Both the position numbers and the translations under genes were made by a program. Positions 1-64,000 of a stretch of DNA of 64,000 bases are shown one piece after another (positions within the stretch are counted from its first letter, which is position 1; each line of letters starts with the position of its first letter). Under the pieces are notes generated by a model. The model worked only from the letters and a program-made list of their open reading frames with translations, searched no databases and had not been told where the DNA came from. Location: NCBI GenBank assembly GCA_902582165.1, contig CACHQZ010000001.1, positions 186,001 through 250,000 on the forward strand, read 5' to 3'. The DNA comes from an uncultured Pelagibacteraceae bacterium (lineage in GTDB: Bacteria > Pseudomonadota > Alphaproteobacteria > Pelagibacterales > Pelagibacteraceae).

Positions 1-3
1 TAC

Positions 4-237
4 ATGGAGAAACCTGAAATTTTATCTAAATCTGACTTTAATTTAATTCATAAAGATATTTCAAAAAAACTATTAAGCACTAATAATGAAAACTGGAATA
101 CAATTCCAAGAACTTATTCAGAGATAGATACTTTAAGAGCAAAATTTGAAAAAGAAAACCAACCAGAAAAACTTAAAATATTAGATGATATTAACGCATA
201 CGTTGAAGATTTAGAAAAATATTATTCATCTGCATAG
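4..237 (+). CDS. hypothetical protein, possibly truncated at the left edge
   Basis: ORF open to the window edge; no family recognised. Confidence 0.5.
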   Translation: MEKPEILSKSDFNLIHKDISKKLLSTNNENWNTIPRTYSEIDTLRAKFEKENQPEKLKILDDINAYVEDLEKYYSSA

Positions 238-271
238 TTGACAAAAAATGAAAAATAATTAATTAAAGGTT

Positions 272-589
272 ATGGCATTCAAAGATTCTACAGACGAGAA
301 ATTTAGTGATCAAATAGGTGGTAGCAAACTTTCACTAATTCAATTTTCAGCCTCGTGGTGTGGACCATGTCAACAGCTTAAACCAATAGTAGAGAAAATT
401 TCAAATGACATGTCAGATAAAATTGATTGTTATTATCACGATATTGAAAGTCAGCCTAATGAGCCAACTAAGTATTCAGTGAGAGGTGTGCCAACAATTC
501 TTTTATTTAAAGAAGGAAAGCTTTTGGGAACGAAAGTTGGTGCTTCAAGCGAAAAAGATATGCTTGAATTTATTAAACCTCATATTTAA
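272..589 (+). CDS. trxA: thioredoxin
   Basis: ASWCGPCQ active site, RGVPTILLFKEG. Confidence 0.93.
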   Translation: MAFKDSTDEKFSDQIGGSKLSLIQFSASWCGPCQQLKPIVEKISNDMSDKIDCYYHDIESQPNEPTKYSVRGVPTILLFKEGKLLGTKVGASSEKDMLEFIKPHI

Positions 590-1848
590 TTTTTATTCAA
601 AATCTTTCCACAATTATACAGACTACCAAAACAAACAATAAGTTTTTTTTCTTTACTACTTATCTTCTTTAATGCTTGAGCAAAATTATCGCTTTTTTCT
701 ACTTTGAATTTATTTTTGGCTGCTGCTTTATAAAGTTCATTAACTGAAACTGAGTTTAATTCATTTTCAATAGGCACTGCAACAATCTTTTTAAAGACCC
801 CTTTAAGCTGTTTAATAAATAAATCTGGTTCTTTATTTTTAGTCATAGCCCAAATTCCATATTTGGGAATTTTTATATTTTTTAAATATGCTGCTAAATT
901 TCGTGCATCAGTAGTGGCATGTGCGCCATCAATCATGATAATTTCATTTTTGTGCAGCTTATTTTTAATTTTCCCTTTATTCAGGTATTGAAATCGACCT
1001 TCAAAAGAAAGTAAAGGCAAAGTCTTTTGGATAGTTTTCTTATCTATTTTGAGATCAAGTGCTACTTTTATAGCCAAGCAAACATTTTCAAACATTCCTT
1101 TAGAATAAACATTTTTGGTATTAAGTTTTATTTTATATTTTCTATCTTGATAGTAATATTGATTACCCTTTCTAATAAGCCTCCAAGCATTTGGATATAT
1201 AATTTTACTTTTATTATTTTTTAAGAAAATCTTTATTTTTTTTAAAACATTTGGTGACTGTTTACCTACGTATATATTTGTAAAATTACTTAAAAATCCT
1301 ACATCCTCTTTTATAACTTCATTCAAAGTTTTTCTTTTTAAAAAATTTAAATGTTGTTTATTTATATTTGTGCAAATTTGAAGCTTTGGGAAGTCATGGA
1401 CATTGTTAGAATCTAATCTCCAGAAAGCACCTGTTTCTTGAATATTATAATCAGCATTTATTTTTGAAGCATTTATAATGTAAACTAGAGTAAGGCATTC
1501 AAAAATTGTTAAGGGAATATTTAATTTTTCTATCTGTTTTATAGTTTCTTTAATTTCTTTGTGACTCAAGTGCTTATTGCCCATGTAAAATCTTTCTCTT
1601 ATATCTCTAAGTGAGGGTGAAACATGTGTTGTTACCTTTTGATTATTTGCCTCGATAAACGATTTCAAAGAAAATAATGTTGTAAATTTTCCAGACTCAC
1701 CAAGTACTGAAATTACATTTTTAAGTTTTTTTTCTGGATGCTCCAATAAGGCCAAGGCCAATTTAATCCTTTTTAGACCGAAGTTAACAGATTTATTAAA
1801 AAGTTTATGATTAGCTAGCTGATTGTATAGATTGATCGATCTTGACAT
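586..1848 (-). CDS. folC: bifunctional folylpolyglutamate/dihydrofolate synthase
   Basis: Mur-ligase-like motifs (LGESGKFTT, THVSPSLRDIRERF, IMIDGAHATTDARNLAAYL); neighbour of accD. Confidence 0.9.
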   Translation of the reverse strand: MSRSINLYNQLANHKLFNKSVNFGLKRIKLALALLEHPEKKLKNVISVLGESGKFTTLFSLKSFIEANNQKVTTHVSPSLRDIRERFYMGNKHLSHKEIKETIKQIEKLNIPLTIFECLTLVYIINASKINADYNIQETGAFWRLDSNNVHDFPKLQICTNINKQHLNFLKRKTLNEVIKEDVGFLSNFTNIYVGKQSPNVLKKIKIFLKNNKSKIIYPNAWRLIRKGNQYYYQDRKYKIKLNTKNVYSKGMFENVCLAIKVALDLKIDKKTIQKTLPLLSFEGRFQYLNKGKIKNKLHKNEIIMIDGAHATTDARNLAAYLKNIKIPKYGIWAMTKNKEPDLFIKQLKGVFKKIVAVPIENELNSVSVNELYKAAAKNKFKVEKSDNFAQALKKISSKEKKLIVCFGSLYNCGKILNKN

Positions 1849-2725
1849 TAGACTCTTGTTTAGCCTGAGCCTCTGCTTTTTTCAATAGCACATTTAATAA
1901 TGTGCCAACAGTTGAATTCAAATATTGTCTTTCCACAATTAGATCAATTCCTCCATGATCTTTAACGTATTCCGCAGTTTGAAAATCATCAGGTAGAGTT
2001 TCTCTAACTGTGTCTTGAATAACTCTACGTCCAGCAAAACCTATTACACTTTTGGGTTCACCAATTAATATATCTCCTAGCATAGCCCAAGAAGCCGTCA
2101 CTCCACCGGTTGTTGGATTAGTTAATATAACAATAAATGGAATATTCTTTTTCTTTAATTCGTTTACTGCTAAAGCTGTTCTTGACATCTGCATTAATGC
2201 AATAGAACTTTCGTGCATACGTTGACCACCTGAACAGCTAAAAAATATATAAGGTTTTTTATCTTCTATTGCACTTTGAGCGCCAGCTATAAAAGCTTCA
2301 CCAGAGGCTGCTCCAAATGATCCACCAATAAATCTAAAATCTTGAGCTCCAACAACAACTTCAACGTTTTGAACTTTTCCACTCGCAATCAAAACTGCAT
2401 CATCTTGACCAGTAAGTTTTCTTGCAGCTTTTAATCGATCTGTATATTTTTTTTTATCTTGAAAATTTAGTGGGTCATCTTTTGGAAGGGGTGTTTTAAT
2501 AATTTCAAATTCTTTATTATCAAAAAAAGTCTCAAATCTTTCTTTACAAGTTAGTTTATGATGTTCACCACACTTAGGACAAACCTTTTTATTTGCATTC
2601 ATATCTTCTGAATAAATTAAGTTTTTGCAACTACATGTGGTCCAAAGATTTGCCTGAACTTTTGAAGACTTTTTTTCAAAAAGTGATTTGATTTTAGGTT
2701 TAATAAATTTTGTTATCCAATTCAT
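1811..2725 (-). CDS. accD: acetyl-CoA carboxylase carboxyltransferase subunit beta
   Basis: N-terminal Cys4 zinc ribbon (CSC..CPKCGEHH), carboxylase core FSCSGGQRMHES. Confidence 0.95.
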   Translation of the reverse strand: MNWITKFIKPKIKSLFEKKSSKVQANLWTTCSCKNLIYSEDMNANKKVCPKCGEHHKLTCKERFETFFDNKEFEIIKTPLPKDDPLNFQDKKKYTDRLKAARKLTGQDDAVLIASGKVQNVEVVVGAQDFRFIGGSFGAASGEAFIAGAQSAIEDKKPYIFFSCSGGQRMHESSIALMQMSRTALAVNELKKKNIPFIVILTNPTTGGVTASWAMLGDILIGEPKSVIGFAGRRVIQDTVRETLPDDFQTAEYVKDHGGIDLIVERQYLNSTVGTLLNVLLKKAEAQAKQESNVKIDQSIQSAS

Positions 2726-3522
2726 AAAATCTTATTTTTTAAATTGTACACAACTTTATCTAACTTTGTGACAGGATTTTGTCCCATTTTGAGTGAATTA
2801 GTAATAGTTTTGCACAATAAACTACCTACAACTAGGCCATCTGCAGATCTAAGGGATTTGATAGTCTTATCAGTGATTCCAAAACCAATAACTAAGTTTT
2901 TCTTTGAGTTGATTCTTTTAATTTTTTTGTAGTTTTCTAAAATTTTTCTTGGCGATACTTTTAGTTTACCCCCAGTAGTTGAAAGCATTGATATATAATA
3001 AACCATATCATGAGAGTCTTTTAATATCTTCTTTATTCTATCCTTTGTTGTTGTAGGTGCTAAAAGTTGAATAAAATTTATTGATTTATTTTTACATTTT
3101 TTTGCAAAATTTTTATTTTCTGGCCAAGGTAAATCTACACAAATAATTCCTGAGACACCTGATTTTTTACAATCTTTTAGAAATTTATTTTCTCCATAAT
3201 TAAAAATCATATTGTAATATCCCATTAATATAATCGGTTTTGAGTAATTAGTTTTCTTATATTTTTTTACAAGTTGAAATATATCTCTTATTTTAAAACC
3301 ATTTTTTATTGATCTATAGGAACTTGTCTGAATATCTGAACCATCGCCGATCGGAGTTGAGAATGGGAATCCAATTTCTGCTAGGTCGACGTGATGAGAT
3401 ATGGATTTTAAAATTTTTAATGATTTTTCCTTGTTAGGATCTGAAGAAACTGTGTACGAAATTAATGCTGGTCTATTTTCTTTTCTACATTTTTCAAATG
3501 CTAATTGTATTTCTGATTTCAT
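2722..3522 (-). CDS. trpA: tryptophan synthase alpha subunit
   Basis: ADLAEIGFPFSTPIGDG motif; next to trpB. Confidence 0.95.
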   Translation of the reverse strand: MKSEIQLAFEKCRKENRPALISYTVSSDPNKEKSLKILKSISHHVDLAEIGFPFSTPIGDGSDIQTSSYRSIKNGFKIRDIFQLVKKYKKTNYSKPIILMGYYNMIFNYGENKFLKDCKKSGVSGIICVDLPWPENKNFAKKCKNKSINFIQLLAPTTTKDRIKKILKDSHDMVYYISMLSTTGGKLKVSPRKILENYKKIKRINSKKNLVIGFGITDKTIKSLRSADGLVVGSLLCKTITNSLKMGQNPVTKLDKVVYNLKNKIL

Positions 3523-4760
3523 CTGACGTATGATCCTAATCTTTTTTTTATTATATCTCTGTCTTTGAGGCTATCGCCGCAACTATTAACTACTATCACT
3601 GTATCTTTACTTAATTTTGGCGCAATTTTTATTGCCTCAGCAAAAGCATGAGCTGGTTCAAGTGAAGGTGAAATATTTTCCATGCTAGAAACGAGTTTAT
3701 AAGCGTTTAAAGCTTCCTCGTCAGTCGCTGAGGTGTATCTTGCGCGTTTTGCGTCCTTTAAAAAACAATGTAGTGGTGAAATTCCACTATAATCAAGTCC
3801 AGCGGAGATTGAGTCAGTGAGACCTATCTGGCCATCTTTATCTTGTATAACGTATTGAGCTGCTCCATGTAGTATCCCAATTTTAGAGTTATTAGTAAGT
3901 GGTGCTGCATGTAACTTACTTTTTTTTGGGCCACCGGCCTCTATTCCTACAAATTCAACTTGTCTTTTATCATAGTCCATAAATGAACTCCAAAATCCGT
4001 AACTTGAAGAGCCTCCACCACAAACATTTAAAAGTTTCAAACGCTTTGGAATTTTTCCGAATTCATCTTTAATTTGTACTATGAGCTCTCTGGAAATTTG
4101 AGATGTTGAATACCCACATATCTTGATAAAGATATTAGGTCCTACCGTGCTGCCCACAACGAGATGAGATTTTAAACAATTAGCTACCCAGTATCTCATA
4201 CATTCACTTACCGCATCTATAAGGGTTTGACTGCCTGAGGTAACAGGGACTACCTCGGCTCCAAATTTTTTCATGGCATCCACATTAGGTTTTTGTCTTT
4301 TAATATCTTTCACACCCATAAAAATTTTAGCCTTTAAACCAAATTTTTTTGCAACCATTGCAAGTGTTTTTCCTGCCATTCCTGCGCCAGTATCACCACA
4401 AACAAATTTTTTACCAGCTCGTTTTGCTATTAAGCAATGAACGATTGCATTATAAATTTTATGTGCTGTGCCTGGGTTCTCAGAAACAACTTTTGCCCAT
4501 ATTTGAGCTCCGCCTAAGTGATCTGTTAATTGGTTTAATGGTATTAGGGGAGTTGGAGCACCCACGTAGTTTTCAAAATAATAGTCTCTTTCTTTGATAA
4601 AACTTTTATCTTTTCTAAGTTTTGAAAAAAGCTTTTCTAAATCTTCAATCGGTTTTTTAAGTGTTTCTGGAACAAAATTTCCTCCAAATTTACCTCCCCA
4701 CATACCGTTTTTATCGTGTTGATCAATTAAAGGGATTCCTTTTTTAATTTTTAAGCTCAT
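3519..4760 (-). CDS. trpB: tryptophan synthase beta subunit
   Basis: GGKFGGNFVPETL, AHKIYNA (PLP lysine context), GGGSSSYGFW. Confidence 0.95.
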   Translation of the reverse strand: MSLKIKKGIPLIDQHDKNGMWGGKFGGNFVPETLKKPIEDLEKLFSKLRKDKSFIKERDYYFENYVGAPTPLIPLNQLTDHLGGAQIWAKVVSENPGTAHKIYNAIVHCLIAKRAGKKFVCGDTGAGMAGKTLAMVAKKFGLKAKIFMGVKDIKRQKPNVDAMKKFGAEVVPVTSGSQTLIDAVSECMRYWVANCLKSHLVVGSTVGPNIFIKICGYSTSQISRELIVQIKDEFGKIPKRLKLLNVCGGGSSSYGFWSSFMDYDKRQVEFVGIEAGGPKKSKLHAAPLTNNSKIGILHGAAQYVIQDKDGQIGLTDSISAGLDYSGISPLHCFLKDAKRARYTSATDEEALNAYKLVSSMENISPSLEPAHAFAEAIKIAPKLSKDTVIVVNSCGDSLKDRDIIKKRLGSYVR

Positions 4761-5358
4761 TTACTTTTTTTATAAATTTTTTTATCTTCTGATGGTCTTT
4801 GTATCCTTTTTTTTTATTTAATTCTAAGCTACTTGATAAATCACAAAAGGTAACTCCTAATTTTGCAATATTTACAATATTATTCTGCGAGATTGAGCCT
4901 GCTAAGGCGTACCTTTCACCTCTTGGAAGTTTTGAAATTAGATTTTTAGGAAATTCAATAGATTTTTCCATACCCGGCGTATCAAATAAAATAATATCAG
5001 CTTCATCATAATCTTTAAATTTATTTATATCTGAGTCCTTATTAACTTTGATAGCCTTAATTATTTTTAAACCCATTGATTTAATTTCTTTAACCCTATC
5101 ACTTGTTTCTGATCCATGTAACTGAATATAATCAAAATTACCCAAAATTTGGTTTTTAATAAATTCATTATTCGGGTTTACAGTGACTGCTACAAATAAT
5201 GAACTTTTTTTATCATAGTTTTTTAATTTTTGTATGTTATTCAAATCTAAATTTCTTGGAGATTTTTCATAAAATACAAAACCTAAAAAATTTACCTTAA
5301 GATCTATACAAAGCTGGACATCTCTGACTGGGTGTAAGCCACAAATTTTTACTTTCAT
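4744..5358 (-). CDS. trpF: phosphoribosylanthranilate isomerase
   Basis: VKICGL N-terminus, QLHGSE; next to trpB. Confidence 0.93.
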   Translation of the reverse strand: MKVKICGLHPVRDVQLCIDLKVNFLGFVFYEKSPRNLDLNNIQKLKNYDKKSSLFVAVTVNPNNEFIKNQILGNFDYIQLHGSETSDRVKEIKSMGLKIIKAIKVNKDSDINKFKDYDEADIILFDTPGMEKSIEFPKNLISKLPRGERYALAGSISQNNIVNIAKLGVTFCDLSSSLELNKKKGYKDHQKIKKFIKKVNELKN

Positions 5359-5359
5359 T

Positions 5360-6031
5360 CTATCTTAGTTCTTTAATAAGTTTTTGAATATTTCTTTTTA
5401 TATTTCCTCTCGTAAGACTTCTTCCTATTACTATTGCAGTAGCACCGTTTTGAAAAGCTTGTTTTGCGCTCATTGTTCTTTTTTGATCATTTTTATTCTC
5501 ACTTGCTAATCTTATCCCAGGAGTAATAATATCTTTTTTAAATACCTTTCTTACTATTTTAATTTCTTGGGGACTACAAACGATCGCATCTAATTTAGCC
5601 TTCGCTGCTAATTTGGCTTGTTTAAAAACAATCTTTTTAACGTCTTTATTAAATCCAATCTCTTTTAATGATTTATTATCAAGGGAGGTAAGTATAGTCA
5701 CACCAATTAATTTAGTTGAACCTGAAATCTTTTTGGCTGCTGTTATTGCTTTCAACCCTGAACTTATATGAATTGTAATGTAATCTAATTTTAAATCTTT
5801 CACTGCACGTATAGTTGAAACACAAGTATTTGGTATATCTGCAAGTTTATAATCTCCGAAAGTAACCTGATTTTTCAGTTTGAGTAAAAATTTTCTTCCC
5901 ATTTTTGAGTTTAAAAATTCTAAACCGAATTTATATCCGAAATTTAAACCTGAGTTTTGTGTTTCTCTTAGAATTTTTTTTACTTTTTTTAGGCTAGTTG
6001 TATCGCATGCTATAAAAATTCTTTTTTTCAT
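5360..6031 (-). CDS. pyrF: orotidine-5'-phosphate decarboxylase
   Basis: FGDYKLADIPNT active-site region, TPGIRL, IVIGRSLT. Confidence 0.93.
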   Translation of the reverse strand: MKKRIFIACDTTSLKKVKKILRETQNSGLNFGYKFGLEFLNSKMGRKFLLKLKNQVTFGDYKLADIPNTCVSTIRAVKDLKLDYITIHISSGLKAITAAKKISGSTKLIGVTILTSLDNKSLKEIGFNKDVKKIVFKQAKLAAKAKLDAIVCSPQEIKIVRKVFKKDIITPGIRLASENKNDQKRTMSAKQAFQNGATAIVIGRSLTRGNIKRNIQKLIKELR

Positions 6032-6309
6032 TTATTTAAAATTTCTTTTAACTTTTTACTAGCTTTAAATCTTATCTTATTTTTTTCTGGAATATATATT
6101 AGTTCACCTGTTTTTGGATTTCTAGCAGAGTATTTTTCTTTTATTCTTTTTAAAAAAAAAGTTCCAAAGCCCCTTAATTCTAAACCTTTACCTTCTACCA
6201 AAGCCTTTTCAATACATTCTGAAAAAACTTTTATAACCTCTTCACTATCAGCTTTTGTAAGTTCAGGTCTTTTATTTTTAAGTCTTTCTATTAATTTTGG
6301 TTTTGACAA
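6028..6309 (-). CDS. ihfB: integration host factor beta / HU-family DNA-binding protein
   Basis: LRGFGTFFLK...ARNPKTGE signature; next to rpsA. Confidence 0.88.
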   Translation of the reverse strand: MSKPKLIERLKNKRPELTKADSEEVIKVFSECIEKALVEGKGLELRGFGTFFLKRIKEKYSARNPKTGELIYIPEKNKIRFKASKKLKEILNK

Positions 6310-8028
6310 TTATTTCTTTTTCTCTTTTTTACCAATAGCCTTTTCAAATATGCCTTTTAAAGTAGCTCCAGATTTTGTGGCGCCCTCACCAAATTTAGCT
6401 ATGAGAGATTTTTCTTCATCGATTTGAGCCGCCTTAACGCTTAATTTTATTTTCCTTTGGTTTAAATCAAGTTCTGTTATCTTAGCATCCAAGGCATTTC
6501 CAGGTGAAAACACCTCTGGTCTTGCATCCGCTGAGTCTTTAGCTAAGTCTAATTTTCTGATTGTTACAATCAATTTTTTGTCTTTATCAATTGACACTTT
6601 TACTCCAGTTTTTAGCACTTCGCTAATTCTAGTAGTAATTACGTCTCCAACATTTTTATTATTATCTTTAAACCAATCTAATGGATCTTTATCTAGAGCT
6701 CTTTTTGAAAATCTTATTTTTTCGTCTTTAACTTCTAAAATTTTAACATTTAATTTATCATTTTTTTTGTATCTCTTCAGGTCTTCAACGTTTTCATCAT
6801 AAGATAATTCTTTATAATGTAGCATTCCTGACAAACCTGATTCTTCAATTTCTCCAAATATTGCTTTCTCAGACAAAGAGCTGATCTTAATTTTAACCTC
6901 TTTACCTATCATGTCTTTTATTTTCTCCCAAGGATTATCCAAAGTTGCTTTATAAGATAAAGAAATTCTCTTAGTTTCTTTATCAATATTGACAATCTTA
7001 AACTTAATATTTTGTGATACTGCTAATATTTTACTTGGTTTGATGTTTCGATTTTTCCAATCTAATTCAGAACTATGTATTAAACCCTCAATACCGTCCT
7101 CAATTTTAACAAAGCATCCGTAATCCATTATTTTTGTTACTGTTCCCTCGTACACCTCTCCGACTTTATATTTTTTTTCTATATTTTCGTAAGGATCTTC
7201 AGTTAGCGCTTTAATTGAAGCAGAAACTCTATTTGTCTTTGCGTCAATTTTTGAAATTTTAACTTTAAGTTTTTGACCTATTGTCACTAAGTCAGAGGGT
7301 TTTTTTACTCTTCCATGACTTAAATCACTAACGTGCAATAAAGCGTCAATTCCATTTATATCTAAAAATATTCCCCAGTCTGTTGTAGCTTTTACAATAG
7401 CATTATCAACAATATCACCCTCTTTAATATTTTTTAAAGCCTCACTTATTTCAGCATTTTTACTTTTTTCTAGTACAGCTCTTCTAGATACGCAAACGTT
7501 TCCACGATTTTTATCAATTCTTGTTGCAATTACTTTTACTGGAGTATTCATAAGGTGGTCAATTTTTTTTAAAGGTCTCACATCAATTTGAGATGAGGGC
7601 ATGAAACAAGGCAAACCTTCAACAGTAGCGATAAATCCACCTTTAACTTTTCCAGTTATATATCCAGTCATTTCTTCTTGAGTTTCAAAAACTTTTTCCA
7701 TTTTTTTCCAAGCTTTCATTTTTCTAGCCTTGTCTCTTGAGATAATTATTTCACCTTTAAAACTTTCAATTCTTTCTAAGTAAACATCAATTTTAGATCC
7801 AACTTTTAATTTTGAAAGCTCATCATCATTTTTGAACTCTTCAACTGGTATCATACCTTCCATTTTTGCTTTACAATCAACAACAATATAGTTTTTTGTT
7901 ATTTCGGAGACTGTGGCTTTAATAATTTCGTTTTCTTTGAGTTTTCTATCTTTAAAATCTTGATCTAGTAAGTTTTGAAATTCTTTGTGAAGGGTATTAT
8001 TTCTTTTAATCTCTTGTTCAGTTGACAT
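6310..8028 (-). CDS. rpsA: 30S ribosomal protein S1
   Basis: multiple S1 repeats (DWGIFLDINGIDALLHVSDLS, DYGCFVKIEDGIEGLIHSSEL). Confidence 0.95.
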   Translation of the reverse strand: MSTEQEIKRNNTLHKEFQNLLDQDFKDRKLKENEIIKATVSEITKNYIVVDCKAKMEGMIPVEEFKNDDELSKLKVGSKIDVYLERIESFKGEIIISRDKARKMKAWKKMEKVFETQEEMTGYITGKVKGGFIATVEGLPCFMPSSQIDVRPLKKIDHLMNTPVKVIATRIDKNRGNVCVSRRAVLEKSKNAEISEALKNIKEGDIVDNAIVKATTDWGIFLDINGIDALLHVSDLSHGRVKKPSDLVTIGQKLKVKISKIDAKTNRVSASIKALTEDPYENIEKKYKVGEVYEGTVTKIMDYGCFVKIEDGIEGLIHSSELDWKNRNIKPSKILAVSQNIKFKIVNIDKETKRISLSYKATLDNPWEKIKDMIGKEVKIKISSLSEKAIFGEIEESGLSGMLHYKELSYDENVEDLKRYKKNDKLNVKILEVKDEKIRFSKRALDKDPLDWFKDNNKNVGDVITTRISEVLKTGVKVSIDKDKKLIVTIRKLDLAKDSADARPEVFSPGNALDAKITELDLNQRKIKLSVKAAQIDEEKSLIAKFGEGATKSGATLKGIFEKAIGKKEKKK

Positions 8029-8674
8029 ATTTTTTTATCATCACTTTTCTTACATATTTTGACATTTTCGTTAACATAGCTTGTTTGTTAAGTTTTCCGG
8101 TGTCGATTTCTATCGAATCTCTATGTTTAAGTAAAGGGGAGTTTTTTCTGGTTGTATCTAAAAAATTTCTTATTCTAAGCGCTTTTTTCACATCTGCTAG
8201 TTTTAATTTATTTTTCTTTTTTTTAAGTTCAGCATATCTTCTTTTTGATGCAATATTTAAATTGCATTTAAAAAAAAATTTTACATCTGATTTCGGAAGA
8301 ATTTTAGTTGAGATATCTCTTCCTTCAATGCAACAAAATTTATTTTTTTTGGCAAAATTAATTTGATAAATCTTCAGTATCTTTCGTATTTTGCTCATTT
8401 TAGCTATAATGGCACTATATTCAGATATTTCTGGTGAGTGTAAATTTATTGTTTTCATTTTATTATAGTTTAAATTTTTAAATTTACTTTTTAAAAAACT
8501 AACTTTATTCTTAGGTTGATTTTTAAGAATAAGATAACTCGCATATCTATAAAGAATTCCCGATGATAAAAATTTTAAATTAAATTTTTTAGCGATCATT
8601 TTTGCACCAGTTGATTTTCCCGTAGCAGCGCCTCCATCACAAGATATCTGAAATGATTTATTTTTTAATTTCAA
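8018..8674 (-). CDS. cmk: cytidylate kinase
   Basis: DGGAATGKSTGAK P-loop, EGRDISTKI; between aroA and rpsA. Confidence 0.92.
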   Translation of the reverse strand: MKLKNKSFQISCDGGAATGKSTGAKMIAKKFNLKFLSSGILYRYASYLILKNQPKNKVSFLKSKFKNLNYNKMKTINLHSPEISEYSAIIAKMSKIRKILKIYQINFAKKNKFCCIEGRDISTKILPKSDVKFFFKCNLNIASKRRYAELKKKKNKLKLADVKKALRIRNFLDTTRKNSPLLKHRDSIEIDTGKLNKQAMLTKMSKYVRKVMIKKYVN

Positions 8675-10004
8675 ATTTTACTCCTAGCTTTCTCATAATT
8701 TTAAGAAAAGATGGTGAGGATGTATACACTGTATCAAAATTATTAATTTTAGTTTTTATTCCGGTCAAAATAGCTAATACAAATGTCGACATACAGATAC
8801 GATGATCACCAAGTTTTGGAACGATTATATTTTTATTTTTAGGAATATGATTTCCCCTGCCAAATATTTTTAATTCATTTTTTGATGCCTCACTTTTAAT
8901 ACCAATTTGTTTTAAAACATTTTGCATTTCTGAAATTCTATTGCTTTCTTTATTTACTAAATCCCCAATACCTCTAAATCTTGAAATTCCTTTGGTGAGT
9001 GAAGCAATAATAAAAAGTATTGGATATTCGTCCGTTGAATTTACATAATAATTTTCTGAAGCATTAATTGGTTTGATATTTGAGCTTTTAACATAAATAT
9101 CACCACGTAATTCTCCGTTAATTTTTTTTATTTTTTTAAATTGTATGAAAGCACCGTGGTTTCTTAAAAGTTTATAGAAACCTATTCTTGTATCATTTAA
9201 TCCAACATTTTTTATTGTCAATCTTGATTTAGGATTTAAAATAGCTAAGGCGGTAAAAAAAGCCGCAGCAGATGGATCTCCAGGAATATTCATGTTTAAA
9301 GGATGTAATGACTTTTTTCCTTTAATTTTTATCTTTTTTATTTTGCCTTCATTAATATTAACTACACTTGTATTATTCTTAATTATATTTTCTGTATGGT
9401 TTCTGCTCCTTTTTTTTTCAATTATATTTGTTTCACCAAAAGAGTTTAATCCAGCTAAAATCACTGCGCTTTTTAATTGAGCTGAAACTCCCGACTCATA
9501 ATCGATACCAATTGGTATTTCAGTAGATTGAAGCCTTAATGGAAATTTATATTTATTTTTTGGATAAAATGATGCCCCAAATTCACACATCAGCTCAATA
9601 AGCTTTTTCATATTTCTTTTTTTCAAAGAATTATCACCATTTAAATTCACGTCGATATTAGGAGTTGTTGAAAGAATTCCTATTAACAACCTTGCTAAAG
9701 TTCCTGAATTTCCAAAATCAAGTTTTGAGTTTTTTTTTATAAAAAAGGATCCAAGACCCTTTCCGTAAATACTATAATTTTTTTGACCAGTTTTAACAAT
9801 TTTAACGCCCAATTTTTTTAAACATCTTATTGTTGAATGAACGTCTTCAGATTCCAAAACATTTTTTGCAAAAGATATATTTTGACATATACTGCCAATT
9901 AAAAAACTTCTTATAGATAGCGACTTGTCTGAGTCTACGTGAATTTTTTTATCAAATGAACTTATTTTATTTTTTAAAATAACGTTGAATTTTTTTACTG
10001 ACAT
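8658..10004 (-). CDS. aroA: 3-phosphoshikimate 1-carboxyvinyltransferase
   Basis: DKSLSIRS, LDFGNSGTLARLL, GDPSAAAFF, GDHRICM. Confidence 0.94.
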   Translation of the reverse strand: MSVKKFNVILKNKISSFDKKIHVDSDKSLSIRSFLIGSICQNISFAKNVLESEDVHSTIRCLKKLGVKIVKTGQKNYSIYGKGLGSFFIKKNSKLDFGNSGTLARLLIGILSTTPNIDVNLNGDNSLKKRNMKKLIELMCEFGASFYPKNKYKFPLRLQSTEIPIGIDYESGVSAQLKSAVILAGLNSFGETNIIEKKRSRNHTENIIKNNTSVVNINEGKIKKIKIKGKKSLHPLNMNIPGDPSAAAFFTALAILNPKSRLTIKNVGLNDTRIGFYKLLRNHGAFIQFKKIKKINGELRGDIYVKSSNIKPINASENYYVNSTDEYPILFIIASLTKGISRFRGIGDLVNKESNRISEMQNVLKQIGIKSEASKNELKIFGRGNHIPKNKNIIVPKLGDHRICMSTFVLAILTGIKTKINNFDTVYTSSPSFLKIMRKLGVKFEIKK

Positions 10005-10009
10005 TATTT

Positions 10010-10765
10010 TTATGAGAATTGTTTTCCAAAATAATGCTCAATTGCTTTTGTTGATTTAAGAAGCTCTCTCGAAGTTCCTTCTGCAATTATTGTCTGTTCT
10101 CCGAGAACATAACTTCTATCAGTGATATCAAACAAGTTCTTTACATTGTGGTCTGTAACTAGAATAGCAGTTCCGCTAGACTGAATTTTAAGAATATATT
10201 TTTGAATATCTTGGATTACAAGAGGGTCTAAAGCTGCAAGTGGTTCATCCAAAAGCACAATTTTTGGTTTATTTATCATTATTCTTGCCATCATTAAACG
10301 TCTTATTTCTCCACCTGACAAAACAGATGCATTTAAAGTTCTTAGATGCTGTAAATTAAATTCATCTAGAAGTTTTTCGGTAACAGATTTTTGATTTTCC
10401 GTTCCTTCAATTGAAATTTGAGCTATCCCTAAAATATTATCATAAACTGACATATCAAATACGCTTCTCTGCTGAGGCAAGTAACCTAATCCCTCTTTTG
10501 CTCGCAAATGTATAGGTATTTGTTCAATAGATTTATTGTTTAAATAAATCTTTCCGCTTTCTGGAGATTGCTCTCCTACACAGATAGAAAATAAAGTCGT
10601 TTTTCCACATCCATTAGGACCTAATACCCCAACACATTCACCTGGAAAAACCTTAAGCGTAAGCTTTTTTAGAATAGGTCTACCATCATAAGATTTGCTT
10701 ATATCTCTTACATCAAAGATTGGTTTATCTTTTTTGAACTTTAAAATTCTAAAACCTTTTTTCAT
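10010..10765 (-). CDS. lptB: LPS export ABC transporter ATPase
   Basis: Walker A GPNGCGKTT, LSGGEIRR, LPQQRSVFDMSV. Confidence 0.92.
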   Translation of the reverse strand: MKKGFRILKFKKDKPIFDVRDISKSYDGRPILKKLTLKVFPGECVGVLGPNGCGKTTLFSICVGEQSPESGKIYLNNKSIEQIPIHLRAKEGLGYLPQQRSVFDMSVYDNILGIAQISIEGTENQKSVTEKLLDEFNLQHLRTLNASVLSGGEIRRLMMARIMINKPKIVLLDEPLAALDPLVIQDIQKYILKIQSSGTAILVTDHNVKNLFDITDRSYVLGEQTIIAEGTSRELLKSTKAIEHYFGKQFS

Positions 10766-11369
10766 CTAATTTAATCTTAGCATTTATTTTGTCATTATCA
10801 AATGCGCTTATATTTAATGTTTTTTTATTTAAATCAAATAATAGTTTATCGGCAATTAATTTACCTTGTGAGTCATTTATTTTAACATTTTTCGTAATTG
10901 AAAGGTATCCATCTGAGTTAGAATATTCAGCCTCACCAGCAAATAATTCACTATTCTCGTATTTAGCATTCACATTCTCATAAAAATTCATATCTTGTGT
11001 CTGGCTATTATATAATCCAGATTTAGATCGAACATAAAGTACAGTATCATCTTTAAAATAAAAAACTGCGTACACTTCATCCATATAAATTTTTTCATCT
11101 TCGGAAGATTTAGTAGTAGCTTTTTTTGATTTTAAAACATATCTATTGCCGGACAGATCAAACCCTGAGTACTCTATATTATAAAATACATTTTTCCCGT
11201 CTTTAGTCGTCTTTTTTATTTCCTCAGAAATTTTTTTCTTTGTCTCTTTAGATAAAATAACCTCCTGTCTTTCTTGTTTATTTCTATCTAAATACGTAAA
11301 TACTAAGATAATAATTCCTAAAAGTAATAGGCTAGCTTGTAAGTATTTTAACCTTTTTTTTCTATCCAT
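10749..11369 (-). CDS. lptC: LptC-like LPS export periplasmic protein
   Basis: N-terminal TM anchor plus LptC-type beta domain; overlaps lptB. Confidence 0.72.
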   Translation of the reverse strand: MDRKKRLKYLQASLLLLGIIILVFTYLDRNKQERQEVILSKETKKKISEEIKKTTKDGKNVFYNIEYSGFDLSGNRYVLKSKKATTKSSEDEKIYMDEVYAVFYFKDDTVLYVRSKSGLYNSQTQDMNFYENVNAKYENSELFAGEAEYSNSDGYLSITKNVKINDSQGKLIADKLLFDLNKKTLNISAFDNDKINAKIKLDEKRF

Positions 11370-12346
11370 TATTTCACGCCGCTTTGTAGTAAGAAATGTA
11401 TGTGTATAATTCCTTTCAAAATTTTATTCTGCTTTTTATAATATTTGTCAGGTACGACAAGTAAACTAGTAATTTTTTTTTCATTCATAATTCCTAGAGC
11501 TTTTGACGCAGTCATGTTTTCGTTAACTACTAAAGGGTTCTTTGTCATAAATTTATCTAAATTTGTCTCTTTTGAGTAATTTTTTAATTCTCTTCTAAGA
11601 TCTCCATCAGTGACTATTCCCTTAATAAATTTATTTTTTGTAATGATTACGATTCCAAGTTTTTTTTCATTCATTATTCTTAAAGCTGTTTTAAAATTTT
11701 TTTTATAATTTATTATTGGCATTTTCTTTCCTGTGATCATTATATCTTTAGCTAGGAGTAAAGAGTTTCCAATATTTCCCCCTGGATGAAAAAGTTTGAA
11801 TTTTTCTTTTGAAAAATTCTTATGATGCATTATTGTAGTTGCTAAACAATCACCTAATAGCATAGTTATTGAAGTGCTAGTCGTTGGAACCATACCTGTA
11901 ACATCTGACTCTTTGACTTTAGGAAGTAATAACTTTATATCGCTTGCTTTAAGCAGAAGACTATCTGGTTTAGAAGCCACGCCTATAATCTTTATTCTAT
12001 ATCTATTCGCATATCTAAGCATGTTACTTAACTCCGAGGTATTTCCTGAGTAAGAAAAAATAATTAAAATATCTTTTTTTTCAATTTGCCCCATATCACC
12101 ATGTAAAGCCTGTGCTGGGTCACAAAAAAAACTTGGTATTCCAACGCTTGAAAAAGTTGCAGAAATCTTTCTAGCTATCAAACCAGATTTACCAACTCCT
12201 GCAAATATTACTTTTCCCTTACAAGATAAAATTAGATCTACGGCATATTTGAAAGATGTATTGAAAACTTTCTTTATTTTTCTCATCTCCGAAATTTGTA
12301 AGTTTGCAGCTTTTTGTGCAATAGAAATGTACTTTTTTTTTAACAT
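11369..12346 (-). CDS. kdsD: arabinose-5-phosphate isomerase (SIS + CBS domains)
   Basis: GVGKSGLIARKI, SYSGNTSE, two CBS domains. Confidence 0.92.
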   Translation of the reverse strand: MLKKKYISIAQKAANLQISEMRKIKKVFNTSFKYAVDLILSCKGKVIFAGVGKSGLIARKISATFSSVGIPSFFCDPAQALHGDMGQIEKKDILIIFSYSGNTSELSNMLRYANRYRIKIIGVASKPDSLLLKASDIKLLLPKVKESDVTGMVPTTSTSITMLLGDCLATTIMHHKNFSKEKFKLFHPGGNIGNSLLLAKDIMITGKKMPIINYKKNFKTALRIMNEKKLGIVIITKNKFIKGIVTDGDLRRELKNYSKETNLDKFMTKNPLVVNENMTASKALGIMNEKKITSLLVVPDKYYKKQNKILKGIIHIHFLLQSGVK

Positions 12347-12969
12347 TAATGCTCGAATATATCCTCTTTAAATCCTTTTTGATCTAATTCAACTCTTGTA
12401 TCTAAAAAATCTAAACATTTATTAAAAATATCTATTCTTTTTTCTCTAACTAACATTTTTTCTAATTCTTCTTTAATTTTGTGAAGATAGATAACATCAT
12501 TTGCAGCATACTCTAATTGTTTGTCAGAGAGATCGTTTATATCTTTATTCCAGTCACTACTTCCAAATCTTTTATCAATTGATTTATTACAAAATTCTTG
12601 TACTAAATTTTTTAGACCATGCGCATCAGTGTAAGTTCTTACTATTTTAGAGGCTATTTTTGTATCAAATATATTTTTGATTTTACATTTTAAAAAAAAC
12701 TCTAAAGCATTTTTGTCAAATCTTAAAAAATGACCAATTTTTAAAATTTTTTCATTCTCTAATACAGATACTAAATTTGGCGCGTTAAAATTATTTTTAT
12801 CTGGCTGAATGATAAACACATTTCCCTTGATGTCACAAATTTGTATCAAACTTAATTTGTCTCTTTGTGGAATTTGAAGACCTGTTGCCTCAGTATCAAT
12901 AGCAATGCTTAATTTAAGTGATTTAGCTATTTCCGAAGTTATGTCCCCTTTAATCTTAGAAATTTTCAT
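12346..12969 (-). CDS. rnd: ribonuclease D-like 3'-5' exonuclease
   Basis: AIDTEATGL, FRFDKNALE, YAANDVIYLHKI; ORF track starts at 13008 but MKISKIKG at 12969 avoids overlap with the divergent gene. Confidence 0.85.
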   Translation of the reverse strand: MKISKIKGDITSEIAKSLKLSIAIDTEATGLQIPQRDKLSLIQICDIKGNVFIIQPDKNNFNAPNLVSVLENEKILKIGHFLRFDKNALEFFLKCKIKNIFDTKIASKIVRTYTDAHGLKNLVQEFCNKSIDKRFGSSDWNKDINDLSDKQLEYAANDVIYLHKIKEELEKMLVREKRIDIFNKCLDFLDTRVELDQKGFKEDIFEH

Positions 12970-12986
12970 ATATAACTTTAAATACC

Positions 12987-13931
12987 ATGAAAAACCAAAT
13001 TTGCACAATTCTTGGTGGTGGAGGATTTATAGGAAGATATCTTGTTCGAAATTTGACCAAGAAAAACTATAGATGCATTGTTACTACAAGAAAACCCTTT
13101 CAAAAGGGGTATTTAAAGACTCAAGCAACACCAGGCGCTATCGAACTATTAGATTGGACCCCAAATAATTTTTCAGAACTAAAAAAAGCAATTAAAAATT
13201 CAGATGTAGTTGTGAATTTAATTGGAATCCTTTTTGAGAACAGAAAACAAAAATTTTATAATATTCATTCAAAAATTCCCGAAACTGTAGCTAAGATTTG
13301 CTCAGAGTCGGATGTAAAGAAATTTATTCACGTTAGCGCTATTGGAGCCAATGATAAATCAAAATCATTATATCAAAAATCAAAATTTCTAGGGGAACAA
13401 AAAGCACTGGAGAATTTTAAAAAAACAGCAATCATAAGACCTAGTGTAGTATGTGGTCCTGAAGATAACTTTACCAATCTTTTTTCAAAATTAAGTTTAT
13501 TACCTGTAATTCCAGTTGTCGGTAAAAACTATAAGTTTCAACCAATTTTAGTTTCAGATGTTGTAAAATCTATTGTAAAAGCAATTGAAATTAAAAATAA
13601 TGAAGGTAAAGTTTATGAAATTGGAGGACCAAAAATAATTAGTTTTGGAGATATGGTTAAGTCAATTTTATCAACTATTAATAAAAAAAGATTCGTCGTT
13701 GAAATGCCAATGCCTATCGCAAAAATTCAAAGTAGCATAACAGATTTACTTCCTTTTCCTCCAATCCTAACAAGAGACCAATGTGAAATTTTATCAGAGG
13801 CAGATAATGTTGTTTCCAATAACCATCTAACACTTAAAGATCTTGATATAAATCCAACAGATGTTGAAGAGGAGATGAAAAAATGGTTATGGAGATACAA
13901 AGATGGTGGCCAGTTCGCTAAAGCACAATGA
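12987..13931 (+). CDS. NAD(P)-binding SDR protein, complex I NDUFA9-like
   Basis: GGGGFIGRYLVRNL, IRPSVVCGPEDNF. Confidence 0.85.
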   Translation: MKNQICTILGGGGFIGRYLVRNLTKKNYRCIVTTRKPFQKGYLKTQATPGAIELLDWTPNNFSELKKAIKNSDVVVNLIGILFENRKQKFYNIHSKIPETVAKICSESDVKKFIHVSAIGANDKSKSLYQKSKFLGEQKALENFKKTAIIRPSVVCGPEDNFTNLFSKLSLLPVIPVVGKNYKFQPILVSDVVKSIVKAIEIKNNEGKVYEIGGPKIISFGDMVKSILSTINKKRFVVEMPMPIAKIQSSITDLLPFPPILTRDQCEILSEADNVVSNNHLTLKDLDINPTDVEEEMKKWLWRYKDGGQFAKAQ

Positions 13932-14272
13932 AAAGTATAAGTTTATTTAGTGGATATATTTATTTAATTGTTGCAATCATAACAGGTATTGCCACTAACG
14001 GTTTTCTTAAAACTACAGAAAGTTTTACCAAGCTCACACCAACAATTTTTTGCATCACAAGTATTATTATTTGTATTTTTTGTTTATCTAGAGCAATGAC
14101 TATAATACCTGTTGGATTTACTTATGCGACTTACGGAGCATTAACGATAACTGCAGTTACATTATTTGGAATATTTAAATATAATCAAACTCCTAATCTT
14201 TATGGTACTGTTGGATTAATTTTAATTGTTTCAGGAGTTATACTTTTAAACCTTTTTGGTAAATTAAAGTAA
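13928..14272 (+). CDS. small multidrug resistance (SMR) family transporter
   Basis: four predicted TM segments, SMR-type pattern IPVGFTYATYGALTI; length 114 aa. Confidence 0.78.
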   Translation: MKSISLFSGYIYLIVAIITGIATNGFLKTTESFTKLTPTIFCITSIIICIFCLSRAMTIIPVGFTYATYGALTITAVTLFGIFKYNQTPNLYGTVGLILIVSGVILLNLFGKLK

Positions 14273-14273
14273 A

Positions 14274-14298
14274 CCCCTGATGTTTTTAAATCAGGGGC
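14274..14298 (+). terminator. stem-loop downstream of the SMR gene
   Basis: CCCCTGAT-gtttttaa-ATCAGGGG hairpin; weak T tract. Confidence 0.5.
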
Positions 14299-14316
14299 AT
14301 TTAATTACTTTATAAA

Positions 14317-14514
14317 CTAATTATTTAAAGATGCTGTGATAGGTTCTTTATTTTTGTTAGCTCTTTTTTCAGCGATTTTTTTCTCGATACTAGCTATCTT
14401 TAGATCAATCTTTGATAGTTTTTTTTGTTTAGTGCTTATCTTATTTTTAAGCTTATCGATTGATTTTAGTATTTTTTTCTTTTTCTTTTCGTTTTTTTTT
14501 AACTTTTTTTTCAT
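14317..14514 (-). CDS. small lysine-rich coiled-coil protein (65 aa)
   Basis: strong SD (GGAGG) 6 nt before ATG on the minus strand; heptad-like K/I/L pattern. Confidence 0.65.
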   Translation of the reverse strand: MKKKLKKNEKKKKKILKSIDKLKNKISTKQKKLSKIDLKIASIEKKIAEKRANKNKEPITASLNN

Positions 14515-14616
14515 ATTGTTCCTCCAAAAAAGAAAAATCTAAAATAATCTAAAAAATTTTTCAAATGAAATTTAGAAAAATCTTTTAAACTAAAAGTTGA
14601 AAAGATTTAGAAAATC

Positions 14617-15513
14617 CTACGGAACTAATAAATTTATAAATCTGTCTGTTTTTTGGATTTCAAGACTGTTTACGTAACCACAATTTTCACCATCAACTTG
14701 TGATAGAACTTTATTGTTTACACCATTTATTTTTAATCTGTTCAATTCTTTTTTAATTACACTTTTTGCAGGAGTTAAGTCGCCTTTGGTTAAAATTAAC
14801 CAAACATAATAAAGTAATTTTATTCTGGTCAGGTCTTTAAATATGTAAGCCACTATCCTGTTTTCAAATATATTGGTATCATTAGTTATAGAATGGGGAC
14901 CAGCATAGTATTTTGAATTAGTACATAAAATCCAATCAGCCATAATTTTTTCATTATCTACCTCAACCTCCATTTTAATATTTTTTAAAAATAAAAAATG
15001 CTGAAAACCTTTTAAAGCGAAAATTACTTTTCCAAGATACTTTTTAATATTAGTATTTATGGACTCAACAATTCGAGAGTCAAAACCTACACCAGCCATC
15101 AAGAAAAAGTACTTATCATTTATTTTTGCCAATGAAATTTTCTTATGATTATCTGATACGAGGACGTTGTAAATCTCCTCCGCTTTTTTCTTAATTTGAG
15201 TTTCTATTTGTAAAATATTTGCAGTGCCAGCAGGTATGTATCCAACTAATTTGTCTTTTAGATTATCACTTTTAAACATTTCATTAATACCAAAACATAC
15301 GCTCCCGTCACCGCCAGCAAATACTAACCGATCAAATTTTTTATTAGACAATTCTTTAAATACATTCCTTGCATGATCTTCGCTTTCGGTTTTAAAAAGA
15401 TCTACAATATGATTTTTTTCTAAAAGATTAATGACCTTGTTAATTAATTTAAGTTTTCTACCACCTGCTGCATTTGCGTTAAATATCACCGCAAAATTCA
15501 ATTTTTTATTCAT
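14617..15513 (-). CDS. diacylglycerol kinase-family lipid kinase
   Basis: FNANAAGGRK, FAGGDGSVCFGINE catalytic motif. Confidence 0.88.
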   Translation of the reverse strand: MNKKLNFAVIFNANAAGGRKLKLINKVINLLEKNHIVDLFKTESEDHARNVFKELSNKKFDRLVFAGGDGSVCFGINEMFKSDNLKDKLVGYIPAGTANILQIETQIKKKAEEIYNVLVSDNHKKISLAKINDKYFFLMAGVGFDSRIVESINTNIKKYLGKVIFALKGFQHFLFLKNIKMEVEVDNEKIMADWILCTNSKYYAGPHSITNDTNIFENRIVAYIFKDLTRIKLLYYVWLILTKGDLTPAKSVIKKELNRLKINGVNNKVLSQVDGENCGYVNSLEIQKTDRFINLLVP

Positions 15514-15514
15514 A

Positions 15515-15532
15515 TTTTAACAATTCTGTAAC
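15515..15532 (+). promoter_or_regulatory. putative Pho box between lipid kinase and plcP-like gene
   Basis: TTTTAAC-aatt-CTGTAAC, two 7-mers with 4-nt spacer (11-bp periodicity). Confidence 0.5.
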
Positions 15533-15577
15533 ATATTTATGATTCTACTTGTACTAGAGATTCGTTTTATAAAAAAT

Positions 15578-16393
15578 ATGGAAACAATTCAAACTAAATC
15601 TAAGGGAAAGATTTTAAATTACAAAAGCATCTTTATTTCCGACTTGCACCTTGGGCATAGAAAAAGTGCAGCAAACAAATTATTAGAATTTTACAAACAT
15701 TCAAGGTCAGAGAATTTATATCTTGTTGGTGATATCATTGATGTTTGGGCTTTAAAAACAAAATTTTACTGGCCTCAAGAACATAATGATGTGATTCAAA
15801 AAACATTAAGAAAAGCAAGACATGGAACAAAAGTAAAATATATTGTTGGAAATCATGATGATGTCTTCAGAAAATTTTTACCATTACATTTTGGCGATAT
15901 TGAAGTTGTAAATAGAGCCATACATGTAAGCTCAGATAATAAAAAGTATATTGTTGTTCATGGTGATGCCTGGGATGGAGTGATGAAATATGCTCCATGG
16001 TTATCAAAAGTAGGAGCTATTGCTTATAGTTTTTTACTTGAGTTTAATGTTGTTATCAATTTTTTTAGAAGATTATTTAAAAAGGGTAATTGGTCTCTAG
16101 CAAAATATTTAAAACACAAAGTAAAGAAAGCTGTAAAATTTATAGGCGATTACGAAAAAGTTTTAGCAGCCTATGCAAAAAGAAAAAAAGTAGATGGAAT
16201 AATTTGCGGTCATATTCATCATTCCGCTGATCAAGTCTTAGATGGTGTGAGATATTTAAATTGTGGTGATTGGGTAGAAGGTGCAACTTTCTTGGTAGAA
16301 CATTTTGATGGTCGCATGGAAGTTATTGACTGGGATAAAATCAGAAGTGATGTTGTTGATTACGAGCCATATCTAAAAGTAGTAAATAAATAA
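15578..16393 (+). CDS. plcP: PlcP-type metallophosphoesterase (UDP-2,3-diacylglucosamine hydrolase-like), putative phospholipase C for lipid remodelling
   Basis: DLHLGHRKS, LVGDIIDVW, GNHDD, HGDAWD, CGHIHH; followed by Agt-like glycosyltransferase. ATG at 15539 rejected because it lies 7 nt from the Pho box. Confidence 0.75.
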   Translation: METIQTKSKGKILNYKSIFISDLHLGHRKSAANKLLEFYKHSRSENLYLVGDIIDVWALKTKFYWPQEHNDVIQKTLRKARHGTKVKYIVGNHDDVFRKFLPLHFGDIEVVNRAIHVSSDNKKYIVVHGDAWDGVMKYAPWLSKVGAIAYSFLLEFNVVINFFRRLFKKGNWSLAKYLKHKVKKAVKFIGDYEKVLAAYAKRKKVDGIICGHIHHSADQVLDGVRYLNCGDWVEGATFLVEHFDGRMEVIDWDKIRSDVVDYEPYLKVVNK

Positions 16394-17401
16394 ATGAAAA
16401 TTTTAATCGTTACTGATGCCTGGTATCCGCAAGTGAACGGTGTTTGTAGAACTTTAAAAAATCTTGGCGATGAATTAAAAAAAATTGGACATCAGGTTGA
16501 ATATATTGAACCTAATCAATTTTTTACTGTGCCAATGCCAAAATATAATGAAATAAAACTTTCTCTTAATGTTTGGCCTAGAGTAGGTAGATTAATTTCT
16601 AAAGCTGATGCTGATATAATTCACATAGCTACAGAAGGTCCGATAGGAATATTTGCAAAAAGATACTGTGTAAAAAATAAGCTAAAGTTTACTACGTCTT
16701 ACCATACTCAATTTGATAAATATTTGAAGCTATACTATCCTTATTTGCCAATTAAGCTTGCTCAAAAGTTCCTTAAAGGATTTCACTCAAAGGCTGAAAA
16801 AATTTTAGTAACAACTCAGTCAATGAAAGATGAACTTCAAGATATTGGTTTTGATAAGGATAAGATGGTTGTTTGGACTAGAGGGGCAAACCACGGGGCA
16901 TTTCAAAAGCCTAAAAAGATTAATTTAGAGTATAAAAGACCAATTTATCTTTATGTGGGAAGGGTATCTATTGAGAAGAATATAAGAGCATTTCTGGATT
17001 TAGAGTTAGAAGGCACGAAACTAGTTGTTGGTAAAGGACCTGATTTAGATAAACTTAAAAAAGAATACCCTGAAGCGATATTTAAAGGAGAGAGAACAAA
17101 TGGTGAGCTTGCAAGTTACTTTGCTTCTTCTGATGTTTTTGTTTTCCCGAGCAAAACAGATACTTTTGGAATTGTAATTATAGAAGCTTTAAAATGTGGA
17201 TTGCCAGTAGCTGCTTACCCAGTAGCAGGACCAAAAGATATTTTTAACGGTACAAACATTGGCTCGTTAAACAACGATCTTAAAAAAGCAGCACTTGAAG
17301 CTCTTAAGTCAGATAGAAGCGCTTGCATTGAGCATGCAAAAAAATATACCTGGGAAAATTGCGCAAAAATCTTTTTAAATAGTGCGGTATCAAACCGCTA
17401 A
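16394..17401 (+). CDS. GT4 glycosyltransferase, Agt-like diacylglycerol glycosyltransferase
   Basis: DAWYPQVNGVCRTL, SYHTQFDKY, YVGRVSIEKN, FPSKTDTFGIVIIEAL. Confidence 0.78.
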   Translation: MKILIVTDAWYPQVNGVCRTLKNLGDELKKIGHQVEYIEPNQFFTVPMPKYNEIKLSLNVWPRVGRLISKADADIIHIATEGPIGIFAKRYCVKNKLKFTTSYHTQFDKYLKLYYPYLPIKLAQKFLKGFHSKAEKILVTTQSMKDELQDIGFDKDKMVVWTRGANHGAFQKPKKINLEYKRPIYLYVGRVSIEKNIRAFLDLELEGTKLVVGKGPDLDKLKKEYPEAIFKGERTNGELASYFASSDVFVFPSKTDTFGIVIIEALKCGLPVAAYPVAGPKDIFNGTNIGSLNNDLKKAALEALKSDRSACIEHAKKYTWENCAKIFLNSAVSNR

Positions 17402-17443
17402 AAAATATTTCTTTAGTCTATATCTTTAAAGTATAATTAAATC

Positions 17444-18640
17444 ATGGAATTATTATTTTACTCTCTTGCTGGAATAATTGTGATCGTAGTTATTGCAGTA
17501 TCCAGAAAATCAATTGTAGCAGGTATGGATGCAAGATCCGATATTAAGAGAGAAAATAAACCAGCTGATAATGAAGAGGGAATAGAAGACATCACCAATG
17601 AAAATATTGAAAAAACTAATGAGCAAGTAAAGATTATAAATCAAATCGATGATCTAATTTTAATTGTAGATAAATTTAAAAATATCAAATTTTTTAATAA
17701 TAGTGCAAAAAAAAAATTTGGAGAAAATAATTTAAATAAGCACGTGGCTACTCTATTGAGAGTTCCTGATTTACTCCAAAATATTGATTTAGTGCTTTTA
17801 AAAAAAGAGACAATTACTATGGATTTAGAATTATCCTCTCCCTCATTTCAGTTCTTTAAAGTTCATCTATTCTCTGGACCGACCTCATATGTCGATGATC
17901 CTGACTCAGTTGTTTTATTTCTAAAAGATTTAACTGATATTATAAAAGCGCAAAGGTTCAAATCTGATTTTGTAGCCAATGTAAGCCATGAACTTAAAAC
18001 GCCTTTAGTTTCTATTAAAGGATTTCTTGAAACTATAAGCGGACATGCGAAAGATGATTTAGAAGCACAAAAAAAATTCATACCGATAATGCTTGAGCAA
18101 GCTGATAGAATGGAAAGCTTAATTAAAGATTTACTTTCATTAAGTAGAATTGAGTTAGAGGAACATATACAGCCTCAAGATAAAGTAAATTTAAAAGAAA
18201 TTTTAAGTAACGTTGAAGACATCCATCAAAAAAATTTAAAATCTTTTGAATTTAAAAATAATGTAAAAGATGATTTCTTTATTAAAGGCGATCATGAAAA
18301 ATTAATTGAAGTTTTTTCAAATATTATTGATAACAGTATAAAATATTCAGAAAAAAATAAAAAGATCGAGGTTAATTGTGTGCAAGGTAACGGAAAAGTA
18401 ATAGGAGACTCTTATACCGTGTCCATTAAAGATAATGGTATTGGAATTCCAACTGAACAACTTCCGAGAATTACAGAAAGATTTTTTAGAGTTGATGCAG
18501 CTAAAAGTAAAAAAGTTGGTGGCACTGGACTTGGAATGGCGATCGTGAAGCACATTGTTAATCAGCATAGAGGTGAGTTAGAAATAAAAAGTGAGACTCA
18601 AAGGGGCACCGAAATAAAGGTTCACTTTTCTAAATTTTAG
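17444..18640 (+). CDS. phoR: phosphate regulon sensor histidine kinase
   Basis: N-terminal TM, FVANVSHELKTPLVSIKGF H-box, HATPase DNGIGIP/GGTGLGMAIVKH; pst-pho context. Confidence 0.92.
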   Translation: MELLFYSLAGIIVIVVIAVSRKSIVAGMDARSDIKRENKPADNEEGIEDITNENIEKTNEQVKIINQIDDLILIVDKFKNIKFFNNSAKKKFGENNLNKHVATLLRVPDLLQNIDLVLLKKETITMDLELSSPSFQFFKVHLFSGPTSYVDDPDSVVLFLKDLTDIIKAQRFKSDFVANVSHELKTPLVSIKGFLETISGHAKDDLEAQKKFIPIMLEQADRMESLIKDLLSLSRIELEEHIQPQDKVNLKEILSNVEDIHQKNLKSFEFKNNVKDDFFIKGDHEKLIEVFSNIIDNSIKYSEKNKKIEVNCVQGNGKVIGDSYTVSIKDNGIGIPTEQLPRITERFFRVDAAKSKKVGGTGLGMAIVKHIVNQHRGELEIKSETQRGTEIKVHFSKF

Positions 18641-18703
18641 CAAATATCACAATTTTATTAAATTATGTCTTGAGATAGACAGCAAAATAGTTAAAATTCT
18701 AGT

Positions 18704-19315
18704 ATGACTAGAATAACAAATTATATAATTCTGGTTTTATTAACTTTAACTTTTACAACTGTTAAGGCAGATGTAAACTTAATTGAGAAAACTTTACGTT
18801 CTCAACCTCTTACAGTTTTTGATCTTGGACTTTTAAGACTTAAAAACGATCTTAGGCAAGCTAAAAACGATTTAGTTCTTGAAGTAGATAATAAAAATGT
18901 ATCTACAATTTATACTGAAGCTTTATTTTCTAGAAGAGACGATGGAATTCAATTAATTGTGTCAGCACCGATGAGCACTCATTTAAATGCTAACTCGTAC
19001 ATGGTGGACTCAATTAAATGTAGAAAAATTTTTGAAAAAGTTAAAAATAATCTTTTAAAAGGACAAAACGAGAGCAATATGATTCACTCAAAAGCTGCAT
19101 CTTATTTAAGTGAAGTATTCACCGCTCCAACACAATGGAATGCTTGGAGATATGATAAAGGTTTTACACAAAAATTAGTTAACTTTGTACAACTAGAAGT
19201 TACATTAAAGCCAACTCAATCCTACGCAGTTAAAAATAAAGTAAGACCTTTTAGTTGCGGAGGGTCTTTAGCCTCTGATTATCAACAAATCGAGATAACT
19301 AGAAAGTTCAACTAA
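18704..19315 (+). CDS. unknown exported protein in the pho cluster
   Basis: signal peptide-like N-terminus (IILVLLTLTFTTVKA); lies between phoR and pstS. Confidence 0.75.
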   Translation: MTRITNYIILVLLTLTFTTVKADVNLIEKTLRSQPLTVFDLGLLRLKNDLRQAKNDLVLEVDNKNVSTIYTEALFSRRDDGIQLIVSAPMSTHLNANSYMVDSIKCRKIFEKVKNNLLKGQNESNMIHSKAASYLSEVFTAPTQWNAWRYDKGFTQKLVNFVQLEVTLKPTQSYAVKNKVRPFSCGGSLASDYQQIEITRKFN

Positions 19316-19336
19316 AAAGTTATCATTTTAATAAAT

Positions 19337-19354
19337 TTGTAACACATCTGTAAT
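19337..19354 (+). promoter_or_regulatory. putative Pho box upstream of pstS
   Basis: TTGTAAC-acat-CTGTAAT direct 7-mers with 4-nt spacer, about 70 nt before the pstS ATG. Confidence 0.7.
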
Positions 19355-19422
19355 ATTTAAGAGTCCTCTTAATTCTATGAATCCAATGTTTGTTAATTAA
19401 TTAATAAATGAAAGGATAAACA

Positions 19423-20427
19423 ATGAGAAAACTATCAATCGCTTTGGCTTCATTAGTTGCAATGTTAGTTGTAACTTCTGCTCAAGCTAGAGATCAGATT
19501 AAAATCGTAGGTTCTTCAACTGTATTCCCGTACGCAACAATCGTTGCTGAAAGGTTTGGTTCGTCTGGTAAATTTAAAACACCAGTAATCGAGTCAACAG
19601 GAACAGGTGGTGGAGCTAAATTATTCTGTGCCGGTGTTGGTACAGAGCACCCAGACGTAACAAATGCATCTAGAGCCATGAAGGCTAAAGAGTACGCGCT
19701 ATGTCAAAAAAATGGTGTTGAAGAAATCGTAGAGATTACAGTTGGTAATGATGGAATAACGTTAGCTTATTCTAAAGATGCTAAACCAGTAAACTTTACA
19801 AAAAAACAATTATGGGCAGCATTAGCAAAAGAAGTTGCTAAAGATGGTAAGTTAGTACCGAATCCATATAAAAAATGGAGCGATATTGACTCTTCATTAC
19901 CAAACTACCCAATTAAAGTGATGGTACCTCCAGGAACATCAGGAACAAGAGATGCCTGGAATTCATTAGTAATGAAAAAAGGTATCGATAAAGCTTCAAA
20001 AGATGCTGGTGCTAAATATAAAGCACTAAGAGAAGACGGTGCGGTAATTGAAGTTGGTGAAAACGACTCACTAATTATTCAAAAACTAGCTGCTGATAAA
20101 GAAATGTTTGGTTTCTTTGGTTTCAGTTATTTCTTAGCTGCAAAAGACAAATTGCAAGCAGCGAGCATTGAAGGTGGTCAACCAAGCTTAAAATCTATTC
20201 AAGATTATAGCTATGCAGTTGCAAGACCTTTATTCTTCTACGTGAAAAAAGCTCACGTGGGCGTTGTACCAGGCTTACATGAATTCGTAAAAGAGTTCAC
20301 AAGTAAAAAAGCTATGGGTAAAAAAGGTTATTTAACTGATATCGGGCTAGTACCCCTAGATGGCAAGTTATACAAAACATCTAGAACTAACGCTACGAAG
20401 TTAGTTAACATGCCTGCTAAGAAGTAG
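19423..20427 (+). CDS. pstS: phosphate ABC transporter substrate-binding protein
   Basis: IKIVGSSTVFPYA, GTGGGAKLFC, PPGTSGTRDAW; upstream of pstCAB. Confidence 0.95.
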   Translation: MRKLSIALASLVAMLVVTSAQARDQIKIVGSSTVFPYATIVAERFGSSGKFKTPVIESTGTGGGAKLFCAGVGTEHPDVTNASRAMKAKEYALCQKNGVEEIVEITVGNDGITLAYSKDAKPVNFTKKQLWAALAKEVAKDGKLVPNPYKKWSDIDSSLPNYPIKVMVPPGTSGTRDAWNSLVMKKGIDKASKDAGAKYKALREDGAVIEVGENDSLIIQKLAADKEMFGFFGFSYFLAAKDKLQAASIEGGQPSLKSIQDYSYAVARPLFFYVKKAHVGVVPGLHEFVKEFTSKKAMGKKGYLTDIGLVPLDGKLYKTSRTNATKLVNMPAKK

Positions 20428-20442
20428 TAGTATCAATTAAAC

Positions 20443-20470
20443 AAAAAGGGGGTATTTTACCCCCTTTTTT
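20443..20470 (+). terminator. intrinsic terminator / attenuator between pstS and pstC
   Basis: AAAAAGGGGGTATTTTACCCCCTTTTTT. Confidence 0.85.
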
Positions 20471-20486
20471 ATCTTAAAAGCTCAAT

Positions 20487-21863
20487 ATGAATTTAATACT
20501 TGTAACTTTTATTATTCTCTTAGCTTTCACAAGTTATTATTTCGGTAGAAAAAAAGCTCTAGTTATTCAATCATCACAAAGACTTACGGCATTACCAAAA
20601 TTTTATGGATATTATTTAGCTGCTTGGTGTGCTGCACCAGCATTAATAATTTTTGCTCTTTGGTCAGTTTTTGAACCATCAATCGTTAAAACATTTATTT
20701 TACAAGATTACACTGATCAGAACTTAACTAAAAATGAGCTTCAGCTTATTTACACAAAGGTTAAAGCATTAGCCGCAGGAACTTACACGGGAAATATTAC
20801 TAATTTTCTAGATGAGTCTGCTAATAAGTACATTCAATTAAAAGGAATAGCTAACAGCGCTAAAGTAGCAATTATTTTAGCAATTTTAATTTTCTCTCTG
20901 AGTTTTGCATATAGATCTGTTCAGAAAAATGATCGCATGAGAGAACCAGTAGAAATTTTTCTTAAATGGGTGTTATTTGTTGCATCATTAGGTGCAGTTT
21001 TAGTTACAATTGGAATAGTTTTTTCACTTTTATTCGAAGCGATTAGGTTTTTTCAAGCAGTAAAAATCTTTGACTTTATATTCGGAACTCATTGGTATCC
21101 TGCTAAAACTTTTGTAAGAGATGGTCAACCAGATCCTGAATTAATGAAGGATGCTTTCGGAGCTGTACCTTTATTTGCTGGAACTTTTTTTATTGCTTTT
21201 ATTGCAATGTGTGTTGCCATCCCCATAGGTTTGCTGAGTGGGATATATCTATCTGAGTATGCTGGAAGAGGTGTAAGAAAATATGCTAAACCTATTATTG
21301 AGATTTTAGCTGGTATTCCAACAGTAGTATATGGTTTTTTTGCAGCTTTAACCGTCGGTCCTTTTGTTAAAGAAATAGGTAATGCTATGGGCTTAGAAGT
21401 TTCAGCGGAGAGCGCTTTAGCTGCAGGAGCAGTTATGGGAGTAATGATAATTCCTTTTATTTCAAGTCTAAGCGATGACGTTATAACAGCAGTACCGCAA
21501 AATTTAAGAGATGGAAGTTACGCAATGGGTGCAACAAAATCTGAAACTGTAAAAAAAGTAATTTTTCCAGCAGCCTTACCTGGTATCGTAGGTTCGATAC
21601 TTTTAGCAGTATCAAGAGCGGTGGGAGAAACAATGATCGTTGTAATGGCCTCAGGACTAGCGGCTAATCTTACAATGAATCCACTCGAATCAACTTCAAC
21701 CATTACAGCACAAATTGTAGTAATTTTAATTGGAGACCAACAATTTGGAGATCCAAAAACTCAATCAGCTTTTGCCTTAGGAATATCTTTATTTATAGTA
21801 ACTTTATTTTTAAATGTAATCGCTCTTTCAGTTGTTAAAAAATATAGGGAAAAATATGAATAG
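20487..21863 (+). CDS. pstC: phosphate ABC transporter permease
   Basis: GLLSGIYLSEYA, AGIPTVVYGFFA, ATKSETVKKVIFPAALPGI. Confidence 0.95.
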   Translation: MNLILVTFIILLAFTSYYFGRKKALVIQSSQRLTALPKFYGYYLAAWCAAPALIIFALWSVFEPSIVKTFILQDYTDQNLTKNELQLIYTKVKALAAGTYTGNITNFLDESANKYIQLKGIANSAKVAIILAILIFSLSFAYRSVQKNDRMREPVEIFLKWVLFVASLGAVLVTIGIVFSLLFEAIRFFQAVKIFDFIFGTHWYPAKTFVRDGQPDPELMKDAFGAVPLFAGTFFIAFIAMCVAIPIGLLSGIYLSEYAGRGVRKYAKPIIEILAGIPTVVYGFFAALTVGPFVKEIGNAMGLEVSAESALAAGAVMGVMIIPFISSLSDDVITAVPQNLRDGSYAMGATKSETVKKVIFPAALPGIVGSILLAVSRAVGETMIVVMASGLAANLTMNPLESTSTITAQIVVILIGDQQFGDPKTQSAFALGISLFIVTLFLNVIALSVVKKYREKYE

Positions 21864-23127
21864 TTTTAAGAAAAATTTATTAAAAAAAAGATATAACGCT
21901 GAAAGAAGATTTCAATGGTATGGCAAAATAGCTATAGGATTAGCTTTAAGCTTTTTAGCAGTTTTTATGTTTCAGATATTTTCAAAAGGTTACTCAGCTT
22001 TCCAAAAAACTTGGATAGTAACAGAAGTTCATTATGATAAAGAATTACTTTTAATCGATGCAGAAAGTCCATCAAAAGATGATTTAGAAAATGCAGACTA
22101 TTATGATGTTGCTTACAAAGCTATGACCTCATTAGATCCTGGACTTCCTGAAGAAGAGGATCGTCAATTAATTCAAATGGTTTCATATAAATATGAGACT
22201 GAAGTTAAAGATCTACTTTTAAAAAATCCAGACTTTCTGGGTAAAATAGTACCCATAAAATTAACAGCTTCTGATGATGTTGATCAAGTTCATAAAGGAA
22301 ATTATCCAAGAGATATCCCTGAAAAGAATAGAAGAGTAAATGATTATCAGCTGCAGATTTACGATATGCTTAATGAAAGAGGGGATATTTTATCAGAGTT
22401 TAACATTAGTTTTTTTACAAGCCCTGATTCAAGAGAGGCAGAACTAGCAGGTATAGCTAGCTCGTTTATGGGAACAGTTTTTAGTATACTAGTATGTTTA
22501 GCGTTTTCATTTCCTGTTGCAGTGTTAGCTGCAATTTATCTCGAGGAATTTGCACCAAAAAATAAATTTACAGATTTTATAGAAGTAAACATTAATAATT
22601 TAGCAGCTGTTCCATCGATAGTATTTGGTTTGCTAGGTCTTGGTGTTTTATTAGCAGTTTTTAATTTACCAAGATCGACACCACTTGTTGGAGGAATTAC
22701 TTTGTCTCTTATGACATTACCAACAATAATTATTGCTGCAAGAGCCTCTTTAAAAGCTGTACCACCAAGTATAAGAGAAGCTGCATTAGCGATGGGTGCA
22801 AGTAATATGCAAACGACCATGCATCATACTGTGCCACTATCAATGCCTGGAACTTTATCTGGAACGATAATTGGCTTAGCTCAAGCCTTAGGGGAAACAG
22901 CCCCTTTAATTTTAATAGGAATGGTTGCTTTTGTGAACACAATACCTGGAACGCCAGTTGATCCTGCTGCAAGTTTACCAGTTCAGATATATATATGGTC
23001 AGAAAGTGCTGAGAGGGGTTTCGTTGAAAAAGTATCTGCATGTATTATGGTGCTTCTAGCTTTTTTAATTTTAATGAACTTGGCAGCTCAAATCGTTAGA
23101 CACAAATTTGAAAAGAAATGGAGTTAA
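21856..23127 (+). CDS. pstA: phosphate ABC transporter permease
   Basis: AAVPSIVFGLLGLGVL, MGASNMQTTMHHTVPLSMPG; start set to ATG at 21856, overlapping the pstC stop by 8 nt. Confidence 0.94.
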   Translation: MNSFKKNLLKKRYNAERRFQWYGKIAIGLALSFLAVFMFQIFSKGYSAFQKTWIVTEVHYDKELLLIDAESPSKDDLENADYYDVAYKAMTSLDPGLPEEEDRQLIQMVSYKYETEVKDLLLKNPDFLGKIVPIKLTASDDVDQVHKGNYPRDIPEKNRRVNDYQLQIYDMLNERGDILSEFNISFFTSPDSREAELAGIASSFMGTVFSILVCLAFSFPVAVLAAIYLEEFAPKNKFTDFIEVNINNLAAVPSIVFGLLGLGVLLAVFNLPRSTPLVGGITLSLMTLPTIIIAARASLKAVPPSIREAALAMGASNMQTTMHHTVPLSMPGTLSGTIIGLAQALGETAPLILIGMVAFVNTIPGTPVDPAASLPVQIYIWSESAERGFVEKVSACIMVLLAFLILMNLAAQIVRHKFEKKWS

Positions 23128-23883
23128 ATGAGTAAAATCAAAGCGGAAAATGTAAATGTATATTACGGATCCAAACAGGCATTATTTGATGTCTCTATAG
23201 ATATTGCAGAAAAAGAAGTTACAGCTCTAATTGGACCATCTGGGTGTGGAAAGTCTACTTTCTTAAGATGCTTGAACAGGATGAACGACGTCATAGAAAT
23301 TTGTAGAGTTGAAGGCAGTATTAAAATGGACAACCTAGAACTGAACTCAAGAAAGTTAGATGTTGTGAGACTTAGGGAGAATGTTGGTATGGTTTTTCAA
23401 AAACCCAATCCGTTCCCTAAAACAATTTATGAAAATGTAGCTTATGGGCCTACTATTCACGGTATTGCACAGAGCAAAGAAGAAATGGATCAAATAGTTG
23501 AAACAAGTCTGAAAAAAGCTGCCCTGTGGAACGAAGTTAAAGATAGACTTGATGAAATCGGAACTGGTTTATCAGGCGGTCAACAGCAACGACTATGTAT
23601 TGCTAGAGCTATATCTGTAAGTCCAGAAGTGATTCTCATGGACGAACCATGTTCAGCGCTTGACCCAATAGCAACAGCTCAAATCGAAGAACTTATAGAT
23701 GATCTTAAAAAAGAGGTTACAATTGTAATAGTTACCCACTCAATGTCACAAGCAGCCAGGGTATCTCAAAAAACAGGTTTCTTTCATTTGGGAAAACTTA
23801 TAGAATTTGGACCAACAGATAAAATATTTAAAAATCCTGACAACCAGCAAACTCAGGATTATATTACAGGAAGGTTTGGTTAA
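23128..23883 (+). CDS. pstB: phosphate ABC transporter ATPase
   Basis: [33 protein letters not shown]. Confidence 0.97.
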
Positions 23884-24563
23884 TGAGTGAAAAACCGCAC
23901 ATTGTAAAATCTTACGAAGAGCAACTTCAGTTATTAAAAGATACAATAGTGAAAATGGGAACTGGAGTTGAGAAACAGCTTGAAAACACTATTCAATCTT
24001 TAGTTAAAAAAGACATTAGTTTAGCAGAAAAATCTATCAAAGATGACGAATTGACTGATAAGTATGAAATAAATATAGAAGAACAAGTTGTAAATTTGAT
24101 TGCCTTAAGGCAACCTATGGCAATAGATTTAAGAGAAACAGTTGTTGCCTTAAAAGTTTCTTCAGACTTAGAGAGAATTGGTGATTTAGCAAAAAACATC
24201 TCAAAACGATTAACTAAAATTGGAACTGATTTACCTAATGATATTACTAAAAATTTCGAAATAGCTGGTTTAAAAGCATCAAAACAAGTCAATGCAGTTT
24301 TAAATTCGTATTTACATAGAGCTAAAGATACAGCAGAAAATGTTTGGAATTCTGATGAAGAAATAGATCAAATGACTAATTCTAATATGGAAGCTGCAGT
24401 AAAACATTTAGAAAAAAATAAAAACGATATACAAAAAGTAACCCAACTACTTTTCATGCTTAAAAATATTGAGAGGATTGGAGATCATGCAACTAATATT
24501 GCAGAGCAAGTTTATTTTCTGATTACAGGGGATTATTTAGAGGGAGACCGACCAAAAGGATAA
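23883..24563 (+). CDS. phoU: phosphate transport regulator
   Basis: DLERIGDLAKNI / IERIGDHATNIAEQVYF repeats. Confidence 0.95.
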   Translation: MSEKPHIVKSYEEQLQLLKDTIVKMGTGVEKQLENTIQSLVKKDISLAEKSIKDDELTDKYEINIEEQVVNLIALRQPMAIDLRETVVALKVSSDLERIGDLAKNISKRLTKIGTDLPNDITKNFEIAGLKASKQVNAVLNSYLHRAKDTAENVWNSDEEIDQMTNSNMEAAVKHLEKNKNDIQKVTQLLFMLKNIERIGDHATNIAEQVYFLITGDYLEGDRPKG

Positions 24564-25246
24564 TGAGGGCAAATTTATTCATTGTTGAAGATGAAATGCC
24601 CATCGTAACTTTACTTAAATACAATTTAGAAAAAGAGGGTCACAAAGTTGATTATGCAGTCAATGGAGAAGATGCTATTAGAAATATAAAGGAAAAAAAT
24701 CCTGATTTAATTTTATTAGATTGGATGTTGCCAGATATTTCAGGTGTTGAAGTCTGTAAAAATTTGAAAAGAAGCAATCTTCACAAAAATATCCCAATCA
24801 TTATGTTAACAGCCAAAGGTGAGGAAGAAGACAAACTTAAAGGATTTGAAACAGGAGCTGATGACTACGTAACTAAGCCATTCAGCCAAAAAGAACTTAT
24901 TGCAAGAGTTAACGCTTTATTAAAGAGATCTAAACCAAGTGTTGCCGCTGATGTTGTAGTATTTGAGGATCTTAAAGTAGATAGAGTTCAACGAAGAGTT
25001 TATAGAGCAGATAAACAAGTTATAGTCGGCCCAACCGAATTTAAACTAATTGATTTTTTAATAAAGAATCCAAAAAGAGTATATTCGCGTGAGCAACTTT
25101 TAAATTCTGTATGGGGAGATGATATTTATGTTGAGTCCAGAACTATAGATGTTCATATAAGAAGACTAAGAAAAGCAATAAATATTGATGGCAAGAAAGA
25201 TCTTATCAGAACAGTAAGATCTGCTGGCTATTCCTTAGATGTTTGA
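24563..25246 (+). CDS. phoB: phosphate regulon response regulator
   Basis: receiver domain plus winged-helix C-terminus; pst-phoU context. Confidence 0.95.
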   Translation: MRANLFIVEDEMPIVTLLKYNLEKEGHKVDYAVNGEDAIRNIKEKNPDLILLDWMLPDISGVEVCKNLKRSNLHKNIPIIMLTAKGEEEDKLKGFETGADDYVTKPFSQKELIARVNALLKRSKPSVAADVVVFEDLKVDRVQRRVYRADKQVIVGPTEFKLIDFLIKNPKRVYSREQLLNSVWGDDIYVESRTIDVHIRRLRKAINIDGKKDLIRTVRSAGYSLDV

Positions 25247-25752
25247 AGATCTTTTGGCTTTATAAATGATATTAATTTTCCTTTAACTTTTGATAACTTT
25301 TCCCAATCATTGAAATTAAAACTTACTTCAGCAACGGCTGCAGTAGGAAATTTTCTTTTTAAATTTTCAAATTGTTCAGAGTTTTCTTTAAGACAGATTC
25401 GATTTATGAGTTCACTAATTGAAGGTTCATGATTGATTAAAAGTAAAGTTTTATAATTATCAACTGTTTGTTTTAAGATATGAATAATTTCATCCTCACT
25501 AGCATGATAAAGCGCTTTTTTTTTAATAATTTTCTTAAAACTGATTTTTTCTGACAATATATTTAATGTTTGTATTGTCCTTTTAGAGGATGAGCAATAA
25601 ACTAAATCAAATTTTAATTTCTTTTTAATAAAAAATTCACAAATTAATTTTGCTGAATTTACCCCTCTTTTATTCAATGGCCTGTCATGATCATCTAAAT
25701 CTGGAAAATCCCAACTAGATTTAGCATGTCTCATCGCATATAATTTAAACAT
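25228..25752 (-). CDS. SixA-like histidine phosphatase
   Basis: MRHAKSSW RHx motif, LLINHEPS. Confidence 0.85.
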   Translation of the reverse strand: MFKLYAMRHAKSSWDFPDLDDHDRPLNKRGVNSAKLICEFFIKKKLKFDLVYCSSSKRTIQTLNILSEKISFKKIIKKKALYHASEDEIIHILKQTVDNYKTLLLINHEPSISELINRICLKENSEQFENLKRKFPTAAVAEVSFNFNDWEKLSKVKGKLISFIKPKDLQTSKE

Positions 25753-25774
25753 ATTTTTAATTTAACATTTAAAT

Positions 25775-27901
25775 ATGTCGAAAGCATCATTTTCAGAAAA
25801 CGCTAATATTAGCAATCAACTCATAAACAGAGAATTATCTTGGCTTCAGTTTAATGATCGTGTTTTAGAAGAGTCAAAAGATAAAACAAATCCTCTATTT
25901 GAAAGAGTAAAATTTTTATCAATCGCAGGTACAAATTTAGATGAATTTTTTATGGTAAGAGTCGCTGGACTTTTTAATCAAATTAAAGATGGTTTTGACG
26001 AATTAAGCGCAGATGGATTAACTGCAGAGGATCAATTGAATAGGGTCGTATTAAAAACTAAAGATCTATTAAAGAAGCAAAACGAAGCATTCCTAGAGTT
26101 GAAAAAAGAGCTATCGAAAGAAAAAATTTTCATTCGAAAAATATCAGAACTAAATAAGAAGGATCTTATGTATCTAAGAGAATATTTTCAGGAAACAATT
26201 TATCCTATAATAACACCTACTGCCATTGACCCATCACATCCCTTTCCTTTTATACCAAATAAAGGCCAAGCAATTTTACTAAGAATGACTAGAATAAAAA
26301 AAAAAAGAGAACTAAATGCAATTATAGTTATACCAAGAGCACTTCCAAAATTTGTATCTCTAAACAATTCTGAAACAATAAATGAATTTGTCACAATTGA
26401 TGACGTAATTTGTAAATTTGCTAATGAAATATTTCCAGACCATAATATCGAGGCAAGTTTGCAGTTTAAAATAATTAGAGACAGCGAAATTGAAATAGAT
26501 GATGAAGCTGCTGATCTTGTGAGATATTTTGAAAAAGCAATTAAGAAAAGAAGAAGGGGAAACGTAGTTAAACTCGAAGTACTCACTAATTCAAACAAAA
26601 AACTTTTAAATTTTATTTCAAAAAAATTTAAAATGGATGAAGATCATATTTATGAGGTTGAAGGATTGGTTGGAATACAAGATATAGATGAAATTTGTAA
26701 AAAGAAAGATCCAAAGCTGAGATTTAAAAAGTTTAATCCTAGAGAAGTTGAAAGATTGAAGGAATTTGATGATAAATTTTTTTCAGCTATAAGAAGTAAA
26801 GATTTTGTTGTACACCACCCTTTTGAAACTTTTGATGTAGTAATTCAATTCTTAGAAGCTGCAGCAAAAGATCCCAAAGTTATCGGTATCAAACAAACTT
26901 TGTATCGAACCACACCTGACTCTCCTATCGTAAAAGCACTAAGTAGAGCAGCAGAAAACGGAAAAGTTGTTACAGCCGTAATAGAAATAAAAGCTCGATT
27001 TGATGAGGAAGCTAATATTGAATTATCTAGGAAACTAGAGAAAGCTGGCGTTCAAATTGTTTACGGATTCGCAAAATACAAAACGCATGCAAAGGCAAGT
27101 TTAGTTTTAAGAAAAGAAGGAGCTAAAACGCGAAGCTATGTTCACTTAGGTACAGGAAACTATCATCCTATTAACGCAAAAATTTATACTGACTTATCAC
27201 TGTTTAGCTCTAATCAAGACTTGGCCAAAGATGTCGAAAAATTTTTTAATTATGTAACTGGTTATGCAAAACCAAAAAAATTGAATAAAATTTTTATGTC
27301 TCCATTAAATAGTAGGAATTTTTTTGAAGAAAAAATTGAAAATGAAATAGTAAATGCAAATAAAGGAAAACCTGCAGAAATATGGGCAAAAATGAATTCT
27401 CTTGTAGACCCTGGAATTATTAAGAAATTTTACGAAGCTTCAAACGCAGGAGTAAAGATAAATTTATCGGTAAGAGGAGTATGTTGCTTAAGACCTGGAA
27501 TTAAAGGTCAATCTGAAAATATAAAAGTAAAAAGCCTTATTGGCAGATTTTTAGAACACTCAAGAATTTATTGTTTTGCAAATGGTAATTCTATGCCCTC
27601 TCGAGAGAATCAGGTATATATTTCATCTGCAGATTTAATGCCTAGAAATTTAGATAGAAGAATTGAAATTATAATTCCGATAGAAAACAATACTGTACAT
27701 GAGCAAATTTTAGATCAAATTATGTTAGCCAACTTTAAAGATAAATCGGAAACATGGTATTTAGATAGCATAGGAAACTATCATAAAGAACAAGAAAAAG
27801 GCTTTTCCGCACATTCCTATTTCATGAAGAATCCAAGTTTATCAGGTCGCGGTAAGTCAATTTTAAGAGCTAAACCTCAAAATTTGAGATTAGTAAAATG
27901 A
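25775..27901 (+). CDS. ppk: polyphosphate kinase 1
   Basis: INRELSWLQFNDRVLEE, HHPFETFDVV, KTHAKASLVLR. Confidence 0.96.
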   Translation: MSKASFSENANISNQLINRELSWLQFNDRVLEESKDKTNPLFERVKFLSIAGTNLDEFFMVRVAGLFNQIKDGFDELSADGLTAEDQLNRVVLKTKDLLKKQNEAFLELKKELSKEKIFIRKISELNKKDLMYLREYFQETIYPIITPTAIDPSHPFPFIPNKGQAILLRMTRIKKKRELNAIIVIPRALPKFVSLNNSETINEFVTIDDVICKFANEIFPDHNIEASLQFKIIRDSEIEIDDEAADLVRYFEKAIKKRRRGNVVKLEVLTNSNKKLLNFISKKFKMDEDHIYEVEGLVGIQDIDEICKKKDPKLRFKKFNPREVERLKEFDDKFFSAIRSKDFVVHHPFETFDVVIQFLEAAAKDPKVIGIKQTLYRTTPDSPIVKALSRAAENGKVVTAVIEIKARFDEEANIELSRKLEKAGVQIVYGFAKYKTHAKASLVLRKEGAKTRSYVHLGTGNYHPINAKIYTDLSLFSSNQDLAKDVEKFFNYVTGYAKPKKLNKIFMSPLNSRNFFEEKIENEIVNANKGKPAEIWAKMNSLVDPGIIKKFYEASNAGVKINLSVRGVCCLRPGIKGQSENIKVKSLIGRFLEHSRIYCFANGNSMPSRENQVYISSADLMPRNLDRRIEIIIPIENNTVHEQILDQIMLANFKDKSETWYLDSIGNYHKEQEKGFSAHSYFMKNPSLSGRGKSILRAKPQNLRLVK

Positions 27902-29403
27902 AACCAGAATTAAAAAATCTTTTTAAATTTCAGTCTAATAAAAAGTCTAAGCAAGCCATAATAGATCTTGGATCAAATTCAGTAAGAATGCTCATATACG
28001 ATAATTTTAAAATTTCTCCAATCCCAGTCTTTAATGAAAAAGCAGTTTGCAAACTTGGAAAAAATTTAGATAAATCTAAAAAACTAAATCCCGATGGAAT
28101 TAAAGGTTCTTTAAAAGTTCTAAATAGATTTAAAGAAATTTTAGATATTTCAGACGTTCAATATTTAGAAATTATTGCAACAGCAGCTTTTAGAGAGGCC
28201 ACTGATGCAAGTGAATTTTTAAGAGAAATTGAAAAAATATTTAATAAAAAACCACTAGTATTATCTGGCGAGGAAGAAGCAAGAACATCAGCAAATGGTG
28301 TAATGGTAGGATTTGATGAAGTAGATGGATTAGTTGCAGATTTAGGAGGTGGAAGTTTAGAACTTGCCAGAGTTTCTAAAAATCAAATTTTTGAAACAAC
28401 CTCTTTACCTCTTGGAGTATTAAGACTTGAAAATAATCCTATTATAAAAAAAAGAAATTTGGCAAAATATGTTAGAAAACTTTTAAGAGATGAAAAATGG
28501 CTTTCTAAAAAGAAATTTAAAAATATTTATTTGGTAGGAGGGACTTGGAGATCATTATTTAAATATCATCTCTTTAAAGAAAAACACCCATTACATATTT
28601 TGCATCAATATAAACTCTCAAAAGATGTAGCAGTTAAATACTTAAACAGAATTTCAAAATTTAATAAATCATCTTTGAAATCAATGGAATATATTACTAA
28701 ATCTAGAACTCCCTATTTACCTTTTAGCTCTATAATACTTAACGAAATAATTGAAGCAGCAAGCCCCTCAAAAGTTATTTGCTCAATCAGTGGACTGAGA
28801 GAGGGGCATATGGATACAATTATAAACCAAGGAATGAGCGAGGATGAAATTTTCAAATTAAAAACTGATGGTATATCTTTTAAAAAAGGGGACTATGGAA
28901 AGAGTTTTGAGAAATATTTTAATTTTATTTCACCATTATTTGAAGACAACGAATATTTTAATCGAAGATTACTAACCTTGGCTTGCATCTTAAGTAAAAT
29001 GGATTGGGGCCTAGGAGCTTTTCAAAAAGCAGAATTAGTTTTTATGGAAGTGTTAAATACTCCATTACTAAAACTAGAACATAGAGATAGAGTAAAAGTT
29101 GCGTCAGCAAGTTTTTGGAGACATTGTGGCTTAAAATATAATCCGAATTATCAGTTTTTATCCTTATTAAATAACAACGAAATTTTATCCTCAAAGCAAG
29201 TGGGATCTGCTTTAAGATTAGCAGAGTCACTTACTAGCATGTCTTCTTTGTTGTTAGATGAATTTAAAATTTATAAAAGAAATAAGACTATTTTTTTGAA
29301 AATACCTAACAATCATAGCGATATTGTCTCAAAACAAGTAACTAAAAGACTTAAAAACCTGGCAAGAGAAATGAATGTCGACTCTAATATCATTTATTCT
29401 TGA
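27898..29403 (+). CDS. ppx: exopolyphosphatase / pppGpp phosphatase
   Basis: IDLGSNSVRMLIYD, ADLGGGSLELA. Confidence 0.94.
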   Translation: MKPELKNLFKFQSNKKSKQAIIDLGSNSVRMLIYDNFKISPIPVFNEKAVCKLGKNLDKSKKLNPDGIKGSLKVLNRFKEILDISDVQYLEIIATAAFREATDASEFLREIEKIFNKKPLVLSGEEEARTSANGVMVGFDEVDGLVADLGGGSLELARVSKNQIFETTSLPLGVLRLENNPIIKKRNLAKYVRKLLRDEKWLSKKKFKNIYLVGGTWRSLFKYHLFKEKHPLHILHQYKLSKDVAVKYLNRISKFNKSSLKSMEYITKSRTPYLPFSSIILNEIIEAASPSKVICSISGLREGHMDTIINQGMSEDEIFKLKTDGISFKKGDYGKSFEKYFNFISPLFEDNEYFNRRLLTLACILSKMDWGLGAFQKAELVFMEVLNTPLLKLEHRDRVKVASASFWRHCGLKYNPNYQFLSLLNNNEILSSKQVGSALRLAESLTSMSSLLLDEFKIYKRNKTIFLKIPNNHSDIVSKQVTKRLKNLAREMNVDSNIIYS

Positions 29404-29475
29404 AAATTAATAAATCTTTAACTTAATTAAAATATTTTTTTAGCATTTGTATATTATTAATAGATTATCAGTCTC

Positions 29476-29534
29476 CCAACTGTTGTTGGTTAATTAGCCC
29501 GAGGTATTAACATTACCTTGGGCTACCCTCCAAC
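29476..29534. other. structured convergent intergenic element (bidirectional terminator or ncRNA)
   Basis: CCAACtgttGTTGG and AGCCCGAGGTA-ttaacat-TACCTTGGGCT stems, plus a second CCAAC at 29530-29534. Confidence 0.5.
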
Positions 29535-30181
29535 TATAAAATAATTTTTCTAATTAAATAGACAGCTAGTATTCCGCCAACAATTTCAGCAATGATATAG
29601 CTAGGAGTATTTAAGTAATTAATTCCAGTAAATGTGTCTGTAAAAGTTCTTGCGATTGCTACCGCTGGATTTGCAAAAGAAGTTGAAGAGGTAAACCAAT
29701 ACCCCGCTGTTATAAAAGTAGCTACTGATGAAGCGACCGCAAGTTTGCCGCTCTTTAAAGATCCAAATATCACAAAAATTAATCCAAAAGTTGCAATGAT
29801 CTCAGCTGTAAAAATATTTATTCCAGGTCTTATCTTCTGTGAAAGCTGCAACAAAGGAAGATCAAACATAAAATTTGCTAACATTACCCCTAACATGCAA
29901 CCTAAGATTTGAGCAGAGATATAAGTGATAATTAAATTTTTTTTAATCTTGTTGGTAAAATACATTGCTAAAGTAACGACAGGATTGAAATGTGCGCCGG
30001 AGATATCACCGATTGAAGTAATCAGAACAAATAATCCTGCACCTGTAGCTAAAGTATTAGCTATTAACATTACAGCGATATCATCAGTTAGATTTTGAGC
30101 CATAATACCTGAACCAACAATAATCATGACTAAAAAACAACTTCCTATAAATTCACCAATAAATATCTTTTTACTTTTCAT
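29534..30181 (-). CDS. aquaporin/aquaglyceroporin (MIP family), possible AqpS-like arsenite channel
   Basis: MIP motifs GAHFNPVVT (NPV variant) and FANPAVAIAR; overlaps arsC. Confidence 0.82.
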   Translation of the reverse strand: MKSKKIFIGEFIGSCFLVMIIVGSGIMAQNLTDDIAVMLIANTLATGAGLFVLITSIGDISGAHFNPVVTLAMYFTNKIKKNLIITYISAQILGCMLGVMLANFMFDLPLLQLSQKIRPGINIFTAEIIATFGLIFVIFGSLKSGKLAVASSVATFITAGYWFTSSTSFANPAVAIARTFTDTFTGINYLNTPSYIIAEIVGGILAVYLIRKIIL

Positions 30182-30614
30182 TTTTTACCCAATGTTTAAT
30201 TTTTTCATTAATTATATTATAAGTTTCTTCAGCTATTAAATTTATTTTATCTTTATTTTTAGTTTTTTTAATTTTTTCAACAGGGTCCGCGATGTCCCAG
30301 TGCGTAATGGTCTTTTTTTTGGGCCATACAGGACAAACTTCTTTATTGGCGTTATTACAAACTGTAATCACGTAATCAATATCAATACCATTTTTTAAAA
30401 ATTCATCAAAATTTTTCGAATAATACGTGGCTAAATTAAATTTTTTTCCTTCAAGATACTCTTTAATGTAGGGATTGATTTTCCCTGAAGGATTACTTCC
30501 AGCGCTAAATGCGATGAATTGATTTCGGAAATTATTGTTTACAATACTTTCCGCTATTATGCTTCTCGCAGAGTTTCCAGTACAAACAAATAATATTGTT
30601 TTTATTTTCCTCAT
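30171..30614 (-). CDS. arsC: arsenate reductase, LMW-protein-tyrosine-phosphatase type
   Basis: VCTGNSARS P-loop, TVCNNANKEVCPVWP. Confidence 0.83.
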   Translation of the reverse strand: MRKIKTILFVCTGNSARSIIAESIVNNNFRNQFIAFSAGSNPSGKINPYIKEYLEGKKFNLATYYSKNFDEFLKNGIDIDYVITVCNNANKEVCPVWPKKKTITHWDIADPVEKIKKTKNKDKINLIAEETYNIINEKIKHWVKNEK

Positions 30615-30640
30615 AAAAAATGTATTGAAGTTTCCCGAAC

Positions 30641-30874
30641 TTACGGAACCAAAATTTGATAAAAACCAATAATAAATAATGGAATCTGTAATCCAAAATT
30701 GGTTAATATTGCTTTATCCTTAGAAATAAAACCTGCAATTGTCCAACCAACAACTCCCGCTCCATGAAACATTATATTTACTGGATACATATTCAAATTT
30801 GTTAATAAAATACCTGTAAGAACTAAAAAAGTACTTAACCATTTAAGGTATTTTTTAATAAACTTCATAGCCAA
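30641..30874 (-). CDS. small membrane protein
   Basis: 77 aa, three hydrophobic stretches. Confidence 0.6.
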   Translation of the reverse strand: MAMKFIKKYLKWLSTFLVLTGILLTNLNMYPVNIMFHGAGVVGWTIAGFISKDKAILTNFGLQIPLFIIGFYQILVP

Positions 30875-30901
30875 TTATATGATTGTAATGTTAAAGTTTT
30901 G

Positions 30902-31396
30902 TTAACCAGACGAAGCTTTAACTTTTTTCTCGATAAATTCTGGTATCTCATCACCAAGATCATCGTCTTTTTGATTTTTAGGTTGAAAGGCATACAAAAC
31001 ATGAAGTTTGCAATAAGGAAAATCTCCTTCAGGTTTTCTACCGCAAAAATAGAATTTTTCCTCATTAGGATGACCTATAGGCCACTTACAAGTTTCATCT
31101 GTAAGTTCTTCTAGTGATTTAGGGTTTTCTGGTTCGAAGTTTTTATCTAATAGTATTGATTGAAATTTAGCTTTTCTTGATGTTGGCGCTGGTCCTCTTC
31201 TAATCTGCTTATTATCATTGGTTCTAGGCGAATTAGGTTGCTTAGATGGCGCTCTAGCCTCTAAATTTAACCTATGAGCTTTTCCAATTACGGCGTTTCT
31301 AGTAGTGTCACCTAATGCTTCGGCGATCTGACTTGCAGTATGACCTTTAGACCAGAGTTCTTTTAATTTAGCGACTTTTTCTTCTGTCCAACTCAT
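30902..31396 (-). CDS. gcrA: GcrA cell cycle regulator
   Basis: MSWTEEKVAKLKELWSKGHTASQIAEALG...RNAVIGKAHRL and C-terminal CKWPIGHP. Confidence 0.93.
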   Translation of the reverse strand: MSWTEEKVAKLKELWSKGHTASQIAEALGDTTRNAVIGKAHRLNLEARAPSKQPNSPRTNDNKQIRRGPAPTSRKAKFQSILLDKNFEPENPKSLEELTDETCKWPIGHPNEEKFYFCGRKPEGDFPYCKLHVLYAFQPKNQKDDDLGDEIPEFIEKKVKASSG

Positions 31397-31532
31397 AGTA
31401 TATAATTACAATATTTAGTAATTATTAAAAACTTAGGGCATAATATTGGGGTTTAAAACATTAAAACGCATCAAAGCTGTGAGTAGATTTAGTTTTGCAC
31501 AGTTTTTTTAATAACAGGTTATAAGACTATCA

Positions 31533-32345
31533 ATGGTTGAAATTTCGAAAAAATATAAAATTGGAAAAAGAAGATTTGGATTAGTTAATTGGTACGGAAC
31601 ATGGACTTTATATAAAAAAGAAGTTCTAAGATTCTTAATTGTGTGGATACAAACTATTTTTTCCCCACTAGTTTCATCTTTACTCTTTTTGCTTGTTTTA
31701 TCTTTAGCTATTGGAGCAGATAGAGGCGATGTACTTGGAGTGCCTTTTATAACTTTTTTAGCGCCAGGGTTGATTTCTATGCAGGTAATTCAGCAATCTT
31801 TTTCACATTCCTCATCATCTTTTATGATTAAGAAAATTGATGGAACTATAGTTGATTTATTATTTGCTCCCTTATCTGCTGGAGAAGTTACCATCTCAGT
31901 TTCACTTGCAGCTGTAACAAGAAGCGTCGTAATCGGAATAGTTTCGATTATTGTATTTCATTTAATAATTGATATTGAAATTAAAAATTATTTAACGCTT
32001 ATAGCATTCACCTTACTTTCTTCTTTTATTTTAGGAAATATAGGAATAATTGCTGGACTATGGGCCGAAAAATTCGATCATATGGCAACAGTCACTAATT
32101 TTGTAATAGTTCCATTATCTTTCTTATCAGGTACTTTTTATTCAATTGAGAGACTCCCTGACTTTTTGCAAGCAGTAAGTAAAGTAAATCCGTTTTTTTA
32201 TATGATTGATGGTTTTAGATATAGTTTTATTGGTACTTCAGATGGTTCAATTTCTATTGGTTTAGTGTATTTAACTGTCTTGAGCTTTGTTAGCTGGCTT
32301 GTTTGTTATTTATTGTATAAAAAAGGCTATAAAATAAAATCATGA
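31533..32345 (+). CDS. ABC-2 type transporter permease
   Basis: NodJ/DrrB-like multi-TM protein, FLSGTFYSIERLP. Confidence 0.85.
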   Translation: MVEISKKYKIGKRRFGLVNWYGTWTLYKKEVLRFLIVWIQTIFSPLVSSLLFLLVLSLAIGADRGDVLGVPFITFLAPGLISMQVIQQSFSHSSSSFMIKKIDGTIVDLLFAPLSAGEVTISVSLAAVTRSVVIGIVSIIVFHLIIDIEIKNYLTLIAFTLLSSFILGNIGIIAGLWAEKFDHMATVTNFVIVPLSFLSGTFYSIERLPDFLQAVSKVNPFFYMIDGFRYSFIGTSDGSISIGLVYLTVLSFVSWLVCYLLYKKGYKIKS

Positions 32346-33505
32346 GTAAAATTTTAAATACTTATAACAGAAAGAAAATCTCTTTTTCTAAGGGAAAAGG
32401 AAGTTTCTTATATACAACGAATGGAAAAAAATATTTAGATTTTGTCCAAGGAATCGCTGTAAATTGCCTTGGTCATGCTAATGACTACTTAATTAGGTCT
32501 ATTAATAAACAATCTAAAAAATTATGGCATGTTTCAAACGTTTTCACTATTCCTGAGCAAGAGAGATTAGCAAAAAGATTAGCCCAAAAAACATTTGCTG
32601 ATTACGTAACTTTTCAAAATTCTGGTGCCGAAGCGACAGAAGCAGCTATTAAATTTGCTAGAAGATATTTTTATTCAAAGGGTCAACCAAGAAAAAACAG
32701 AGTTCTTTGTATAAATAATAGTTTCCATGGAAGAACTATCGCAGCTATTTTTGCCAGTAACAGTAAAAAAGCAATTGAAGGCTTTAAACCTAAAGTAGAT
32801 GGTTTTGATCACTTTAACTTCGGTGATCACAAAGGCTTAGAAAAAGCTATAACGAGTAGAACTGCTGCTATTATGGTTGAGACAATCATGGGAGAAGGTG
32901 GCATTAAAGTTATCCCTGATTTTTGCCTTAAAGGCTTAAGAAAACTATGTAATAAGAAAAAAATTTTATTAATTCTTGATGAAGTACAATGCGGCATTGG
33001 AAGAAGTGGTAAATTTTTTGCTTTTGAATATGCAAAAATCAAACCTGATATCGTTCCAATAGCTAAAGGGATTGGTGGAGGTTTTCCAATAGGTGCAGTT
33101 TTAGTTAATAAAAAAGTAGCTTCAGGCATGAAGCCAGGAACACACGGTTCAACGTTCGGAGGAAACCCTTTAGCAATGAGTGCTGGCAATGCAGTCATGG
33201 ATGTAATGTTTAAAAAAGGCTTCTTAAACAATGTTAGCAAAAATGGAAAATATTTTATAAATCAACTTGATAAAATTAAAAATAAGTATCCTAAAGTTAT
33301 TAAAGAAGTAAGAGGTAAAGGACTGCTCATTGGACTTTGTCTTCATGTAAATCAAGCTAAATTTATTCAAAAACTTTTAGATAATAATTTGTTGACAGTA
33401 AGAGCAGCTGAAAATGTTGTCAGACTTTTGCCTCCTTTAAATGTAACAAAGAACGAAATAAACTTAGGTTTAAAAATAATAGAGAAAGTTTGCAAAAAAT
33501 TTTAA
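32342..33505 (+). CDS. argD: acetylornithine/succinyldiaminopimelate aminotransferase
   Basis: class-III aminotransferase motifs, LILDEVQCGIGRSGKFFA; next to argF. Confidence 0.93.
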   Translation: MSKILNTYNRKKISFSKGKGSFLYTTNGKKYLDFVQGIAVNCLGHANDYLIRSINKQSKKLWHVSNVFTIPEQERLAKRLAQKTFADYVTFQNSGAEATEAAIKFARRYFYSKGQPRKNRVLCINNSFHGRTIAAIFASNSKKAIEGFKPKVDGFDHFNFGDHKGLEKAITSRTAAIMVETIMGEGGIKVIPDFCLKGLRKLCNKKKILLILDEVQCGIGRSGKFFAFEYAKIKPDIVPIAKGIGGGFPIGAVLVNKKVASGMKPGTHGSTFGGNPLAMSAGNAVMDVMFKKGFLNNVSKNGKYFINQLDKIKNKYPKVIKEVRGKGLLIGLCLHVNQAKFIQKLLDNNLLTVRAAENVVRLLPPLNVTKNEINLGLKIIEKVCKKF

Positions 33506-34432
33506 ATGAAAAACTTTATAAATATCTCTGACTGTTCTTCAGTAGAGCTTAGAGCGATTATTGAAGAAGCAAAGAAGAGAAAACAAAATAGATCTGGATT
33601 GAATAAATCTGCACCTGATGAAGATAAGCCCTTTGAAGGTAAGTCGATGGCTATGATTTTTGAGAAACCCTCAACAAGAACAAGAATGTCATTTGACATC
33701 GCTGTTAAACAATTAGGCGGATCTTCAATTACTTTGAATCCAGATGGCATACATTACGGCAAGGGAGAGGAAACTTTAAAAGATACAGCTAAAGTTCTAT
33801 CGGAGTATGTCGATATTGTTATGTTGAGAACTTCATCTCACAAAAATTTAGAGGAGTTCGGAAAGCATTTAGATGTTCCTATAATTAATGGCCTTTCAGA
33901 TTTGAGCCATCCATGTCAAATTATGTCTGATATTCTTACTTTCGAAGAAAGCAATGGTTCTATCGAGGGTAAAACTGTTGCATGGATTGGAGATGGTAAT
34001 AATAATATGTCAAATTCCTTGATAGAAGCTGCTGGAAAATTTAATTTTAAACTTAATATTGGTTGTCCAAAAAAATATTCTCCAAATAAGAGTATATTGA
34101 AGCTAGCGAAAAAGGAGAAAGTAAAATTAACAATTACTTCAAAACCTTTAGAAGCGGTTAGAGGCGCTGATTGTATAATGACTGACAAATGGGTTTCAAT
34201 GAATGATAAAGTAAATAAAGTTTCTAAAAAGAAAACTTTAAAACCTTACCAGGTTAATAAGAAATTAATGAGCAAAGCTAATTCAGATGCTGTGTTTATG
34301 CACTGCCTTCCAGTAGGAAGAGGAGAAGAGGTTACAAATGAAGTAATAGATGGAAACCAATCAGTAGTTTGGAGACAAGCACTAAATAGAGTGCATGCTC
34401 AAAAAAGTATTATTAAGTGGTGTCTGGACTAA
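33506..34432 (+). CDS. argF: ornithine carbamoyltransferase
   Basis: EKPSTRTRMSF, LSHPCQIMSD, MHCLPVGRGEEV. Confidence 0.95.
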   Translation: MKNFINISDCSSVELRAIIEEAKKRKQNRSGLNKSAPDEDKPFEGKSMAMIFEKPSTRTRMSFDIAVKQLGGSSITLNPDGIHYGKGEETLKDTAKVLSEYVDIVMLRTSSHKNLEEFGKHLDVPIINGLSDLSHPCQIMSDILTFEESNGSIEGKTVAWIGDGNNNMSNSLIEAAGKFNFKLNIGCPKKYSPNKSILKLAKKEKVKLTITSKPLEAVRGADCIMTDKWVSMNDKVNKVSKKKTLKPYQVNKKLMSKANSDAVFMHCLPVGRGEEVTNEVIDGNQSVVWRQALNRVHAQKSIIKWCLD

Positions 34433-34974
34433 GGTAAAGGTTTTGGATTATCACCTTTAGAGTTCATATATAAAATAACTGATGCTCTGTCTTTTTCTTT
34501 TCTAAGTCCAGCAAAAGCCATTTTAGTTCCTTTAATATATGCTTGCGGCTTAATTAAGTAACTATTCATTTCTTCAAAAGACCATTCTTTCGCATAAGCA
34601 ACCATTGCTTTAGAATATTTATAATCACTAACTGAACCGGCTGTTCTTCCAATCACATTCCATAAATTTGGACCTATCATGTTTTTTCCACCAGCTGCAA
34701 TCATGTGACAAGCACTACATTTTTTAAATACTTTTTCTCCGTGCGCTAAGTCTCCCATAGCCAATAAAGCTTTTATGTCTACTACTTCTGGAACCTTTTC
34801 TGAAGACTCAGTCGTGCTGCTAGTTGAGGCAACTTCTAATCCTTCAACTTTATAGGCCGTTTGCTCAGGTTTCTCTACGTGGAATAATATGTCTGTGAAT
34901 TTTCCAATACCAATAACAATTAGGGCCGTTAGAAGGACTGCGGCTATTATTTTATTTATTTCAAAACTATCCAT
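34429..34974 (-). CDS. membrane-anchored c-type cytochrome
   Basis: N-terminal TM, CSACH heme motif, GPNLWNVIGR. Confidence 0.9.
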   Translation of the reverse strand: MDSFEINKIIAAVLLTALIVIGIGKFTDILFHVEKPEQTAYKVEGLEVASTSSTTESSEKVPEVVDIKALLAMGDLAHGEKVFKKCSACHMIAAGGKNMIGPNLWNVIGRTAGSVSDYKYSKAMVAYAKEWSFEEMNSYLIKPQAYIKGTKMAFAGLRKEKDRASVILYMNSKGDNPKPLP

Positions 34975-35067
34975 AATTTTGGTAAGTAGATATCAGACAT
35001 ATAACACGAGTTTTAAAAAAAAAACTTAAAATTACCAAATTTTTTTGCGTCTCTAGGACGCATAATT

Positions 35068-35805
35068 ATGAATAAAACTGCAATAATAATACCCTCAAGA
35101 TTGGATGCTATACGATTGCCCAATAAACCCCTTAAACTTATAAACAACAAAGAGATGATTCTCCATGTTTATGAAGCAGCCATGAAGTCAAATGCTGGGG
35201 AAGTTTATGTAGCAACACCTGATAAAAAAATAATTGATACGGTAAAAAAAATTGGAGGAAATGCAATTTTAACAGCAGAAAATCATCAGACTGGAACTGA
35301 TAGGGTGTTTGAGGTCTTTAAAAAAAATTTAAATGCTAATCCTAATATAATTGTAAATTTGCAAGGTGATATGCCTAATATCTCACCAGAGACTATTAAC
35401 AATTTAGTCGATTATATGAATAAAGGTCATTGTGAAATAGGAACTTTAGCAAGTAAATTAAGTTCAAACGAGGAACTAGATGACGAAAATGTTGTTAAGG
35501 TCCTAGTAAAAGAAAAGTTAAAAACGAGTATGTTCGTTAAAGCCTTAGATTTTGTTAGACTCAAAAATACACAAGAACTTGAAGCTTACCATCATATTGG
35601 AATTTATGCCTTTACTAATAAAGCTTTATCGCGTTATGTAGGTCTTAAAAGATCAAAACTTGAACTTGAGAGAAAATTAGAACAACTAAGGGCTATGGAA
35701 AATGGAATGTCTATACACGTTGGTTATGTGGACTCATCACCTTTAAGTGTAGACACTGAACAAGATTTGGAAGAAATTCAAAAGATAATGAAAACAAATG
35801 AGTAA
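35068..35805 (+). CDS. kdsB: 3-deoxy-manno-octulosonate cytidylyltransferase
   Basis: IPSRLDAIRLPNKPL, NLQGDMPNI. Confidence 0.93.
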   Translation: MNKTAIIIPSRLDAIRLPNKPLKLINNKEMILHVYEAAMKSNAGEVYVATPDKKIIDTVKKIGGNAILTAENHQTGTDRVFEVFKKNLNANPNIIVNLQGDMPNISPETINNLVDYMNKGHCEIGTLASKLSSNEELDDENVVKVLVKEKLKTSMFVKALDFVRLKNTQELEAYHHIGIYAFTNKALSRYVGLKRSKLELERKLEQLRAMENGMSIHVGYVDSSPLSVDTEQDLEEIQKIMKTNE

Positions 35806-36640
35806 AAAGAAAATTGCTATACAGGGTGAGCTTGGAGCTTACTCACACATTGCTGCGGAAAATCTTTACAAGGACTCTGAAATTAAAACTTGCACTACTT
35901 TTGAGGAAACCTTTAAACAAGCCTACATCGATGCAAGTTACAAAATAGTGATACCAATTGAAAACTCTCTGGCAGGTAGAGTTGCCGACATTCACTACCT
36001 ACTTCCAAAATATAAATTACAAATTCATGGAGAACATTTTCAAGCAGTTGAACACAACTTATTATGTAAACCAGATGCAACTATAAGTGATATAAAATTT
36101 GTTAGAAGCCATGCGCAGGCGATTGGACAATGTCAAAATTTAATAACTAAAAAAAAATTTAAACCTATAATTTCAGCAGATACTGCTGGATCGGCTAAAG
36201 ATTTAGCAGAGGGTAAAGATAAAACGATTGCTGCAATAGCATCCGAACTTTCTGCCAAAATTTATAATTTGAAAATTCTAGAGAAAAATATTGAGGATGA
36301 AAAAGGAAATGTTACTCGTTTTTTAATAATGGGTAAAAATATTGAACAGCCTGAATTTAAGAAAGAAAAAAAATTTATTACGAGTTGTATATTTAGAGTA
36401 AAAAGCGAACCTTCAGCGCTTTACAAATGTCTTGGTGGTTTCGCGACTAATCAAGTTAATTTAACTAAGTTAGAAAGTTTTTCTGTTAAGAACACTTTTG
36501 ATCAAGCAAACTTTTATCTTGATCTTGAAGGCCATTTGGAACAACCTGGCGTAAAAAAGGCTCTTGAAGAACTAGGTTTTCATACTGAAACTTTAGATAT
36601 TTTGGGAGTTTACGAGGCTTCGCCATTTAGGCAAAAATAG
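35798..36640 (+). CDS. pheA: prephenate dehydratase
   Basis: QGELGAYSHIAA, PIENSLAGRV, NLTKLESF ACT region. Confidence 0.93.
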   Translation: MSKKKIAIQGELGAYSHIAAENLYKDSEIKTCTTFEETFKQAYIDASYKIVIPIENSLAGRVADIHYLLPKYKLQIHGEHFQAVEHNLLCKPDATISDIKFVRSHAQAIGQCQNLITKKKFKPIISADTAGSAKDLAEGKDKTIAAIASELSAKIYNLKILEKNIEDEKGNVTRFLIMGKNIEQPEFKKEKKFITSCIFRVKSEPSALYKCLGGFATNQVNLTKLESFSVKNTFDQANFYLDLEGHLEQPGVKKALEELGFHTETLDILGVYEASPFRQK

Positions 36641-36662
36641 TCCACAAAACTAGATTCTACTC

Positions 36663-36692
36663 TTGTAGTAATCAAAACGATCTTGATATACT
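36663..36692 (+). promoter_or_regulatory. putative sigma70-like promoter for SRP RNA
   Basis: TTGTAG-N18-TATACT. Confidence 0.5.
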
Positions 36693-36697
36693 CATAT

Positions 36698-36790
36698 TGA
36701 GGTTGGCATCAGGTGGATGTTTCATCAACCCGGTCAGGTCTGAAAAGAAGCAGCCGTAGTGAAAATTATTCAGGTTGTTGCCTGCCTCTT
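36698..36790 (+). ncRNA. ffs: signal recognition particle RNA, bacterial small (4.5S-like)
   Basis: domain IV core GGTCAGGTCTGAAAAGAAGCAGCC between complementary arms; upstream of dnaX. Confidence 0.88.
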
Positions 36791-36799
36791 TAAAAAAAT

Positions 36800-38464
36800 A
36801 TGAATAAAATTTTAGCACTTAAGTACAGACCTCAAGAATTTAAAGATTTAATTGGTCAAGAGGTAATGTCTGAAACTATTACTAATGCAATTAAACTTGG
36901 CAAAACTCCGAATGCATATTTATTGACTGGAATACGTGGTGTAGGGAAAACTACTACAGCAAGATTAATCGCCAAAGCATTAAATTGCACAAAAAATTTT
37001 TCTGAGGGTGAAAAGTGTAAATCAGATGAAAATTGCCATTGCAAAGAGATTGTAAACTCAAATCATATTGATATTTTAGAAATGGATGCTGCCTCTAAAA
37101 CAGGTATTGATGACATAAGAGAGCTGATTGAAAATTCAAAATATAGCCCTACTAGCGCAAAGTTTAAAATATTTATAATTGATGAAGTGCATATGTTATC
37201 AAAACAAGCTTTTAATGGTTTATTGAAAACTTTAGAAGAGCCACCTCCAAGTTTAAAATTTATATTAGCAACTACTGAAGTAAGAAAAATACCTGTAACT
37301 ATTTTATCTAGATGTCAAAGATTTGACCTCAAGAGAGTCTCAATTGATAATTTGTGCACACATTTAAAAAATATTTGTAATAAAGAGAATGGAAATATAT
37401 CTGATGATGCAATTAAATTAATTGCAAGAGCATCTGAAGGTTCGGTAAGAGACTCAATATCGCTTTTGGATAGAGCTCTAATTTCTCAATCAATAAAAAA
37501 GGATAAATTGATTAATGAAAAGGATGTAAGAGAAATGCTTGGATTAGCAGACAAAAGTAAAGTGATTTTTCTTTTCAAAGAAGTTTTGAGTGGTAAAGAC
37601 ACAGAGGCGCTGGAATGTTTAAATAGTTTAATCGAAGATGGCTTAGACGCTAAAAATTTTCTTAATGATATTCTAGAAATATTATATCTTTTCAGTAGAA
37701 GAATAAGTTTAGGACCGATCTCGAAAGATCTCTCTATTTCGGAGTCCGATATGAAGATGATCGATACTTTTGCAAAGAATATTGATATGCAGGATATAGG
37801 TTTATTCTGGCAGTTAACCATTAAAACTATTAACGATTTAAAAGTAGTTGGAAATGAAAATCTAACTCTTGAAATGTTTGTGACGCAGCTAGTTCATCTA
37901 AAAAATATTGAAAAAAATAATCAGCCAATAGACAAAAGGCTAACTAATATAGACAATCAAGAAAGTTTAAATGATAGTAAAATTATTGAAAAAACCTCAG
38001 AATCCAAAATACCAAACGGAGTAAAAAATCAGCTCAAAAATACAAATCAAATTAAGACAAATCCAGCTGAACATTCAGAGAAACAAAATTATAAACCAAA
38101 GATCGAGATAAAAACTTTTCAGGATTTAATTGATCGAGCGAATAAAGAAAAAGAAATTGAACTAAGGTACGATTTAGAGAGAAATGTAAAGTTAGTAAAA
38201 TTTGGTAAAGGAAAATTAGACATAAGTTTTAATGATAAATTAAATAAGAATTTTATTAAAAGTTTAACTGAAAAATTATTTACATGGACAGGTGAGAGGT
38301 GGATAATTTCATTGAGTAAAAATATGGAAGCTAAGAGTGTATTTGAGAAAAATGAAGAAAATAAAAACAAAAAAATTGACAATTATAAAAGCACTAATAT
38401 AGCGAGAGAAATTGAGGCCAATTTTTCTGATGCAAAATTAATTGATCTTGAAGAAAAGAAATAA
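36800..38464 (+). CDS. dnaX: DNA polymerase III subunits gamma/tau
   Basis: KYRPQEFKDLIGQE, GIRGVGKTTTAR, DEVHMLSKQAFNGLLKTLEEPP. Confidence 0.95.
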   Translation: MNKILALKYRPQEFKDLIGQEVMSETITNAIKLGKTPNAYLLTGIRGVGKTTTARLIAKALNCTKNFSEGEKCKSDENCHCKEIVNSNHIDILEMDAASKTGIDDIRELIENSKYSPTSAKFKIFIIDEVHMLSKQAFNGLLKTLEEPPPSLKFILATTEVRKIPVTILSRCQRFDLKRVSIDNLCTHLKNICNKENGNISDDAIKLIARASEGSVRDSISLLDRALISQSIKKDKLINEKDVREMLGLADKSKVIFLFKEVLSGKDTEALECLNSLIEDGLDAKNFLNDILEILYLFSRRISLGPISKDLSISESDMKMIDTFAKNIDMQDIGLFWQLTIKTINDLKVVGNENLTLEMFVTQLVHLKNIEKNNQPIDKRLTNIDNQESLNDSKIIEKTSESKIPNGVKNQLKNTNQIKTNPAEHSEKQNYKPKIEIKTFQDLIDRANKEKEIELRYDLERNVKLVKFGKGKLDISFNDKLNKNFIKSLTEKLFTWTGERWIISLSKNMEAKSVFEKNEENKNKKIDNYKSTNIAREIEANFSDAKLIDLEEKK

Positions 38465-38785
38465 ATGACTAATTTTTCAGACATGTTGACAAAAGCTAAG
38501 GCGATGCAAGAAAAAATGAAGGATGCACAAGAGCAAATTAAAAAAATTGAGGTTGAGGGTGTATCAGGTGGAGATCTTGTTAAAGTTTTATTGACAGGTG
38601 ATTATGAGTTAAAATCTATTGAGATAAGCGAGCTAGCTAAGCAAGAAGATCAATCAGTTATTAATGATTTAATAATTGCAGCGTACAATAATGCTAAAGA
38701 GAAATTGAAAAAAAAATCAGCAGAGGAATTGTCCAAAGTTACAGGAGGATTAAATCTTCCGCTAGATTTTAAATTACCCTTTTAA
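38465..38785 (+). CDS. YbaB/EbfC nucleoid-associated protein
   Basis: between dnaX and recR; KAKAMQEKMKDAQEQ. Confidence 0.93.
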   Translation: MTNFSDMLTKAKAMQEKMKDAQEQIKKIEVEGVSGGDLVKVLLTGDYELKSIEISELAKQEDQSVINDLIIAAYNNAKEKLKKKSAEELSKVTGGLNLPLDFKLPF

Positions 38786-39390
38786 TGGATAATAATATTC
38801 CCGAAATTAATGAACTTATTAAACAGTTTTCTAAGTTACCAGGATTAGGACCTAAATCAGCCAAAAGAATTATTTTAAAATTGATTAATAATAAAGATAC
38901 TATGGTCAAACCTTTAGCAAAATCTTTAGCTCAAGTTTATAAAAAAGTAGTGAGGTGTGTCGATTGTGGTAATTTAAAAATTATTGATAAATTTTGTATT
39001 TGCGCAACAGATAACTCCTTTGATAAAATATGTGTTGTAGAGAATTTAGCAGATATGTGGGTTATAGACTCTGCAAATATTTATAAAGGATATTTTCATA
39101 TTTTAGGTGGTACCCTAAATTCAAATGAAAATTATGAGCAAAAAAATTTACTTATCGATTCTTTAATTAAAAGAATTAAGAAAAATAATCTTAAAGAAGT
39201 AATTATTGCTACAAGCGCTACTGTTGAAGGACAAACCACTGCTCATTATATAGAAGACACAATAAAAAATGATAAGATCAAAATCACGAAATTAGCTCAA
39301 GGCTTGCCTGTCGGTGGAGAAATAGAGCAACTTGACGATGGAACATTATTATCTGCTTTTAAAAATCGAGTGCCTGTAACAAGCAGTTAA
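38785..39390 (+). CDS. recR: recombination protein RecR
   Basis: [13 protein letters not shown]-x2-C zinc motif, Toprim VVENLADM. Confidence 0.95.
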
Positions 39391-41531
39391 TGAGAAACTT
39401 TTTTTTCTAATCTTTTTTTATGCAATAATGGCTCGGTATAACCAGAGGGTTGGACTCTTCCCTTAAAAATCAAGTCACAAGCAGTTTTGAAAGCAATTGA
39501 GTTTTCAAAATTTTCTGACATTTTTTTATAATTTGGGTCATTTTTGTTTTGTTCATCAACGATTTTTGCCATTTTCTTCATTACTTTAGTTATTTGATCT
39601 TTGTTGCAAATTCCATGATGAAGCCAATTGGCAATATGTTGTGATGATATTCTCAAAGTTGCCCTGTCTTCCATAAGACCAACATTATTTATATCTGGAA
39701 CTTTTGAACATCCAACGCCTTGATCAATCCATCTCACAACATAACCTAATATTCCTTGAGCATTATTTTCTAGCTCTCGATTAATATCTTCTGTTGCCCA
39801 ATTAGGCCTATCTGCTTTTGGTATTTCCAGAATATCATCTACTTTTGCTGTTGCTCTAGACTTTAACTTACTTTGTTGATTAAACACATTAACTTTGTGA
39901 TAATGCAGAGAGTGCAAAGTAGCAGCAGTTGGTGATGGTACCCAAGCACAATTCGCACCAGACTTTGGATGACTTATTTTTTGATCCATCATATCTGACA
40001 TTCTATCTGGCATTGCCCACATACCTTTTCCTATTTGAGCTTTTCCTGAAAACCCACATCTAAGTCCTATATCTACGTTCCAGTCTTCATACGTATTCAA
40101 CCACTTAGATTTTTTCATCTCTCCTTTAAAAATCATTGGACCAGATTCAAAGGAAGTGTGCATTTCGTCACCAGTTCTATCTAAGAAACCAGTATTAATA
40201 AAAACAATTCTATTTTTAACTTTCCTAATACATTCTTTTAAGTTTACCGTAGTTCTTCTCTCCTCATCCATTATACCCACTTTTATTGAATACTTTTTCA
40301 TTCCAAGTGTCATCTCTACCTTCTCAAACAAAGTGTTTGTAAAAGCAACTTCTTCCGGTCCATGCATCTTAGGTTTAACAATGTACACTGAACCAGTCCT
40401 TGAATTATTTTTACTTTTTAAATCATGTAATGAGCATAAATTAGATACAAAAGCATCTAAGATACCTTCCGGTATTTCAGAACCATCTTTTAATTTTATT
40501 GCCGGGTTAGTCATTAAGTGCCCAACATTTCTATTTAAAAGTAATGCTCTTCCATGTAGAGAGATTTTTTTATCTTTTTTAGATATATAATTCCTATTCG
40601 GATTTAATTTTCTTGTAAAAGTTTTTCCATCTTTTTCTACTCTCGCTGTTAAATCCCCTTTCATTAGTCCAAGCCAATTTCTATAACACTTAACTTTATC
40701 CTCACTATCGACAGCAGCCACTGAGTCCTCATTATCTACTATCGTAGAAACAGCAGACTCTACGATTATATCAGCGATTGAAGCTTTATCTAATTTGCCA
40801 ACCATATGATTAGGGTCAATTATGATATCAATATGTAAATTATTATTTTTAATTAAAATTGAGCTAGGACTTATTTTCTCTCCGTTATAGCCAATAAATT
40901 GATCATTATTCTTGAGCTTATCTGAACTTTTTTCATTTGAAAAAATTAATTCATCGTCTTCAATTAGAATTTTTGAGACCTCATCCCAACTTCCGTTAAC
41001 TAAAGGGAAATTTTCATCTAAGAATTTCCTTACATAGTTTATTACTTTTTTTGCTCTATCAATATTATGAGTTTTTCCAATTTCGCCTGGTATCACGTCA
41101 GTTCCATACAAAGCATTATATAAACTTCCCCATCTAGCATTAGCTGCGTTAAGTGAATATCTGGCATTATCAACTGGAACAACTAATTGCGGACCTGCGA
41201 TTGAGGATATTTCTTCATCAATATCAGAAGTCTCAATGGAAAAATCTTCACCCTCGTCAATTAGATAATTTATAGATTTTAAAAATTTTATGTAAGCTGA
41301 TTTATCAAATTCTTTACCTTTATTTGATAAATGCCAATCATCTATTTTTCCTTGAATAGCTTCTCTCTTCTTAATTAAAACTTTGTTAATTGGAGATAAT
41401 TCATGAACCACATTTGAAAATTTACTCCAAAAATCATCAGGATCTATATTCGTTTCTGGTATAGCTTCATTATTAATAAATTTATACAAAGAAGAACTTA
41501 TTTTTAAGCCATTTTTTTCAATTATACTCAT
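39387..41531 (-). CDS. glcB: malate synthase G
   Basis: 714 aa; [41 protein letters not shown]. Confidence 0.96.
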
Positions 41532-41591
41532 AGCTCTGACCTTTACATTATTTTATGATATAATAATACTAGCATTATTGTATCAATTTAT

Positions 41592-42701
41592 ATGAAAAAT
41601 TATTTAGAATTTGAGAAAGAAATTAAAGCTTTAGAAAAAGAGGTTGATGAGTTAAAAAGTCCTTTTGGTTCAGAGGGAATATCTGAAGTAGATACAGATA
41701 AAATTAAAAATACTCAGAAAGAAATTAATCAAAAGCTAGAAGAAATTTACACTAGTTTAAATAGCTGGCAAAGAACGCAGGTTGCTAGACATGAAGATCG
41801 TCCAAGAGCAAATTTTTATATTAAAAAAATATTCTCACAATTCACACTCCTTTCAGGTGATAGATACTTTGGAGATGATAAATCTGTAATAGCAGGGTTC
41901 GGTTTAATAGATGATAAATCTGTTTTAATTATTGGCCAAGAAAAAGGTGAAGATTTAAATAGTAGAATAGAAAGAAATTTTGGTATGATGAGGCCTGAAG
42001 GATATAGAAAATGTATCAGGTTGATGAAATTAGCAGATAGGTTTCAAATACCAGTCATAACCTTTATTGATACCCCTGGAGCTTATCCAGGAATGGGAGC
42101 CGAACAAAGAGGACAAGCATCAGCAATAGCTAATTCTATCGAATGTTGTATGTCATTAACCGTTCCGAATATTTCAATAATTATCGGAGAGGGTGGTTCT
42201 GGAGGAGCGATCGCACTTGCGTCTTCAAATAAAGTTATAATGTTAGAAAATTCGATTTATTCAGTAATATCTCCCGAGGGATGTGCATCAATACTTTGGA
42301 GAGATCCAAGTAAATCATTGCAGGCCGCAGAGGCAATGAAACTTACAGCTAAAGATCTTTTAAATTTAAAAATAATTGATGAAGTTATACCTGAGCCACT
42401 TGGCGGAGCACATAGAGATCCTGAAACTATAGCCTCAGACATTAAACATTCAATTATTAAAAACTTAAAAAGCTTTGATAATTTTTCTAAAGATGAGATT
42501 TATGACCATAGAAAAACTAAATTCCTTGAAATTGGGAGAACCCAAGGCTTTAGTAAAGCTTCAAATTTAACGGAAGGCGGTGGTTTAAGTTATAAAGAAT
42601 CTGGTATTAGAAATCTTAAATTTCATTTAGATAAAAATAAATATATCTATTTCGGCTTGGTAGCACTTTCAATTGTTGGCTTAATTGCTTTATTATCTTA
42701 G
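41592..42701 (+). CDS. accA: acetyl-CoA carboxylase carboxyltransferase subunit alpha
   Basis: RPEGYRKCIRLMKLADRF, GEGGSGGAIAL, SPEGCASILWRD. Confidence 0.95.
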   Translation: MKNYLEFEKEIKALEKEVDELKSPFGSEGISEVDTDKIKNTQKEINQKLEEIYTSLNSWQRTQVARHEDRPRANFYIKKIFSQFTLLSGDRYFGDDKSVIAGFGLIDDKSVLIIGQEKGEDLNSRIERNFGMMRPEGYRKCIRLMKLADRFQIPVITFIDTPGAYPGMGAEQRGQASAIANSIECCMSLTVPNISIIIGEGGSGGAIALASSNKVIMLENSIYSVISPEGCASILWRDPSKSLQAAEAMKLTAKDLLNLKIIDEVIPEPLGGAHRDPETIASDIKHSIIKNLKSFDNFSKDEIYDHRKTKFLEIGRTQGFSKASNLTEGGGLSYKESGIRNLKFHLDKNKYIYFGLVALSIVGLIALLS

Positions 42702-42834
42702 CATTGTTGCAAAAAAACAATTGCGTCAAATTTTATTATTCTTCTATTGACTTTTCCGAAGCAAATCTATTTAAGGTGTTTCTATACTAGCTTATGGTTA
42801 GTTTAAGTTAATAATAATAAGGAAAAAAGTAAAT

Positions 42835-43047
42835 ATGAGTACACTAAAAGGTAAAGTAAAGTGGTTCAATGGCACTAAAGGATATGGTTTCATTGAAAGA
42901 GAAGACAAAGAGAAAGACGTGTTCGTCCATTCTTCTGCTGTTAGAGAAGCTGGTTTAAAGTATTTAAACGAGGGTGATGAGTTAACGTTTGAAGTGGAGA
43001 GCACAGAAAAAGGTCCTTCAGCAGTAAAACTGCAGAAAACATCTTAA
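42835..43047 (+). CDS. cold-shock domain protein
   Basis: [30 protein letters not shown]. Confidence 0.97.
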
Positions 43048-43073
43048 TCTAAATTTCCAAAATCACTGATTAT

Positions 43074-43114
43074 CGGGACATAAATTTTAGTCTATTACTA
43101 TTTTTATTGTCCCG
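43074..43114. other. stem-loop downstream of the cold-shock gene
   Basis: CGGGACA ... TGTCCCG inverted repeat. Confidence 0.4.
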
Positions 43115-43288
43115 CTAATTTCACCTTGAAAAGGTCATAATTGTTTTCTAAAAATAAGCATGTTTATAAAAAAGAAAGTCATATCAACAATTACATCTCA
43201 TTCAAACAGAATGCACGCTAGGCTTTTGCTTAGCACATAATCAAAAATATATAAATTTAATTAAAATTAAGATAAAAATAACAGGAAT

Positions 43289-43365
43289 GCAGCAGTAGCT
43301 CAGTTGGTTAGAGCACTAGTTTGTGGAACTAGGGGTCGGTGGTTCGAATCCACCCTGCTGTACCA
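43289..43365 (+). tRNA. tRNA-His(GTG)
   Basis: complete 77-nt cloverleaf with encoded CCA; anticodon loop TTGTGGA; acceptor GCAGCAG/CTGCTGT. Confidence 0.97.
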
Positions 43366-43369
43366 AAAA

Positions 43370-44704
43370 ATGACAAAAGAAAAAAAGAACAAACCTTCTA
43401 AAGAACTTCCATTAGGGTTTGTAGACAGACAAGAAAAAGAATTACTCGTACGTGATTTCATAATTTCTAATATTAAGGAAGTGATGATCAAATACGGTTT
43501 TCAATATCTCGAAACACCAAGTTTTGAGTATTCAGATAGTATTGGCAAATTTTTACCTGACAAAGAAAGACCTGATGAAGCTGTTTTTTCATTTAAGGAT
43601 GAAAATAAATGGTTATCATTAAGATACGATCTTACAGCACCTCTAGCAAGATATGTTGCAAAAAATTATTTAGAAATTCCGAAACCATTTAAAAGATATC
43701 AACTAGGCACTGTTTGGAGAAATGAAAAACCTGGACCAGGCAGATTTAGAGAATTTTTACAATTCGATGCTGATTTTGTTGGCACTAAAAGTTTACAAGC
43801 AGATGCCGAATTATGTGTAATGATTTCAGAAATTCTTGAAAAATGTGGACTTACTAAATCAGAATATATTATTAAAATCTCATCAAGAAAAATTACTGAA
43901 AAATTATTTAAAAAAATAAATATTACAGATAATCAACAAAAGCTTACCACTCTGAGAGCTTTAGATAAAATTGATAGACTTGGCTGGAAAGGGGTAAAAG
44001 AATTATTAGGAGAAGGAAGAAAAGATAAATCAGGCGATTTCACAAAAGGTGCAAATTTAAAGCTTGAGGATATTAAAACAATAGAGGAAACACTTAATAA
44101 GAATTCACCTGAAACAGAAGATTTAGTTGAGATACTGAAAATTTTTAAGGATTATAATTTTAATAATTTTGTATTCGATCCATCAGTTATCCGAGGATTA
44201 GAATATTACACAGGTGCAATTTTTGAAGTGAACTTAAAATTTGATGTAACAAATAATAAAGGGCAAGTGATCCAATTTGGATCTATAGGAGGGGGTGGAA
44301 GATACGATAATTTAGTAAATAATTTTGGTAATTATGATGCTCCTGCTACGGGGATATCAATTGGTTTAGATCGTTTAGTTTATGCTTTGATGCAAAAAAA
44401 AGAATTAAACGTAAAACAATCTAAACCAGTAGTAATTTGTGTTTTCGATAAAAAATCAATGAAAGATTATATAAATGTTCAAACATCATTAAGAAATGCA
44501 GGTGTCAGCACCGAAATTTATCCTGGAGAAAGTAAACTAAAAAAACAAATGGAGTATGCAAACAAAATAAAATCCCCAGCTGTTATTTTATATGGCGAGA
44601 ATGAAATTAAATTAGGGAAGCCAACTTTAAGAAACCTAAGTTCAGGTGAAGAAAAATCAATTGAAATAAAAGAATTAATTAATGAAATCAAAAAAATTAT
44701 CTGA
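43370..44704 (+). CDS. hisS: histidyl-tRNA synthetase
   Basis: class II motifs (RYDLTAPLARYVA, GLEYYTGAIFE, GGGGRYDNL); ORF-track start at 43304 lies inside the tRNA, so start set to 43370. Confidence 0.95.
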   Translation: MTKEKKNKPSKELPLGFVDRQEKELLVRDFIISNIKEVMIKYGFQYLETPSFEYSDSIGKFLPDKERPDEAVFSFKDENKWLSLRYDLTAPLARYVAKNYLEIPKPFKRYQLGTVWRNEKPGPGRFREFLQFDADFVGTKSLQADAELCVMISEILEKCGLTKSEYIIKISSRKITEKLFKKINITDNQQKLTTLRALDKIDRLGWKGVKELLGEGRKDKSGDFTKGANLKLEDIKTIEETLNKNSPETEDLVEILKIFKDYNFNNFVFDPSVIRGLEYYTGAIFEVNLKFDVTNNKGQVIQFGSIGGGGRYDNLVNNFGNYDAPATGISIGLDRLVYALMQKKELNVKQSKPVVICVFDKKSMKDYINVQTSLRNAGVSTEIYPGESKLKKQMEYANKIKSPAVILYGENEIKLGKPTLRNLSSGEEKSIEIKELINEIKKII

Positions 44705-45719
44705 GGCAATAATTAAAACCTTTAAGAGCAATGGTTTTGTTTTATCAGAACCTGATATTCTTTTAGACTCAGATTATATCATTGAAAGGTCAGGTGAAAA
44801 ATTTAGAAGTTCAATGCTAACTTTTCATAGAGAAGACGGAAAAACAATGTGCCTAAGACCAGACTTAACAGTTGCATCATGTATAAGTTTTTTGCAAAAA
44901 AAATCTTCCTCTAAGATTTATTACTCTGGTCAAGCTTATCGAAGATCAGGAGTTAAAGGTGTAAACTTTATAAATGAGCAATTAGGTATTGAAATTCTAG
45001 GTTCAAAAAACCTTATTAAAGATGATTTTAAAGTAATAAGTACAATTTTAAGTTCTGCAAAAAAAATTAAAATCAAAAAAATTAAAATTAAAGTAGGTGA
45101 CATAAGTTTATTTAAGAGCTTGATTAATGCTCTCGAGATGCCTGAAAGATGGAAGCTAAGATTAATAAGGCATTTTTGGAGACCAAATTATTTTGAAGAG
45201 CTTTTAAAGAGATTAGAAAAAAATACAGACATAGATGCAGTAACTTTTGATACAGATAAAAAAAGATTTTATGAAATGAAAAAATTTGATCAAGATAGAG
45301 TGATTGCTGGAAGATCAATCTCAGAAATTTTAAAAAGATTCGATAAAAAAATTAAAGATCCAAGATCATTCGCAGAGGGAAAAAAAATTGTAAAAATTAT
45401 TAAAAATTTTTTAAAAATTGATTGCAAATTGTCAGAACTAGATGATGAACTGTTCAATTTTGCAAAAAAAAATAACCTTAAAACAAATATATTTAAAAAT
45501 TTTAAATCTATTCAAAATTTAAAAAAACTAAATTACGATATAAATTTTGTTACAAATTTTGGCAGAGATGTTGAGTATTATACTGGAATTGTTTTTGAAG
45601 TATTTTCGGGCACAAAAGAAATTGCTTCAGGCGGTCGTTATGATGATTTATTAAAAAGTTTAGGAGCCAAAAAGAGTATTCCTGCCGTTGGTGCAGCAAT
45701 AAACTTAAAAAATATATGA
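44682..45719 (+). CDS. hisZ: ATP phosphoribosyltransferase regulatory subunit
   Basis: HisRS paralogue (LRPDLTVASCISF, DVEYYTGIVFEV) next to short hisG. Confidence 0.92.
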   Translation: MKSKKLSEAIIKTFKSNGFVLSEPDILLDSDYIIERSGEKFRSSMLTFHREDGKTMCLRPDLTVASCISFLQKKSSSKIYYSGQAYRRSGVKGVNFINEQLGIEILGSKNLIKDDFKVISTILSSAKKIKIKKIKIKVGDISLFKSLINALEMPERWKLRLIRHFWRPNYFEELLKRLEKNTDIDAVTFDTDKKRFYEMKKFDQDRVIAGRSISEILKRFDKKIKDPRSFAEGKKIVKIIKNFLKIDCKLSELDDELFNFAKKNNLKTNIFKNFKSIQNLKKLNYDINFVTNFGRDVEYYTGIVFEVFSGTKEIASGGRYDDLLKSLGAKKSIPAVGAAINLKNI

Positions 45720-46396
45720 AAAATTTGATTACTATAGGTTTGCCAAGTAAAGGGCGATTAAAAGAAAAATCAATATCATTTTTTAATGACAGAGGATTAA
45801 AAATTATACAAAATGAAAAAGAAAGAAATTATTTTGGAACTATAGAAAATAAACCTGACGTTAAAATTATATTTTTACATGCTAAAGAAATTATTCAAAG
45901 ATTAGCAGACGGAACACTAGATATCGGTGTATCTGGTCTGGATCTTTTGAAAGAGTCGAACATAAATTTACAAAATAAAATAAATATTCAAAAAAAACTT
46001 AATTATGGAAATGCGAAATTAGTGATTGCTGTGCCAGATGACTGGATAGATGTGCAGACAATTGCTGATCTTGAAGAAATATCATTTGATATAAGATCAA
46101 AAAGAAATACTAGGTTGAGAGTAGCTACTAAATATCCAAATTTAACTAATGATTTTTTGATTTCAAAAGGAGTTACCCAATACAAATTAATATCTAGTCT
46201 TGGTGCTACAGAAACATATCCTTTTATAGGCTCATCAGAAATAATTACTGATATTACCTCTACGGGTAAAACTTTGGCTGATAACAATTTAAGAGTTCTT
46301 AAAGATGGTTTGATACTAAGCTCTAATGCATGTTTGTTTATTGCAAAAAAAAAGGCTGCAAAAGTGCAGCCTTTTTTGAAATCTCTGGGTAGGTGA
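45716..46396 (+). CDS. hisG: ATP phosphoribosyltransferase, short form
   Basis: GLPSKGRLKEKS, DIGVSGLDLL; 226 aa without C-terminal regulatory domain. Confidence 0.95.
   Translation: MKNLITIGLPSKGRLKEKSISFFNDRGLKIIQNEKERNYFGTIENKPDVKIIFLHAKEIIQRLADGTLDIGVSGLDLLKESNINLQNKINIQKKLNYGNAKLVIAVPDDWIDVQTIADLEEISFDIRSKRNTRLRVATKYPNLTNDFLISKGVTQYKLISSLGATETYPFIGSSEIITDITSTGKTLADNNLRVLKDGLILSSNACLFIAKKKAAKVQPFLKSLGR
46346..46376 (+). terminator. intrinsic terminator inside the hisG 3' coding end
   Basis: AAAAAAGGCTGC-aaaagt-GCAGCCTTTTTT, before the hisG stop. Confidence 0.8.
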
Positions 46397-46453
46397 AGTT
46401 ACATTCTCATACTGGTTGTCATTAAGTCTTATATTATCTAGTCTTTTTAATTT

Positions 46454-46475
46454 TTGTTCATCAAAGTTCATCTAA
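46454..46475 (+). repeat. left flanking repeat of the RM island (2 units of GTTCATCAAA-like)
   Basis: TTGTTCATCAAAGTTCATCTAA, matching 50109-50143. Confidence 0.75.
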
Positions 46476-46485
46476 TTTACATCTC

Positions 46486-46507
46486 AATTCAAAAGGAATT
46501 CAAAAGG
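46486..46507 (+). repeat. perfect 11-bp tandem duplication
   Basis: AATTCAAAAGG AATTCAAAAGG. Confidence 0.85.
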
Positions 46508-46535
46508 TAAATTTTAGTGATATATATTACCTTTT
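46502..46535. promoter_or_regulatory. inverted repeat abutting the methyltransferase start codon
   Basis: AAAAGGTAA-N16-TTACCTTTT then ATG at 46536. Confidence 0.6.
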
Positions 46536-47552
46536 ATGAGATTCATTGGTTCTAAAAGATTACTTCTTAAAAACATAGAGTATGTAATTAATCAAAATAT
46601 TAAAGATAATGAAAACATTAATACATTTTGTGATATTTTTTCAGGGACCACAGTAGTTTCACAATACTTTAAAAATAAATATAAGATAATTTCAAATGAT
46701 TTGTTATATTTTTCTTTCTGTCTTCAAAAATCTTATCTTGAAATAAATAAAAAACCCAAATTTAAGAATTTAAATTTAGATACTGAAATTGAAGAATATT
46801 TAAATCAATCTAATCAACTAAAGGAAGGTTTCATCTATAAAAATTATTCTCCTGGCGGCAAAGAAAAAAGGAAGTATTTATCTGAAGAAAATGCAAAAAA
46901 AATTGATAATTTAAGATCTAAATTTAATAAGTGGTTAAAAGAAGATAAAATTGATAAAAATGAATATTACTATCTTGTATCACTGGTTGTTGAGGCAACT
47001 CCTTTCGTTTCAAATATTGCTGGTACATACGGTGCATATTTAAAGAACTGGGATAAAAGAAGTTTTAAGAAACTTGAATTAAATCCTTTGAATATTGTTA
47101 ATAATAATATGAACAACAAAAGTTATAATGAAGACTGTAATAATCTTATTAAGAGAATTGAGGGAGATATCATCTATTTAGACCCTCCCTATAATAGTAG
47201 ACAATATCTTCCAAATTATCATTTGTTAGAAACAATTGCAAAATATGATGATCCTAAAATAAAGGGTAAAACAGGTATAAGAGAATATGAAAATCAAAAA
47301 TCAAATTTTTGTAATAAATCCTATGCAGAAGATGCTTTGGAAAGTTTGATAAAAAATTCGAATTTTAGATATATTTTACTAAGTTATAATTCTGAAGGAA
47401 TAATCAGTGAAAGAAAGTTAGAAAAATTACTTAAGTCGTACTCTAATAAACTTTTTAAAAAATATAGATTTGATTACAGAAGATACAAAAAGGATAAAAA
47501 AACAAAAAAAGATAAACTGTATGAATTAATTCATATAATAGATAAGGACTAA
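46536..47552 (+). CDS. D12-class DNA adenine N6-methyltransferase (FokI-methylase-like)
   Basis: MRFIGSKRLLLKNI, FCDIFSGTTVV (motif I), IIYLDPPYNSRQY (motif IV). Confidence 0.88.
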   Translation: MRFIGSKRLLLKNIEYVINQNIKDNENINTFCDIFSGTTVVSQYFKNKYKIISNDLLYFSFCLQKSYLEINKKPKFKNLNLDTEIEEYLNQSNQLKEGFIYKNYSPGGKEKRKYLSEENAKKIDNLRSKFNKWLKEDKIDKNEYYYLVSLVVEATPFVSNIAGTYGAYLKNWDKRSFKKLELNPLNIVNNNMNNKSYNEDCNNLIKRIEGDIIYLDPPYNSRQYLPNYHLLETIAKYDDPKIKGKTGIREYENQKSNFCNKSYAEDALESLIKNSNFRYILLSYNSEGIISERKLEKLLKSYSNKLFKKYRFDYRRYKKDKKTKKDKLYELIHIIDKD

Positions 47553-48679
47553 TGGAAATAATCGATAAAAATAAACTCAATAATTTATTAGATAAAAAAT
47601 TATCTAAAAATGATATTGAAGAACTAAGCAAAGAAATAATAAAAAAAGTTAAAGAACTAAAAAAAAGAGAGAAAAATAAAAAAAGAAAAGAGCAATTAGA
47701 TCTTCTTGAGAAAAAATTTGATTTAAAAATTCTAAATAAAGAACAAATTAGTAAAATACCAAATTGGATAAAGAAAAACCTTAAAGATTGCAAAGTAATT
47801 GGAAGTTCAAAAAAAGTAATATTGACTAAAAATGGTCAAAAATTTCATCTCGATAACAAACTTAACGACCTAGCAGGAAATGAGTGGAGTTATTTTTTAA
47901 GATCTGTAATTAATACAAGATACTCCACTTCAGGCGAAGAGGGTTATGCACACCATGTAAGAAAAATTCACCCTTCTCCAAAACCACCTCAATTAATGAG
48001 AGACATAATTAAATTTTTTACTAAAGAGAATGAATATATTTTGGATTATTTTATGGGAGTAGGTGGCACTTTAATTGGAGCGTCTTTATCAAAAAGAAAT
48101 GCACTAGGAATTGATTTAAGTTCAAAATATATAACCGCATACAAAAAAGCATGTAAAGAACTTAAACTTAAGGAACAATCGACAATCAAGGGAGATTGTT
48201 TAGATATACTTAAAGATAAAAACCTTATCGAAAAATATCTTAAAAATAAAAAATTTTCACTTATAGCAATTGATCCTCCCTATGGAGATATGATGAGCAG
48301 AGAAAAAACAGGAGAAGCGATAAAGAAAAATCAATCAACCGATGCAACACCTTTTACAAAGAATAGAAGCGATCTAGGAAATATGGATTGGAAAAGTTTT
48401 AAAGAAAAATTTCTAGAGTCTATACATTTGTCTATACCTTTTTTAAAAGATAGAGGTCATTATGTAGTCTTCATAAAAGACCTACAACCAAAAGAGGGTC
48501 AAACTAACTTATTACATTCTGATCTAATTGAGGAAATGAACAAAATCGAAGGTCTTAACTATATTGGAATGAAAATTTGGGCAGATGAGTCTATAAATTT
48601 ATACCCATACGGTTATCCTCATAGTTTTGTCTCCAACCAACTTCATCAATATATTATGTTTTTTAGAAAAAAAAATTAA
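47552..48679 (+). CDS. second DNA methyltransferase (N6-adenine/N4-cytosine type)
   Basis: SPKPPQLMRDIIKFF, ILDYFMGVGGTLIGA (motif I), LIAIDPPYGDMMS (motif IV). Confidence 0.85.
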   Translation: MEIIDKNKLNNLLDKKLSKNDIEELSKEIIKKVKELKKREKNKKRKEQLDLLEKKFDLKILNKEQISKIPNWIKKNLKDCKVIGSSKKVILTKNGQKFHLDNKLNDLAGNEWSYFLRSVINTRYSTSGEEGYAHHVRKIHPSPKPPQLMRDIIKFFTKENEYILDYFMGVGGTLIGASLSKRNALGIDLSSKYITAYKKACKELKLKEQSTIKGDCLDILKDKNLIEKYLKNKKFSLIAIDPPYGDMMSREKTGEAIKKNQSTDATPFTKNRSDLGNMDWKSFKEKFLESIHLSIPFLKDRGHYVVFIKDLQPKEGQTNLLHSDLIEEMNKIEGLNYIGMKIWADESINLYPYGYPHSFVSNQLHQYIMFFRKKN

Positions 48680-50030
48680 TTTTATCTCTAAAGATTAAAT
48701 TATAATTTTTATCTAGTTGAAATTCAATTTTGTCTATATTTTTCTTCTTACCACCATTTATTATAAGACTTCTTTTATATTTATATTCAGGATAGTATTT
48801 TTTTAAAAATCTATTTTCAAATAAGTCAAAATGTTTAATTTCTTCTAAACCTTTGTCTACAGAATCAAACTTCTTACCTTCAAATTGATGAATTATTTTA
48901 TTTTTATCATCTCTTATTACTAGATCAGGTATTTTTCCTCCATCTGCTGAAAATTTCTTATCAATTTTTAATTCATTATTACTAATGTCATAAAAATAAC
49001 TTTTTTCACAACCACCATGGTTATCAAAAATTGTAATTAAATCATTATTTTCTAAAATCACTTGCGCAAGAATTGTTGCTACTTTTTCTTTGTCTTTTTC
49101 ATATTCCCAATAATCAAAATTAAAGTTTGATTTTGGTAAATTACAACCATCTAATTCAAAATTAATATAATTAGCAAGATTTACAAACTTGTTTGTGCCT
49201 ATCTTATTTTGAAGGACCTGATGATTTGTAATAAGAATTTTTTTTGTCCAACCAAGACTTCTAATCACTTTTGCAATAAGAGGTATTTGACCCATATTAG
49301 GATCATGACCAATCCTACCTGTATAGTTTTTGTTAGTTTTATTTGGATTAGCGAGTAAAGAAGAAATTTTAATTACATCATTTTCTTTTTTTATTTTTAT
49401 TGGGGTGTCATTTTTTCTAGTATTTGTATCTGCAATTTCATTTTTTAATTTAATAAACTCTTCTAAAGTTTCAAATTTTTTAAATTTTGAACTTTTTTTT
49501 CCCCAGAATTCAATCCCACATTCAAGATGATATAGAGATCTATTGATAAAATTGACTGATTTGTGATCTTCCTCCGCTTGTTCATGAGAAAAAAACATAA
49601 TAGGTTTTGTTTCTGCTTTATATTTTTGAATATAGTAATTTAATGTATTAAATTTACTAGATCTTTGACCCATTGCTGTATTTCTTGAGTCGTAAGAATT
49701 TGTTTTAGTTTCTTCAATTGCGTATACACAGTTTTTTAATATTTGTTCTGGTTTGGGTTCTTTTTCTTGAAGGAAAACTAAGAAGTCGACAAAACTTGAT
49801 CTACTCGAAATTAATCTAATAAAAATATTTTGTATCTTGTCAGATCTAACTTTAGAAATTTTAAATGCATGTAAGAATTTATTCTTCTCAATTAGTGGTT
49901 CTATTTTAAATTTTTCAATTTTTATATTCAGATTTTTAATTAAACTTGTTTTTTCTATAATTTTTTCTATGACCGCTTTTTTTGGTCTTTCTTCGGTTAG
50001 AATCCACAAGTTTTTATTGCTTTGTACCAC
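48663..50030 (-). CDS. putative restriction endonuclease (PD-ExK-like)
   Basis: convergent with the two methylases; PDLVIRDDKNKIIHQFEGKK resembles PD-x(n)-ExK; GTG start. Confidence 0.65.
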   Translation of the reverse strand: MVQSNKNLWILTEERPKKAVIEKIIEKTSLIKNLNIKIEKFKIEPLIEKNKFLHAFKISKVRSDKIQNIFIRLISSRSSFVDFLVFLQEKEPKPEQILKNCVYAIEETKTNSYDSRNTAMGQRSSKFNTLNYYIQKYKAETKPIMFFSHEQAEEDHKSVNFINRSLYHLECGIEFWGKKSSKFKKFETLEEFIKLKNEIADTNTRKNDTPIKIKKENDVIKISSLLANPNKTNKNYTGRIGHDPNMGQIPLIAKVIRSLGWTKKILITNHQVLQNKIGTNKFVNLANYINFELDGCNLPKSNFNFDYWEYEKDKEKVATILAQVILENNDLITIFDNHGGCEKSYFYDISNNELKIDKKFSADGGKIPDLVIRDDKNKIIHQFEGKKFDSVDKGLEEIKHFDLFENRFLKKYYPEYKYKRSLIINGGKKKNIDKIEFQLDKNYNLIFRDKINFFF

Positions 50031-50072
50031 AATAAAATTTTAGCAGATGGTCGTGTATAATCCAATAAAACC

Positions 50073-50098
50073 GTTATACGTGCAAATGCAAGTATAAC
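50073..50098. promoter_or_regulatory. operator-like dyad upstream of the putative endonuclease
   Basis: GTTATACGTGCAA/ATGCAAGTATAAC, 11 of 13 positions symmetric. Confidence 0.55.
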
Positions 50099-50108
50099 AT
50101 TTGATCAA

Positions 50109-50143
50109 TTGTTCATCAAAAGTTCATCAAAATGTTCATCAAA
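50109..50143 (+). repeat. right flanking repeat of the RM island (3 units of GTTCATCAAA)
   Basis: TTGTTCATCAAAAGTTCATCAAAATGTTCATCAAA. Confidence 0.85.
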
Positions 50144-50164
50144 CTTTTTTTCGTACAAATAAAA

Positions 50165-50192
50165 AAAAAGGCGAGTAAAAACTCGCCTTTTT
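50165..50192 (-). terminator. groEL intrinsic terminator
   Basis: AAAAAGGCGAGTAAAAACTCGCCTTTTT. Confidence 0.85.
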
Positions 50193-50218
50193 GAATTCTA
50201 TTGAGTGCTGAATGTGTC

Positions 50219-51895
<1,677 letters not shown>

Positions 51896-52192
51896 TTATT
51901 TTTTACTTTTTGAAATTCCCATTATGTCTGACTCTTTCATAATGCTGTATTCTTTACCGTCAATTTTGACTTCTGTTCCAGACCATTTTCCAAATAATAC
52001 GATATCACCAATTTTTACATCCATTGGTGTAATTTTTCCATCCTCATTTTTGGCTCCTGGCCCAACAGCTACAACTTCTCCTTCTTGCGGTTTTTCCTTA
52101 GCAGTATCTGGTATGATAATTCCGCCAGCAGTTTTTTCCTCACTGTCCAGCACTTTAATAAGCACACGATCGTGCAGAGGTCTAAATTTCAT
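51896..52192 (-). CDS. groS: co-chaperonin GroES
   Basis: [13 protein letters not shown]. Confidence 0.97.
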
Positions 52193-52323
52193 ATGTATTT
52201 TCTCCTATAAATTTTTAACTAGTGTTGATATGGTATGTTTTAACTATATTTCAAGAGGCAAAATCATTAAAAAAACCAATATAAACAACATTTATGAGTA
52301 TTTAAAAGGAGAGAATTAGTACA

Positions 52324-53130
52324 TTGAAAGAACTAAACCATTTAGCAGATATATTCGAAAAATATGATACTTTTATAATAGATTTATGGGGAGTAATGCA
52401 TAACGGAGTTACTCTTAATCCCAACGCTATAAAAGCAGTAGACCAATTGAAAAAACATGCAAAAAAAATAGTATTTCTATCTAATGCACCTAGGCCTAGT
52501 TCGAATGTAATTAATTTTCTTTTAAAAATGAAAATGGATAAAAGATATCTTGAAAATGTAATGACTTCAGGCGAGGCAGCAATGCATGCCATAAACCAAA
52601 AAAAATTTGGAAAGACATTTTATCATTTAGGACCAGCTAGAGATGCATCAATATTTGAAAAAGTTAAAGATAATAAAACTGATCTTCAGAGTTGTGATTT
52701 TATTTTATGCACAGGATTATTCGAGAAATACGAAAATGACTTGAACTATTACAAAAAAATTTTATTGAAGCATGTTTCAAAAAAATTAATTTGTACCAAC
52801 CCAGATTTAATAGTTCACAGAGGTAGCATTGAAGAACTATGCGCAGGCTCAGTAGCAAAAGTTTTTGAAGACCTCGGAGGTAAAGTGATTTATTTTGGGA
52901 AACCACATAAAGAAATTTACAATATGTGTTTTGAGTCGAACGAAAAAGTTTTAGCCATCGGTGACAATTTAAAAACAGATATAAAAGGAGCCAATAATTT
53001 AAAAATAGATTCTATTTTTATAACCGAAGGTGTCCACCGTAAAGAGTTCAACAATTTCTCTGAGCTTAACAATCTTATGGGAAAATATAATGTAAAAGCA
53101 AATTTTTTTCAAACAGAATTAAAATGGTAA
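52324..53130 (+). CDS. HAD-family class IIA hydrolase
   Basis: FIIDLWGVMHNGV, VIYFGKPHKEIYNM, AIGDNLKTDIKGA; TTG start with upstream GGAG. Confidence 0.85.
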   Translation: MKELNHLADIFEKYDTFIIDLWGVMHNGVTLNPNAIKAVDQLKKHAKKIVFLSNAPRPSSNVINFLLKMKMDKRYLENVMTSGEAAMHAINQKKFGKTFYHLGPARDASIFEKVKDNKTDLQSCDFILCTGLFEKYENDLNYYKKILLKHVSKKLICTNPDLIVHRGSIEELCAGSVAKVFEDLGGKVIYFGKPHKEIYNMCFESNEKVLAIGDNLKTDIKGANNLKIDSIFITEGVHRKEFNNFSELNNLMGKYNVKANFFQTELKW

Positions 53131-53131
53131 A

Positions 53132-54040
53132 ATGAAAATTTATAAGAGTCCAAATCTTGATCAAAAACACCGTAACGGCGTGATAGCAATAGGTAATTTT
53201 GATGGATTACATTTAGGTCATCAAAAAGTTATAAGTGAAGCAAAACGAAAAGCTAAAAAAAATAATATACCTTTTGGAGTTATAACTTTTGAGCCAGTGC
53301 CTGTAATGTTTTTTAACAAAAAAATAAAAAACCACAGAATAAATTCTTTACAACAAAAAAAGAAACAGCTTAGAAAATTTAAGTTAGATTTTTTAATAAT
53401 AATAAAATTTAACTTAAATTTTTCATCACAATCAGCAGAAGAGTTTATTAAAAAAATTATTTTTAAAAAAACAAAATGTAAATTTCTATATGTCAGTAAA
53501 AACTTTAAATTTGGTTTTAAACGACAAGGAAATATCAAGACTTTAAAAAAATTTGAAAAAAAGTATAATTTTAAGAATATTATAACTAAACCTTTTAAAA
53601 AAAATAATAAAACAATTTCTTCAACATTTATAAGAAAAAAAATAAGATTAGGAAAAATAGTTGAGATAAATAAATTATTAAATCGTAATTGGACTATTGT
53701 TGGAAAAGTAATTAAAGGGAAGAGAAGAGGACATAAAATTGGTTTTCCAACATGTAATTTGAAATTAAATGATTACGTTGTTCCTAAACTTGGGGTTTAT
53801 GCTGTGAAAGTTGAAGGTAATAATTTTAATAAAAGTGGCATAGCTAACGTAGGCTATAGACCAACTTTTAATGGGCAAAATTTATTGTTAGAAACAAATA
53901 TATTTGGAATTAACAAAAATTTATATAATAAAGAGATAAGTGTAAGTTTTAAAAAATTTATAAGACCAGAAAAAAAATTTAGAAATTTGAAATATTTGAA
54001 AAAACAAATACAACTTGATATGAAACAGGCAAAAAAATAA
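53132..54040 (+). CDS. ribF: bifunctional riboflavin kinase/FAD synthetase
   Basis: AIGNFDGLHLGHQKVI, GKRRGHKIGFPTCNL. Confidence 0.94.
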   Translation: MKIYKSPNLDQKHRNGVIAIGNFDGLHLGHQKVISEAKRKAKKNNIPFGVITFEPVPVMFFNKKIKNHRINSLQQKKKQLRKFKLDFLIIIKFNLNFSSQSAEEFIKKIIFKKTKCKFLYVSKNFKFGFKRQGNIKTLKKFEKKYNFKNIITKPFKKNNKTISSTFIRKKIRLGKIVEINKLLNRNWTIVGKVIKGKRRGHKIGFPTCNLKLNDYVVPKLGVYAVKVEGNNFNKSGIANVGYRPTFNGQNLLLETNIFGINKNLYNKEISVSFKKFIRPEKKFRNLKYLKKQIQLDMKQAKK

Positions 54041-56769
54041 TGTCCAAAGATACTTTGCAACTTCCTAAAACGGCTTTCTCAATGAAAGCAAGTTTGCCAC
54101 TTAAAGAACCTGAAATTTTAAAGAAATGGGAAAAAAGTAAGATTTTTGATAAGCTTAGAAAACAGTCTAAAGGAAAAGAAAAGTTCGTACTTCATGATGG
54201 TCCGCCTTATGCAAACGGTCATATACATATGGGTACTGCGCTAAATAAAATACTAAAAGATATGATAACCCGTTTTCATCAGATGAACGGCAGAGACTCT
54301 GTTTATGTACCAGGTTGGGACTGCCACGGGCTCCCAATAGAATGGAAAATTGAAGAACAATACAAAAAAAAGAAAAAGAATAAAGACGAAGTGCCTATTA
54401 AAGATTTCAGACAGGAATGTAGAGAGTTTGCAAAAAGCTGGATTGATATTCATATTAATGAGTTTAAGAGACTAGGAGTAGTAGGGGATTTTGAAAATTA
54501 TTATTCTACAATGAGTTACGAGGCTGAAGCTCAAATCGTAAGAGAGTTGGGTAAATTTCTTCTAGATGGAAGTTTATATCAAGGATTTAAACCAGTTCTT
54601 TGGTCTACTGTTGAAAAAACCGCTTTAGCTGATGCAGAAGTAGAATATTTAGATCATACTTCAAATACAATTTACGTTGCATTTAAAGTAAAGGAGACTG
54701 ACAAAGATTTTCTAAAAGACTCTAGCATAATAATTTGGACTACTACACCCTGGACTATACCTGCAAATAAAGCATTAGCTTTTAATAGTAATATTGAATA
54801 CGCGGTTTTAGAAATTGAAAACCTTGAGCACTTTAAAGACAAGAGAATTGTAGTTGCAAAAAATTTAATTAAGTCGATTACTAAAGAGTGTGAAATTAAA
54901 AACTACAAAGAACTGAAGACTTTTAAGGGTTCTGAATTTAAAGGTACAGTATGCAGTCATCCATTTGTCAAAATGGATTTTGACTATAATGTTCCGATGT
55001 TAGATGCTCAGTTTGTTAATTTGGAGCAGGGAACGGGGATTGTTCATTGCGCTCCAAGTCACGGTCCAGATGACTTTAATTTATGTTTAAAAAATAACAT
55101 TCCATCACTTTACACAGTTGATAACGCGGGTCTTTATACTAAAGAAGTCCCATATTTTACAAATACACATGTATTTAAGGCAGATTCAATCGTTATAGAA
55201 AAACTAAAAGAGCAAAACAAATTACTTAAAAACGATAAACTTAATCATAGCTATCCTCATTCATGGAGATCGAAGGCTCCATTAATTTACAGAGCAACGC
55301 CTCAATGGTTTATTTCTATGCAAAAAAATAAATTAAGAGATAAAGCAGTCAAAGCAATAAGCGAGACTGTTTTTTACCCAAATAAAGGTAAGGAAAGGCT
55401 TTTATCAATGATTGAAGGAAGACCAGATTGGTGTGTTTCAAGACAAAGAGTTTGGGGTGTACCTTTGCCTATATTCATTAATAAAAAGACAAAAGAGCCA
55501 TTAAGAGATCAAAAAATTATAGATAGGATTGCTTCTATTTATGAAAAGCAAGGCTCTGATTGTTGGTTTACAGATGACGCAAAAGTTTTTTTAGGTAATG
55601 ATTATGATGCAAAAGATTATGAAAAACTAAATGATATAGTTGAAGTTTGGTTTGATAGTGGATCAACACACAGTTTTGTTTTAGAGAAAAGAAAAGATTT
55701 AAAATGGCCTGCGGATATGTATTTAGAGGGATCTGATCAGCATAGAGGCTGGTTTCACTCATCTTTGTTAGAATCATGTGGAACTCGAGGCAAAGCTCCG
55801 TTTAAAAGTATTCTTTCACATGGTTTCGTTGTAGATGGCAAAGGTATGAAAATGTCTAAATCCATGGGTAACGTTGTTTCCCCCGAAGATATATTGAAGA
55901 ATTACGGTGCAGACATACTTAGAGTTTGGGCTTCAGCGTCTGATTATGCTGAAGATTTAAGAATAGACAAAAATATTTTAGTCCAACATGCTGAGTCATA
56001 TAGAAAAATTAGAAATACTTTTAGATTTATGCTTGGTAACTTAAAAGATAATTTTGAAAAACAAAACTTCGAAAAAATCAAATTAAATGAATTCGATGAG
56101 TTGGAGCAATTTATTTTACATAAGTTATTTTTAATAAATAAATCTTTTAATGAAAATTTGAAAAATTATAATTTTCATAAACTATATAAAGAACTTTTAA
56201 ATTTTTGCACACTTGATCTTTCTTCTTTTTATTTCGATATTAGAAAAGATGTTCTTTACTGCGATAGTATAAATTCAAAAAAAAGAAAAAATTGTGTTAC
56301 AGTTCTAAATATAATTTTAGAAAGTTTATTAAAGTGGTTTGCTCCAATTTTGGTTTTTACTACTGAGGAAATCTATAGCTTAATAAATAAAAATAATGAT
56401 GAAAGTATTCATGAAAATCATTTTGTAAAAATTCCAGCAAGTTGGGGAAATGATAAGTTAAATGAAAAATGGTTAAAATTATTTAAAATTAAACAAGATG
56501 CTAATATTGCGATAGAGGAAAAAAGAGCCAATAAAGAAATCGGATCAAGCTTGGAAGCTGAAATAAAACTAAAATTAAATAAGGATCAATATGAACTTCT
56601 AAACAAATTAGATTTACCAGATTATTTTATTGTTTCCAAAGCTGTAAAGGAATTATCAAATAACGATGAAATCAAGATTGAAGTGAAAAAAGCTCAAGGA
56701 GTAAAATGCCAAAGATGTTGGAAAATTTTAGAAAAAAAATGCCAAAGAGAAAGCTGTCCAATAATTTAG
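54040..56769 (+). CDS. ileS: isoleucyl-tRNA synthetase
   Basis: DGPPYANGHIHMGTALNKILKD, KMSKSMGNVVSP, C-terminal Cys zinc motif. Confidence 0.97.
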   Translation: MSKDTLQLPKTAFSMKASLPLKEPEILKKWEKSKIFDKLRKQSKGKEKFVLHDGPPYANGHIHMGTALNKILKDMITRFHQMNGRDSVYVPGWDCHGLPIEWKIEEQYKKKKKNKDEVPIKDFRQECREFAKSWIDIHINEFKRLGVVGDFENYYSTMSYEAEAQIVRELGKFLLDGSLYQGFKPVLWSTVEKTALADAEVEYLDHTSNTIYVAFKVKETDKDFLKDSSIIIWTTTPWTIPANKALAFNSNIEYAVLEIENLEHFKDKRIVVAKNLIKSITKECEIKNYKELKTFKGSEFKGTVCSHPFVKMDFDYNVPMLDAQFVNLEQGTGIVHCAPSHGPDDFNLCLKNNIPSLYTVDNAGLYTKEVPYFTNTHVFKADSIVIEKLKEQNKLLKNDKLNHSYPHSWRSKAPLIYRATPQWFISMQKNKLRDKAVKAISETVFYPNKGKERLLSMIEGRPDWCVSRQRVWGVPLPIFINKKTKEPLRDQKIIDRIASIYEKQGSDCWFTDDAKVFLGNDYDAKDYEKLNDIVEVWFDSGSTHSFVLEKRKDLKWPADMYLEGSDQHRGWFHSSLLESCGTRGKAPFKSILSHGFVVDGKGMKMSKSMGNVVSPEDILKNYGADILRVWASASDYAEDLRIDKNILVQHAESYRKIRNTFRFMLGNLKDNFEKQNFEKIKLNEFDELEQFILHKLFLINKSFNENLKNYNFHKLYKELLNFCTLDLSSFYFDIRKDVLYCDSINSKKRKNCVTVLNIILESLLKWFAPILVFTTEEIYSLINKNNDESIHENHFVKIPASWGNDKLNEKWLKLFKIKQDANIAIEEKRANKEIGSSLEAEIKLKLNKDQYELLNKLDLPDYFIVSKAVKELSNNDEIKIEVKKAQGVKCQRCWKILEKKCQRESCPII

Positions 56770-56781
56770 AAAGTCAATATT

Positions 56782-57282
56782 TTGATCGAGCTTGAAAAAT
56801 TGAAAAACACAATAATTACAAAAAACAATTTCTATTGTTTGTGTGTTGTCTCAATAATATTTTTTTTAGATAGATATACAAAAAAATTCGTATTAAAAAA
56901 TTTCACTGAAAATACATATTTCTTAAATGATTATATCAATTTAGATTTAGTTTGGAACACAGGCATTGGTTTTGGTTTATTAAGTTTCAATTCTTCTTTT
57001 TTTTATAATATTATTACTTTATTAATTAGCTTAGTAATTTTATTTCTATTTTACATGGCTTATAAGTCAGATAAATATGATAAAACAATATTTTCAATTA
57101 TTATAGGAGGCGCTTTGGGAAATTTTTATGATAGAGTTTTTTTTAATGCAGTTCCTGACTTTATAGACTTACATTTCAATAATTTTCATTGGTTTACATT
57201 TAACTTTGCAGATATATTTATAACAATAGGGATTTTACTCTTTTTAGTAAAAGAGATATTTATAAAAAATGATAAAATTTAA
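56782..57282 (+). CDS. lspA: lipoprotein signal peptidase
   Basis: WNTGIGFGLL, GGALGNFYDRV, FNFADIFITIG; TTG start uncertain. Confidence 0.92.
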   Translation: MIELEKLKNTIITKNNFYCLCVVSIIFFLDRYTKKFVLKNFTENTYFLNDYINLDLVWNTGIGFGLLSFNSSFFYNIITLLISLVILFLFYMAYKSDKYDKTIFSIIIGGALGNFYDRVFFNAVPDFIDLHFNNFHWFTFNFADIFITIGILLFLVKEIFIKNDKI

Positions 57283-57583
57283 AATAATTTTTATTAGTCT
57301 TTTATTTTCATTAATTGCTTCATGCAATACATTTTCAGATGCAGCCAAGGTATTGAGAAACGAGAAAACAAATACTAGAGATGAATTTTTAGTAAATAAA
57401 AGAGAGCCTTTGATTTTACCTCCAGACTACAACGAAATACCTAAACCTGGTTCTAAAATAAATTCTAAAAATGATAATTCTAGCAAAATAGAAGACATAT
57501 TAAAAATTGAAAAAGATAAAAGTCCTCAAACTGGAAGCACAAAATCAGTAGAGGACTCGATTTTAGATAAGATAAGCAAGTGA
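57269..57583 (+). CDS. DUF3035-like lipoprotein
   Basis: lipobox LIASC; REPLILPPDY. Confidence 0.7.
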   Translation: MIKFKIIFISLLFSLIASCNTFSDAAKVLRNEKTNTRDEFLVNKREPLILPPDYNEIPKPGSKINSKNDNSSKIEDILKIEKDKSPQTGSTKSVEDSILDKISK

Positions 57584-58794
57584 AAAAAAAAATAATTTAT
57601 TATAAAAATTATATTAATAAAGATGTATTAAGTAAAAAAGTTCACAATAATTTTAATAGAGATTTTGATCGTTTCTACAAAAATATTACTCAAAATTTAA
57701 ATAAAATTAAAAATACATTTCATGTGTTTAGTAAAGATTTTAAACTCGATTATACAGAAAAAAAACTTAAAAAATTTAAAAGATTTAAAACTATAGGAGT
57801 AATTGGAATGGGAGGCTCTATATTGGGGGCAAAAGCAATTTATCAATTTTTAAGCAATAAGATTAAAACTAAAGCCTTTTTTATAGACAATTTAGATGAT
57901 GCAAGTCTAAATCAAATAAAACAAAAAAATTTAAAAAAAATACTTTTTATAATAATTTCCAAGTCTGGAAATACTATAGAAACAATTAGTAACTTATTTG
58001 CATTAGGTATTTTAAAAAAAAATTCAAAAAATATAATTATAATTTCTGAAAAAAAAAAAAGTATCTTAGCACAACTAGCTCAAAAATATGGAATACTTCA
58101 TATTAATCATAAAAATTATCTAGGCGGAAGATATTCAGTATTATCAGAAGTTGGGATTATACCGTCATATTTTTTTGAGATTAATATAAAGCAACTTAGA
58201 GAAAATTTGCAAGTTCACCTAAAATCAAACAACAAATACTTTTTAAAAGAAAGCACATTAATTCTTGCTAACTTATTAGCTCAAAAAAAGTATAAAAATT
58301 TAGTCATGCTAAATTATGTTCCTGAATTAGAAAATTTTCTTTTTTGGTATCAACAACTAGTTGCAGAAAGTCTTGGTAAAAAAAATAAAGGTTTCTTACC
58401 AATTGTATCAAACACTCCTAAGGATCACCATAGTTTGTTGCAATTATACCTAGATGGTCCAAAAGATAAAATATTTTATATCTTTAGCTCAAAAGAAAAA
58501 TCAAAAAATAAAATATATACAAAAAAAATTATCCAAAACATAGATTTTTTACACGGTAAAGATTTAAATTTAATCAAATCAGCACAGAAAAATGCAGTTA
58601 TCAAAACTCTAAAAGAAAATAATATTCCATTTAGGGAATTTGTGATGAATTTTCGTAACGAAAAAGTATTAGGAGAATTATTTGCATATTTTATGTTGGA
58701 GACTGCGATAGCAGGTAAAATTGTAAAAATTAATCCTTTTGACCAACCTTCTGTTGAGCAAATAAAAAATTATACTAAAAAAATTCTAATCTAA
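57580..58794 (+). CDS. pgi: glucose-6-phosphate isomerase
   Basis: GMGGSILGAKAI, SKSGNTIET, GGRYSVLSEVG. Confidence 0.88.
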   Translation: MKKKIIYYKNYINKDVLSKKVHNNFNRDFDRFYKNITQNLNKIKNTFHVFSKDFKLDYTEKKLKKFKRFKTIGVIGMGGSILGAKAIYQFLSNKIKTKAFFIDNLDDASLNQIKQKNLKKILFIIISKSGNTIETISNLFALGILKKNSKNIIIISEKKKSILAQLAQKYGILHINHKNYLGGRYSVLSEVGIIPSYFFEINIKQLRENLQVHLKSNNKYFLKESTLILANLLAQKKYKNLVMLNYVPELENFLFWYQQLVAESLGKKNKGFLPIVSNTPKDHHSLLQLYLDGPKDKIFYIFSSKEKSKNKIYTKKIIQNIDFLHGKDLNLIKSAQKNAVIKTLKENNIPFREFVMNFRNEKVLGELFAYFMLETAIAGKIVKINPFDQPSVEQIKNYTKKILI

Positions 58795-59348
58795 AATTTA
58801 CCAAAAATTATTTTTGACCTACCATAAATTTTTTCAAAGACAGTTTTAAAAACTTCATCAAATTTTTCTATATCTTTCCTTTCTCTATGAATAATTATTA
58901 AAACTTCTTTTTTTGATAAACGATTTTTCTTTAATTGTAATAAAATTTTTAGAAAGTTTTTATCTTTAAATGGCGGGTCAAAGAAATAAATATCATATTT
59001 TTTTAAATCTTTTAAATGTAAAAGCTCATCAACATTTTTTTTCAAAATTTTTGCTTTATTATTAATTTTAAGTTTGAGTAAATTATTTTTTAAGATTTCG
59101 GTCGCTTTTTCATCTTTCTCTACAAAAGTTACCATTTTAGCACCACGTGAAATTGCTTCCAAACCGAATGAGCCAACTCCTGAATATAAGTCAAGTATAT
59201 TTGCATTTATTAGATTAGTTTCAACTAATTTTGAGTGTATCAAGATATTAAATATATTTTCTCTTACCGAGTCCTTAAGTGGTCTCGTATTTTGATTTTT
59301 TAAAAAAGATATTTGTTGTCCTTTTAGTTTTCCACTTATTATTCTCAT
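58791..59348 (-). CDS. rsmD: 16S rRNA (guanine966-N2)-methyltransferase
   Basis: MRIISGKLKGQ, TRPLKDSVRENIFNIL, FFDPPF. Confidence 0.93.
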   Translation of the reverse strand: MRIISGKLKGQQISFLKNQNTRPLKDSVRENIFNILIHSKLVETNLINANILDLYSGVGSFGLEAISRGAKMVTFVEKDEKATEILKNNLLKLKINNKAKILKKNVDELLHLKDLKKYDIYFFDPPFKDKNFLKILLQLKKNRLSKKEVLIIIHRERKDIEKFDEVFKTVFEKIYGRSKIIFGKF

Positions 59349-60616
59349 TACTTATTTTTAATTACTCTCCAACCAATATCTTTTCTAAAAAAACCCTTAT
59401 TCCAACTAATCTTTTTAAGAATATTTATTATAGTTTTTTTAATTTTTAAAAAACTATTCCCTAGAGAAGTAACATTTAAAACTCTTCCTCCGTTAGATAA
59501 TACAATATTATTTTTTAGTTTAGTCCCCGAGTGGAAAATAAAACTATTTTTTTTTAGATTTATATTTTCAATATTCTTTATCTCAAAATTTTTCTTATAA
59601 TTACCGGGATATCCTTTTGAACAAAGGACAATTGTCATGCATTTTAAATTTTTCCATTTAATATTGATTTTATTTAATCTTTTACTTAGTGCGTATGAAA
59701 AAATTTTTAAGATATCAGTATTTAACCTAGGCAGAATCACCTGGCATTCTGGATCTCCCATTCTCACATTATACTCAATTAAATAAGGTTCTTTTTTTTT
59801 TATCATTAATCCTACATATAAAAAACCTGTGTAGGGTTTTCCTAATTTTTTTAATGCATTCAGTGTTGGTTTAACTATCTTATTAATGATTTTTTTTTCT
59901 AATTCTTTATCAATAATAGGTGCCGGTGAGTAAGCCCCCATCCCCCCAGTGTTAGGTCCAGTGTCATTTTCACCAACTCTTTTATGATCTTGTGCTGTTC
60001 CAAAATTTACAAAATTATTTTCGTCTACAAGTAAAAAATAACTAGCTTCCTCTCCCTCAATAAACTCCTCTAATACTAATTTCTTCGAGCTTTTAAATTT
60101 TCCCCTAAAAATTTCAGCAGCTAACTTAATAACTTTTTCTTTAGTTCTACAAATAAACACTCCTTTTCCTGCAGCTAAGCCATCTGCCTTAACTACAATT
60201 GGAAAAGAATTTGAATTTAAAAAACTCCTGACTTGGGCAATAGATTTACAAATTTTGAAATTTGCTGTTGGTATATTATTTTTTTTACAAAGCTCTTTCA
60301 TAAAAGCCTTTGAACCCTCTAATTTTGCTGCATATTTACATGGCCCAAAAACCTTAATTTTTTTTTTCTTAAAATAGTCAACCATTCCTTCAACTAAAGG
60401 TTCCTCAGGGCCAACAACTACAAGATCTACTTTATGAGACTTAAAAATTTTAAGTAATTTTTTAAAATTCAAAATATCTGCTTCGATATTCTTAGCTAAT
60501 TTTAAGGTACCAGCATTTCCAGGAATGCAAATAATTTGTTTTGTGAGTATCGACTCTCTTATTTTTTTACACAGCGCATGCTCTCTTCCACCGCTTCCAA
60601 TAATTGCTATATTCAT
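59348..60616 (-). CDS. purD: phosphoribosylamine-glycine ligase
   Basis: GSGGREHAL, KADGLAAGKGV, YNVRMGDPECQVILPRL. Confidence 0.96.
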   Translation of the reverse strand: MNIAIIGSGGREHALCKKIRESILTKQIICIPGNAGTLKLAKNIEADILNFKKLLKIFKSHKVDLVVVGPEEPLVEGMVDYFKKKKIKVFGPCKYAAKLEGSKAFMKELCKKNNIPTANFKICKSIAQVRSFLNSNSFPIVVKADGLAAGKGVFICRTKEKVIKLAAEIFRGKFKSSKKLVLEEFIEGEEASYFLLVDENNFVNFGTAQDHKRVGENDTGPNTGGMGAYSPAPIIDKELEKKIINKIVKPTLNALKKLGKPYTGFLYVGLMIKKKEPYLIEYNVRMGDPECQVILPRLNTDILKIFSYALSKRLNKINIKWKNLKCMTIVLCSKGYPGNYKKNFEIKNIENINLKKNSFIFHSGTKLKNNIVLSNGGRVLNVTSLGNSFLKIKKTIINILKKISWNKGFFRKDIGWRVIKNK

Positions 60617-60646
60617 TTTTAATGGTATCTATTATATAGTTTATAA

Positions 60647-60841
60647 ATGCTGAAAAAAAAAGCTAAACTTCTTTATAAAAACAATTCCTTTGACATTTTA
60701 GAAGAGGGCGATCATGTTACTTGTGCTGTTTCTGGAAAAGAAATTCCACTCAAAAATTTAAACTACTGGAATGTTAATTTACAAGAGGCCTATTTTTCTC
60801 CATTTGAGGTAAAAAAAAAATTTAAAAATAATAAAAATTGA
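60647..60841 (+). CDS. DUF2093-like small protein
   Basis: GDHVTCAVSGKEIPLKNLNYWNVNLQEAY. Confidence 0.8.
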   Translation: MLKKKAKLLYKNNSFDILEEGDHVTCAVSGKEIPLKNLNYWNVNLQEAYFSPFEVKKKFKNNKN

Positions 60842-60844
60842 AAT

Positions 60845-61702
60845 TTATTTCCATCTGTTGTGTGTCCATATCCATTGTTCAGGGTTATCAACAATCATTT
60901 CTTCCAATTCTTGATTTAATTTTTTAGTTAAATCATATTTATTTTTAAAATTAGCATTTTTAATTGGATTTTTGAATTCTATTTTAAATGTATTGTCTTT
61001 AAGTCTCTTAATAAAAACGGGAATAATATTTAAATTATATTTTATAGCCAACTGAGCAGGTAAAGTAGTCGTTAGTGCTGCCTTATTAAATAGTTCAATT
61101 TTTTCTCCTTCACTGACTCTTTGGTCAATCATCAAAGCAATATTAAATCCACGTTTTATATAATTCATGGTTTCTCTAACTCCACTTAATCCTTTTTTGA
61201 TTTGATTTTTGCAAATGAACTTTTTTCTTAAAAATACCATGAAAGGGTTAAGAAAAATATTATTTAAAGGTCTATATATCGTAGCTAATTTGAAATTTTT
61301 TTTTGTTATTTCTATAGACATAATTTCAAAATTAGCAAAATGCCCAGAAACAAAGATGACAGGTTTTCCATTTTTTTTGATTTCGTCGATTAATTTTCCT
61401 CCTGAAATCTGTACAAATTTATTATCTTTTCTAAATTTATTGAGGAACATATATTCAATAAAAGTCATACCGTAGTTAGACCACATTTTTTGAATAATTT
61501 CTCCCTTTTCTATATGTGAAAATTTTTGATTATAGTAATCAATATTTTTTTCTACAAATTTATCTGGTCTAACGATAGGTCCAATTTTTTTAAAAATAAA
61601 AGAAAAAATTTTTCTAGCTAAAGTTAAACCAAGCATTTTTCCAAATAATAAAAGAATATAAATTATCAAAGCTTCACAGAAGTATTTAAAAAATTTAATC
61701 AT
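60845..61702 (-). CDS. lipid A biosynthesis lauroyl-type acyltransferase
   Basis: LPLAT fold, VSGHFANFEIM, EQWIWTHNRWK. Confidence 0.9.
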   Translation of the reverse strand: MIKFFKYFCEALIIYILLLFGKMLGLTLARKIFSFIFKKIGPIVRPDKFVEKNIDYYNQKFSHIEKGEIIQKMWSNYGMTFIEYMFLNKFRKDNKFVQISGGKLIDEIKKNGKPVIFVSGHFANFEIMSIEITKKNFKLATIYRPLNNIFLNPFMVFLRKKFICKNQIKKGLSGVRETMNYIKRGFNIALMIDQRVSEGEKIELFNKAALTTTLPAQLAIKYNLNIIPVFIKRLKDNTFKIEFKNPIKNANFKNKYDLTKKLNQELEEMIVDNPEQWIWTHNRWK

Positions 61703-62625
61703 AAGATTTTTTTAATTTCATTAATTAATTTTTTTTCGTCAAAAATTTTAAGTTCAATACTACAAAATTGAATTTCTTTTAATTTGAATTTTTTAATTCT
61801 TAAATAATCTTTTTCAGTTGTTAAAATCTTTAAATTATTGATTTTCGCAAAATTAACAATTCTTAAAAGCTCCTGTTTTTGAAATTGATAGTGATCAGGA
61901 AAAAATAATTTCTTTTCTATTATTATGCCAGAATTTTTAAGCATATTAAAAAAGTTTTCAGGATTTCCAATACCAGCAAATGCTAAAACCTTTGAATTTT
62001 TTAATCTTGCAATATTTCGGGGAATATATTTTGAATAAAATATTCTAGCTAGTTTATTTATTTCTCTAATTTTCTTTTCAAAAATTTTATTCTTCCTGCC
62101 ATTTATTAAAATTAATTGAGCTTTATTTATTGCTTTTATACTTTCTCTTAAAGGTCCACTTGGGAAAATATAACCATTTCCCAATAATTGATTGCTATTA
62201 AAACAAATTATATTTAAATCTTTTTCGATTGAAGCATCTTGAAAACCATCATCCATTATTGCTACGCTAAACTTTTTCTCAGCTAACTTTAAGGCTGTAA
62301 ATCTTCTTTCTGCTATTATTTGATTGATTTTATTTTTTTTAATTAACATTTTTTCATCAGATTGGTTGTGATAAAATTTTCTGATAATAACCGGCTTTTT
62401 ACCTAAACTCCCCAATTTTTTTGCAATATGAATTGCAAGAGGAGTTTTTCCCGTGCCTCCTATAAATATATTTCCGATACAGATAACTGGAATTTTAAAC
62501 TCATTTTTTTTTGTGAAATTTTTTTTTAATAATGACAAAAAGATATAAATAAAAGTGATAGGTAATAGTAAAAAACTATATATATTAATTTTTTTTTGCC
62601 AAAACCTGGGTTTAATTATTTTCAT
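61699..62625 (-). CDS. lpxK: tetraacyldisaccharide 4'-kinase
   Basis: GNIFIGGTGKTPLAIHI, IMDDGFQD. Confidence 0.94.
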   Translation of the reverse strand: MKIIKPRFWQKKINIYSFLLLPITFIYIFLSLLKKNFTKKNEFKIPVICIGNIFIGGTGKTPLAIHIAKKLGSLGKKPVIIRKFYHNQSDEKMLIKKNKINQIIAERRFTALKLAEKKFSVAIMDDGFQDASIEKDLNIICFNSNQLLGNGYIFPSGPLRESIKAINKAQLILINGRKNKIFEKKIREINKLARIFYSKYIPRNIARLKNSKVLAFAGIGNPENFFNMLKNSGIIIEKKLFFPDHYQFQKQELLRIVNFAKINNLKILTTEKDYLRIKKFKLKEIQFCSIELKIFDEKKLINEIKKIL

Positions 62626-63895
62626 TACTCATTATTTGATCGATTTTTAAAAAAGTTTTATTCAAAATTTCTTTACCAATTAGATCTAAATTACTATTTG
62701 ACTTATGGAAATTCTTCTCAGGCAATTTAAAATCTTTTTCTAACATTACGGACAGCTCCTCAACATCTTTAATTTGTTTGCAAAGTAAACTTTCTTGAAA
62801 ATAATCATAAATTTCTCTAAAGTTACTGACGAATGGACCATGATAAATATTACAACTCATTTTAGCTGCAGTGATTGGATTTTGTCCTCCATCGTATTTT
62901 AATTTTTTGACCATCGATTTACCAATGAAAACACTTTTTGCAAATTTGAAAAATTTAGATAGTTCCCCATGAAAGTTTAAAATCACCACCTCTTTACTGA
63001 AATCGATTGTGTTATCATTATTTAGTATTTGTGCTTGCAAGCCTTTTTTATCACAATAACTTTTAATATTTTTTGATCGATATAGTTGTCTTGGAGCTAT
63101 TATAGTTAAAAGGTTACTAATTTTATTTTTTAAATTTAAATGAGCTTCAATACAGAATCCTTCCTCGTCTTTGTGTATACTGGCAGCACACCAAAAGTTT
63201 TTATTTAATAGGACATTCTTACTTTTGTTTTCAATTTTTTTAATATCAATATCATCACAAAATTTCAAATTGCCATAATAATCAACTTTTTTTGCTCCAA
63301 GGTTTTTTAGTAGTCTCTCCGACTCAGAACTTGAAGCAAAGCAATGATCAAAAGATTCAAATATTTTTTTTGAGGTGCGTTTTATCAACATCCATTTTTT
63401 AAAAGTTTTAGGAGTAATCCTAGCGTTGACAAGCAAAAGAGCTTTACCCCTCTTCTTAGACTGAAGTAAAAAATTAGGCCAAATTTCAGAGTCAATAAAA
63501 ATGATTAAATTTGGATCCCAGCTATCTAAAAATTTATTTACTAAAAAAATAACGTCTAAAGGAAAATATCTGTGTTTGACATTACTATAATTATCAAAGT
63601 ATTTTTCTACTAGCTTTCCTGAAGATAAAGTTACAGTTGTAATTAAAAATTCTAAATTTTTTTTTTCATTATTGAATTTTTCTATTAATGGGAAAATACT
63701 CTGCACCTCACCTATACTAGCTGCATGTATCCATATGAGTTTTTTCTTTTTGTCTCTATCTACTGAAAATGAATTAAAAAAAATTTTTTCTAAATATCTA
63801 AATTTGTCTTCTTTGTTGAAAACTTTTCTTAAAACAACTAATAAAATTAATAATGGATATAAAATTAAAGATAACAATTTGTAAAAATAAATCAT
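62612..63895 (-). CDS. waaA: 3-deoxy-D-manno-octulosonic acid transferase
   Basis: WIHAASIGEVQSI, FIDSEIWPNFL, GGQNPITAA. Confidence 0.93.
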   Translation of the reverse strand: MIYFYKLLSLILYPLLILLVVLRKVFNKEDKFRYLEKIFFNSFSVDRDKKKKLIWIHAASIGEVQSIFPLIEKFNNEKKNLEFLITTVTLSSGKLVEKYFDNYSNVKHRYFPLDVIFLVNKFLDSWDPNLIIFIDSEIWPNFLLQSKKRGKALLLVNARITPKTFKKWMLIKRTSKKIFESFDHCFASSSESERLLKNLGAKKVDYYGNLKFCDDIDIKKIENKSKNVLLNKNFWCAASIHKDEEGFCIEAHLNLKNKISNLLTIIAPRQLYRSKNIKSYCDKKGLQAQILNNDNTIDFSKEVVILNFHGELSKFFKFAKSVFIGKSMVKKLKYDGGQNPITAAKMSCNIYHGPFVSNFREIYDYFQESLLCKQIKDVEELSVMLEKDFKLPEKNFHKSNSNLDLIGKEILNKTFLKIDQIMSNENN

Positions 63896-64000
63896 CTTAA
63901 TTGTTTTTCGTATAAAGATTTATATTCTTTACAATTTTTAATTAGCGAACCATGATTTCCAGACTCTATTATTTCCCCATTTTTTAATACAAAAATTTTA
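63892..64000 (-). CDS. ABC transporter ATPase C-terminus (MsbA-like), truncated at the right edge
   Basis: minus-strand translation KIFVLKNGEIIESGNHGSLIKNCKEYKSLYEKQLR*; overlaps the waaA start. Confidence 0.8.
   Translation of the reverse strand, partial: KIFVLKNGEIIESGNHGSLIKNCKEYKSLYEKQLR

Follow-up and report, generated by a model that had tools for sequence, protein, structure and literature searches.

CIMEs (cis-mobilizable elements) have attachment-like repeats at both flanks and no recombinase gene, and they accrete in tandem with ICEs or IMEs at the 3′ end of conserved genes. The flanking repeats, the missing recombinase gene and the tandem accretion at such a 3′ end recur in the cassettes described here, which lie downstream of groEL in SAR11, a group considered to have few mobile elements. 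Modular build on the 3′-end repeats of an anchor gene in a streamlined aquatic host is also found in the additive flexible genomic island fGI-2 of Ca. Methylopumilus, where the repeats are tRNA tails (PMC10872708). Integron cassette arrays likewise consist of integrase-free modules that lie in one orientation at one site, and tycheposons are cargo-carrying, site-specific islands of streamlined marine bacteria. A classic survey sought attC sites in the hypervariable regions of SAR11 and found none (PMC2217521).

The groEL-site cassettes differ from each of these systems. Like CIMEs, they have attL- and attR-like flanks and lack recombination genes, but no ICE or IME with the same attachment site and a matching integrase was seen at groEL, in the junctions examined or in viral contigs; moreover, they are only about 0.15 (gene-less) to 4 kb long (3.8 kb in the cassette studied here) and have arm-like repeats, always on the left and in some cases on the right as well. 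Unlike fGI-2, they are anchored on a protein gene, with an 8-bp core, internal arms and a defined left end for each module. In contrast to integrons, no integron integrase adjoins the groEL array, many modules comprise several genes and are closed by a terminator, and folding of five left ends gave no attC hairpin (z-scores −1.15 to 0.78). Finally, tycheposons are anchored at a tRNA gene and contain a tyrosine recombinase, neither of which applies to the groEL-site cassettes, and unlike integrative elements of tyrosine recombinases in general, they encode no integrase of their own. From our point of view, they resemble a CIME-like variant of integrase-less site-specific accretion that is anchored on a protein gene, and no description of such a groEL-site array was found in the literature searched, which included few subscription journals or preprints.

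The window analysed is a stretch of 64,000 nucleotides from an uncultured Pelagibacteraceae bacterium (GCA_902582165.1, contig CACHQZ010000001.1). Its cassette comprises the following features:

46399–50218, no strand: whole cassette; of 138 hisG-groEL junctions in the genus, about 90 lack it
46399–46406, + strand: left core TTACATTC, boundary on the hisG side, copy of the groEL 3′ end, attL-like; single in empty sites, double here
46456–46472, + strand: putative left arm, a tandem pair of units (GTTCATCAAA and GTTCATC) separated from the core by about 57 bp
46487–46510, + strand: AATTCAAAAGGAATTCAAAAGG, which takes the place of the AATTCAAAAGATGA motif conserved in sister cassettes when the left ends are aligned in register
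46536–47552, + strand: M1, D12-class N6-adenine DNA methyltransferase (PF02086, 1.8e-40; PDLC03287, 1.9e-116)
47552–48679, + strand: M2, N6_N4_Mtase-family DNA methyltransferase (PF01555, 2e-23; PDLC03391, 8e-134)
48663–50030, − strand: R, type II restriction endonuclease with GTG start (PDLC03445, 4.8e-47; PD-X14-EGK motif)
50111–50143, + strand: putative right arm, GTTCATCAAA repeated three times in tandem at intervals of 11 and 12 bp, the first unit 107 bp from the groEL core
50165–50192, no strand: bidirectional intrinsic terminator of right-end class I (GGCGAGT-AAAA-ACTCGCC), also present in genomes G047 and G193
50219–50226, + strand: right core TTACATTC, the half of the putative attachment site retained by groEL

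The initial annotation had placed the insert at 46454–50143 and had taken the GTTCATC repeats as its boundaries, and both statements have to be revised. The insert is bracketed by the 8-bp direct repeat TTACATTC, with copies at 46399 and 50219, which represents the stop-codon end of groEL and reads on the + strand as the reverse complement of that end. In same-genus relatives with an empty site, hisG and groEL converge with their stop codons 2–6 nt apart (...GGTGAAATTACATTCCCATTCC...), and TTACATTC is present once (GTGAAATTACATTCCCATTCC), as opposed to the two copies around the window insert, which is the pattern of the core of an integrative element. The cassette therefore measures 3,820 bp from core to core and is bounded by the duplicated 3′ end of groEL, and the GTTCATC repeats are internal, the right tract lying 76–108 bp inside the right edge. 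Among the 138 same-genus genomes with hisG and groEL on one contig, we counted by hand from the coordinates about 90 near-empty and 48 occupied junctions (about 160 to 6,300 bp). As the compared genomes are mostly incomplete MAGs, figures for absence and copy number are soft. None of the 41 empty junctions inspected contains a tandem TTCATY tract. In keeping with the initial prediction, a remnant with a single tract and no cargo was seen in two genomes (G352, 151 bp; G431, 142 bp). Most of the 48 occupied junctions hold other cargo and no arms, so that the hotspot probably grows by other routes as well.

An insert flanked by 8-bp direct repeats could also stem from a DNA transposon with the groEL end as its target and an 8-bp target duplication. 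However, no transposase or integrase ORF was found between or beside the repeats of the window, in agreement with the initial annotation, and terminal inverted repeats are lacking, as left ends begin with TCATACTGG or GCCTACA and right ends finish with GTGTC, GGGGA or CGTA. Further, the tracts at one end repeat those at the other in direct, not inverted, orientation, and we regard a transposon as extremely improbable. The nearest tRNA gene, tRNA-His at 43289–43365, lies 3 kb to the left, beyond hisG.

The tandem repeats themselves are real and have the same orientation on both flanks, as first described. GTTCATCAAA occurs at 46456, 50111, 50122 and 50134, always on the + strand, and these are its only copies in the window (four versus 0.46 expected, a number reached by no shuffle), and the whole 954-kb assembly contains only nine copies. 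Related tracts do flank other cassettes, as had been anticipated, but the unit differs between cassettes. Across 24 left-armed cassettes the distance between left arm and core is discrete (45, 55, 57 or 58 bp), that of the right arm, where there is one, is 96, 104 or 107–111 bp, and these distances are close to helical steps. A right arm is recognisable in only six of the 24, the window included, and the other 18 show the left end only, perhaps because several right-end classes exist. All six both-armed cassettes carry the same unit left and right (GTTCATCAAA in the window, CTTCATCAC in L117, L360, L365 and L366, GTTCATCTA in L356), an outcome that by our own arithmetic has a chance of about 3% if these six are paired at random. 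Joined end to end, the cassette ends would give the order arm, core, arm, a layout like that of the attP of tyrosine recombinases, and by this analogy the tandem TTCAYY repeats may be the arm-type sites to which a site-specific recombinase, probably a tyrosine recombinase, binds.

Since the tracts lie 64 bp upstream of the M1 start and 81 bp upstream of the R start, and a promoter-like match on the − strand overlaps the right one, one could imagine that they are operators of the R and M promoters which are near the insert ends only by chance. Such tracts, however, also flank unrelated genes and are present in cassettes with cargo on the opposite strand (the third strict cassette of L356; L362) as well as in cassettes without any gene (L089, L103), which argues against operators of the cargo, and an RM homologue in genome G076 has no such repeats nearby. 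An operator role of this kind appears very unlikely to us.

The left end defines a family of cassettes: it begins with the core, which is followed after 45–58 bp by a tandem pair of TTCAYY units and next by AATTCAAAAGATGA or a related sequence. In 294 kb of island sequence, 24 ends with core and left arm were seen, compared with 0.02 in simulated sequence, and the 24 cassettes, which differ in cargo, always lie downstream of groEL and in a single orientation. Of the 397 genomes from the SAR11 family to which the window belongs, 16 contain the strict left-end motif, and its reversed control gave no match; in a second SAR11 family, the motif was found in none of 54 genomes. All eleven regions inspected from other genera are situated directly downstream of groEL, with hisG or a TypA-like gene on the far flank. 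Tandem arrays occur as well, for instance in G213 (L356), with cores at 7752, 9039, 9647, 10340 and 11498 and groEL at 14477; G464 (L358) contains three modules and G367 two. At the other end, genomes with different cargo share right ends of three classes (I, II and III), together with the respective terminators. In class III (L096, L121, L357, L362, L363), a palindrome, TTTAGAG-TGTT-CTCTAAA, lies about 10 bp before the groEL core and is possibly the site of a different recombinase or of a regulator.

We consider it probable that the insert is an integrase-less cassette with an RM system that entered at the groEL 3′ end by site-specific recombination, with the recombinase provided in trans. 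The groEL stop-codon region (TTACATTC, + strand) would serve as attachment site, where crossover would leave one core beside hisG and another one completing groEL, and the tandem GTTCATC units near both ends would be bound by the recombinase as arm-type sites. Successive cassettes would enter at the groEL-proximal core, and hence pile up in tandem with every left end facing away from groEL. The recombinase might be the single-copy Xer/Cre-like tyrosine recombinase that is conserved in the family. Once the cassette is inserted, M1 and M2 would protect the host DNA, while R would cut unmodified phage DNA. This reading is built on the observed empty sites, the duplicated core, the ends common to 24 cassettes, their single orientation and tandem arrays, and the intact RM genes with linked homologues; the function of the repeats as arms, the kind and identity of the recombinase, the sequence of insertions and restriction itself are inferred.

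It is also conceivable that the site is a replacement island, a hotspot whose cargo is swapped through homologous recombination within hisG, groEL and the shared ends, with no site-specific recombinase acting today; through such shared ends, homologous recombination could spread cassettes with no integrase at all. The occurrence of the same right-end classes and terminators in genomes with different cargo agrees with this, as do the many occupied junctions that hold genes of surface-polysaccharide type and no arms. Homologous exchange between conserved flanks has been proposed for SAR11 HVR2 (PMC2217521) and is the subject of PMC4033161. It leaves unexplained, however, why the core is duplicated exactly and, in several backgrounds, at a single base position, why the orientation is fixed, why every array joint has a core and why the spacing of the arms is conserved, and for us it is an unlikely, though serious, alternative.

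If the cassettes are indeed inserted by site-specific recombination, the question arises which enzyme acts on them. An integrase HMM, which recovered all of its 26 source sequences, found no integrase among the 367 ORFs of the insert loci, and no matching attP was found in viral contigs, where the matches to the arm pattern and to the core with left end were only unrelated ones or chance matches in coding sequence. In the window's SAR11 family (f1), one Xer/Cre-like tyrosine recombinase (54–79% identity) is near-universal, with one match in each single-contig genome, and a XerC/XerD pair was not detected in this family. In the second SAR11 family (f2), recombinase hits were weak and often came as two in one genome, which is what XerC and XerD would give. 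The f1 gene lies beside glycosyltransferase-type genes (L138, L139, L143, L146, L149, L151, L158, L162). An integrase has been reported in hypervariable region 2 of HTCC1062 (PMC2217521), and the neighbours of the f1 gene fit its identification, by context only, with this HVR2 integrase. We regard the f1 enzyme as the candidate for the trans-acting recombinase of the cassettes, but as it is near-universal in f1 its tie to them is only circumstantial; neither arm repeats nor the core were found near the candidate gene, and the window's own assembly, which is 85% complete, shows no copy.

The integrase encoded in the same genome as the window (G000, contig 13) was discarded as a partner, as it belongs to a phage-like region at a tRNA-Leu gene with no cassette repeats or core nearby. 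In this region (L291, contig C13, 8220–10600), a 453-aa tyrosine integrase adjoins tRNA-Leu(tag), and because relatives occur at this tRNA-Leu in G034 and G051 too, it is likely that the site is used by a family of SAR11 prophages.

As a tentative and rather doubtful extension, one could speculate about a distributed, integron-like capture system in f1, in which one chromosomal tyrosine recombinase, probably the HVR2 integrase, would insert integrase-free cassettes at the 3′ end of groEL and shuffle them via their TTCAYY arms and thereby supply genes for defence, restriction and secreted proteins.

As to the cargo of the window cassette, the arrangement of two methyltransferase ORFs on the + strand and a convergent endonuclease ORF on the − strand is as annotated, and all three are intact. 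R matches the PADLOC type II endonuclease model over residues 102–447. Its description as PD-ExK-like holds for the motif PD-X14-EGK, of which P368, D369, E384 and G385 are invariant and K386 is conserved in at least 90% of ten homologues. As to the fold, a structure search with the AlphaFold model (pLDDT 73) had Mus81 and BsoBI at the top and no hit below E 0.001. Relatives of R with 34–41% identity occur in Bacteroidaceae, Clostridia, Patescibacteria and a Campylobacteraceae MAG, and further ones on small plasmids of Psychrobacter and Bartonella and in Streptococcus phages such as Javan105; in the viral scan, no relative was found. Among 14 R loci, 11 have an M1 homologue, six an M2 homologue (one of them a weak partial match) and three both together with R; M1 and/or M2 homologues are present in 13, with one weak hit left out of this count, and plasmids and Streptococcus phage Javan105 are among the loci with such linkage. 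The domain matches, the linked homologues and the conserved motif therefore identify the cargo, at the level of sequence, as a bona fide two-methyltransferase type II RM system of a widely spread kind, in which R would restrict unmodified DNA. In families and linkage it corresponds to the PADLOC MTase_II / REase_II type (PDLC03445), but R is convergent to M1 and M2 here, whereas all three genes run in one direction in L314 and L316.

That this RM cassette is transferable, as had been suggested, is borne out by the mostly empty sites within the genus and by the rarity of its genes: an R homologue was present in one of 100 other genomes, which belongs to another family (41% identity), and M1 scored above the marginal level in one distant genome of about 300. 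In G076 (L053, 12310–16242), from another family of the SAR11 order, R and M2 homologues with a small gene between them occur without the repeats. In a marine methylome study, Pelagibacter genomes had methyltransferases without partner endonucleases (PMC9516812), and for this reason a complete RM system is notable in SAR11.

In other cassettes or cassette-bearing islands, defence genes are frequent but not universal. L084 encodes a helicase and two methyltransferases, L086 and L124 proteins that match mREase_II models, L049 a RecB/helicase-like protein, and L356 a D12 methyltransferase together with a protein weakly matching PtuB-type nucleases. An array that is anchored on a protein gene and has defined ends would give SAR11 a site-specific route to trade restriction and accessory genes, and the groEL cassettes may be the means by which these streamlined marine bacteria exchange accessory genes, those for defence included. 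How SAR11 acquires accessory genes thereby becomes a testable question, via core-to-core circles and the recombinase acting in trans.

Many groEL-site cassettes further encode small secreted proteins with a near-identical signal peptide, MKKLSLYIFLVLM, and differing mature parts, at the following loci:

L356, 9098–9559
L357, 6251–8910
L358, 3569–4024
L360, 6050–6715
L361, 7078–7716
L362, 4518–5111

In addition, a near-identical protein of 216–217 aa, to which no family was assigned, is encoded in cassettes of two different genomes (L365, 6520–7170; L366, 6578–7231).

Follow-up and report, generated by a model that had tools for sequence, protein, structure and literature searches.

Three genes at the hisG-groEL junction

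The DNA analysed here (hereafter the window) is a 64,000-nt stretch from an uncultured Pelagibacteraceae bacterium whose assembly comprises 954 kb in 33 contigs, is an estimated 85% complete, has about 30% GC and carries a SAM-V riboswitch. Between hisG and groEL we found three intact ORFs, referred to as M1, M2 and R. M1 (46536-47552, + strand; 338 aa, N-terminus MRFIGSKRLLLKNI) is a D12-class N6-adenine methylase (Pfam MethyltransfD12, E 1.8e-40) with FSG at about 46632-46649 and DPPY at 47181-47192, and in fused methylases of the M.FokI type the N-terminal half is its homologue. M2 (47552-48679, + strand; 375 aa) overlaps M1 by exactly 1 nt at 47552. It is an N6/N4 methylase that matches Pfam N6_N4_Mtase (E 2e-23) and, over nearly its whole length, the PADLOC model MTase_II PDLC03391 (E 8e-134); its motifs run HPSPKPP/DYFMGVGGTL (47969-48067), then DPPYG (48272-48283), all on the + strand. 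R (48663-50030, - strand) is a restriction endonuclease gene with a GTG start; its product has 455 aa and contains PDLVIRDDKNKIIHQFEGKK, and R converges on M2 with a 17-nt overlap at the end of the latter. The earlier note, made from the letters of the window, had described this arrangement of two methylases and a nuclease with its 1-nt overlap, and it stands as described. All three proteins match PADLOC restriction-modification (R-M) models, and with an endonuclease gene adjoining its cognate methylase genes, M1-M2-R is, as judged from sequence, a type II R-M cassette.

Comparison with the empty site of relatives places the inserted cassette at 46411-50218. The hisG-groEL site has no gene in 10 of the 12 same-genus relatives checked, where the two genes are convergent with about 8-22 bp between the matched coding regions; in the window, 3.8 kb is inserted at this junction. 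A 12-bp direct repeat that stems from the end of groEL bounds the insert: the right copy, TTACATTCCCAT (50219-50230, +), is the groEL 3′ end itself, and the left copy, TTACATTCTCAT (46399-46410, +), is what is left of that end as it stood in the empty site. Because two relatives carry other cargo there, we regard the junction (window 46396-50219) as an insertion hotspot. Named by reading the sequence, this cargo comprises an FkbM-like methyltransferase and a 1121-aa helicase-nuclease-like protein in one relative (L117, 893-5322) and a short-chain dehydrogenase-like gene in the other (L115, 919-1817).

Between groEL and R stands a strong intrinsic terminator with a 12-bp stem (50165-50192); on its R side, at 50119-50091, is a promoter-like site. 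Both intergenic regions flanking the cassette contain GTTCATC repeats spaced about one helical turn apart: two upstream of M1 (46456-46472, +) and three upstream of R (50111-50140, +), the latter 11-12 nt apart and overlapping a predicted -35 element. With five copies in 327 nt of intergenic sequence, this 7-mer count is higher than in any of 2000 dinucleotide shuffles, of which 2 reached the maximum of 4. We found no controller gene within the cassette, and no GTTCATC arrays in the closest relative, L008, or the other M1+M2 loci. The arrays are candidate operators that could act on the cassette promoters.

The nuclease and its relatives

The earlier note had left the nuclease without a family. 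R matches the PADLOC profile REase_II PDLC03445 (E 4.8e-47), and a single scan of genomes, queried with an alignment of five sequences, confirmed 139 relatives, 80 of which were kept, so that the family is now assigned. R matches the profile in two separate stretches and scores 159 bits against 208-245 for its relatives, from which we conclude that it is a divergent member. The HMM and structure searches proposed in the same note bore fruit in part: beyond the PADLOC match, neither Pfam nor NCBIfam matched R, and sequence and profile searches of the PDB returned nothing credible.

Relatives of R are found in bacteria, archaea, prophages and plasmids (82 other near-full-length sequences compared); tblastn recovered four Streptococcus prophage records and three plasmids, and nine viral contigs also carry one. 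The window R is about 34-41% identical to every relative except that of L008, and it is the most divergent sequence in the R tree, with an end branch of 3.15 that makes its placement unsafe. Two loci carry tandem R paralogues, a Psychrobacter plasmid (L005, 5433-8307) and a viral contig (L124, 730-3405). A predicted structure from a Megaviridae environmental sample (BFVD A0A5J6VIV0) matches the whole R fold with a TM score of 0.80 at 24% identity and may represent a giant-virus relative.

In an alignment of 83 sequences (the window and 82 relatives), two regions of R are nearly invariant. The N-terminal motif, D82...E107-T-K109...Q122-R123 (E-X14-QR; 49662-49787, -), retains D82, E106, K109, Q122 and R123 in all 83 sequences and E107 in 82. 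The C-terminal motif, P368-D369-X14-E384-G385-K386 (48873-48929, -), retains P368, D369, E384 and G385 throughout and K386 in 77/83. An AlphaFold model of R, built from an alignment without the phage and plasmid rows, reached a pLDDT of 85.7 and a pTM of 0.87 and places a strand-strand-helix-strand arrangement around both motifs (strand-strand-helix in another description of the C-terminal one). Searched at full length against the PDB with Foldseek, the model had no match at E 0.001 (best E 0.028); the non-significant matches include SdaI, BsoBI, Bse634I, BstEII and N.BspD6I, and several of the top-ranked ones are restriction enzymes. The best PDB fold matches of the N-terminal half, with TM scores near 0.3 and E >0.001, were Mus81-Eme1, Cdn1, BstEII, Card1 and BsoBI, all of which we take to be PD-(D/E)xK-type nucleases. 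Comparison of the two halves of R detected no internal duplication (hhalign probability 2%).

R thus seems, from alignment and model, to combine two different catalytic-type motifs in a single polypeptide. The type IIT class takes in single-chain enzymes whose two sites differ, and its members usually come with two methylases (PMC4081073). Since both motifs are near-invariant and lie in one chain, R looks to be type IIT, in the manner of BtsCI and Mva1269I. We also considered a FokI-type IIS nuclease, with one catalytic domain that dimerises, and set it aside: R shows no sequence or fold likeness to FokI, of which solved structures exist, and no FokI chain appeared in the phmmer and profile hits or among the Foldseek matches listed. 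Of the type IIS-like system suggested earlier, what holds is that the nuclease probably serves an asymmetric site; the likeness to FokI does not extend to R. As R has no close solved structure and two apparently different active sites, its family could yield strand-specific nicking enzymes.

Recognition site, methylase partners and role

We consider the cassette best explained, with good though not full confidence, as a horizontally acquired type II (IIT/IIS) R-M system. In the mechanism that we propose, R would act as a single chain on a short asymmetric site, where each of two non-equivalent PD-(D/E)xK-type active sites would cut one strand just beside the site. Our best guess for this site is GGATG/CATCC, taken by analogy from systems of Prevotella intermedia whose genes are laid out in a matching geometry and whose site has methylome support. 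M1 would then methylate the adenine on the GGATG strand and M2 that on the CATCC strand; host DNA would be protected by M1 and M2 together, and unmodified phage DNA would be cut by R. In M.FokI, the N-domain methylates GGATG and the C-domain CATCC. The M1/M2.HpyPU010X enzymes of Helicobacter pylori methylate GGATG.

Within the window, GGATG shows no clear signal of avoidance (observed/expected 0.85, rank 106 of 1024). The cassette itself contains neither GGATG nor CATCC, a weak signal because only about three occurrences are expected. It is possible, if distinctly less probable than the site proposed above, that the type IIT architecture is the same and that R, M1 and M2 of the window recognise a different asymmetric sequence. 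R is the most divergent sequence in its tree, and because it sits on so long a branch its site may have changed; moreover, GGATG was assigned through the gene geometry of distant relatives and not by aligning sequences with those of a characterised enzyme. Against a changed site, M1 is about 38-52% identical to the M1s of the family, and R retains the family motif residues.

M1 aligns to positions 1-339 of the 646-position two-domain model MTase_II PDLC03287 (E 1.9e-116), in agreement with the FokI-methylase-like N-terminus pointed out in the earlier note. A Dam-like methylase (hereafter C) that is present in most relatives and absent from the window aligns to positions 363-641 of the same FokI-shaped model. 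M2 is not a second D12 (Dam-like) domain of the FokI type and belongs to another methylase family. DPPY is kept in 22/22 aligned M2 sequences, and for this reason we predict that M2 forms m6A.

We examined the methylase partners around R in 85 loci, including the window. In 81 of these, R lies beside adenine methylases: M1+C (53 loci), M1+M2 (14), M1+C+M2 (8) and partial sets (6). Loci with R and no methylase are mostly contig ends. A Bacteroidetes MAG holds a real solitary R (L065, 6013-7368), with a shortened N-terminus and no such methylase in the 13-kb locus. The C-M1-R loci include true fusions of M1 and C (L007, L039, L049, L082), and M1 and M2 form a single chain in four loci from different phyla (L017, L041, L077, L085). 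In the R tree, the partner label changes 8 times against a shuffled mean of 19.6, suggesting that partner choice is clustered yet has changed several times. An N6/N4-type methylase lies beside R and C, with no M1, in three loci (L034, 5171-5917; L057, 5055-5873; L058, 132-983); since L034 and L057 have C and this other methylase, M1 too appears to be exchangeable.

These gene sets suggest that M2 stands in for the usual FokI-C-like Dam methylase as the partner of R, and the M1-M2 fusions elsewhere support M2 as the putative second-strand enzyme; the C+M1+M2 loci, where both are present, show that M2 does not everywhere simply take the place of C. M2 had been described as a second methylase unrelated to the first, and unrelated it is, but it is no arbitrary neighbour: it recurs beside R across phyla, sometimes fused to M1. 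In phage records (E 1e-30), M2 was confined to four prophages, all of them with R as well. Viral contigs gave six strong M2 loci: five hold R, and the sixth contig ends just after M2. A single-sequence scan of viral contigs found no M1 relatives. Matches to M2 in haloarchaeal plasmids (about 31%) lie in other contexts and were set aside.

It is unlikely that M2 is an unrelated passenger (an orphan or R-M remnant), with M1, alone or together with a missing partner, protecting against R. Loci with three methylases do exist, and the 181-aa ORF beside M2 in Streptococcus phage Javan105 could be a separate nuclease; the fusions of M1 to M2, the 14 loci with M1, M2 and R and no C, and the rarity of M2 without R in the collections searched all speak for M2 as a working partner of R. 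With M2 as such a partner, the repeated exchange of the second methylase means that an asymmetric site can come to be protected by a different enzyme with no change of nuclease. Tentatively, and as less likely than not in its entirety, we put forward a wider scheme, in which the second-strand methylase is swappable around one conserved nuclease with two sites (FokI-C-like Dam, M2 or both, with M1 itself replaced by another N6/N4-type methylase in a small number of loci from Saccharibacteria and Treponema) and the near-cognate GTTCATC/GATGAAC promoter arrays perhaps enable regulation by the methylases without a controller protein.

Of 297 family genomes, the one that contains the window is alone in having R, and the same holds for M1 and for M2. 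SAR11 bacteria seldom carry R-M systems: one study reported 14 bloom MAGs to be free of antiphage systems and listed putative R-M systems for 19 of 172 genomes of Pelagibacter (PMC11066056), and in another the Pelagibacterales genomes had none (PMC9516812). For one Pelagibacter prophage, a methylase akin to a GGATG enzyme has been reported (PMC12570018). The only close relative of the cassette lies in a Betaproteobacterium, TMED82 (L008), at 76-88% aa identity by piece (M1 77%, M2 82%). With dS unsaturated, dN/dS between the window and L008 is about 0.05-0.09 (M1 0.09, M2 0.05, R C-terminal fragment 0.08). In L008 (5860-7300), several frameshifts split R while M1 and M2 are intact; an assembly error may account for this.

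That the cassette is mainly a selfish addiction or epigenetic module, or that R is inactive, seems improbable to us: the frameshifted R beside intact methylases in L008 and the single occurrence in the family would fit, whereas the window R is open with every motif residue present, and the R fragment of L008 has evolved at a dN/dS of 0.08. As an R-M system, this complete, compact cassette in a groEL-side hotspot offers a testable pelagiphage defence.

Comparison with known systems

Pin17FI and Pin25611FI of Prevotella intermedia are FokI-like systems with two methylases, and their methylomes show m6A at GGATG and CATCC (PMC5608340). Pin17FI has an R of 466 aa (1401 bp), an M1 of 1068 bp, overlaps of 4 and 8 bp, and two adenine methylases (PMC5608340); its R and M1 lengths and its overlaps are identical to those of one locus of our family (L013). 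Its second methylase, at 311 aa, has the size of a Dam-like enzyme and in this agrees with the C+M1+R loci and not with M2; the comparison is one of gene geometry.

BtsCI (GGATG 2/0) is a single-chain type IIT enzyme according to Too 2010 as quoted in PMC4081073 and PMC6097692; in PMC6097692 its site for the bottom strand is given as E-X14-QR and that for the top strand as PD-Xn-EXK. Measured against this description, R resembles BtsCI in combining E-X14-QR and PD-Xn-EXK in one chain. The first site of BtsCI is given there as SD-X6-E-X14-QR, whereas D82 of R lies 24 residues before E107 and no invariant D occurs at the BtsCI spacing.

Relative to the FokI R-M system, M1 is similar to the N-half of two-domain methylases of the M.FokI type, and M2 is unrelated to the second domain of such methylases. 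The prophage Javan105 (L004) shares the convergent R/M2 layout of the window, with R 37%, M1 46% and M2 51% identical, and additionally has the Dam-like C and a 181-aa ORF, both absent from the window cassette. This ORF lies between R and M2 (6383-6928), has no Pfam match and contains a possible D...DxK motif. The window cassette is a known kind of system in which the pairing of the methylases, M1 with M2, is unusual.
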